From positions 1-32,710 of IMG/VR virus record IMGVR_UViG_3300027298_000002: a stretch of 32,710 nucleotides of DNA, one strand, 5' to 3'. This document shows, piece by piece, positions 1 to 32,710 of this stretch (within the stretch, counting starts at the first letter, position 1; every line of letters begins with the position of its first letter). Source of the DNA: a virus. Position numbers and translations under genes: made by a program. The notes beneath the pieces were generated by a model. It was given only the letters and a program-made list of their open reading frames with translations, was not told the origin of the DNA and made no database searches.

Positions 1-99
1 AACATAGGTTGGAGTTAAAGCAGTCCATGTGCTGCTTGAAGCTAATTTATAAAAATATTGAAAAGTTGCTTCTAATGCAGTTCCAGTATAATTGGTTGA
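1..99. repeat. Terminal direct repeat, left copy (circular overlap)
   Basis: These 99 bases are identical to the last 99 bases of the window. A fixed overlap of this size is what de Bruijn graph assemblers leave when a circular or circularly permuted molecule closes. It lies inside the tail-tip/fibre reading frame, which is in the same frame in both copies. That argues for an assembly overlap rather than a real packaged terminal repeat. Confidence 0.95.
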
Positions 100-2781
100 T
101 GTAGCAAAACCTGTAACCATACCAGCACGAAGATCAATATCTTTGGAGTTGATTTGATAGCCATTATTACTCGTTCCTAGCAAGTCAAAGTTTTTAGCTG
201 CGCCTACATAATACCCATTTGTACTTGTGCTACTAAAGTCATCATAAAAACCATTTTGTGCAGGTGCGGTTCTCCTATCAATTTCATTCCACACTTCTTG
301 TTTAATACTTTCAACAGTTACAGTCTCTGCTGTTATTGAAGTTGCTCTTACTTCTCCATGTATTCCAGCATCTCCAGTTACAACTAGATTTCCTGTTCTT
401 AAATTGCCAACAACATCTGCACTTGTAGCAGTCATAGCACCTGCTGTAGTTACTACAAAAGCACCTGAGCCTATGTTTAAACTACCTGCATCAATATCAC
501 CCAAATTGCTATTTATAGCAGCTAAATCAGTAACAGTAATTTTATCCGCACCAATAGTACCTGAAGTTATATTATCTGCATCTAAGTTGGTAACAGTAAT
601 AACTGAAGCATCAATAGTTCCTGCTGTAATTTTATCAGCTGATATATCTGCAACTTTAGAATCAGTAACAGATCCATTTCCTAAATCATCATTTTGTACT
701 GGTGGTACTGAATTATTAAAATTATATGTAGCAGCCTGTGATTCAACATAATTGGTATTTAATGATCTAACTTCAGCTGTATATCCGTTATCAACCTCTA
801 AGCCTGTTAAATTAAAAAAATTGTTTTTAGTTCTACCATCGTATTTAACATTGTCATTAGAATCTTTGACAATAACTCTAAATTCATATGCTGGATATGT
901 AGTTGGATTCGTCCAGGTTAAGTAAGGCTGTACTCCTGTTGTTGGGTCTTTATCTACAAAATTAAGGTTAGTTGGGGTGTCGCTTTTAAACGAATCAACC
1001 ATGTCCCCAGGGATTTCTATATTTTCATCTGGGGGTGTAACATAGCCATAAATGTTTGATTGATAAATGACTGCATTAACACTTACAGTTAAATCATTAT
1101 TTATAGTCATTTTGGTAATTCTGTATTGCTCTGCTGACATTGCAACCCTGGAATTAGTTACTGATATAAGCTCTCCAACTTTGACATATAGTAGTTTGTG
1201 TGTGCCTGTAAATGAAATAGTTTTATTATTTCTTGATCTTAATAAAGCAGCCTTAGCGTTTTGATACACAATATTATAATTAGTAATAAATGGCATCTCA
1301 ATTGTAAGTTTTAGCTCTTCACCACCATCATCGTATTTATAATCTTGGCCAGAAGTTGCTGAAACGTGTTTGTAGGTAGCTGTATCTAACTCATAATCTT
1401 TTTGCGCGTTAGCAAATTCAACCTCTACAATATTAAATTTTTCCTCTTTGTTTTCAATGGAAACTTTTATACCAGATTCTAAAACATCATCATCATCTAT
1501 TGATAATGTTACCGCTTCACTATCTTCAATTTTTAAAGAATATATACCATTGATGTAATTAAAAATACCACGCATATTAGCAAGTATTTTTTTAGCATTA
1601 TCAAATACAGTCTCTTCAGTATCTATAACCCCATTAAAAGGAAACCTATCTTGCGTGGATGTTATATCAATGCTAACAGCAGTTGGATTAAAGGCGATTG
1701 CAGTTGTTACAGCTCCGCTGCTTAACTGTATTACATATAATGTTTCTTTAGGCTCTTGATATTCACTTTGATTTTGATTATATGCATCTTCTAGCCTATC
1801 AGCTCTACTGTTACTAGTTTTACCAACCACAGTTCCAGACGCGTAAGTTGTAGATCCAATTTTTATGGTAATTGGATTGCCAACTTTTAATTTATTATAA
1901 ACAGCTAAATTTGCAGTAGTCTTTTTAAATCGCATTTCGCCATCAGAGCTTAAACTTTGCAGCGTTGCAGAATATGTAAATGTTTGTTGTGTGGTGTTTT
2001 TATTTGCAGCGGTAATAAATGACTGCATATCAATAGCTGATGTTGGTAATGATTTTCCATATTCTGAATTAGTCAAATAATCTAATAGAACTAATGGTGT
2101 ATTGTTTGTAAATGCATAAGTAGATGGATCGTCAATTCTTTGGCTACCAGAGCCATTTATTACAGTAGAATCTAACCTTGGATCATATATTTTTTTGCCT
2201 TGGACATCACATGTAATTTCTGGAAGGCCAGTAAACATACCACCACCAGAATCGTAATCAAAATTACAAGCAATATAAGCAATACCTTTTAATCTATGTG
2301 CAGAAGTCCATTCTGGAACACAGCCAACTAACATTGGATCTGCTACCTGATCTGCCTCACCCATATGGCAATTAAAAACCATTCTAGGCTTATTTGGTGG
2401 ATCTTGGTTTGCTAGTATTCTATCTATTTCAGCCTGTGTAGACCCAAAGTAATTAGAATTTCTTTGTATGAAATGATCAAAAACTGATGTGTCTGCAACT
2501 GACCTGCCACCTATTTTAATATTACTAATGCTGTGTATTTCTCCAACTGAAATAGCATAGACTACAAATAGCTCTCTATTGTTTATTGTATTTGCATATA
2601 AAACAGTTCCTGCAACCCTTCTAGTTCCATAAGAAACAGGTATGCCTCCGCCAGTCCCATACTTTTGTATTAAAAGTTGGTTGGCTTGTTTTTCTAATTT
2701 TTTTGCTTTTTTATAAGACTTATATGATGCAACTCCACTTCCAACATAAAATAAAATTTTCAGGGCGGTGTATGGATCCAT
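1..2781 (-). CDS. Tail-tip (gpJ-like) / tail-fibre fusion protein, N-terminal part (continues at 32611)
   Basis: First 927 codons of a protein that continues in frame across the contig junction to 26567, giving 2,941 aa when the circle is closed. The ATG at 2779..2781 follows a strong GGAGGG site and lies 3 bases after the stop of the preceding tail gene. The N-terminal part resembles lambda gpJ-type tail-tip proteins: a short hydrophobic start, then a segment with IPVSYGTRRVAGT at about residues 45-60. It is followed by a long beta-rich hub region, a fibronectin-III-like domain (about 597-690) and a central stretch of repeated ITAGTID-like strands (about 690-820). In lambda-like phages this protein closes the tail tip and contacts the host receptor. 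It is the last gene of the tail order here, and no separate gpK or gpI homologues were seen. Confidence 0.85.
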   Translation of the reverse strand, partial: MDPYTALKILFYVGSGVASYKSYKKAKKLEKQANQLLIQKYGTGGGIPVSYGTRRVAGTVLYANTINNRELFVVYAISVGEIHSISNIKIGGRSVADTSVFDHFIQRNSNYFGSTQAEIDRILANQDPPNKPRMVFNCHMGEADQVADPMLVGCVPEWTSAHRLKGIAYIACNFDYDSGGGMFTGLPEITCDVQGKKIYDPRLDSTVINGSGSQRIDDPSTYAFTNNTPLVLLDYLTNSEYGKSLPTSAIDMQSFITAANKNTTQQTFTYSATLQSLSSDGEMRFKKTTANLAVYNKLKVGNPITIKIGSTTYASGTVVGKTSNSRADRLEDAYNQNQSEYQEPKETLYVIQLSSGAVTTAIAFNPTAVSIDITSTQDRFPFNGVIDTEETVFDNAKKILANMRGIFNYINGIYSLKIEDSEAVTLSIDDDDVLESGIKVSIENKEEKFNIVEVEFANAQKDYELDTATYKHVSATSGQDYKYDDGGEELKLTIEMPFITNYNIVYQNAKAALLRSRNNKTISFTGTHKLLYVKVGELISVTNSRVAMSAEQYRITKMTINNDLTVSVNAVIYQSNIYGYVTPPDENIEIPGDMVDSFKSDTPTNLNFVDKDPTTGVQPYLTWTNPTTYPAYEFRVIVKDSNDNVKYDGRTKNNFFNLTGLEVDNGYTAEVRSLNTNYVESQAATYNFNNSVPPVQNDDLGNGSVTDSKVADISADKITAGTIDASVITVTNLDADNITSGTIGADKITVTDLAAINSNLGDIDAGSLNIGSGAFVVTTAGAMTATSADVVGNLRTGNLVVTGDAGIHGEVRATSITAETVTVESIKQEVWNEIDRRTAPAQNGFYDDFSSTSTNGYYVGAAKNFDLLGTSNNGYQINSKDIDLRAGMVTGFATSTNYTGTALEATFQYFYKLASSSTWTALTPTYV

Positions 2782-2784
2782 TTT

Positions 2785-3333
2785 TTACGCCCTCCACCTA
2801 ATATCATTTTTAGCCAAATGTGCAAACTGCATGCCCTTGTCCCCTGTGTAAATGTCTTGTTGTGACTGGTCTGTGAATTTTCTACCTCTGACAATATCCC
2901 AATTTTTAAATTGATTGGCTAATTCCACATCAACAACTATTCCATTAGTTGTGTCTGAAACTGAGGCTGCTGCTACTGTGCCTTTAAAATATTCAAATGC
3001 ATTTATTATGGTTTCTGAAGGATCTAAAAATGCACAAAATATAATTGCATTTTTATTTACATAATCATTTGTTAAAAAAATATTTTTAATGCTGTTGGTT
3101 GTGTTGTAAAGCTGCAAACCTATGTCTGAATATTCTAAATCACTATTTTCTTGTATTTGATCTGTCATTGATAATGATCCATCTGCAATATAATTTTCTG
3201 AATCAAACGTAATATTTTTTGAATGATCTGTTAAAAGTATGCTTGTTGATGTTTGTATTTTAACTAAATAAGCAAGTCTAATATTTGATCCATTAATTTG
3301 TGTAACTATGTTTGAGGGCAAATTTCTAGCCAC
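2785..3333 (-). CDS. Distal tail protein (gpL / DUF2163-like)
   Basis: 182 aa. The C-terminal half has the pattern of tail proteins placed just before gpJ: a GTVAAASV strand, VVDVELANQFKNW, then GRKFTDQSQQDIYTGDKGMQ and a closing DIRWRA. This resembles DUF2163/gpL-like baseplate-hub proteins of siphophages and gene transfer agents, by recall of the family and not by a search. Its ATG overlaps the stop of the upstream tail gene at 3333, so translation is probably coupled. The position between the tape-measure-proximal protein and gpJ fits a role in the distal tail hub. No enzymatic residues are evident. Confidence 0.65.
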   Translation of the reverse strand: MARNLPSNIVTQINGSNIRLAYLVKIQTSTSILLTDHSKNITFDSENYIADGSLSMTDQIQENSDLEYSDIGLQLYNTTNSIKNIFLTNDYVNKNAIIFCAFLDPSETIINAFEYFKGTVAAASVSDTTNGIVVDVELANQFKNWDIVRGRKFTDQSQQDIYTGDKGMQFAHLAKNDIRWRA

Positions 3334-3929
3334 TATAAAACCTCTCTTATATCAAAACTTAAGCTATAAAAATTACTTGCATCAGTTGATGTAAGCACAT
3401 CGTCCGATGATAAAGCTACTGTAAATAATGGCTTATTAACAGTTATAGACTCATTGTTTGCGGTTGCTGTTTGTAATGGTGGTTCAATAGATACACTAGA
3501 AGCACCAGAACTGTTGCTGTTTATGTCACCAGTGACCATATAAACCTTTGTATGGCCATTGAACTTAATAAAATCACCACCCTTTAAAACATCATTGGTT
3601 GATGCTGTAAATCCATCACAGGCAATGCTAGTAGCTCCAACAGCATTTGTTGATGTAGTTGCTACAGTTGTTTTGTCCTTATCAACACCCAAATTATCTA
3701 CTGGATATTGAAATGTAAATGTACTAAAACTGCCTTTTTGTGAAATTAAGAAGGCCTTGTACTCCTGGTAAGCTGTTTGTTTCATTGGAGGCATATTTAC
3801 AGACAACGTATAGTATTGAGCCGCAAATTGATTCACACTTCTTTTACCAGAAAGTGTATAAAAAGTAGTATTAGGCCTATTTGAGCTAATGCTTATTGAT
3901 TGTGGGTTTTTTGTTGTTGGAAAACTCAT
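3333..3929 (-). CDS. Distal tail / minor tail protein (gpM-like)
   Basis: 198 aa, directly after the tape measure gene, sharing its boundary base at 3929. The N-terminal part has alternating beta-strand character with a typical 'YTLSVNMPPM...YQEYKAFL' layout. The middle has GGDFIKFNGHTKVYMVTGD followed by VSIEPPLQ, the fold seen in distal tail proteins that clamp the tube to the hub. Order and size match lambda gpM and the distal tail genes of YuA-type siphophages, although residue identity to a named family cannot be checked here. It probably forms a ring between the tube end and the tip complex. Confidence 0.6.
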   Translation of the reverse strand: MSFPTTKNPQSISISSNRPNTTFYTLSGKRSVNQFAAQYYTLSVNMPPMKQTAYQEYKAFLISQKGSFSTFTFQYPVDNLGVDKDKTTVATTSTNAVGATSIACDGFTASTNDVLKGGDFIKFNGHTKVYMVTGDINSNSSGASSVSIEPPLQTATANNESITVNKPLFTVALSSDDVLTSTDASNFYSLSFDIREVL

Positions 3930-5842
3930 TAAGCTAAACCTGCATTGCCTTTTTGATTCATTGCTTGAGAAATAATGCTAACTAGTAAATTTTTTCTTTT
4001 AACCAAAAGATCATCAAAACCAGCAGAGTCATTAGCGGATATATTTAAGTTAATAACTGGACTGGTTTGTGTGTTGTTCTTACGCTCAAGATCTTGATTG
4101 CTAGTAATATTTCCATTTACACTTGGTGTAAATAATTCTCTGCCTGACTCTCCAACTAGGTATGTGTGACCCTTTTTAACAAAACCGCCTAAAGCATTAT
4201 TTGCCTCAGCTGTAACTTCTTTTTCTGGAGATATAACACTTTTGACCATCCCAACTAATTTTTGAACTATGTATATGTTTATTAATTCTTTTATTACAGC
4301 ATTTGCAACATTAGTAACTAAGTTTTTAAAGTCTAAAAACCCTTTGCTTGTTGAATCAAAAAAGTCCTGGAAAGCACTTGTCAGCTTGCCATCTATAGTA
4401 TCTGCAAATTGTTTTACAACCTGTGTTGTATCTTCAACACTTGTTTTTATTGAATCTGTAATTTTCTTTGTAGTTTTGCCAGCATCCTCTCCGCCCTCTG
4501 CTCCAACATTTTCACCAAAAAGGTATTGTGTAATTGTAGGCAAGTTGCTTTTATCAATTTCTTTTTTTGCTATGTCTTCTACTTCTGCATAATATCCAGC
4601 AATTTTTTCTTTTAATTCTGTAACTTTTTCACTAGAAACATCTGGTAATAAATCTATTGGCGGTATATTGCTTACGCCTAATTTGTCTTTTATTCTTTTT
4701 GGTAGTTTATCTATTAGTTTATTAATATTGGCTATACCTACATTTACTTTACCTAATATAAAATTAATAAAATTTGTAAATCCTTGCTTTATAGGCATAA
4801 CAAACTTTTCTTGGAAAGCTAAAAACGCTTCGTTAAAAAATATTTTAGTTTTTTCAACTGCTGTTGGTAAGGTTTTTTGTATAAATTCTTGAAAAAGATC
4901 ATTAAGCTGATCTCTAAATATATACATTGCGGTTGCTAGTGCTGTTAAACCTACAAGAACAAGTGTAAATGGATTAGCCATTGCTAAACCAATTAATGTT
5001 TTTAGGCCAGTAATTAGTTTTGGAATTATAGCCATCACAGCCACAAGGGCTGGTATAAATAAAGCATCTAAGTTTTGGCTAATAATATTAACAGCACTAG
5101 CTATCATTGAAAAAGCGCCTGTAGCATTATTAATTTGGCCAACAAGCGTTGTAAATTGTGTTCTTAGGTTTGTAAATGCCTGGCCTAATGTGATACTCAT
5201 ATTATCAACTGTTTCACTTGTTTCGCTTACAGCATTTATTAATATTGGCAAAATAGCCTCAGCTGTTAATTTACCCTCTGAACCAAATTGTTTTAATTCA
5301 CCAGTTGTAATACCTAAACCTTTTGATAATAAATTAGATAGAATTACGTTGTTTTCCATAACTGAACGCAACTCATCACCTCTTAAAGCACCAGAAGCAA
5401 GACCCTGCGCAAGCTGTCTAGCAGAGTTTGCAGCCTCGGAAGATTCTGCACCAGCAATAACAAATGTATTAGCAACTGTTTGTGTGGCTTTTGCAATATC
5501 ATCCTGGGAAACTCCAAGCTCTTGAGTTGCAATAGTCAATCTTGTAAACAAAGTACCTATAGCATCAAAATCAGTTCTTGATTCTATGGCAATTCTTTTC
5601 ATCTCAGACATTGCTTTTGCAGTGCCTTCTACAGAACCTGTTAAAGCTCCCATTCTATTTTGTATGTTTACAAATTGATCTGCTGCCTGAGTAATCTCTC
5701 TAACACTAAATGCAGTAATTAATGTATTTCTAAGATTTTTTAAAGAGCTTTGAGTGCCCTCTACATCTTTTTTAAATTTATTAAAAGCTGCGCCTGTTTT
5801 ATTTTCACCTAACAGTCGTACTTTAATATCAGATTTAGCCAT
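3929..5842 (-). CDS. Tail tape measure protein
   Basis: 637 aa. The N-terminal third carries the tape-measure domain pattern (TIGR02675-like): AADQFVNIQNRMGALTGSV near residues 53-71, then SRTDFDAIGTLFTRL and GALRGDELRSVMENN. Residues of about 250-310 are strongly hydrophobic, as usual in proteins that help DNA cross the inner membrane. Near the C-terminus is the common GFVKKGHTYLVGESGRELF segment. At about 1.5 angstrom per residue this length would specify a tail of roughly 95 nm (inference). The ATG shares one base (5842) with the TAA of the frameshifted tail chaperone, the standard arrangement for G/GT and H in lambda-like phages. Confidence 0.93.
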   Translation of the reverse strand: MAKSDIKVRLLGENKTGAAFNKFKKDVEGTQSSLKNLRNTLITAFSVREITQAADQFVNIQNRMGALTGSVEGTAKAMSEMKRIAIESRTDFDAIGTLFTRLTIATQELGVSQDDIAKATQTVANTFVIAGAESSEAANSARQLAQGLASGALRGDELRSVMENNVILSNLLSKGLGITTGELKQFGSEGKLTAEAILPILINAVSETSETVDNMSITLGQAFTNLRTQFTTLVGQINNATGAFSMIASAVNIISQNLDALFIPALVAVMAIIPKLITGLKTLIGLAMANPFTLVLVGLTALATAMYIFRDQLNDLFQEFIQKTLPTAVEKTKIFFNEAFLAFQEKFVMPIKQGFTNFINFILGKVNVGIANINKLIDKLPKRIKDKLGVSNIPPIDLLPDVSSEKVTELKEKIAGYYAEVEDIAKKEIDKSNLPTITQYLFGENVGAEGGEDAGKTTKKITDSIKTSVEDTTQVVKQFADTIDGKLTSAFQDFFDSTSKGFLDFKNLVTNVANAVIKELINIYIVQKLVGMVKSVISPEKEVTAEANNALGGFVKKGHTYLVGESGRELFTPSVNGNITSNQDLERKNNTQTSPVINLNISANDSAGFDDLLVKRKNLLVSIISQAMNQKGNAGLA

Positions 5843-6323
5843 TATCTTCCCGTTTGCTCATTTTTAATTTCAAGATAAGCCAACCATCCTTGAAACTCTT
5901 CTACTGTCATTTGTTCTATTTCAAAAAGAGTTTTATTTAATTTTTCAGCCAATGCATATTTGACATATAACTGCTTATCTTTTATTACTTTTTTTTAACT
6001 TCGTCCTGTGACATGTTATTCATCATCTCACTAGATACTCTTATCAATACATCTCTATCAACCTTCTCCAACAAGGCTTTTTTATCAGCAATAGTGAATA
6101 TTTTTTCACCAGCTTCATCTAGTGCTTTATAAATTAAAACATAAGCTAATAGCTGCACATCATCATCTTTTGCTAGCTTCATAAATTTAGAAGTCTCTGA
6201 AAGAGTTATTGGCTTGCAATAAATCTTAAGCGGTATATTTTCATCCTCACCCCATTCAGGGACTTCTATAATTTTTGTCTCTAAGCTATCAAAGTGCTTT
6301 TTAGCGTTATCTATTACTGACAT
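5842..6323 (-). CDS. Tail assembly chaperone GT, made by -1 frameshift
   Basis: 160-aa fusion obtained if ribosomes slip back one base at the A AAA AAG heptamer (5988..5994). Reading on in the -1 frame from 5988 gives 48 further residues, starting VIKDKQLYVKYALAEK and including MTVEEFQGWLAYLEI, the aromatic pattern typical of lambda gpT-like extensions. That frame closes at a TAA (5842..5844) which shares a base with the tape measure ATG. No separate start with a ribosome site exists for the T part, so frameshifting is the only sensible way to express it. Both products are normally needed in a fixed ratio for tail assembly. An AGGA nine bases upstream of the heptamer resembles the stimulator of E. 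coli dnaX frameshifting. Confidence 0.88.
5985..6323 (-). CDS. Tail assembly chaperone G (zero-frame product)
   Basis: 112 aa, between the tail tube and tape measure genes, the invariant position of the lambda G/GT pair. It is a soluble, mostly helical, acidic protein with no catalytic motif; the family chaperones the tape measure protein and recruits tube subunits. The frame ends in GTT AAA AAA AAG TAA, so the last three sense codons form a slippery run immediately before the stop. Most ribosomes would stop here and make G alone. The start ATG at 6323 lies three bases after the tail-tube stop. Confidence 0.85.
   Translation of the reverse strand: MSVIDNAKKHFDSLETKIIEVPEWGEDENIPLKIYCKPITLSETSKFMKLAKDDDVQLLAYVLIYKALDEAGEKIFTIADKKALLEKVDRDVLIRVSSEMMNNMSQDEVKKK
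5988..5994 (-). promoter_or_regulatory. Slippery heptamer A AAA AAG for -1 frameshift
   Basis: On the minus strand the in-frame codons are GTT AAA AAA AAG TAA, giving the dnaX-type heptamer A AAA AAG directly before the zero-frame stop. An AGGA lies about nine bases upstream and could act as a stimulatory anti-SD site. No strong downstream hairpin is obvious by eye. Confidence 0.85.
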
Positions 6324-6326
6324 CGT

Positions 6327-6722
6327 TTATGCTGTTGTTGTTGATAATTCACCAGAGCCCTGTACAGACAATGAAGCCTCAACAAGACCATCAAAAGATG
6401 CACTTCTTGAAACACCAGTTACAATGGCAGAGCCGCTATAATAAGTATCTGAAGCACCAGCTGGATATAAGTTAAGAATTACAGTGTTACCCACAATAAA
6501 AGCACCTTGTCCATTAGCATCAGAATCATCCCAGAACACATCTACAGAGCCTGAAAAAGATTTTAATGAATCTTTATACGTTCTGCTAGCATCACCCATA
6601 GCAGTATCTTCTATAGTATCTGCTGTATGCTCTAAAGAATATGATCTAACCTCAGCAATAATATTAGTTCCGCCAGAACCGCCTAGCTTAATAATACCAT
6701 CATTTCCTTTAAATGTTGACAT
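6327..6722 (-). CDS. Major tail tube protein
   Basis: 131 aa, a beta-rich protein with the usual tube-protein layout: an N-terminal FKGNDGIIKLGG strand, then VRSYSLEHTADTIEDTAMG and SGSVDVFWDD, closing with SASFDGLVEASLSVQGSGEL. This matches the small tail-tube family of YuA/lambda gpV-type siphophages, whose subunits stack as hexameric rings around the tape measure. GAGGTG seven bases before the ATG gives efficient translation, as expected for one of the most abundant virion proteins. It sits just before the G/GT chaperone, the conserved order. Confidence 0.85.
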   Translation of the reverse strand: MSTFKGNDGIIKLGGSGGTNIIAEVRSYSLEHTADTIEDTAMGDASRTYKDSLKSFSGSVDVFWDDSDANGQGAFIVGNTVILNLYPAGASDTYYSGSAIVTGVSRSASFDGLVEASLSVQGSGELSTTTA

Positions 6723-6723
6723 T

Positions 6724-6879
6724 CTATTTCACCTCGCCTTTCGGCTTTTTGTTAGAAGAAGATTTAATTTTGTCTTGCGACTGGATTGCTTCTTTTTTCC
6801 AACCCATTTCCAACATAGTTTTCACATTTGACTGTGGAACTTCAATTGAAATTTTACCATTTGGACTAATTAGTTTCAT
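6724..6879 (-). CDS. Small tail-region protein, unknown
   Basis: 51 aa beginning MKLISPNGKISIEVPQSNVK, then a short helix with MLEMGWKKE and a Lys-rich end. The ATG at 6877..6879 is preceded by AGGAG at good spacing, and the stop lies just before the tail-tube ATG, so it is almost certainly expressed. Tiny proteins of this type (a sequence-binding loop followed by a basic tail) are common next to phage connector and tail genes, but their role is unknown. Its 3' end carries the ribosome binding site for the tail-tube gene. Confidence 0.75.
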   Translation of the reverse strand: MKLISPNGKISIEVPQSNVKTMLEMGWKKEAIQSQDKIKSSSNKKPKGEVK

Positions 6880-6891
6880 AATTATCTCCTA

Positions 6892-7338
6892 TTATACCGC
6901 TACATCAGGATTGGTTTCCTGAATATAGTAGTTTGTTAAAAAAGTTAAGGTTGCATAACCTACTGGCTGCTCCCCGTCTCCTGCATATTCTATTTCCGTA
7001 GACTCTATATAAGTATCTTTAGCTAACCCATTTAGCGTCCTATCTGCCATTATAGCCTCTTCTACTTCTTTACTTATTGTGTCAACAGTATCATCAAAAT
7101 TTGAAATAGCTTTACAATATACCTCAACTACAACAGATAATTCCCGACTCATCACTCGATCAATACCTATAACAATAGGTTCAGAAGTTTCTGATTTAGT
7201 GTAAATAACCAATGAAGGCAAAGTATTATCTTGCAATGTATACACTCTTGATTGGTATACGTTAGCGCCTGTAGTGGTTAAACCTGTTAATGCGGTTCCA
7301 AAGTATTCCCTGATCTGTTGTCTTACATGATTAGCCAT
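6892..7338 (-). CDS. Tail terminator / tail completion protein (gpU-like)
   Basis: 148 aa, starting MANHVRQQIREYFGTALTGL. It has a helix-first alpha/beta layout with VYTLQDNTLPSLVIYTKSE and a conserved late segment, STEIEYAGDGEQPVGYATL, typical of gpU/HK97 gp10-type proteins that cap the tail tube at the head end. The ATG overlaps the preceding stop as TAATG at 7338, with GAGG seven bases upstream. The place between the FII-like connector and the tube gene supports the assignment. Confidence is limited because the family is diverse in sequence. Confidence 0.7.
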   Translation of the reverse strand: MANHVRQQIREYFGTALTGLTTTGANVYQSRVYTLQDNTLPSLVIYTKSETSEPIVIGIDRVMSRELSVVVEVYCKAISNFDDTVDTISKEVEEAIMADRTLNGLAKDTYIESTEIEYAGDGEQPVGYATLTFLTNYYIQETNPDVAV

Positions 7339-7685
7339 TATTGAACCTCAAGTATCAATGAGGTAACCCCAAGGTTATCATTTTCAAAATTTATAATTTT
7401 ATAATTTGTTGCTGATTTTATTTGAGTGCCATCTAAATTATTTATAGCAGGTGCTGCTAATAAATCTCCGAAAGCAATGTTTGGCACGTCTGTTGTTTTA
7501 ACTTGGGCAACCGGAGTAAATCCTTGCACAGGTAATCCAGCTGTATCAATATCTACGTACTCTTGATTTAAAATTGCATTAATAGAAGATGATGACCCTC
7601 CCGTTGGAGTATATGTTACTTTTATACCATGCCCAAAATCAGCATCAAAGTAACCATCAAAATCTCTATCAAATTCCATTGACAT
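7338..7685 (-). CDS. Head-tail joining protein (gpFII-like)
   Basis: 115 aa. It begins MSMEFDRDFDGYFDADFGHG and continues with short beta strands (IKVTYTPTGG, NAILNQEYVDID, PVQGFTPVAQVKTTDV, INNLDGTQIKSATNYKIINFEND). This pattern and size match lambda gpFII-type proteins, small beta-barrels that bridge the head portal complex and the tail terminator ring. Neighbours on both sides fit that order. It is translationally coupled to the gpU-like gene downstream. Confidence 0.7.
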   Translation of the reverse strand: MSMEFDRDFDGYFDADFGHGIKVTYTPTGGSSSSINAILNQEYVDIDTAGLPVQGFTPVAQVKTTDVPNIAFGDLLAAPAINNLDGTQIKSATNYKIINFENDNLGVTSLILEVQ

Positions 7686-7687
7686 AA

Positions 7688-7903
7688 TTAGTCTTTAGAT
7701 TTTGTTTTTAAAGTTTTTGTTTTTGAAGTTTTTAAACCTACGCTTCTATTTTCTTTTTTTACTTTAGGTTTTTCAACATAAACTTCAGCTTTATTGTATG
7801 AGCATAGCTCAATACCAACGTGCTCTGGGAGCTCTATAACGTCTCCTGTGCACACTTTTTTGCCTAAGGCTATTGTATCACTAGTTATTAAAAATTTTTT
7901 CAT
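7688..7903 (-). CDS. Small protein after the capsid gene, unknown
   Basis: 71 aa from the ATG at 7903 (MKKFLITSDTIALGKKVCTG). The folded part is about 45 residues of beta-type sequence, followed by a Lys/Thr/Ser-rich tail with two near-repeats of KTSKTKTLKTK. An in-frame upstream ATG (7945) would add 14 residues, but the extra residues do not look conserved in type and neither start has a clear Shine-Dalgarno site. I chose the later one because it begins at the evident domain. A GC-rich hairpin lies just upstream of it. In many siphophages this position holds a small head-completion or decoration-related protein, but that is only positional inference. Confidence 0.65.
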   Translation of the reverse strand: MKKFLITSDTIALGKKVCTGDVIELPEHVGIELCSYNKAEVYVEKPKVKKENRSVGLKTSKTKTLKTKSKD

Positions 7904-7913
7904 ATTTAAGATA

Positions 7914-7929
7914 GGGGCATTGCTGCCCC
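7914..7929 (-). other. Perfect GC hairpin with GCAA tetraloop between capsid and next gene
   Basis: On the minus-strand RNA this reads GGGGCA-GCAA-UGCCCC: a perfect 6-bp, nearly all-GC stem closed by a GNRA tetraloop, in an AT-rich genome. It lies 24 bases after the capsid stop and 10 bases before the next ATG, where a ribosome site would be expected. No U-run follows, so it is not a standard terminator. It could stabilise the capsid mRNA 3' end or limit translation of the next gene. Confidence 0.6.
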
Positions 7930-7952
7930 CATTCCATTTAAGCATCAACTAA

Positions 7953-10496
7953 TTAGTCGCTTGATTTACAGAAAGATACTGCATGTCTAACAGCTACATC
8001 TAAAGTTTGTAGAGCAACAATTCGTACCCCACCTGATGTGCTAAGAGCATACGGATCAACTGTTATATCAAGACCGCCATAAAGACCAATTAATAAGTCT
8101 GCAAAGTTACCAAAGTAGTAATCACCTGAAGTAACTTGGTTTGATCTAACAACATCATATCCATTAATGTTTCCATCTGGACCGACTATCATTTGACCAA
8201 ATCCACTTGCTTTATCAACAGTTTTTAGGTTGCCCCAATCTGCAGGTCTAGCTATATATCTTAATGAACCTGTTAAAGCGTTGTCATTTGATACAGCAGA
8301 TTCCATTGCAACTAGCTCTGCAAATGTAGGCACAGCAGCAGCAAATGTTGTAGTGTTAATACCTGAAGTATTAGCAATACCAGTAGGTTGGCCACTTGAA
8401 CCTGAACCAGTTAAAGCACCTAAGTCAATTGCAGTAGCAATAGAAGCACTTAAGTCATTTCTTATTAAGTTTTCAACATCCAAAGAAGACTGCTGAAGCA
8501 TTAATCTTGAAGCGTCTGTAAACGCGCCAATTACTTTTGGAGACATTGTTACTGAACCTGTAGTAAATTCACTTTCAGCAGCAGCAGCGCCTTCAGTTGC
8601 AATCCAAGCAGCAGATGAAGCACCTGTTTTCTTTGGTATTACAACATTTCCTTGCAATCCGCGTAAGGTGGTTGCTCCGGCTTGCATAACGCTTGAAGAG
8701 TTTCTTAATACATCAATAAAATCACCAGCTCTATAATCTTCAGATATAAGAGTTGAATCATCGGATGTGTTTAAGTCTCTTTTGCCCCATGCCCCTAAAA
8801 CTTCTGCAGGAAGCATAATGCCCTGAGCTGTTTTACCATACTGTCTAGCAGCTTCATCTGAACATTCAAATTCAAATTTAGCAGCTTCTTGAGCTTTTCT
8901 ATCTGAAGGATTTGCTAGTGCATTAATTGCTCTAACTAAAGAGAATTCTCTTACTTCTTCTTTGCTCATACCGATTTCAGCAGTATCTAAAGGTTTGTCA
9001 TTGCAAATTTCGTTTAACAATGCGCCTCTAAATTCTTCTACTGAAACACCGTTTCTAATAGCGTCATCAGCTAAATCTCTTTTGTTATGCTTAACAGCTA
9101 AATCAATGATTTCTTTCGAATTTCTTTTGAATTCAGCTTTAGCTTCCTCAAGAGTCTGGCTTCTGACTTCGTCAAGATTAATATCTTGTTTTTTTTCTTC
9201 TGTCATAATAATACCTTTTTTTAAGTTAGCAGAACGACCAACTCCGACAAGCCTTGACTGGTCAGCTGGCACAGAAACACTGGATACCTCCATTGGGGTC
9301 CAGGCTGCGCGGTAGTAGTCTTCATCGCCGTTGTTATCTCGTTCTAATTTATTTACTCTATACCCAACACTTATATTCATTCGAATACCGTCTTGAATAT
9401 CCTGAAAAACTTCTTGAGCAAGAGCTGATCTTCCCAATCTTACTACTGCTATTGTCTTTTTAGCAGTCTCATCAAGTTTAAATTCTTCTATAACTCCAAT
9501 CTGTTTAGTCATATCATGATCCAACAAAAACGGAGCCCTACCTGAAGATATAAATTGCATATCTATATCTTTTTGCTCGTGGCTTAAAACTTCTAAGCCA
9601 AATGAGCGTTCAACCGGTTCTTCAGAGCTTACGCCAATTCGAACAAGTCTTTTTTCTTCATCAATATAAGATGCTTTTGATAAATCAATTGTTCTATAAT
9701 TTATAGAAAAATCAATATCGCGGTTATCTTCGTCTTGATCTGAAGATGCTTCTAATTCAATAGCATCATCTTCATGTTCAACATCCTCATGCTTCTGAAA
9801 TTCAACAACTACAGTGTTGTCAGTCTCAGTAACATTAAGGATATGTCTATCTTCTTTATTCATAGATTTCTCCTCTTTATTTTTTGTTGATAAAGGATGC
9901 CCACTAGGTAATAAGTCTGTATCATGCTTACCTCCTTTAAATTTGCCATTTCTTAAGACAAATAAATAAGAGTTAACCCGAGCCGCTGCCCATTGTTCAG
10001 GACTACTCACCGATGGTCTTACTGAAGCTGGATTGCTTTTATATGCACCAATCCCTCTTTCATAAACTTTTGATAACGTTGCTACACTTGTTCTTTTTGA
10101 TTTAGTGTCCCCAACTTTATCGTTGTGTTCTTTAACTTTATTTTTAATCATTGTCAGAGCTTTACCTGTTAAAGCCCTTTCTTCTTCATTTTTCATTTGG
10201 TTAACTAATTTTTTTGACCAGCTAAAACCTGCATCTCCTCCCCAAAGACCCCATGCAATTCTGCCATTACTTGGGAATCCTTTTTCACCTGGTCGAAAAC
10301 CTTGTGCTTTTTTATCTACTTCATGCCTGCTAAAAAAGCTGTACATTCTTTTGATTGTACTATCTGATAGGTTATCACCATTAACAATTTGGTTTGCCCT
10401 TGCAAGGCCCACTCGTGTTCCGCCTCTGCCAAATTCTTTACGCCAATCTAATGCTCTTTGAGCGTCTTCTTTCATTCCTTTAGTCGGTATCGTCAT
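7953..10496 (-). CDS. Fused head maturation protease and major capsid protein (HK97 fold), with N-terminal extra domains
   Basis: 847 aa. I chose the ATG at 10496 because AAGGAGGG lies 7 bases before it, inside the end of the portal gene; an earlier TTG has no site. Residues 1-211 hold two modules seen in other large phage proteins: GRGGTRVGLARANQI...RHEVDKKAQGFRPGEKGFPS (about 20-75) and RPSVSSPEQWAAARVNSYL (160-178). Residues of about 212-430 are an HK97/S78-type prohead protease: candidate catalytic His327 in FLLDHD and Ser376 in NISVGY, then PMEVSSVSVPAD. Residues 431-847 are the major capsid protein: a helical, charged delta-type region (435-550), then an HK97-fold core with VVIPKKTGASSAAWIATEG and a C-terminus ending RHAVSFCKSSD. 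The protease should cleave scaffold and delta regions during maturation. Internal ribosome sites precede residues 212 and 431, so separate products are likely. Confidence 0.88.
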   Translation of the reverse strand: MTIPTKGMKEDAQRALDWRKEFGRGGTRVGLARANQIVNGDNLSDSTIKRMYSFFSRHEVDKKAQGFRPGEKGFPSNGRIAWGLWGGDAGFSWSKKLVNQMKNEEERALTGKALTMIKNKVKEHNDKVGDTKSKRTSVATLSKVYERGIGAYKSNPASVRPSVSSPEQWAAARVNSYLFVLRNGKFKGGKHDTDLLPSGHPLSTKNKEEKSMNKEDRHILNVTETDNTVVVEFQKHEDVEHEDDAIELEASSDQDEDNRDIDFSINYRTIDLSKASYIDEEKRLVRIGVSSEEPVERSFGLEVLSHEQKDIDMQFISSGRAPFLLDHDMTKQIGVIEEFKLDETAKKTIAVVRLGRSALAQEVFQDIQDGIRMNISVGYRVNKLERDNNGDEDYYRAAWTPMEVSSVSVPADQSRLVGVGRSANLKKGIIMTEEKKQDINLDEVRSQTLEEAKAEFKRNSKEIIDLAVKHNKRDLADDAIRNGVSVEEFRGALLNEICNDKPLDTAEIGMSKEEVREFSLVRAINALANPSDRKAQEAAKFEFECSDEAARQYGKTAQGIMLPAEVLGAWGKRDLNTSDDSTLISEDYRAGDFIDVLRNSSSVMQAGATTLRGLQGNVVIPKKTGASSAAWIATEGAAAAESEFTTGSVTMSPKVIGAFTDASRLMLQQSSLDVENLIRNDLSASIATAIDLGALTGSGSSGQPTGIANTSGINTTTFAAAVPTFAELVAMESAVSNDNALTGSLRYIARPADWGNLKTVDKASGFGQMIVGPDGNINGYDVVRSNQVTSGDYYFGNFADLLIGLYGGLDITVDPYALSTSGGVRIVALQTLDVAVRHAVSFCKSSD
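9204..9217 (-). promoter_or_regulatory. Internal ribosome site and start for the major capsid module
   Basis: AAAGG, seven bases, then an in-frame ATG (residue 431; MTEEKKQDINLDEV). Starting here gives a 417-aa protein with the usual delta domain plus capsid core, close to the normal size of an unfused HK97-type capsid protein. It offers a way to make far more capsid subunit than protease. Confidence 0.6.
9861..9875 (-). promoter_or_regulatory. Internal ribosome site and start for the protease module
   Basis: GAGGAG, six bases, then an in-frame ATG (residue 212 of the capsid fusion; MNKEDRHILNVTET). This is one of the best Shine-Dalgarno matches in the window, although it lies inside an open reading frame. 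The start would give a protein beginning exactly at the protease module. Confidence 0.65.
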
Positions 10497-11991
10497 TATT
10501 TGACCCTCCTTTAATTTCGGGTTCAATTGGCATTTTTATTCCAAATGGCTGGAATGCTGTTTTAATCCCGTACTGCTCAGCAAGTTTTTGTTCTCTTTCG
10601 TGCTGTTCGTATAGCTCTTCAACATCACGCCCGTAATTAGATTGAACATCTTGATATGTTACAAGGCCGGCTTGCATACCACTTATTGATGCATTCATTT
10701 CTTTTTGTGGGTCTACCCACTGGAATGATCTGCCAATAAAAATTGTATTATTTGCAAATTTTTCATATTTACCCATTGGTAATGGCCCGCTCGCTTCGTC
10801 TCCCATCATAATAGCGCCACTTGAAATAGCCATTTCAAGCCACTTTTCAAACACAGGTCGCATAAAGTGATCAACTACAAATCTTTGATATAGCTTATAC
10901 ATTTCTCGGTCTTCTAAAGCGCCTGCTCTTAAAGAACTATAATTTACAGAGCTTAAATCATTTGTTAATGCGTGATATGAAATATTTAATCCTGAAGCTA
11001 TTCCTCTTAATACCTGGGTTGTAAACGGGCCAAAAGCTGTAGCCGGATGATCGGGATCAAAACTTTTAAAATCCATGCCAGCTGGTAACTGCTCAAAGCT
11101 GCCAGCGGATGCTTCCATAATAGGAGTGTACTCATCTTCGTAACCTTCGCCTATATAGCCATCACCGTCCGGGCTTGTAAAGAATCCCATTTTAGCTGCT
11201 GAAACGCGAGCTGCTGTAATTTCAGCTTCCATATAGCCATTAAGCATTTTTATCTGAGGCATGGCAGAAGCAGTCATAGGGACTCCTCTGGTCTGCTCTG
11301 CTCGTGTCGGCATGTAAGCGTGTATGATTTCCTCAGCTGGAACTCGTATGTGCTCTTTAGGCGACTGATATGTATTATCATACGGATGATTTTTAAATAA
11401 ATAATATGCAACAGGCTTATCAAACTTGTCTACTTCCACGCCCATTTTAATTTTATTTTTAGTTTTGGAGTTAACTCCGTTTTTCTGCTCATCTAAATGA
11501 TCAGCTTCAAGAAATTGAATTTTATATTTGTATTTAGTATCAGTTGGCGTAGCATGTCTTATTAAAACTTCCCCGTCTCGCATTAACGCTTCTACAAATA
11601 ATTTTTGACAATCTAAAAATGATTGTCTGCCATTAAGCGTGCAATTACCCATTTTTGCCCAATTTTTAAATTCACGCTCAATAGTTTGATTGCCTAATAT
11701 GTCTAAATCGCCTTTAGGGTTTCTTGCTTTAACACTTAGCCTAATACCATTTGCTCCAATGATATTGCTTATCATTAAATTTAAGTACCTGGTAACATAC
11801 GAATCATTTCTTGCTAAATCTCTACTGCGATCTCTTAAAATTCTTAATTGATCTTTTATTTCAGAATCAGCTGAAGTATTTGCAGCTTGAAAGTCCGCAA
11901 ATAGTCTGCCGGTATTAGCACCTGCATATCTACGAGTAGAAGATACTTTTTTTAATTTTTTTTTGTTTGTGAATCTGTTATACCAGGCCAT
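10480..11991 (-). CDS. Portal protein (lambda gpB family)
   Basis: 503 aa. The Arg-rich N-terminus leads into RRYAGANTGRLFADF and DQLRILRDRSRDLARND, the characteristic start of lambda-type portals, followed by YLNLMISNIIGANGIRL. The core contains FLEADHLDEQKNG, AEEIIHAYMPTRAEQTRGVP and the stem/wing stretch SVNYSSLRAGALEDREM, all typical of Phage_portal_2 (gpB). It forms the dodecameric ring through which terminase pumps DNA. It follows the gpW-like gene by two bases and overlaps the protease/capsid start by 17 bases, the classic W-B-C-E order. Its 3' end holds the AAGGAGGG site of the capsid gene. Confidence 0.93.
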   Translation of the reverse strand: MAWYNRFTNKKKLKKVSSTRRYAGANTGRLFADFQAANTSADSEIKDQLRILRDRSRDLARNDSYVTRYLNLMISNIIGANGIRLSVKARNPKGDLDILGNQTIEREFKNWAKMGNCTLNGRQSFLDCQKLFVEALMRDGEVLIRHATPTDTKYKYKIQFLEADHLDEQKNGVNSKTKNKIKMGVEVDKFDKPVAYYLFKNHPYDNTYQSPKEHIRVPAEEIIHAYMPTRAEQTRGVPMTASAMPQIKMLNGYMEAEITAARVSAAKMGFFTSPDGDGYIGEGYEDEYTPIMEASAGSFEQLPAGMDFKSFDPDHPATAFGPFTTQVLRGIASGLNISYHALTNDLSSVNYSSLRAGALEDREMYKLYQRFVVDHFMRPVFEKWLEMAISSGAIMMGDEASGPLPMGKYEKFANNTIFIGRSFQWVDPQKEMNASISGMQAGLVTYQDVQSNYGRDVEELYEQHEREQKLAEQYGIKTAFQPFGIKMPIEPEIKGGSNNDDTD

Positions 11992-11993
11992 AG

Positions 11994-12584
11994 TTAAAAC
12001 CTTGCCTTTACTGAATTACCAGAGGCTGTTTTATTTTTAATTCGTGCTTTTTTAATTTCTTTTAGATATTCCGCTTTATATCTGTCTCTAAAAGTCATGA
12101 TCTCATCGATAGTCATTCTTGATAACGACCTTCCAGCTATAGACATAGAAGACTGATCAATTGATGCTCTACCTTGTATTACAGCCTCTAACGCATCAAG
12201 CACTTTTTTTGCGTGTGTTCTTACGTCGGCATTAGTATCAGCAAAATTAGGATTTAAAAGCATGATTCCATTATCTACAATCGACCTAGCGCTATCGCTC
12301 GTCCGGGTGATGTATGCATTCCATTTATAAGTATGTGCATTGTAATTTGCCGTAGTAGCAGCAGGCACTTCAATATAATAAGTGCTATCTGCTTCTGTTG
12401 CATTAATTGTAAATTGATGGTTGCCACCGCCTCCTGAATCACAATGAAATTCATAAGATAGCGAATAAAAACCGACCGGGTAATCAATAGCGAGGTCGTC
12501 TTTTTTCCACGCCCAGGTATCACCTACGACCAACTCAAACGGTTCGTTTGATGCGTAGTCCGCTCTATTAAAAATATTAGCCAT
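11994..12584 (-). CDS. gpW-like head-tail joining protein with an extra N-terminal beta domain
   Basis: 196 aa in two parts. Residues of about 1-118 are beta-rich (LVVGDTWAWKKDDLAIDYPV, FTINATEADSTYYIEVPAA, THTYKWN-like strands), similar in character to small phage Ig-like or connector domains. Residues of about 122-196 match lambda gpW: HAKKVLDALEAVIQGRAS, SMSIAGRSLSRMTIDEIM, FRDRYKAEYLKEIKKARI. The GRSLSRM..DE core is the hallmark of that 68-aa protein, which seals the portal after packaging. Position between terminase-side genes and the portal agrees. A promoter-like sequence lies just upstream, leaving a leader of fewer than 20 bases with no clear Shine-Dalgarno site. Confidence 0.78.
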   Translation of the reverse strand: MANIFNRADYASNEPFELVVGDTWAWKKDDLAIDYPVGFYSLSYEFHCDSGGGGNHQFTINATEADSTYYIEVPAATTANYNAHTYKWNAYITRTSDSARSIVDNGIMLLNPNFADTNADVRTHAKKVLDALEAVIQGRASIDQSSMSIAGRSLSRMTIDEIMTFRDRYKAEYLKEIKKARIKNKTASGNSVKARF

Positions 12585-12608
12585 AAATTAAAAATATATC
12601 TATACCCG

Positions 12609-12638
12609 ATTATAACGAATATTTATAATAAATTGTAA
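12609..12638 (-). promoter_or_regulatory. Putative promoter before the head genes
   Basis: On the minus strand TTACAA (12633..12638), an 18-base spacer and a perfect TATAAT (12609..12614). A start about seven bases on would leave only about 17 bases before the gpW-like ATG. The site fills most of the 61-base gap after the dCMP deaminase gene. It lacks the 17-bp element shared by the other two promoters. Confidence 0.5.
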
Positions 12639-12645
12639 GATATGT

Positions 12646-13110
12646 TTAAAATTTATTTTTATGTAATTTTATATAATTTATATTACTTTTAGCTAGTAAT
12701 TCTGTTGAGGTTTTAAAACTTTTAACCCACTTATCTTTAGGCGGTTTCGGCGAATACGTTACCACTTCTTTTATGCCTACTTGAATAATACCTTTTGCAC
12801 ATTCATGGCACACCTCTAAACCATACACAAATAATGTTGACCCTTCTAAGGATATCCCATTTAGTGTGGCATGGTATATACAATTCATTTCAGCATGAAT
12901 AATATATTGTTTTTTTAATTCTGAGTTTTCATATATGTTGAGTGTATCATTAAACTTTTTAGGAAATCCGTTATAGCCCTGTGATAATACTTGACCTTTT
13001 GAACCTATAGCAACAGCACCAACTTTAACTGAAGGGTCTTTAGACCAGCTAGCAAACTTTTTTGCTAATTCAATATATTTTAAATTCCATGCATCAGAAT
13101 AATTAGACAT
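12646..13110 (-). CDS. Deoxycytidylate (dCMP) deaminase
   Basis: 154 aa with the zinc deaminase signature: HAEMN gives His72 and the proton-shuttling Glu74, and VCHECAKG gives Cys101 and Cys104 as the other zinc ligands. The N-terminus (KDPSVKVGAVAIG, SQGYNGFP) is typical of dCMP rather than cytidine deaminases. The enzyme converts dCMP to dUMP and is usually controlled by dCTP/dTTP. It overlaps the thymidylate-synthase homologue by 8 bases, so both are co-translated. If that neighbour acts on dCMP (see its Asp178), the two enzymes compete for or partition one pool, as T4 cd and gp42 do; otherwise this gene simply supplies dUMP. Confidence 0.92.
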   Translation of the reverse strand: MSNYSDAWNLKYIELAKKFASWSKDPSVKVGAVAIGSKGQVLSQGYNGFPKKFNDTLNIYENSELKKQYIIHAEMNCIYHATLNGISLEGSTLFVYGLEVCHECAKGIIQVGIKEVVTYSPKPPKDKWVKSFKTSTELLAKSNINYIKLHKNKF

Positions 13111-13897
13111 TAACTTTTAATTTTTGTACTGCATTATGTTTATAACTTGATATTAAGAAATCATTATTATAAATATTATCAATATTAGCTTGATCATTTA
13201 ATTTTACATTTGGTGGGTTAAATATTTCAAGCGTATCAATAGTTTTTGCAAACTGCAAATGATTATTATAGATATGCGCGTCGCCTAAATTAAATATTAG
13301 TTTATGAGGAGTTATATCTAATTCATTAGATAAAACTAACATTAATAATGCATGAAACAAGACATCCGAAGGAAGTCCCACCATTACATCAGACGAGCGC
13401 ATATTGACTAGTAAATTTAAATGATTCTCGTGAATTAACAATTGAAAACCGTGAAAACATGGTAATAAAGCCATTTTATTAGCATCAATTGGATTCCAGG
13501 CTGTTACATACAACCTTCTTGATTGAGGATTCTTTTTAGCTTCGCTAATTACATTTCGTAACTGATCTATTTTAAACCCCGAATAATTTCTCCACTGATA
13601 GCCATATATAGGCCCAAGGTTTCCATCATCTTCAGCCCAGGCATCCCAATAGTTACAACCTAAACTTTTAAAGTCATTAACATTTGTATGACCTCTTAAG
13701 AAGGCTAATAGCTCGCCAATAACGCCTTTATAAAATATTTTTCTATGCGTTAATAAAGGAAAGCCTGCTTTGAGATTTAATTCTAAGTTAGCCCCAAATA
13801 TACTTTTTGTACCAACGCCTGTTCTTTCTTTATCTCTATTAACGCCTTGAGTTAATACTTTGTTAACTAGATTGAAATATTGCTTTTCATTTTCCAT
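13103..13897 (-). CDS. Thymidylate-synthase-family enzyme with dCMP-type active site (candidate dCMP hydroxymethylase/methylase)
   Basis: 264 aa, clearly the ThyA fold and numbered one ahead of E. coli ThyA. RTG at 25-27, Glu62 in GELLAFLRG, the SRR at 126-128, nucleophile Cys147 in LLPCFHGFQ, Arg167 and Asp170 in MRSSDVMVG, and His208/Tyr210 in GDAHIY all align. The residue matching E. coli Asn177, which selects dUMP, is Asp178 (LPSDV, codon 13364..13366). Asp is found there in T4 gp42 dCMP hydroxymethylase, and Asn-to-Asp in bacterial ThyA is known to shift preference to dCMP. His after the catalytic Cys is also replaced (Phe148). I infer a dCMP C5-hydroxymethylase or methylase; ordinary dTMP synthesis remains possible. 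It overlaps both operon neighbours. Confidence 0.85.
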   Translation of the reverse strand: MENEKQYFNLVNKVLTQGVNRDKERTGVGTKSIFGANLELNLKAGFPLLTHRKIFYKGVIGELLAFLRGHTNVNDFKSLGCNYWDAWAEDDGNLGPIYGYQWRNYSGFKIDQLRNVISEAKKNPQSRRLYVTAWNPIDANKMALLPCFHGFQLLIHENHLNLLVNMRSSDVMVGLPSDVLFHALLMLVLSNELDITPHKLIFNLGDAHIYNNHLQFAKTIDTLEIFNPPNVKLNDQANIDNIYNNDFLISSYKHNAVQKLKVNV

Positions 13898-14153
13898 TTT
13901 GTTTTTTTAAGTAAGCTCCATAAAAACTAGCATAATTAATTAAATCTAATACTGAATCATAGCTAGATTCAAAGTTAGGTTTCTTTTCGTCAAACGCTAT
14001 CGATTCTAAACGCTTTACTTTTGTTTGAATCATTTGCAAATATGAATGATGCCCATACGGAAAATATTCTTGCTTAGCTTCAGAATCTTTTGAGTTGTAA
14101 TCTTCGGCTTTTTGTTTTTGTAAAGCTGCCGCTTCGCTTAATACTGAATGCAT
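13887..14153 (-). CDS. Nmad1/DUF1599-like protein
   Basis: 88 aa, all-alpha in appearance. The KAEDYNSKD turn near residue 16, YGHHSYLQMIQTKVKRLES in the middle and SYDSVLDLINYASFYGAYL at the end fit, from memory, the DUF1599 family renamed nucleotide-modification-associated domain 1. That family recurs beside thymidylate-synthase-type and pyrophosphohydrolase genes in phages, which is exactly its setting here. The biochemical role is not established. AAGGAG seven bases before the ATG gives a strong start, and its end overlaps the TS-like gene by 11 bases. Confidence 0.65.
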   Translation of the reverse strand: MHSVLSEAAALQKQKAEDYNSKDSEAKQEYFPYGHHSYLQMIQTKVKRLESIAFDEKKPNFESSYDSVLDLINYASFYGAYLKKQNGK

Positions 14154-14156
14154 GTT

Positions 14157-14558
14157 TTACTCCTTATTTAAAAAATCTAATTTACCTACATTATCAAAAT
14201 GTTGAGGGGCTTGCCAGCCTTCTGGTTTTACAAGATCAGGCAATCCTAAAGGATTTGGCCTGCTATCTTTAACCCCTATTTCTTTTTGCATGTTTGCATG
14301 ATGCACACGCTTCCATGCTGTTTTAATATCTACATCAAACGCATCAAGAGAGCCTAGCGCAATTACAATGATATCTATAAAAGCATCAACAACTTCGTCG
14401 GGCTCTTCGTTGTTGATAGCTTCAAATAACTCTGTTAACTCTTCTTGAATAAACTTAGCTCTGAATTCAAGATAATGTAATTTTTCATTATCAGATGCTT
14501 TGCTAATAAACCGGTATATTTTGTAATACCGGTTTAATTTTTTAATATCACCTAGCAT
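14157..14558 (-). CDS. MazG-like (all-alpha) nucleotide pyrophosphohydrolase
   Basis: 133 aa. The signature EExxE...ExxD is present: Glu39, Glu40 and Glu43 in IQEELTELFEA, then Glu55 and Asp58 in DEVVDAFIDIIV with Asp62 following. VHHANMQKE is the helix that closes the site in many phage MazG-like proteins. Members hydrolyse (d)NTPs to (d)NMPs plus pyrophosphate with Mg2+; T4 gp56 (another all-alpha NTPase) does this to dCTP and dUTP. In this operon it could supply dCMP to the TS-like enzyme and keep unmodified dCTP low (inference). The extra C-terminal 40 residues, with LPDLVKPEGWQAPQH, are common in phage versions. The ATG shares a base with the previous stop. Confidence 0.78.
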   Translation of the reverse strand: MLGDIKKLNRYYKIYRFISKASDNEKLHYLEFRAKFIQEELTELFEAINNEEPDEVVDAFIDIIVIALGSLDAFDVDIKTAWKRVHHANMQKEIGVKDSRPNPLGLPDLVKPEGWQAPQHFDNVGKLDFLNKE

Positions 14559-14713
14559 TACTTGCTAAATATTTGATCACAAGTGATTTCTGTGATTTTT
14601 GGTTTTTGTAATTCGGCTAATTCAGCTTCATGCTTTTTAATTGCTTCAATGTTATTGTGAAGCTTTGCAATTATTAAATGTACTTTAATTGTTTCAATTT
14701 TAGATACTTGCAT
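14558..14713 (-). CDS. Small helical protein, unknown
   Basis: 51 aa, MQVSKIETIKVHLIIAKLHN then a heptad-like helix (IKKHEAELAELQK). Both ends are TAATG overlaps: its ATG with the preceding stop at 14713 and its TAA with the MazG-like ATG at 14558. That tight coupling is the best evidence that it is real. It may form a short coiled coil; no function can be assigned. Confidence 0.7.
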   Translation of the reverse strand: MQVSKIETIKVHLIIAKLHNNIEAIKKHEAELAELQKPKITEITCDQIFSK

Positions 14714-14907
14714 TATCTAACCGTTTTATTACTTATGATAACATAAGGCTTTTGAGTTAAGGTTTTAGCCGCTTTCATTACAAGGCTGTGGAATTTATCA
14801 TCAGCTTGTATTGGTGAAATATTTTCAGCTAAAATTTGCTTGTGGGCAATGCCGCCTTCCATATCTTTGTATAGTTTATCAAATACTGCTTTTACTTCTT
14901 TTGTCAT
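14713..14907 (-). CDS. Small protein, first gene of the nucleotide operon, unknown
   Basis: 64 aa (MTKEVKAVFDKLYKDMEGG...). An AGGAG site precedes the ATG and an extended -10 promoter lies about 40 bases upstream, making it the first gene of the unit that leads to the nucleotide-metabolism genes. The sequence is alpha-helical in look, with a basic C-terminus (KPYVIISNKTVR). I do not recognise the family. Confidence 0.65.
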   Translation of the reverse strand: MTKEVKAVFDKLYKDMEGGIAHKQILAENISPIQADDKFHSLVMKAAKTLTQKPYVIISNKTVR

Positions 14908-14948
14908 AATTAACTCCTATTTAAATTATGTTGTTTGTTTATAAGATA

Positions 14949-14987
14949 ATTATATCAAATCATATATAAATGTATACCTTTTTATAT
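14949..14987 (-). promoter_or_regulatory. Promoter P2, extended -10 with shared 17-bp upstream element
   Basis: On the minus strand TGATATAAT (14949..14957) is an extended -10. Upstream, the 17-base element at 14971..14987 (ATATAAAAAGGTATACA) is identical to that of the promoter at 24.3 kb. In both, GGTATAC ends 17-18 bases before TATAAT, the place of a -35 box, yet it does not resemble TTGACA. A phage or host activator, or an operator built on palindromic GTATAC, is a reasonable reading. Confidence 0.6.
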
Positions 14988-14989
14988 GT

Positions 14990-16816
14990 TTATTTCCAAT
15001 CATTTACCCAGTTTCGCCTTTGATTAGCTCTAAATGAATTGTTTTTAACATTTTTTGTATGCTCCGCTTGCGTTGATTTGTTTTTATTAATTAATTGCTC
15101 TAAGCGGTCATAATTCGGTTGCAGTATATACAAAGCGGCTAATCCATAAACAAATGTATCAAGCGCTTCATTACGTGTTGTCTTTTTAACCCATTCAAAC
15201 TTTTTGCCGCCTTTAAAGTATTTAATAACTCTTTTTTCAGATGTAAGCTGTCTAAAGTACTCTTCATCAACTGTAGCTGGAAAGTGTATTGTTTTTATTT
15301 CAGATTTTAATCGAGTATAAATTGCTTCTTTTGCAGTATCAGAACCAACAGGGTAAAGTATATGTCTTGACCGGCCAATAAAAGATGGTCGCCCTGCTAC
15401 TGGCTTATTGCTTTGTGACTGACCTTTAATAGCAAATACTTTTCTATGTACACGTTTTGAAGTAAACGCATACACTTGTTGTGTATGATGTCCGCCGGAG
15501 TCAACACAAGCGCATGCAATTCTAAGAGGTTTATCATCTTCTCTTTTAAATGTTGTTCCTAAATATGTATCTAAATCTTTCCAAACAACATTACTTGAAG
15601 GGTCTCCAAAAAATACGCGATAGTCTAAAACCCAAGCTTCGTTGTTTTTACCCCAACCTATTGTTTGAGCTTCGAGTCTATCCCCCTGTACATCAACACC
15701 GGCTGTAATTAATAAAACATTGTTTGGAATATTTGAATAGTCGTACTCTTCTCGTTGATTCATTAATGAGCTATGTTCAATACTTTCACCCGGATCATCA
15801 AACGTTTTACCTAAAGCAGTATTGACCCATGTCTTTAGCATTTCAGGCTGACTCTTAACAGCATAAAAATCAACAGCCATATCTTTCCATGTTCTCCACG
15901 GTGAATATAATTCAGATATATGAAATCCTGCTGTTTTCTTTGTTTCTTGCGTTGCAACCCATTTGCCTCGAGATAACATCCACATCTTTTTAGTTTCCGG
16001 GATAATACATTCGCAATGCTTGCAAGTGTATTCTGCTGTTTCAGGTTTTTTAGATTCCCAATGTATTTGTTCCCAATCTAGCACTTGATACTCATTGCAT
16101 TCAGGGCATGGAACATTATAATATCTTTGGTCAGACTGCTCAAACGCAATTTCAATTCTTGATAAGCCTTTAATTGTTGGGGTTGAAGTAATAAACACTT
16201 TTCGATTCCAAAACGTTGTGGTACGTTTTACCGCTAAGTTGATCGGGTCTCCTTCTGCTCCAGCGCTAGGGTCATAACGATCTATTTCATCGCAAAGCAA
16301 AATTCGTATTGGTCTTGATGCTAATCCTGCTGCTGAGTTTGACCCGACGATATTTATATTACCTCCCGGGAACTGCTTAGATAAAACTGTGTTAGAGCTA
16401 TCTTTACTTCTTGGGTCTTTAACTTTAGCTCTTAACCTATCACAATCACGAATCATATTGGCAAGCCTGTCTTTACTCCAAGCTTGAGCCATTTGCAATG
16501 TTGGTTGTAATACTAAGCACGGGCTAGGGTCTTGGTCAATATAATAAGCCACTATATTGTTTAATATTTCAGTTGCGCCAACCTGTGCGCTTTTCATAAA
16601 AACAATAGTATGAATTTTAGGATCATTAACAGCATCCATAATACCTTTTTGATATGGTGCTCGTGATGTTTTCCACATACCTGCTTCCGCTGATGACTCG
16701 GGCGAAAGCGTTCTATACTGATCAGCCCATTCTGAAACAGTTAAATCAGGCGGAGGGGTCCACGTCTTTTTTGTCGATAAGAGTATTCTCTCTATATTCT
16801 CTTGGTATTGGGTCAT
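14990..16816 (-). CDS. Terminase large subunit (lambda gpA family)
   Basis: 608 aa. The N-terminal ATPase has Walker A KSAQVGAT (75-82), Walker B RILLCDE with Asp176/Glu177, and the coupling STP at 211-213. The zinc-ribbon-like pair CPEC...CKHC (237-268) is usual in the GpA family. The nuclease half begins near GVDVQGDRLEAQ, whose Asp is a candidate metal ligand, and continues to NEALDTFVYGLAAL. The enzyme cuts concatemers and pumps DNA through the portal. The GpA class normally cuts at specific cos sites. The ATG overlaps the small subunit by 71 bases, with GAGG nine bases upstream, so translation is coupled. Confidence 0.94.
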   Translation of the reverse strand: MTQYQENIERILLSTKKTWTPPPDLTVSEWADQYRTLSPESSAEAGMWKTSRAPYQKGIMDAVNDPKIHTIVFMKSAQVGATEILNNIVAYYIDQDPSPCLVLQPTLQMAQAWSKDRLANMIRDCDRLRAKVKDPRSKDSSNTVLSKQFPGGNINIVGSNSAAGLASRPIRILLCDEIDRYDPSAGAEGDPINLAVKRTTTFWNRKVFITSTPTIKGLSRIEIAFEQSDQRYYNVPCPECNEYQVLDWEQIHWESKKPETAEYTCKHCECIIPETKKMWMLSRGKWVATQETKKTAGFHISELYSPWRTWKDMAVDFYAVKSQPEMLKTWVNTALGKTFDDPGESIEHSSLMNQREEYDYSNIPNNVLLITAGVDVQGDRLEAQTIGWGKNNEAWVLDYRVFFGDPSSNVVWKDLDTYLGTTFKREDDKPLRIACACVDSGGHHTQQVYAFTSKRVHRKVFAIKGQSQSNKPVAGRPSFIGRSRHILYPVGSDTAKEAIYTRLKSEIKTIHFPATVDEEYFRQLTSEKRVIKYFKGGKKFEWVKKTTRNEALDTFVYGLAALYILQPNYDRLEQLINKNKSTQAEHTKNVKNNSFRANQRRNWVNDWK

Positions 16817-17258
16817 TTGCTAATTCCTCTAATGCCTCATATATTGAATTCTTTATTATTTTTTCTACCTCATTAAAATCTTCGCTAGCTAAAACTAAAT
16901 GACTTACTTTATTTGGTATTGTTAACAGCTTACCACGGCAATTAGCGGCATAACTTACCCAGGTTGATTCTACTTGATCGGTTGGTATTAGCTTTCCTTC
17001 TATAACAGCCACATCTAACTGTGCTTTCTTTGCTTGAGCAGCTGTAAGCTTAGTTTTCTCCTCTGTAATATCTCCTGTGCCATCTTTTAATGTATATCTA
17101 GCCTTTTGTTGCAACTCTTCTATATAAGATTGTCTGCAATGATCTAAATCAAGCGGATTTGGGCCCGGTTTAGGCTTAAATACGCCTTTTTCAACTAATT
17201 TGCCAACATTTTGCACTGACATAAACAAATGCTCGGCTACGTCTTTTCTACTTGCCAT
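16746..17258 (-). CDS. Terminase small subunit (Nu1-like)
   Basis: 170 aa. The N-terminus MASRKDVAEHLFMSVQNVGKL is a helix-turn-helix of the Nu1 type, and the rest (EEKTKLTAAQAKKAQLDVAV, KLIPTDQVESTWVSYAANCR) is the usual linker and oligomerisation part with a charged C-terminus that docks on the large subunit. It should recognise the packaging site, which in this class lies just upstream of the gene; the 114-base gap there is unusually GC-rich for this genome. The overlap with the large subunit supports equal expression. Confidence 0.85.
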   Translation of the reverse strand: MASRKDVAEHLFMSVQNVGKLVEKGVFKPKPGPNPLDLDHCRQSYIEELQQKARYTLKDGTGDITEEKTKLTAAQAKKAQLDVAVIEGKLIPTDQVESTWVSYAANCRGKLLTIPNKVSHLVLASEDFNEVEKIIKNSIYEALEELANDPIPREYRENTLIDKKDVDPSA

Positions 17259-17372
17259 AATCTAAAATTAAACTCAATGTACGGAACGAGTGTCTAATAA
17301 AACCCCGTGAGCGAATAACCGCGGTGGTCATATTCCACAGAGTACCTGTTGTTTTGGAACTAATGCTTAAAA
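17259..17372. other. Non-coding gap before terminase; candidate cos/packaging region
   Basis: 114 bases with no convincing gene, placed where lambda-like phages carry cos. It contains the 8-bp palindrome ACCGCGGT (17318..17325), a GTGG/CCAC inverted pair around it (17324..17338) and other GC-rich stretches that stand out from the AT-rich surroundings. Twofold symmetry is what lambda cosN shows. No promoter with good boxes was seen. The assignment is positional inference. Confidence 0.4.
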
Positions 17373-17783
17373 TCAAAGCGAACCTCTTATACTGTAACCG
17401 TGTAAAGTAATTATTGGAATCAAATAGCATCTAGCATTGTTAACTTTTATATCTTTACAGTTTTCTCTTAAGATGCACTCAATGATTTTCATTGGCTCAA
17501 CCCATAAAAAACCTGCAGCTGTATGTATACACCAATAGCTGGCTTTGGTTGTAAGTATATCTCCGGGCTTATTATTACGCTCATATTCAATGATAACGTT
17601 ATTAGTCTGCTCTGACTTCTTGTCGTATTTAACTTCAACACTTTTATGCAATTCAGGAATCCATATATCGTAGTCAACAAACTGGCCTACTATACGCGTT
17701 GCTAACGGATATTTTCTTTTTAAAGTTTTTAAAACTTTTTCTTCGTATTGTATACCCATGTTTAATAATGATTGAAAATTCAT
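17373..17783 (-). CDS. PD-(D/E)XK nuclease-like protein
   Basis: 136 aa. The core VDYDIWIPELHKSVEVKYD supplies an Asp followed after about 12 residues by EVK, the metal-binding pattern of the restriction-endonuclease fold. VIIEYERNNKPGDILTTKA and YWCIH, which follow it, are typical of phage-encoded small nucleases. The N-terminus has a Glu in GIQYEEKVLKTLK that may complete the site. A role in packaging, recombination or host DNA degradation is possible. It lies next to the terminase and gpZ-like genes and has no Shine-Dalgarno site, its ATG following the previous stop by a few bases. Confidence 0.6.
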   Translation of the reverse strand: MNFQSLLNMGIQYEEKVLKTLKRKYPLATRIVGQFVDYDIWIPELHKSVEVKYDKKSEQTNNVIIEYERNNKPGDILTTKASYWCIHTAAGFLWVEPMKIIECILRENCKDIKVNNARCYLIPIITLHGYSIRGSL

Positions 17784-17784
17784 A

Positions 17785-18369
17785 TTATTTTAAATTAGCC
17801 TTTCTTAAATAATATTTTGAAATCTTTTCAAATTTAACTGGCCATAAGCGATGTATAGACTTACCAGCTATTCTGTAAAAAGGAAAACGTTTTTCATATT
17901 GCGGGTTATTTTCAAATCTATGAATAATTTTTAAACCTTTGTTATTTTTTTCCCATACTCCATATATGCCTTTTATAGTTGCTTTAAATTGTTTACCCTT
18001 TACTACACCAGACTTTCTGCCTGGAATATTACCGTATTGATTAAGCTTAGCATTTACTGTAGGCACTGCTGTATTGTTTGCTTTCCTTATGCCCCCTTTT
18101 ACTTGTAAACGCATAAAATCTTGCGCCCAGTCTCTAAAAGTAATAATAGCAACTAAATTATTTTTTTTAGCATATTTAACAAATAAAGAATTAACAGTTT
18201 GTTTTCTAGGGCGATCTAAATGTTTTCGCATTGCAACCTGTTCAAGCTCTTTCACTCGTACGGCAGTTTCGTTTATTGCAATACGTGTAATATTAGGCAA
18301 ATCAACTTTTTGAAATTTTACAAGGTTTTTTAATGTGGGCTTTAAATTAGTTTCAATTTTTACTTTCAT
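17785..18369 (-). CDS. gpZ-like head/tail completion protein (tentative)
   Basis: 194 aa, very basic. INETAVRVKELEQVAMRKHL followed by RPRKQTVNSLFV and QVKGGIRKANN recalls a group of phage virion proteins related to minor tail protein Z, as does FENNPQYEKRFPFYRIAGKS near the end. Those are normally encoded among head-tail connector genes, whereas this one lies before the terminase genes. Its ATG overlaps the preceding gene by 17 bases. If not gpZ-like it could be a DNA-binding protein given its charge. Assignment is by pattern memory only. Confidence 0.4.
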   Translation of the reverse strand: MKVKIETNLKPTLKNLVKFQKVDLPNITRIAINETAVRVKELEQVAMRKHLDRPRKQTVNSLFVKYAKKNNLVAIITFRDWAQDFMRLQVKGGIRKANNTAVPTVNAKLNQYGNIPGRKSGVVKGKQFKATIKGIYGVWEKNNKGLKIIHRFENNPQYEKRFPFYRIAGKSIHRLWPVKFEKISKYYLRKANLK

Positions 18370-18871
18370 AAGCTTTTATTTCTCCATGTATTTTACGTGT
18401 GCCTTTTTTTATATTTAAAATATTTTGATCAATTGCGATAAGCAATTCTTCAATATAAAAAATTATAACATCTTCTTTGCTTTTATATTTTTCATATGCA
18501 ATTGGTAAGTCGTCTTTATTAACACAAATAATAATTTTATTATTTGTAACAGGGTGATTGCTTAATATAAATTCTGGTGATAATTTATTATAACCCAAGT
18601 TAATTGCATCTTTTATTAATGCTTCATAAGCTCTTATCATCATATTATTTAACTCAATCTTATTATGTGTTAAATATGCATTTAAGTATTTTGCCTCAGC
18701 TCTTTTAAACCTTATAAGAAGTTCAGGGGATATTAACTGTAAAATTCTTTGTTTACCCCATTCTTTACTTATTTTGTTTTTTATTTGATTCAATTCAAGC
18801 AAAGACTTATTTAATTCTTTCTTAAGTTGCTTTGCTTTAAGTTCTTTTATTTTGTCTTCTTTATAATTCAT
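18353..18871 (-). CDS. Hypothetical protein next to the repeat array
   Basis: 172 aa, Lys/Glu-rich and mainly helical. The first 40 residues (KIKELKAKQLKKELNKSLLE) look like a coiled coil; the middle has ISPELLIRFKRAEAKYLNAY and the end has a beta-type stretch (KIIICVNKDDLPIAYE). I recognise no family. The ATG follows directly after the last copy of the 8-bp repeat, with no Shine-Dalgarno site, so expression may depend on whatever binds the array. A role in replication initiation or regulation is a guess from position. Confidence 0.6.
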   Translation of the reverse strand: MNYKEDKIKELKAKQLKKELNKSLLELNQIKNKISKEWGKQRILQLISPELLIRFKRAEAKYLNAYLTHNKIELNNMMIRAYEALIKDAINLGYNKLSPEFILSNHPVTNNKIIICVNKDDLPIAYEKYKSKEDVIIFYIEELLIAIDQNILNIKKGTRKIHGEIKAYESKN

Positions 18872-19037
18872 AGTTACATTAATAGTTACATATTAGCAAA
18901 AGGCGACTTCTTAAAAAGTTACATGAGTTACATATACCTAAAGGTATATGTATGTAACTCAAAATGTAACTCTTTTTTCTTTGAAGTTTGAAAAGAAATG
19001 TAACTAAAAAGTAACTAATGTAACTAATTATGTAACT
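18872..19037. repeat. Array of ten ATGTAACT/AGTTACAT octamers; candidate origin or operator
   Basis: The gap between the primase-helicase stop and the next start is filled by an 8-bp motif. On the plus strand AGTTACAT occurs at 18872, 18884, 18917 and 18926, and its reverse complement ATGTAACT at 18952, 18964, 18998, 19018 and 19030, with one variant AAGTAACT at 19009. The two orientations face each other across a perfect palindrome (18929..18952). Spacings of 12, 9, 11, 9 and 12 bases between neighbouring copies are close to one helical turn. No coding frame explains the repetition. Such arrays are typical of iteron origins or multi-site operators. Confidence 0.85.
18929..18952. repeat. Perfect 10-bp inverted repeat with TAAA loop at the centre of the array
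   Basis: TACATATACC-TAAA-GGTATATGTA, a perfect 10-bp palindrome that also joins the two oppositely oriented halves of the octamer array. It has no U-run after it in the direction of transcription, so a protein-binding dyad or extruding origin structure is more likely than a terminator. Confidence 0.85.
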
Positions 19038-20880
19038 AATTAATATCATCGTACTTTTTAGCTTGATAGCCTTTGCCTTGTTCATAATATATTTTATTAT
19101 CATCCTTCAATCTTTTTAGCCTTTGTTTAACAGTAGACTCCTTTAAATCACGCTGCTTACGTATTACTTCGCTTTGTGTAACCCAAATAGATATAGGGTC
19201 AACATCTTCAGCCTCAGCTTTTTCTGCTTGTATTTCAGCAATAGCTACAATAGTTTCATCTGTTTTTGAATCTTTTTCTTTAAAATCATCATATTCAGTT
19301 TTAACTAAAACGCCAGAAGTTAAACCTGGATAGTTAAGCAAATCAATTTCTCTAAATTTAAAGAACTTAGGATTCATTGGCTTTCCGTCTTTTATTAAAG
19401 TTTGTGTAAATTCAACCCTCATTTCTTCGCCTTCGTCTTTCGGTCGTTTAACTGCAAACTCTGCATCAACTGCAGCTGGAAGCACAGAAGAGCCACGGGC
19501 TCGTCCAGAACTACTATGCCCTGTATGATGTATCAAAGCTATACAGCAACTAAACTCAGACTTTAAATGATCCACACGTTCAATAAATCTATTCATATCT
19601 TCAGTACTATTCTCATTGCCAGCTCCAAAGTTACGAGCTAAAGTATCTACATATAGACAGCCTATATCTCCAAACTCATCAGCAACCTGATGAATATGGT
19701 TTATAAGATTTAAATGGTCTTTTTCGTCTAAAAACCTTACACCTCTATCAGATACAAACATTTGAGACTTATGTAAATCATGGCCATAATAATGTTCCCA
19801 TGCTTGCACACGTCTTGCAATACCTCTTTGTCCTTCGCCCGCTAAATAAATTATAGGGGTTTGTACGGTTTTATGTGATTGCCATGGAATACCTAGCGAA
19901 GAGCATAAAGCCATATCAATAGCAACAAAAGATTTACCACTTTTAGGTGCCCCATATATATCAATAACTGAATCTTTTTCCATAATATCTTCAATAACCC
20001 ATTCAGGCTCTTGTATATTTGTAATTAAATCAGATATTCTACGCAACGAAAGCGATGGCTTTTTAGGCTTTGATACTTTCGATTCAATATATTCTTTAAA
20101 CGATTCTTTAGTATATATATTTCTATAGTAAGCATCATATAAATCATCTTTTTCATTTAAAGCTTCAGGCACTTTAGCTATAACAACACTGCAATTGTTT
20201 TCAGTTAAGTATTCGCTTAACTCATTAGCGCATTTAAAACCCGCCTCATCGTTATCTGGCCAAATAATAATATCTTTACCAAATATAGGTTGCCAATCCG
20301 CTTTTTTCCAACTGTTAACACCACCATGCCAGGTTGCCGTAGGCCCTTCGTATAGCTGGTTTGCACCTAGTGTAGCCTTTTCGCCTTCACTTATTAAAAC
20401 AGGCCCGTCACCGTCTTTATAATAAATTGGCATTAAGCCATCAGGCCTTTTTAAATACCAGTTATCGTTATCTTTACAAAAAGGCGCATATTTTTGCTTA
20501 ATGCTATGCCCTTCTTTAAATCTCATTACAACGAATGAATCAGTATATTTTAATAATACTTCAGCTTCGTTAGCTAATAAGCGCATTTGCTCTTGTGTGT
20601 ATAGTTTGTGTTTTTTTGTTGTTTCTAATTTAATAGTTTCTGTAAAACCTGTGCCATACATATTTAAGATATCGTTTCTATTTTGATTAAAATGATCTAT
20701 TAACCATATAACTCCTCCTCCCTCATCTAATTCAAAACTAAAAAACAATCCAGTTTCAAGATCAAGGCACCAACTTCCATTAGTGCCCCATCTGTATTCT
20801 GAACTGGACTGCTTAGTAGGTTGACCTAAAAGATGAAGTCCAACTTGAGGAGCCAACTGTACAAAGTCGACTTCTCTCAT
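19036..20880 (-). CDS. Bifunctional primase-helicase (TOPRIM + RecA/RepA-like ATPase)
   Basis: 614 aa. The N-terminus (ETGLFFSFELDEGGGVIWLI) matches the DNA-binding start of phage primases but lacks clear zinc-ligand cysteines. A TOPRIM domain follows, with the acidic residues at GPVLISEGEKATLG (Glu165, Glu167) and IIIWPDNDEAG (Asp209, Asp211). The helicase half has Walker A GAPKSGKS (310-317), Walker B CLYVD (about 408-412) and ALIHHTGHSSSGRARGSS, typical of RepA/DnaB-like AAA_25 ATPases. A C-terminal winged-helix-like segment (TQSEVIRKQRDLKESTVKQR) ends it. It should unwind and prime the phage DNA; no polymerase is encoded, so the host replicase is presumably recruited. The octamer array begins at its stop codon. 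Confidence 0.88.
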   Translation of the reverse strand: MREVDFVQLAPQVGLHLLGQPTKQSSSEYRWGTNGSWCLDLETGLFFSFELDEGGGVIWLIDHFNQNRNDILNMYGTGFTETIKLETTKKHKLYTQEQMRLLANEAEVLLKYTDSFVVMRFKEGHSIKQKYAPFCKDNDNWYLKRPDGLMPIYYKDGDGPVLISEGEKATLGANQLYEGPTATWHGGVNSWKKADWQPIFGKDIIIWPDNDEAGFKCANELSEYLTENNCSVVIAKVPEALNEKDDLYDAYYRNIYTKESFKEYIESKVSKPKKPSLSLRRISDLITNIQEPEWVIEDIMEKDSVIDIYGAPKSGKSFVAIDMALCSSLGIPWQSHKTVQTPIIYLAGEGQRGIARRVQAWEHYYGHDLHKSQMFVSDRGVRFLDEKDHLNLINHIHQVADEFGDIGCLYVDTLARNFGAGNENSTEDMNRFIERVDHLKSEFSCCIALIHHTGHSSSGRARGSSVLPAAVDAEFAVKRPKDEGEEMRVEFTQTLIKDGKPMNPKFFKFREIDLLNYPGLTSGVLVKTEYDDFKEKDSKTDETIVAIAEIQAEKAEAEDVDPISIWVTQSEVIRKQRDLKESTVKQRLKRLKDDNKIYYEQGKGYQAKKYDDIN

Positions 20881-20882
20881 GA

Positions 20883-21509
20883 TTAAAACGGTAGATCGTC
20901 TTCAGTTAATTTTGCAGAAGGATCAAACCTAGGATCACCTTGTTGAGGTGTAATAGTTTGCGAACTAGGGTTAGCAAAATCAAAACCACTGTTTGTGTTT
21001 TGCGTTTCTAATACAGGCTCAGCATCCATATCTGTAAAAACAAAGTCTTCTGGTTTATCAACCCATTGCACAAATTCAAACTCAGGAATTGCTGCTTGGC
21101 CTACTTTAAACTTTTCAACCTTTGCACCTGTGTATTTAACGTGCACAACTTTTCCAGGATTAGCATTTATGTCATTCCAAAAGGTTGCACATAAAGAATT
21201 AAATCCTTGACTTTCACCCCAACTAAATCGTCTCCATAACTTTGCTTTGTGTTCTTTTGTATACATCCAAACACTAAAAGCTCTTTTATGCTCTGAAGTT
21301 GGTTGTGATTTAGCTACGCCAGGCTTGTCATCCCATTGCCAATGGTACCCACCCTCGTAAATACCCCATCCAGTTTTAATTGTTGATGGGTCAATAAGTA
21401 TGTGCACAATATCTTTATGCTCATCTTCACCTGACATCCAGCAATTACTTTGTGAACTATGTTTAATAAAAACATTATCACTACTACCATTAATACCCAA
21501 TATATCCAT
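20883..21509 (-). CDS. Single-stranded-DNA-binding-like protein
   Basis: 208 aa. The Trp-rich body (WGIYEGGYHWQWDDKPG, FSVWMYTKEHKAKLWRRFSW) is followed by a low-complexity Gln/Pro/Ser linker and an acidic tip ending LTEDDLPF. That tip closely resembles the DDIPF tail by which bacterial SSBs recruit partner proteins. The body does not show the standard OB-fold SSB sequence, so it may be a phage-specific replacement. It is placed two bases before the primase-helicase gene and has a good AAGGAG site. Function as replication SSB is inferred from the tail and location. Confidence 0.65.
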   Translation of the reverse strand: MDILGINGSSDNVFIKHSSQSNCWMSGEDEHKDIVHILIDPSTIKTGWGIYEGGYHWQWDDKPGVAKSQPTSEHKRAFSVWMYTKEHKAKLWRRFSWGESQGFNSLCATFWNDINANPGKVVHVKYTGAKVEKFKVGQAAIPEFEFVQWVDKPEDFVFTDMDAEPVLETQNTNSGFDFANPSSQTITPQQGDPRFDPSAKLTEDDLPF

Positions 21510-21519
21510 ATTTTACTCC

Positions 21520-21693
21520 TTAATGTAATATAGGTTGCGCGTCATTGCGCCATTTTTCAATTAGTGTATATCTAAATTCAGATACATACTCATCAAAACT
21601 CATTTTTATTTCAGCATCTGCTTCTAAGTATTCAAGATACTCAAGAACACAGAATTCTGAAAATCTTAATTCTTTATTCGTCTCTGTTGACAT
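21520..21693 (-). CDS. Small acidic protein, unknown
   Basis: 57 aa, MSTETNKELRFSEFCVLEYL then EYLEADAEIKMSFDEYVSEF, a helical acidic protein. The ATG overlaps the end of the resolvase-like gene by 20 bases, and the sequence after its stop provides the AAGGAG site of the SSB-like gene. The frame is intact in a region where no other gene fits. No family recognised. Confidence 0.65.
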   Translation of the reverse strand: MSTETNKELRFSEFCVLEYLEYLEADAEIKMSFDEYVSEFRYTLIEKWRNDAQPILH

Positions 21694-22096
21694 AAGCTAA
21701 GAAAATATTATTTCTTTTAATTATATCTATAAAATCATCCCAACCGCAAGTAAATATTTTTGCATTATCTTTAGGCTCGTCTTTTAATATAGCCCAAAAA
21801 GGCATAGCAACTTCAATTGGCTTGCGATTATATTTATAAACTAATACAGGTATTCGTGTTTCACCGGCTGATATGCACACTTGATCCCACCAACCGGATT
21901 TGTAACCTTTACCGTCACTATAGCATTTGCATTCAATTGCATAATTTAAAAAATTTATATCACATTCGCCTTTTTTATACATTTGTTCAAAGTTCCTTGT
22001 TATATGTATATCAGCTTTATGCTCTGCAGAAAAATCTTTTAATAGGTTAACAATTGTTCTTTCAAATGCTGCCCCTTTGTTTCTACTATTTACCAT
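21674..22096 (-). CDS. Holliday-junction-resolvase-like nuclease (PD-(D/E)XK)
   Basis: 140 aa. The order of motifs matches Hjc-like and phage resolvases: KGAAFERTIVNLL with an early Glu, RNFEQMYKKGECDINFL with Asp in the metal site, AIECKCYSD giving E-x-K, then SGWWDQVCISAGETRIPVLV with the trailing Gln/Thr and the conserved PVLVYKYNRKP. The enzyme would cut branched intermediates before packaging. Its ATG lies inside the end of the 39-aa gene upstream, without a clear separate ribosome site, so it is probably coupled. It is one of four PD-(D/E)XK-like proteins here. Confidence 0.78.
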   Translation of the reverse strand: MVNSRNKGAAFERTIVNLLKDFSAEHKADIHITRNFEQMYKKGECDINFLNYAIECKCYSDGKGYKSGWWDQVCISAGETRIPVLVYKYNRKPIEVAMPFWAILKDEPKDNAKIFTCGWDDFIDIIKRNNIFLAYVNRDE

Positions 22097-22205
22097 TTTT
22101 CTTTTCTTTCTTTTTCTTTTTAAATATTAAATCCCAATTAGCATCAACCTTTTTTTTATCTTCAGGTCTTCTCTTTGAGCCTTTGCCTCCGTGCCATTTA
22201 GCCAT
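22086..22205 (-). CDS. Tiny basic protein MAKWHGGKGSKRR type
   Basis: 39 aa: MAKWHGGKGSKRRPEDKKKV, ANWDLIF and a run of Lys. Short proteins starting this way occur in many phage replication regions, and this one overlaps both neighbours (8 bases with the previous gene, 11 with the next), as expected for a coupled gene. Its high positive charge suggests nucleic-acid contact. No function is known to me. Confidence 0.72.
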   Translation of the reverse strand: MAKWHGGKGSKRRPEDKKKVDANWDLIFKKKKKEKKNGK

Positions 22206-22344
22206 CTTTATTTGATTTTAATTTTTCTTTTAAAAGCTTTTCAACAACAAAAATCATCTTTTGCCCGTTTTTATCGCAATATTGTTTTAATTCTTTATGC
22301 GTATCTGGCTTAATCCAAACTGCTTTCATTTGTGTATCATCCAT
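22198..22344 (-). CDS. Ribbon-helix-helix-like small protein
   Basis: 48 aa. MKAVWIKPDTHKELKQYCDK then FVVEKLLKEKLKS follows the strand-helix-helix pattern of CopG/Arc-type DNA-binding proteins: a short strand ending in Trp-Ile-Lys, 'THKELK' opening helix 1 and a second amphipathic helix. It could be a dimeric regulator acting on phage promoters or on the octamer array, and it is one of the few regulator candidates in the window. The start overlaps the exonuclease-like gene by 8 bases (ATGGATGA). Confidence 0.6.
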   Translation of the reverse strand: MDDTQMKAVWIKPDTHKELKQYCDKNGQKMIFVVEKLLKEKLKSNKDG

Positions 22345-23275
22345 GTTTTTTAATCCTTAGAGTTTTAGCTCTGATTGACCTCGCTTCTTTAGGAGGAGTT
22401 ATTTTTTCGGGCTGAGGTTTATAGTTAATCATCGGCCACATTACCGTGTGGGTGTTTGTTTGGCCCCCGTCGGCGTCTTTAATTAGTTCTTTTAAAGCTA
22501 ATTCTGCATCTTGTATAGTTACTTGCAAATCTTTAATTAATCTTTTGCTTTCAGTTATTGTTTCGCACAGCGTATCAGCTTTATGCTCTAAACTAATAAT
22601 ATCTTTATTAACATTATTATATACAATGTTTGCATCATCGCTAGTTGTAGGCGGATAATATAATTTATTTTTTACTCTATGATCAAAATCTAATACTAAC
22701 GAGTTTAATTCTTTTTGAAACTCGGGTTTCCTGGAGTATAAATAAATCCTAAAGTCTGTTGATTGCCATAACACTATAACGGCAGCCCAACTATAACCTG
22801 TACATTCCATCAATCCTTTAGCTTGTAATACGCCTCGCCACTCTTCCAAATCGTTAGTAGCTATATTTCTTGTAGCTTTGCACTCTATAACACCAGGGCC
22901 ATCTAAAACTATTGTTTCTTGTTCTGGAATAATTACATGATCTAAATCGCCGTTTCGAAATGTAACTTCTTTAGCTATACCAGTAGCGTCTAAGGAGCCC
23001 GCAAGGGGGAGTGTCGAATGTAATACAGGCTCCTCATAGTCTACTTTTACGCTATCAAGGCCTAATATATTTTTAGCCTCTTCACATAAAACTGGTTCAA
23101 GTAAATCACCCATGCGTTGTAGCATAAGTTGTGGTGTTTGTTCTGGTAAGTCCCCTTCACTTGCTTTGATAGCAGTGTCAAGCCATTGATTTCTTGTTTG
23201 ATATTGACTAATACCTTTTATATAGGGTAACGTTGAGCAGCTTGCTTGATCGTATCTTGTTTTTTTACCTACCAT
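22337..23275 (-). CDS. YqaJ/lambda-exonuclease-like recombination nuclease
   Basis: 312 aa from the ATG at 23275, chosen because AGGAG lies upstream; a longer frame beginning before it has no site. The metal-binding pattern is LAGSLDATG (Asp), then GPGVIECKATRN (E-x-K), then LEEWRGVLQAKGLMECTGY with the trailing Gln seen in YqaJ-type exonucleases, followed by WAAVIVLW. C-terminal residues of about 225-270 look like a coiled coil. It should resect double-stranded ends for annealing-based recombination and concatemer formation. No single-strand annealing protein was recognised beside it, although the SSB-like or unknown genes might serve. Confidence 0.75.
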   Translation of the reverse strand: MVGKKTRYDQASCSTLPYIKGISQYQTRNQWLDTAIKASEGDLPEQTPQLMLQRMGDLLEPVLCEEAKNILGLDSVKVDYEEPVLHSTLPLAGSLDATGIAKEVTFRNGDLDHVIIPEQETIVLDGPGVIECKATRNIATNDLEEWRGVLQAKGLMECTGYSWAAVIVLWQSTDFRIYLYSRKPEFQKELNSLVLDFDHRVKNKLYYPPTTSDDANIVYNNVNKDIISLEHKADTLCETITESKRLIKDLQVTIQDAELALKELIKDADGGQTNTHTVMWPMINYKPQPEKITPPKEARSIRAKTLRIKKHG

Positions 23276-23279
23276 TTTA

Positions 23280-23498
23280 TTAACTCCTATAATATAAATC
23301 AGCAATTTCCATTAAAGACAAATCGCTTGGTATTGTATGCACTTCTTCAGCTTTGCCAGGTTTTTTGTTAATAACCTTCATACTGTTATCGTTATAAATA
23401 GTTTTAACATATTTATTAACCCCATAATTATTTACTTCAATCTCTTTAACGCCTTGAGACCACTTAACAATTTTTTGTATATCAGTTACAGGAATCAT
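23280..23498 (-). CDS. Hypothetical protein
   Basis: 72 aa (MIPVTDIQKIVKWSQGVKEI...). The frame ends in TATAGGAGTTAA, so its last codons carry the ribosome site of the nuclease gene. It starts within an ATGA overlap with the preceding gene. It has a beta-type middle (VNKYVKTIYNDNSMKVI) and no recognisable motif. Confidence 0.65.
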   Translation of the reverse strand: MIPVTDIQKIVKWSQGVKEIEVNNYGVNKYVKTIYNDNSMKVINKKPGKAEEVHTIPSDLSLMEIADLYYRS

Positions 23499-23695
23499 AA
23501 GTACGACCTATGTATTGCTTTTACTTTTTTATAGAAAGATATAAAATCTTTTTCACTATAATTAGCATCATCATAATGAAAAACTGTTGACTCTACAGGG
23601 TTTTCAATAGGGTTATCTTCAACAACCTTTAAAAACCATAATAAAAACTCGATTTCTTTTTGGTTAAATTTACGTTGATTCAAATTAATATTCAC
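23495..23695 (-). CDS. Hypothetical protein, GTG start
   Basis: 66 aa (start codon GTG at 23695, read as Met; MNINLNQRKFNQKEIEFLLW). GTGA overlaps the stop of the preceding 58-aa gene, and its own TGA overlaps the next ATG, so it is held between two coupled genes. It is helical and aromatic-rich (FLLWFLKVVEDN, KDFISFYKKVKAI). Family unknown. Confidence 0.65.
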   Translation of the reverse strand: MNINLNQRKFNQKEIEFLLWFLKVVEDNPIENPVESTVFHYDDANYSEKDFISFYKKVKAIHRSYL

Positions 23696-23868
23696 TGTAC
23701 TACTCCCATTAAATAAGCAATTTCGGTTAACGACTCTCGAACTTTGTGTTCGCTTTCACCAACTTGTACTTTTGTTTCGCCTGTTAAAAAGTCTTTGTAG
23801 TAACCTCTTATTTCTCGCTTAGGTAAAGAGATTTGCCCTCCGCCTATAATGTTTAATATTACTTCCAT
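23692..23868 (-). CDS. Small hypothetical protein
   Basis: 58 aa, MEVILNIIGGGQISLPKREI then RGYYKDFLTGETKVQVGESE. GGAGG six bases before the ATG is a strong ribosome site, placed inside the end of the upstream gene (10-base overlap). The frame ends exactly at the GTG of the next gene. The beta-rich sequence carries no motif I know. Confidence 0.7.
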   Translation of the reverse strand: MEVILNIIGGGQISLPKREIRGYYKDFLTGETKVQVGESEHKVRESLTEIAYLMGVVQ

Positions 23869-24101
23869 TGTTTACCTCCTCTTAATTCCCAATCCATATT
23901 GTGATCAGCGATTCTGGTATCTTGATTCCACTCGTACACTTTACCGGTGCCAATATGTTTAACATGGTTTATTAATTGCGCTTCGGCATTTGTTTTAGGC
24001 ATATTTACAATTTCAAATTTATTGCCAATTTTTTTTGCAGGAGCAAAGTTTTCGTATTTTAAAATAGTTTGAAAATCTTTATAGCTTTTTTCTATAGGCA
24101 T
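23859..24101 (-). CDS. Hypothetical protein
   Basis: 80 aa (MPIEKSYKDFQTILKYENF...), with an AAGGGG site upstream. The C-terminal part has HIGTGKVYEWNQDTRIADH and ends in a basic Trp-containing tail. It is the second gene of the unit that starts at the 24.3-kb promoter, so it is probably early. Family unknown. Confidence 0.65.
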   Translation of the reverse strand: MPIEKSYKDFQTILKYENFAPAKKIGNKFEIVNMPKTNAEAQLINHVKHIGTGKVYEWNQDTRIADHNMDWELRGGKQWK

Positions 24102-24102
24102 T

Positions 24103-24252
24103 TTACTTCCCCTTCTTTTTAGTTAGTTTTACTTCGTGACCTTGTTTAATTAACCTAGCTCTTTTTCTAGCCATGTAAAATAAGTCTCTAGTCTTAATTG
24201 CAACTACCCAACCTAAGCTAGGTAGTTTTACTTGTAAAGTGTATCTAGTCAT
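24103..24252 (-). CDS. Small basic protein, first gene of the early unit
   Basis: 49 aa from the ATG at 24252 (MTRYTLQVKLPSLGWVVAIK, then MARKRARLIKQGHEVKLTKK). AAGGAG lies nine bases upstream, and the predicted promoter TATAAT lies upstream of that, so longer in-frame starts would fall before the transcription start. The strand-then-basic-helix layout and charge would suit nucleic-acid binding; first early genes are often host-takeover proteins. Both are inference. Confidence 0.65.
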   Translation of the reverse strand: MTRYTLQVKLPSLGWVVAIKTRDLFYMARKRARLIKQGHEVKLTKKKGK

Positions 24253-24288
24253 GTTATTTAACTCCTTAATTTTATTTAACATACCCCC

Positions 24289-24328
24289 ATTATACAAGGC
24301 TAATATATGTTTGTATACCTTTTTATAT
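24289..24328 (-). promoter_or_regulatory. Promoter P1 for the early genes, with shared 17-bp upstream element
   Basis: TATAAT at 24289..24294 (minus strand), and upstream at 24312..24328 the same 17 bases found at P2 (ATATAAAAAGGTATACA), with GGTATAC ending 18 bases before the -10. The predicted start lies about 30 bases before the first early ATG. It follows the candidate terminator of the lysis genes, so it marks the boundary between late and early transcription. Confidence 0.65.
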
Positions 24329-24374
24329 ATATTTATGCATGTTATATAAAGGCTCAACAAAGTAAAATAAACAA

Positions 24375-24434
24375 GAGGCCGATATATAAATATGCATACT
24401 CCTTAACTCAATATCTCTGTATTTAGTCGGCCTC
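24375..24434 (-). terminator. Candidate terminator after the lysis genes, long-loop inverted repeat
   Basis: GAGGCCGA at the very end of the last late gene pairs with TCGGCCTC 44 bases on, followed by TTGTTTATTTT. The 8-bp GC-rich stem and U-rich tail suit an intrinsic terminator, but the 44-base loop is far longer than usual and overlaps the final codons of the gene. It separates the late unit from P1. Other possibilities are a processing site or a protein-binding pair. Confidence 0.45.
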
Positions 24435-24881
24435 ATTCAAAAAAATTGGTCTAATAATAGGAACAGACGATAAGCTATCTAAAGTGTCTTTAAATGTATC
24501 AATTTCTAAAGTAGGGGTGATAATTTTTTTATCAAATGTGAAGTAGGTTTGGGAGCTTGTATTCGGCTTAAAGAAAATTCGTTTATCAGGCATAAACACA
24601 AAAGCAATAATATCATAATGATAATGCTTATATATTTGGCTTTGGTTTCTTGAATTTTCAGTTGCAAAAACATATTTACCTTCAGGTGATACATTTCGCG
24701 CTTTTACTTGTACAGTATATTTAGCAGACCCTAATTCGCATATTAAATCTGCTGGATGTTTTTCTTGGCATGGAAAACAAAAATCACAATACTCTAAAAG
24801 AAATGTTTGCGTTAGCGATTCAGCTAATGCTCCTAATCTTGAATTTGCTTGGTGCTCTTCGGCTGTTTTTTGTGATGGCAT
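24423..24881 (-). CDS. PD-(D/E)XK nuclease-like protein at the end of the lysis genes
   Basis: 152 aa. SRLGALAESLTQTFLLEY is followed by HPADLICELGSAKYTVQVKAR, an Asp then, 12 residues on, QVK, a common variant of the PD-(D/E)XK metal site. The next strand, GKYVFAT, and YDIIAFVFMPDKRIFF fit the small endonuclease-like proteins of this fold. It starts 49 bases inside the endolysin gene, with AGAGGA nine bases before its ATG. The position after the lysis genes gives no obvious role; host DNA breakdown or homing-type activity are options. Confidence 0.6.
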   Translation of the reverse strand: MPSQKTAEEHQANSRLGALAESLTQTFLLEYCDFCFPCQEKHPADLICELGSAKYTVQVKARNVSPEGKYVFATENSRNQSQIYKHYHYDIIAFVFMPDKRIFFKPNTSSQTYFTFDKKIITPTLEIDTFKDTLDSLSSVPIIRPIFLNEAD

Positions 24882-25282
24882 TTTTTTAATTCCTCTGAAT
24901 TAAATATAGCTCGTCTTCCAACCTGCTCCGCATATTTTGAATCAAGCAGTTCGTTTCCTGCTTTTTCCCATTCACCTAATTCCATATATGCACGCGTTTT
25001 ACGAAATGCAAGCCATGTGTTTATACCCATATTAAAAACCAAATCCACTACAACCATCTGGGCTTGCTCAGGGAATGTTTTATATATAGGCCAGTGCGTA
25101 TCTAATTTTATAATAACATTTTTAATATCATTATCTAATAAAAAATTAGCCTCTTGTTCCGTGATGCCATTTGATTCTAAGTTTCTACCGACACCTATGC
25201 TTATAAATCCTTGCGAACATTCATAAGGTTTTAAAACTAAGCCTTCCCAGTCAAGTAGTCTTTTTTTTACGCTGTCAAGCAT
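24833..25282 (-). CDS. Endolysin, T4-type lysozyme (GH24)
   Basis: 149 aa from the ATG at 25282, which follows the holin stop by one base; an in-frame upstream TTG seems less likely. The GH24 signature is there with spacing identical to T4 lysozyme: catalytic Glu13 in LLDWEG, Cys22 where T4 has Asp20, and Ser28 in FISIGVGRNL where T4 has Thr26. Cys in the second position is common in phage lysozymes and a T4 mutant with it is reported active. DLVFNMG and the C-terminal Lys-rich tail are also usual. It cleaves the peptidoglycan sugar backbone and, having no signal peptide, needs the holin. Confidence 0.87.
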   Translation of the reverse strand: MLDSVKKRLLDWEGLVLKPYECSQGFISIGVGRNLESNGITEQEANFLLDNDIKNVIIKLDTHWPIYKTFPEQAQMVVVDLVFNMGINTWLAFRKTRAYMELGEWEKAGNELLDSKYAEQVGRRAIFNSEELKKCHHKKQPKSTKQIQD

Positions 25283-25283
25283 A

Positions 25284-25676
25284 TTATTTGCTATGAACGC
25301 CTTTAGTTTTTTCAAAAGTCCGGAGCGAACTCATCCCGAGAAGTGATAATAATATTGTTGTTAATTGCGAAAAATCAAACTCTAACTTTTCTAGTTGCAA
25401 GTCAATACCATTTACTACAGCTATCCAAGTTGCAATAGGCAGTACAATGAAATGAGTAAAAAGTGCAAAAGCAGATATATATCCAACAGTTGGCCTCCAG
25501 GACGAAGCAAACCAGTTCCCGTTCTTGGCCTCTTCAGCATTAAGAGCAATTTGTGCTTTGTCCAAAGATATAAGTTCTTTTTGTATGTCATTTGATAATT
25601 TTTCTTTAAGGTCTTTGTCCTGAACAAATTTATCCAAGACGTTGTTTGCTATTTCAGCAATTTTAGTGATACTCAA
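25284..25676 (-). CDS. Holin, GTA-type three-TM family
   Basis: 130 aa if started at the TTG 25674..25676, which is preceded by AGAGGA and overlaps the previous stop; no ATG suits better. The amphipathic N-terminus (KLSNDIQKELISLDKAQIAL) leads to N-x-EEAKNGNWFASSWRPTVG, then membrane segments around GYISAFALFTHFIVLPIATW and LTTILLSLLGMSSLRTFEK. The WRP...LGM..LRT.EK pattern matches the holin family found in gene transfer agents and marine phages. It forms the lesions that let the endolysin reach the wall. Confidence 0.8.
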   Translation of the reverse strand: MSITKIAEIANNVLDKFVQDKDLKEKLSNDIQKELISLDKAQIALNAEEAKNGNWFASSWRPTVGYISAFALFTHFIVLPIATWIAVVNGIDLQLEKLEFDFSQLTTILLSLLGMSSLRTFEKTKGVHSK

Positions 25677-25873
25677 ATCATTCCTCTGATTATTAAAGTA
25701 AATAATGCAACTACTATTGTAGTAAGACCACCAACCAACCAAGCTTTTGTGCTATTAACTGAGCTTTGTAGGTCATCAGTTTTTCGGTAGATGGTCTTCC
25801 AACGCTCTTGGCAAATCGCATCATGCTTCTCTAAATCTGATGCTACTGATGCGATTGTCTTACGTTCAGCCAT
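25673..25873 (-). CDS. Small C-tail-anchored membrane protein (XhlA-like)
   Basis: 66 aa: a helical N-terminal part (SDLEKHDAICQERWKTIYRK) and one C-terminal membrane segment (TKAWLVGGLTTIVVALFTLI). This resembles XhlA-type haemolysin/holin-associated proteins by layout. Its position just before the holin suggests an accessory holin or antiholin. It is coupled on both sides: ATG overlaps the previous TAA, TGA overlaps the holin TTG. It does not look like a spanin, as the membrane segment is at the wrong end. Confidence 0.65.
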   Translation of the reverse strand: MAERKTIASVASDLEKHDAICQERWKTIYRKTDDLQSSVNSTKAWLVGGLTTIVVALFTLIIRGMI

Positions 25874-26112
25874 TATTCTTCCTCTGTTACTTCCTCTTCT
25901 ACAGTTTCAGAAAATGCTTTAACTTGCATTTCCCTGTATTCAGCAGTAATAACATAGTCTTCGTAAGCATCTTGAAGTCTTTGCAATTTTCTTTGAGCTA
26001 CGTTTAATTTGCCAGCTATATTTGCCTGATCTTCGTTTAAATCTTCTGCTTTAAAGTTTCTACCATTAAAGCTGATGATTACATCGTTTTCTATTTGTTT
26101 TTCATTACTCAT
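25873..26112 (-). CDS. Small acidic protein, unknown (structural-region associated)
   Basis: 79 aa with NDVIISFNGRNFKAEDLNED, then a helix (KLNVAQRKLQRLQDAYEDYV) and a very acidic end. Small proteins with this strand-then-helix layout are frequent near tail-fibre genes of marine phages, but no function is known. AAGGAG lies upstream of the ATG. Confidence 0.65.
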   Translation of the reverse strand: MSNEKQIENDVIISFNGRNFKAEDLNEDQANIAGKLNVAQRKLQRLQDAYEDYVITAEYREMQVKAFSETVEEEVTEEE

Positions 26113-26197
26113 AATATTCTCCTTAAAATTATATTATAAATTATTTTAATTCAAAAAAGTATAAAAACTTATGACCATACTATAATTGTAGTGACAA
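26113..26197. other. AT-rich gap before the lysis genes
   Basis: 85 bases without a gene. On the minus strand there is a 6-bp AATTGT/ACAATT inverted pair around CACT, then an AAGT...ACTT pair followed by a run of T, and further on TATAAT-like sequence near TTGAAT with a 15-base spacer. It may hold a weak terminator and a weak promoter for the lysis genes; neither is convincing. Confidence 0.3.
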
Positions 26198-26554
26198 TTA
26201 AGCACCTATAGTTTTTGTTTCAGTAGTAGGTGTTATCTCTTCAGTAATCTTAGAGTCTAAAGAGGTTTTTAAATTAGCTACTTCCTCTTCACCCATAACC
26301 GCCTCTACCCAACCAACAACTATTTCATTAGTTAAATCTGTAAAAGGTAAAAAGCCTGTACCTACATCTTCTAATGATAGTGATTGAGTCCCATAAACAC
26401 TATCTGTATATGGTACTTCTTGGCCATCTACTTCATGTGTTTCACTACTTGTTGCGTTAAGCCTCCAATGGACGTTGTAAACTGTGTCTGTGTGATCTTC
26501 GTATTCTGGATACACGTCTACTGTTTTACAGTCCCATTCATATGTGTTTGCCAT
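26198..26554 (-). CDS. Tail-fibre-associated protein, conserved in marine phages
   Basis: 118 aa starting MANTYEWDCKTVDVYPEYED, with VYNVHWRLNATSSE, VYGTQSLSLEDVGTG and VVGWVEAVMGEEEVANLKTSL. Proteins of this exact layout (a Tyr/Trp-rich strand region, then 'GTQS', then GWVE...LKxxLD) commonly follow fibre genes in marine tailed phages; the family has only a DUF designation. It may be a fibre cap or chaperone. AGGAG precedes its ATG, 13 bases after the fibre stop. Confidence 0.7.
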   Translation of the reverse strand: MANTYEWDCKTVDVYPEYEDHTDTVYNVHWRLNATSSETHEVDGQEVPYTDSVYGTQSLSLEDVGTGFLPFTDLTNEIVVGWVEAVMGEEEVANLKTSLDSKITEEITPTTETKTIGA

Positions 26555-26566
26555 GTTATATTTCTC

Positions 26567-29500
26567 CTATATTGTTGTTATTATAAAAGCTAAGAGTTCA
26601 TTATATCTCACCCCAAGCCTAGTTTGTTCCACACCATCATCATCTTCCCAAGTCTGTGATATAAACATACCATAGTCACCTGCATCTAATCCTTCTGTTA
26701 TAAACGCATCTCGTAAATCTTGAGCCATGACTCCAAAATGATATCTAGCTGTTTCATTAGAATCAGGATTATCATCTTTTCGTGCCACTGAATCTTGCCA
26801 TTTAAATCTTCTTATTAAACCTTTACATGCTATAGCAACTCTTTGCTCTGCATCTGTTAAGGCCTGTATATCTTGTTTTTCGTTTTTATCAGAAGTTTGT
26901 ATAGTGCCATTGGTTGCATAGATATCATCAAACCTTGCACCTGAGTAACCAAGATCTATAGCGTTATCTCTATACGCTCCAGTACCACTACAGGGTGCTA
27001 TTCTTGCAGTTTGTATGTAATCCCAAAAAGCTAGACCGACTTTACCAGTAGTTGTGCCATTGGCTATATACAACTCATTAGCATTATTTTGCGGTTCTTG
27101 TATTCCTAAAACTCCGCCAACTGAGCCATCTTTTCGTAGTTCTAATAAAGTACCGTCGCTAGTAAGTCTATTTACATATAAAGGTGGGCTGCCATTTCTT
27201 GTTATAGTTGTTGACCCACTCTGTCTCGTTCTAAAACCTGCTACAGTTTCCCAATTAGTTTCTGCTGTAGCACCAACCAACAAGTTACCAGAACTATCTA
27301 ACCTCATTTTTTCAGAACCATCTATTTCATAAACAATTCTAGTGCCGCCCTGCGTGTTGCCAGCATCAGCTTGAAGTGTTAAATGTCCTCCATTGCCAGA
27401 TATTTCTGAATATCCACCACCATTGTCTGTAATTCTAAATCTTGGATTGTTTGCGGCTAATTCTAATTCTCTACTAGGATTAGTACCAATTCCAACAAGG
27501 CCTTCAGGATCAACAACAATTCTATTTGTAGCACTTGTTTTTAATCTAATTGAAGATGAATCAACTCCTGCGTCAATATTTATATCCGTATCTTCAGCAG
27601 ACTTAATTAGCAAAGTATCATCGGTAGCAGTTGCATCGCCTATGGTATGACTTCCAGTTAAAAGATTTCCTGTTGCTTTTATATCTCCTGCAACATGTAG
27701 CTTCTCGCTTGGCGAAGTTGTGCCAATTCCAACATTACCACCATAAGTAAACCTAGCGGTCTCGCTTCCCGCTGTTTCAGACCTAATAATCAAATCATTA
27801 GCATCAACGCCAATAGAATGTTGATTACCACCAGAGGCTTGATACATTGTTTTTGATGATAGGTAGAGGTTTTTGAATTTATACGCAGTAGCACCTAAGT
27901 CTTGTGTTCCATTTGATCCAGAGCCACTAGCTATTGCTGGGATAATTGTTCCGTTACCTCTAAAACGCAAACCTGTATCTGTCGTGCCGTTATGTGAAAT
28001 AAATAATTCACCACCTTTAGTACCAATACTTCCAACTGTTGAATCATTTTTACGGAACTGTACAATATCTCCATCAGACGATGTTCTATTAAATCTTGCT
28101 GTTTCTGAACCTGAAACTGTAGCTGCTATTTTTCCACTTGATGCAACCTGAAAACCAACAGAGTCACTTCCTATAGCAGTCTTACCCACCAAAAGATTAC
28201 CTGATGAGTCTATTCTCATGCGTTCTGAGCCATTGGTTCTCAAAGCCATATAATCACTTCCATGATTGTAATGAATTTGCCCACCATCATTTAATCCTGC
28301 GGTACTAGATGCTGTATCAGTAAATACTAATCTTCCATTTCCTGTTGCTGAAGATTTAATAGTTATACCATCGTTACCAGTACCACCTACAACAAGATTA
28401 TCTGCTTGACCCCAATAGCTTGATGGATTGGTTATTCCAATTCCAACGTTTCCTGCAAATGTAGCGTTGCCGCTGTTAAATGAATGATTGCCAGATGTAT
28501 CTATTACATATCTAAATGCATTAGCACTTGCGTCCAAAACTGCAAAAGCCGCTCCATAAGAACCAACTTGGTATTCTTTGCTTTGGTCACTTTCAATTAA
28601 TCTTAGGGTTGGTGTGGTGTTAGTTACAGTAAGTTCTGTACTTGCAACACCACTAACATTAGCTGTTCCTGAAAGGTGAAGGTTTTTGAATCTATGTGTG
28701 CTTTGACCTAAATCTACCAAATTATCTACTTCTCCACCGCCTGAAGTTGCAGGTACTATTCTTTCTGTGCTTCCATCAATAAACTTAAGACCTGCACCAT
28801 TACCTGACGAAGTATCACCTACAATAAATAATGAACCATTATTAGTACCAATACTTCCAACTGTTGAGTTATCTTTACGGAAAAGTGCTATATCTCCATC
28901 ACTTGAAGTTCTATTTAAAAGAAGTGCAACATTACCGCTTACTGTTGACCTTACCCCTTGTGTTCCTGAAATAGAAACACCTACTGTGCTTGTACTTGTT
29001 GATGTTTTAGAAATTAACAGATTACCTGTAGCATCAAACCTTCCATACTCATCTTCTGATGTTCCGTTATGTCCTGCAAACTTTAAAACACCATTGCTTG
29101 TAGCGTTTCTTGAAGTTAGGGTTGTAGTTCCTGCACTATGTTTTAGTTCAGCTAGTTTGCCTGAACTGTTTACATCTTCTAATCTTAATATTGGTGGAAC
29201 ACTGCCTATAGAAGCACCTGTGATTGCTAAGTCTGCACCTGTAGTACCATAAGTTAATGTAGTTTCTGCATTTAAAGTACCTGCTGTTGCAGTACCAGTA
29301 ATAATTCTATTGTCTGCATTGTTGTTTATAGTAAAGCTGTTTGCATCTACATAAGCCTTTACAGATTGCTGTGTTGGTAATAGCGTTGCAGAATCAGAGG
29401 ACATATCATCTTGATCTACAAAGCCTGTTATGGTTATCGTGCCATCTGATAGGCTTCCGAAGTTTGCTGTTCCTGCTAGATAAAGGTCTTTGAATCTTGC

Positions 29501-32500
29501 GTTTGAAGCACCTAAATCTATTGCATTATCTCTTACAGTTTGATTTGTTGTATTAATTGGCGATATTGAGTCTATGCCATTATTAAAATATATACCTGTA
29601 TCATCAGTACCAAGATACATATCGCCAAAGTTCATAGTGCCAATACTTCCAACTATTCCACCATCTTTATAGAACCTAAGTATTTCTCCATCTAGACCAG
29701 TTTGGTTAAGAATTAACACTGGGTCAGCATTATCAACACCTTGTTTAGCTATTTGTGTAAACCCGTTTGAGCTAACAGAAAAGCCACCACCTGATGTATT
29801 GTTAAGCAAAGTTGTGTCAGTAGTTGCCACTAACAGATTACCTGATGAGTCTATTCTTGCTTTTTCTGAGCCACCAGATTGAAACAACATAATGCCTGTA
29901 TTTCTAGCGTTTAATGTAAGTGAAGAACTACTTGTGGTTATAGTGCCATGTATTGCTGAGCCTGATTTAATATCTAAAGCATTTGCATTAGCTGTTCCTG
30001 CTAGATAAAGGTCTTTGAATTTATAACTAGATGAGCCAATATCTATAGTATTATTTGCTCTTATTTCTGAACCAAAATTATTTCCAACTGGTTCAATTCT
30101 ATTTGTATTTAAGTAAAGCCCTGAATAACTACCTGCTGAACCTGATAAAATTGCAGTTGCAGAATTGTAAGCACCAATACTTCCAACTGTTGAGCCGTCT
30201 TTATAAAAGTCTATTAGTGAGCCATCTGAGCTAAGTCTATTTAAAACTAAATTAGTATTACCTGAACGTATGCTTGTGATTCTACCACTTGCTCTATTTT
30301 CAATACCTACAGTACCTAGTGTTGTATTGGTCTTACCCACCAACAGATTGCCTGATGAGTCTATTCTCATGCGTTCTGTGCCATTGGTACTGAAACTTAA
30401 GTTGTTGTCGGCTGGTTTAAACATTCCAGTAGTATTATTTTCCGTAAATGTATAAGCAGGTCTAGTTGCTTTACCTCTAAACATATGAATTTGTGGGTCA
30501 TCAGTGCCGTTATCTGTAAAAGAACCCACACCCGTGACAGTAACATTTCCTGCTGAGTCTATTCTCATTCTTTCAGAACTTCCATCTGCATCTACAAAAG
30601 CTAAACCATCAGAACCATTAAGGGTATCAATATAAAAACGACCTGTACCACCTTCAAAAAGTGCTATTCTTGATTTTCCTGAAGATGCGTTAATAGCTAA
30701 CTGGTTGCTAGTACCATTGATTACAAATTTTCCATAAGCACTTGGATTTGTTAGTCCAATTCCAACGTTTCCTGATGAGTCTATTCTCATGCGTTCTGCA
30801 TAATTTGTACTGAGGGTTAGGGCTGTGCCATTAGAGCCTATTCTTACTTGGTCTGCTGTGGACGAGCTATTTGCAAAACAAACAAAAGAACTGGTAAGGG
30901 TAGATTTAAACTGAGCCGCCATTGATGTACTACCTGCATTTACTTCTAATTTTCTGCTTGGACTATCAGTCCCAATTCCAACATTTCCTGAACTAACAAC
31001 TGTAACTTGACCTGTTGTTGAAGAAAGTCCGTTAGGTCTCAAGCGAACAGTTCCACCGCTTCCTGATGTACTTAAAGTTGTATTTGTATCAGAAGAAGTA
31101 AAATGTGTGTCTGCTGTAATTGTACCAACAACGTGCAAAGCGGTACTTGGAGAACTTGTGCCTATTCCAACCCCTGTAGTGTTATATCTAACTCTTTCAC
31201 TTCCATCTATTTCAAAGGCTATTCTGCTACCACCTTGTGTATTACCAGGATCAGCTTTAAAAGTAAAATGACCACCGCTGCCAGAAACCTCAGAATAACC
31301 ACCCTCAATATCTGTTAATCGTATATCAGGAGCAGAACTAGCAATTTCTAGCTCTCTATTTGGGTTCGTTGTGCCAATACCTAAAGACTCAGCACTAGCA
31401 TCCCAGAATAAAGCTTGGGTTGAGCCTGTATCGTCATAGAATGAGATATCGCCTGTAGCATGGTCTACTTCTAATGCTTTTGTACCACTTCTTTTTATAA
31501 ATAAATCAGCATTTGAGAAGTTAATATCATTTCTTGAAAAACCTGATGCAATATCAAAAGATACTGAACCTGATATAGTTCTTATATGCGATGCTCTTGA
31601 TGAACCTGAATTTACATCAAAGAAAGAATCTAAAGAGTTACCACCTGTAGTAAATTTAAAACGATTTGTAACACTGTCATCGTCAAATACAATATTAATA
31701 TCTGAAGAACCGCTATCAACAGTTAAACCATCAGCAGTAACTGTTCCTGTTACGTCTAAATTTCTGCCAACTGAAACATCTCTTACAGCAGTATAATCGC
31801 CATCTAAATCAAAAGTATGTTTTGCAGTTTGTCCGCTATTCTCAAAAGTTAAAGTGTTTGGTGTAGTTCTATAATAAAGTCTGAAGTTAGGATTAGATTC
31901 TGTGTCTCCAAATTCAAGACCAAATGGTCCTGCAGTTCCTGTAAATTTAACCTGTGTACCACCTGATGAAAGTGTGATGTTGCCTGTAGTTGCTATAGCA
32001 CCTGTTACATTTAAAGGATGCGAAAAGTTAAAGCTATCGTTAGTTGTGTTCCAAGTTAAGGTAGCATCTTGGGTAGCACTTACAGCATCTTGAATAGTAA
32101 TACCTGCACCATTTGCTGAAGCAGATGAATCACCCGTTGAATAGTTTAGGGTAATGTTTTTGTCTTTTACGTTTAGATCATCTGTGTTTACGCTTGTGGT
32201 AGTGCCTTGAACTGTTAGGTTTCCTTGTATAACTATGTTGTTATTGAAGGTTTTATTACCTGCTATAGATTGAACACCTGTTGTTCTTACAACTGTAGAA
32301 TCAAGAGATAAACTTCCTGTTGTAGTTATTGTAGTAGGAGAAGCTGTAATACCATTAGAAGCAGTAATGCTAGTAACTGTACCAGTACCAGCACCAGTTC
32401 CTGTAGATGATTGTTGTACGCCATATTCAACTTGATAACCTGAACCAGCATCACTATCAGTCCAAACATTATTTGTTATTGTTGGAGTAACAGTCAACCT

Positions 32501-32710
32501 AAAATGATAATAAGACTCCGCTGTTAAAGTGCCACTAGTTATTCTGTGTGTTGGGTCTGCATCTAATTCATAAAAATAACCATCAGGAGTTGTGTATTTA
32601 TCTGTAGTCCTAACATAGGTTGGAGTTAAAGCAGTCCATGTGCTGCTTGAAGCTAATTTATAAAAATATTGAAAAGTTGCTTCTAATGCAGTTCCAGTAT
32701 AATTGGTTGA
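26567..32710 (-). CDS. Tail-tip/tail-fibre fusion protein, C-terminal part with S74 endosialidase-type chaperone
   Basis: Continuation of the gene that starts at 2781. The frame is open to the contig end, so an internal TTG at 32497 is not its start. After the hub come fibre modules common in marine phages (for example the GNLTVQGTTTSVNTDDL segment near residue 1060). These are followed by many diverged repeats built on RIDSSGNLLVGKT, TVGSIGT and FKNLYLSGTAN. A module of about 70 residues occurs twice, near nt 31160-31350 and 27270-27470. The C-terminus is a Peptidase_S74 intramolecular chaperone domain: TSDKNEKQDI places the predicted self-cleavage Ser at residue 2834 (codon 26891..26893), leaving a 108-residue domain that ends LLAFIITTI. 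In this family the chaperone trimerises the fibre and then cuts itself off. Fusion of tip hub and self-processing fibre in one chain is the unusual point. Confidence 0.85.
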   Translation of the reverse strand, partial: STNYTGTALEATFQYFYKLASSSTWTALTPTYVRTTDKYTTPDGYFYELDADPTHRITSGTLTAESYYHFRLTVTPTITNNVWTDSDAGSGYQVEYGVQQSSTGTGAGTGTVTSITASNGITASPTTITTTGSLSLDSTVVRTTGVQSIAGNKTFNNNIVIQGNLTVQGTTTSVNTDDLNVKDKNITLNYSTGDSSASANGAGITIQDAVSATQDATLTWNTTNDSFNFSHPLNVTGAIATTGNITLSSGGTQVKFTGTAGPFGLEFGDTESNPNFRLYYRTTPNTLTFENSGQTAKHTFDLDGDYTAVRDVSVGRNLDVTGTVTADGLTVDSGSSDINIVFDDDSVTNRFKFTTGGNSLDSFFDVNSGSSRASHIRTISGSVSFDIASGFSRNDINFSNADLFIKRSGTKALEVDHATGDISFYDDTGSTQALFWDASAESLGIGTTNPNRELEIASSAPDIRLTDIEGGYSEVSGSGGHFTFKADPGNTQGGSRIAFEIDGSERVRYNTTGVGIGTSSPSTALHVVGTITADTHFTSSDTNTTLSTSGSGGTVRLRPNGLSSTTGQVTVVSSGNVGIGTDSPSRKLEVNAGSTSMAAQFKSTLTSSFVCFANSSSTADQVRIGSNGTALTLSTNYAERMRIDSSGNVGIGLTNPSAYGKFVINGTSNQLAINASSGKSRIALFEGGTGRFYIDTLNGSDGLAFVDADGSSERMRIDSAGNVTVTGVGSFTDNGTDDPQIHMFRGKATRPAYTFTENNTTGMFKPADNNLSFSTNGTERMRIDSSGNLLVGKTNTTLGTVGIENRASGRITSIRSGNTNLVLNRLSSDGSLIDFYKDGSTVGSIGAYNSATAILSGSAGSYSGLYLNTNRIEPVGNNFGSEIRANNTIDIGSSSYKFKDLYLAGTANANALDIKSGSAIHGTITTSSSSLTLNARNTGIMLFQSGGSEKARIDSSGNLLVATTDTTLLNNTSGGGFSVSSNGFTQIAKQGVDNADPVLILNQTGLDGEILRFYKDGGIVGSIGTMNFGDMYLGTDDTGIYFNNGIDSISPINTTNQTVRDNAIDLGASNARFKDLYLAGTANFGSLSDGTITITGFVDQDDMSSDSATLLPTQQSVKAYVDANSFTINNNADNRIITGTATAGTLNAETTLTYGTTGADLAITGASIGSVPPILRLEDVNSSGKLAELKHSAGTTTLTSRNATSNGVLKFAGHNGTSEDEYGRFDATGNLLISKTSTSTSTVGVSISGTQGVRSTVSGNVALLLNRTSSDGDIALFRKDNSTVGSIGTNNGSLFIVGDTSSGNGAGLKFIDGSTERIVPATSGGGEVDNLVDLGQSTHRFKNLHLSGTANVSGVASTELTVTNTTPTLRLIESDQSKEYQVGSYGAAFAVLDASANAFRYVIDTSGNHSFNSGNATFAGNVGIGITNPSSYWGQADNLVVGGTGNDGITIKSSATGNGRLVFTDTASSTAGLNDGGQIHYNHGSDYMALRTNGSERMRIDSSGNLLVGKTAIGSDSVGFQVASSGKIAATVSGSETARFNRTSSDGDIVQFRKNDSTVGSIGTKGGELFISHNGTTDTGLRFRGNGTIIPAIASGSGSNGTQDLGATAYKFKNLYLSSKTMYQASGGNQHSIGVDANDLIIRSETAGSETARFTYGGNVGIGTTSPSEKLHVAGDIKATGNLLTGSHTIGDATATDDTLLIKSAEDTDINIDAGVDSSSIRLKTSATNRIVVDPEGLVGIGTNPSRELELAANNPRFRITDNGGGYSEISGNGGHLTLQADAGNTQGGTRIVYEIDGSEKMRLDSSGNLLVGATAETNWETVAGFRTRQSGSTTITRNGSPPLYVNRLTSDGTLLELRKDGSVGGVLGIQEPQNNANELYIANGTTTGKVGLAFWDYIQTARIAPCSGTGAYRDNAIDLGYSGARFDDIYATNGTIQTSDKNEKQDIQALTDAEQRVAIACKGLIRRFKWQDSVARKDDNPDSNETARYHFGVMAQDLRDAFITEGLDAGDYGMFISQTWEDDDGVEQTRLGVRYNELLAFIITTI
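32612..32710. repeat. Terminal direct repeat, right copy (circular overlap)
   Basis: Exact second copy of bases 1..99. Removing one copy gives a closed genome of 32,611 bp and restores a single uninterrupted tail-tip/fibre gene. Confidence 0.95.

Follow-up and report, generated by a model that had tools for sequence, protein, structure and literature searches.

A thymidylate synthase homologue with a predicted dCMP-type active site within a probable cytosine-modification gene cassette of a small marine siphovirus

A four-gene cassette between the terminase and head-tail joining genes

The window, by which we mean the whole stretch of DNA analysed here, is a linear IMG/VR virus contig of 32,710 bases; its left end falls within a tail gene encoding 927 aa or more and the contig is possibly incomplete, so the gene absences reported below are of limited weight. 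Its source is a small marine siphovirus related to the CRP-822-type roseophages. We judged this likeness on TerL, portal, capsid and the order of the packaging and head genes: the nearest cultured relatives by TerL are roseophages CRP-811, CRP-821 and CRP-406 (members of the CRP-822-type group, PMC12629253), with ~52% identity in this protein and 47-48% in the portal, and they have their packaging/head gene order in common with the window. An 857-aa ORF (7953-10526) combines a prohead-protease-like (Peptidase_S78) region and a major capsid domain in one frame, the capsid match being split into two pieces in several relatives. A 1976-aa tail protein (26567-32497) carries a C-terminal Peptidase_S74 intramolecular chaperone domain.

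Exactly between the TerL and head-tail joining genes, in the window as in its cassette-carrying relatives, sit four minus-strand genes that overlap or nearly abut one another and encode, in operon order, a MazG-like protein, an Nmad1-like protein, a ThyA homologue and a dCMP deaminase (Table 1). CRP-811, CRP-821 and CRP-406, in contrast, are without the cassette, and TerL directly adjoins the head-tail joining gene. The GC content of the window is ~31-38%. In TerL and portal the cassette carriers have ~33-36% GC as compared to ~50% in the cassette-free roseophages, which suggests that the carriers have a different, low-GC host; as a signature of deamination this comparison was dropped, since host and ancestry confound it. 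A promoter scan of the cassette returned fewer matches than were obtained in shuffled sequences.

Table 1. The cassette and its borders in the window
Feature	Position	Strand	Remarks
Terminase large subunit (TerL, gpA type)	14990..16816	-	upstream cassette border
Variable pair of small ORFs (51 and 64 aa) in the MazG-TerL interval	14558..14907	-	in some relatives only
MazG/PRA-PH-like nucleotide pyrophosphohydrolase, 133 aa	14157..14558	-	PF01503, E=4.3e-12
Nmad1/DUF1599-like protein, 88 aa	13887..14153	-	overlaps ThyA start by 11 nt
ThyA homologue (predicted dCMP 5-methylase), 264 aa	13103..13897	-	PF00303, E=2.3e-77
dCMP deaminase, 154 aa	12646..13110	-	PF00383, E=2.9e-19; overlaps ThyA stop by 8 nt
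Head-tail joining protein	11994..12584	-	downstream cassette border; adjoins TerL in cassette-free roseophages

The MazG-like protein is presumed to be the dCTP-removing enzyme, in a role that would resemble that of T4 gp56. The match of its 88-aa neighbour to Nmad1/DUF1599 is weak (16.9 bits against a Pfam cut-off of 25); the identity is backed by PHROG 18404, by higher-scoring sister proteins and by the MazG-Nmad1 fusion of phage DLP4 (E=4e-19). The small protein is a stand-alone version of the C-terminal half of this fusion, which is found in phages of the Xp12 group (DLP4, L291:4705-5478), and the fusion suggests by analogy that the Nmad1 protein may work together with the pyrophosphohydrolase. 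No solved structural relative of the Nmad1 protein was found. A preliminary description of the locus had drawn a parallel between the Nmad1-like protein and T4 gp42, which is wrong: it is the ThyA homologue that is the gp42 counterpart. The three neighbours which that description had listed (MazG-like, Nmad1/DUF1599-like and dCMP deaminase) are all there, the deaminase gene lying just outside the interval, 13103-14558, that it had assigned to the set.

As claimed earlier for a second ThyA, no further TS homologue was found in the window, nor was any ThyX; the same holds for seven related contigs (all of these sequences are possibly incomplete), in which, as in the window, there was also no C5 DNA methylase. 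DHFR was found neither in the window, which may be incomplete, nor in its relatives, and no phage dNMP kinase was recognised.

Active site of the ThyA homologue and its predicted product

The catalytic residues Cys147, Arg167, Asp170, His208 and Tyr210 are in place in the ThyA homologue at the positions previously claimed; the nucleophile Cys147 is surrounded by LLPCFH, and the C-terminal tail of TS is kept, ending in KVNV. Asp178 (codon GAT, 13364-13366) aligns with Asn177 of E. coli ThyA, as the preliminary description had it, with the ORFs where it had placed them, and also with Asp179 of T4 gp42. While the alignment to E. coli ThyA, described as gap-free, is so locally, there is a gap of 2-3 residues upstream; and while the Asp change that had been singled out is real, three other conserved positions are altered as well, which had been missed: His147 to Phe, Gln165 to Met and Phe176 to Ser (E. 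coli numbering). The AlphaFold model of the protein (pLDDT 90.4) has the TS fold, with TM ~0.93 to E. coli ThyA crystal structures. The window enzyme has the fold, the nucleophile, the phosphate-binding Arg and the tail in common with canonical E. coli ThyA, and differs from it in Asp for Asn177, Phe for His147 and Met for Gln165.

Homologues of the cassette ThyA occur at 81-100% identity in many IMG/VR contigs and at 47-61% in others. All 25 distinct cassette ThyAs of the phage group have Asp at the selector position, Leu three residues before the catalytic Cys (Cys-3), Phe directly after it (Cys+1) and a full-length tail, and their pairwise dN/dS values of 0.08-0.15 indicate purifying selection. 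Given Asp in 25/25 homologues and a dN/dS of ~0.1, the substitution is not a quirk of sequencing or assembly. The nearest TS homologues from cultured phages have ~40% identity, and five of them, from Geobacillus E2, Sinorhizobium ort11, Rhizobium X3_15, Pseudomonas Y10 and ct76p945, were rejected as functional guides because they are plain Asn-type enzymes. Scanning bacterial genomes yielded TSs at only ~40% identity and no close homologue of the window ThyA. A quick tree of TS sequences places the Asp-type viral enzymes, those of the window clade and of L179, L185, L038, L043 and L058, together with an SH-aLRT of 94 and apart from the Asn-type phage and bacterial TSs.

The MetaGPA study (eLife 2021) found that phage TSs from modified contigs mostly have Asp177, that position 147 ranks beside it among the sites that best discriminate, and that such contigs tend to carry TS, PF01503 and PF00383 together (PMC8670742). 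Both the rule for Asp177 and its connection with modification of phage DNA have thus been published before (PMC8670742), and the window is a further case: it shares Asp177, the altered residue 147 and the company of PF01503 and PF00383, and differs in having no carbamoyltransferase, in a product predicted to be methylated, and in belonging to a defined phage group with a defined integration slot. Judging from the sequence, dCMP is very probably the substrate of the window ThyA, and the prediction of a dCMP-type active site within a cytosine-modification gene set is strongly supported, also by the gp42-like hydroxymethylases that fill this slot in sister phages. Ordinary auxiliary nucleotide metabolism, that is, a TS that uses dUMP and is assisted by dUTPase-like and dCMP deaminase proteins, would agree with the fold and with most of the catalytic residues being TS-like, and it is how the same genes of CRP-822-type phages have been interpreted, the deaminase and pyrophosphohydrolase genes of some members being read as dTMP supply (PMC12629253). 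The invariant Asp at the dUMP/dCMP selector, the Phe replacing His147 in 25/25 homologues and the fact that dCMP hydroxymethylases take the place of ThyA in sister phages (see below) render this explanation highly improbable.

As to the product, the signature of dCMP hydroxymethylases consists of an Asp/Glu at Cys-3, a Ser/Thr two positions ahead of the catalytic Tyr (Tyr-2) and the absence of the C-terminal tail; in T4 gp42, which is without the TS tail, Asp145 activates the attacking water and the D145N variant yields no product (PMC6400193). In the cassette ThyAs the Asp/Glu at Cys-3 is absent, with Leu in 25/25. The Ser/Thr at Tyr-2 is absent in the window enzyme, which has Pro there (Pro in 23/25 cassette ThyAs, Ser in 2/25), and the tail is present in its 264 aa, the length being at least 250 aa in 25/25. 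With Leu at Cys-3, Pro at the position of Ser94 and a complete tail, a TS-type hydride transfer, and hence 5-methyl-dCMP, is to be expected. We consider 5-methyl-dCMP the probable product of the window ThyA, a prediction made uncertain by Phe148, which differs from both the Pro of the Xp12-group enzymes and the Thr of T4. Where the preliminary description had left the choice between 5-hydroxymethyl- and 5-methyl-dCMP, the methyl product is the more probable one, as the signature is absent and the TS tail kept, in which the enzyme resembles a 5-methyl-dCMP synthase.

That the window ThyA is nevertheless a dCMP hydroxymethylase, giving hydroxymethylated cytosine (hm5C) in the DNA as in T4, strikes us as very unlikely. 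Asp178, Met166 and a residue other than His after the catalytic Cys are shared in kind with gp42, and true gp42-like enzymes are found in the same slot of sister phages; the Cys-3 Asp that the window enzyme replaces with Leu is, however, essential in T4 (no product with D145N, PMC6400193), and the Pro for Ser at Tyr-2, the complete tail and the lack of tailoring genes all speak against it.

Exchange of the ThyA slot in sister phages

Elsewhere in the phage group, in contigs with TerL 75-95% identical to that of the window, the ThyA slot holds a gp42-like protein of ~218 aa, the neighbours (MazG, Nmad1 and deaminase) being unchanged. Such gp42 counterparts were found in sister phages L171, L178, L180, L181, L183 and others, the L178 protein (L178:3314-3970) matching T4 dCMP hydroxymethylase with E=7e-61. 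The slot proteins bear the full published hydroxymethylase signature: Asp at the cytosine selector (15/15), Asp at Cys-3 (15/15), Ser at Tyr-2 (14/15) and no tail, with a length of 235 aa or less (15/15). Tailoring genes follow the deaminase in 15/15 gp42-type cassettes with readable flanks and in 0/25 ThyA-type cassettes (Fisher p=2.5e-11, with shared ancestry ignored); in the latter (n=25) the deaminase and the head-tail joining gene are separated by 51-69 nt. That these cassettes have no tailoring genes agrees with a methyl product, a methyl group providing no point of attachment for further modification. Mapped on the TerL tree, the type of enzyme in the slot has switched at least four times. 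L171/L209 (IMGVR_UViG_3300046168_000004), with TerL 95% identical to that of the window, has a gp42-type cassette and is the one such contig nested in the ThyA clade, although this contig ends within its cassette and misassembly is possible. In the literature searched we found no description of a cassette in which ThyA-type and gp42-type enzymes replace each other and tailoring genes accompany the gp42 type.

The gp42-type cassettes have tailoring genes of two kinds, a gene for a SAM-dependent methyltransferase-like protein or a set, mostly without known relatives, that includes one for a PLP-fold protein. The former (Methyltransf_23) lies beside the deaminase in L178 (4096-4863), L180 (4346-5083), L202, L205, L206 and L207, and its product might alkylate the hydroxymethyl group. 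The latter, found behind the hydroxymethylase cassettes of L181 (4601-7527), L203 (4416-8259), L211 and L254, comprises a protein of ~320 aa that bears a GDSHS motif (PHROG 13881), the PLP-fold (PALP/threonine dehydratase-like) protein and a ~370-aa protein for which no Pfam, PHROG or PDB relative was found; L203 adds a 295-aa ORF without an assigned role. The predicted structure of tailoring protein L181c has a pLDDT of 54.6, and no PDB relative of it was found by sequence. We regard the L181-type set as a candidate pathway for an undescribed hypermodification of hydroxymethylcytosine.

Taken as a whole, the group may have a fixed cassette for dCTP removal and deamination with an exchangeable slot, filled either by a dCMP methylase (5-methylcytosine DNA and nothing further) or by a hydroxymethylase that always comes with tailoring genes (new hypermodified cytosines), and with at least four switches of base chemistry, presumably in step with host restriction systems; we lean slightly towards this generalisation.

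A proposed route to 5-methylcytosine and its known counterparts

Going by protein sequence and gene order, the cassette comes closest to the operon of the Xp12 group (Bosavirus), represented in our comparison by DLP4 and AXL1 as stand-ins for Xp12 and Bosa, rather than to that of T4. In DLP4/AXL1 a fused MazG-Nmad1 gene is followed by genes for an Asp-type TS with a tail, for dCMP deaminase and for DHFR. All four cassette proteins of the window align to their DLP4/AXL1 counterparts; gene order, the four protein families, Asp177, the TS tail and the lack of an Asp at Cys-3 are common to both. The window differs in its separate MazG and Nmad1 genes, in having no linked DHFR, and in being a small siphovirus with the cassette within the packaging/head module; its ThyA shares only 29% identity with the DLP4 TS, is without the Xp12-group insertion and has Phe, not Pro, after the catalytic Cys. 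Xp12 DNA contains 5-methylcytosine in place of all cytosine (PMC7653180, PMC8543423), and AXL1 DNA is resistant at most cytosine-containing restriction sites (PMC9206674). The set had initially been called T4-like: its connection with cytosine modification is strongly supported, and it is DLP4/AXL1 that the operon matches. With T4 gp42 the window ThyA has in common the Asp at the cytosine-selecting position and the MRS motif, and gp56 and cd are paralleled by the dCTPase-like protein and the dCMP deaminase; it differs from gp42 in having no equivalents of Asp145 and Ser94, in keeping the TS tail and in the absence of a glycosyltransferase.

We propose, with a probability of roughly 0.7, that the cassette serves cytosine modification, leading from dCMP through 5-methyl-dCMP to 5-methylcytosine in the phage DNA, with a hydroxymethylase in the same slot of the sister phages. 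The MazG-like and Nmad1-like proteins would clear the nucleotide pool of dCTP, producing dCMP. The Asp-type ThyA would bind dCMP via Asp178, Cys147 would attack C6, methylenetetrahydrofolate would provide the one-carbon unit, and the reaction would end by hydride transfer to give 5-methyl-dCMP, because the enzyme keeps the TS tail and is without the water-activating Asp of hydroxymethylases. Host kinases would then produce 5-methyl-dCTP, which the host polymerase would insert in place of cytosine, and the dCMP deaminase would balance the pool towards dTMP, starting from dCMP and perhaps directly from 5-methyl-dCMP. In the sister phages a gp42-type dCMP hydroxymethylase in the ThyA slot would act with genes that could decorate the hydroxymethyl group. 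As far as can be predicted from these genes, virion DNA rather likely contains 5-methylcytosine. Against this explanation stands the absence of a DHFR gene: folate is oxidised in the methylase reaction, and the Xp12-group phages have a DHFR gene of their own, whereas with none in the window or its relatives the host enzyme must suffice. The lack of a recognised phage dNMP kinase and the low identity to the DLP4 TS also count against it.

A route from dCMP via 5-methyl-dCMP to dTMP, in addition or as an alternative to DNA modification, is plausible here because titles in the reference list of PMC12088426 name, for cells infected with Xp12, a 5-methyl-dCTP deaminase induced by the phage and 'a new thymidylate biosynthesis'. 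In its exclusive form, a supply of thymidylate to an AT-rich phage that spares dUMP, with little or no 5-methylcytosine in the DNA, this precedent would be joined by the 8-nt overlap of the ThyA and deaminase genes and by the low GC content of the window. We find this form unlikely: the slot is interchangeable with a dCMP hydroxymethylase, whose product cannot give dTMP, with the rest of the cassette unchanged, and Xp12, from which the precedent comes, has 5-methylcytosine for all cytosine in its DNA all the same.

Cytosine modification, the reading that we prefer, revises a published view that assigns related genes to auxiliary nucleotide metabolism (PMC12629253). Natural dCMP methylases are represented biochemically mainly by Xp12, and the window adds a compact, conserved predicted family; the presence of ThyA-type and hydroxymethylase-type enzymes in one slot offers a matched control for residue-to-product rules. 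The findings further suggest that exchange at a single slot is how marine phages alter their cytosine chemistry, and the tailoring genes that accompany the hydroxymethylase are candidates for cytosine hypermodifications not described so far. Finally, the cassette-free CRP-821 encodes a C5 DNA cytosine methylase (L196:7910-8983), another route to methylated cytosine.
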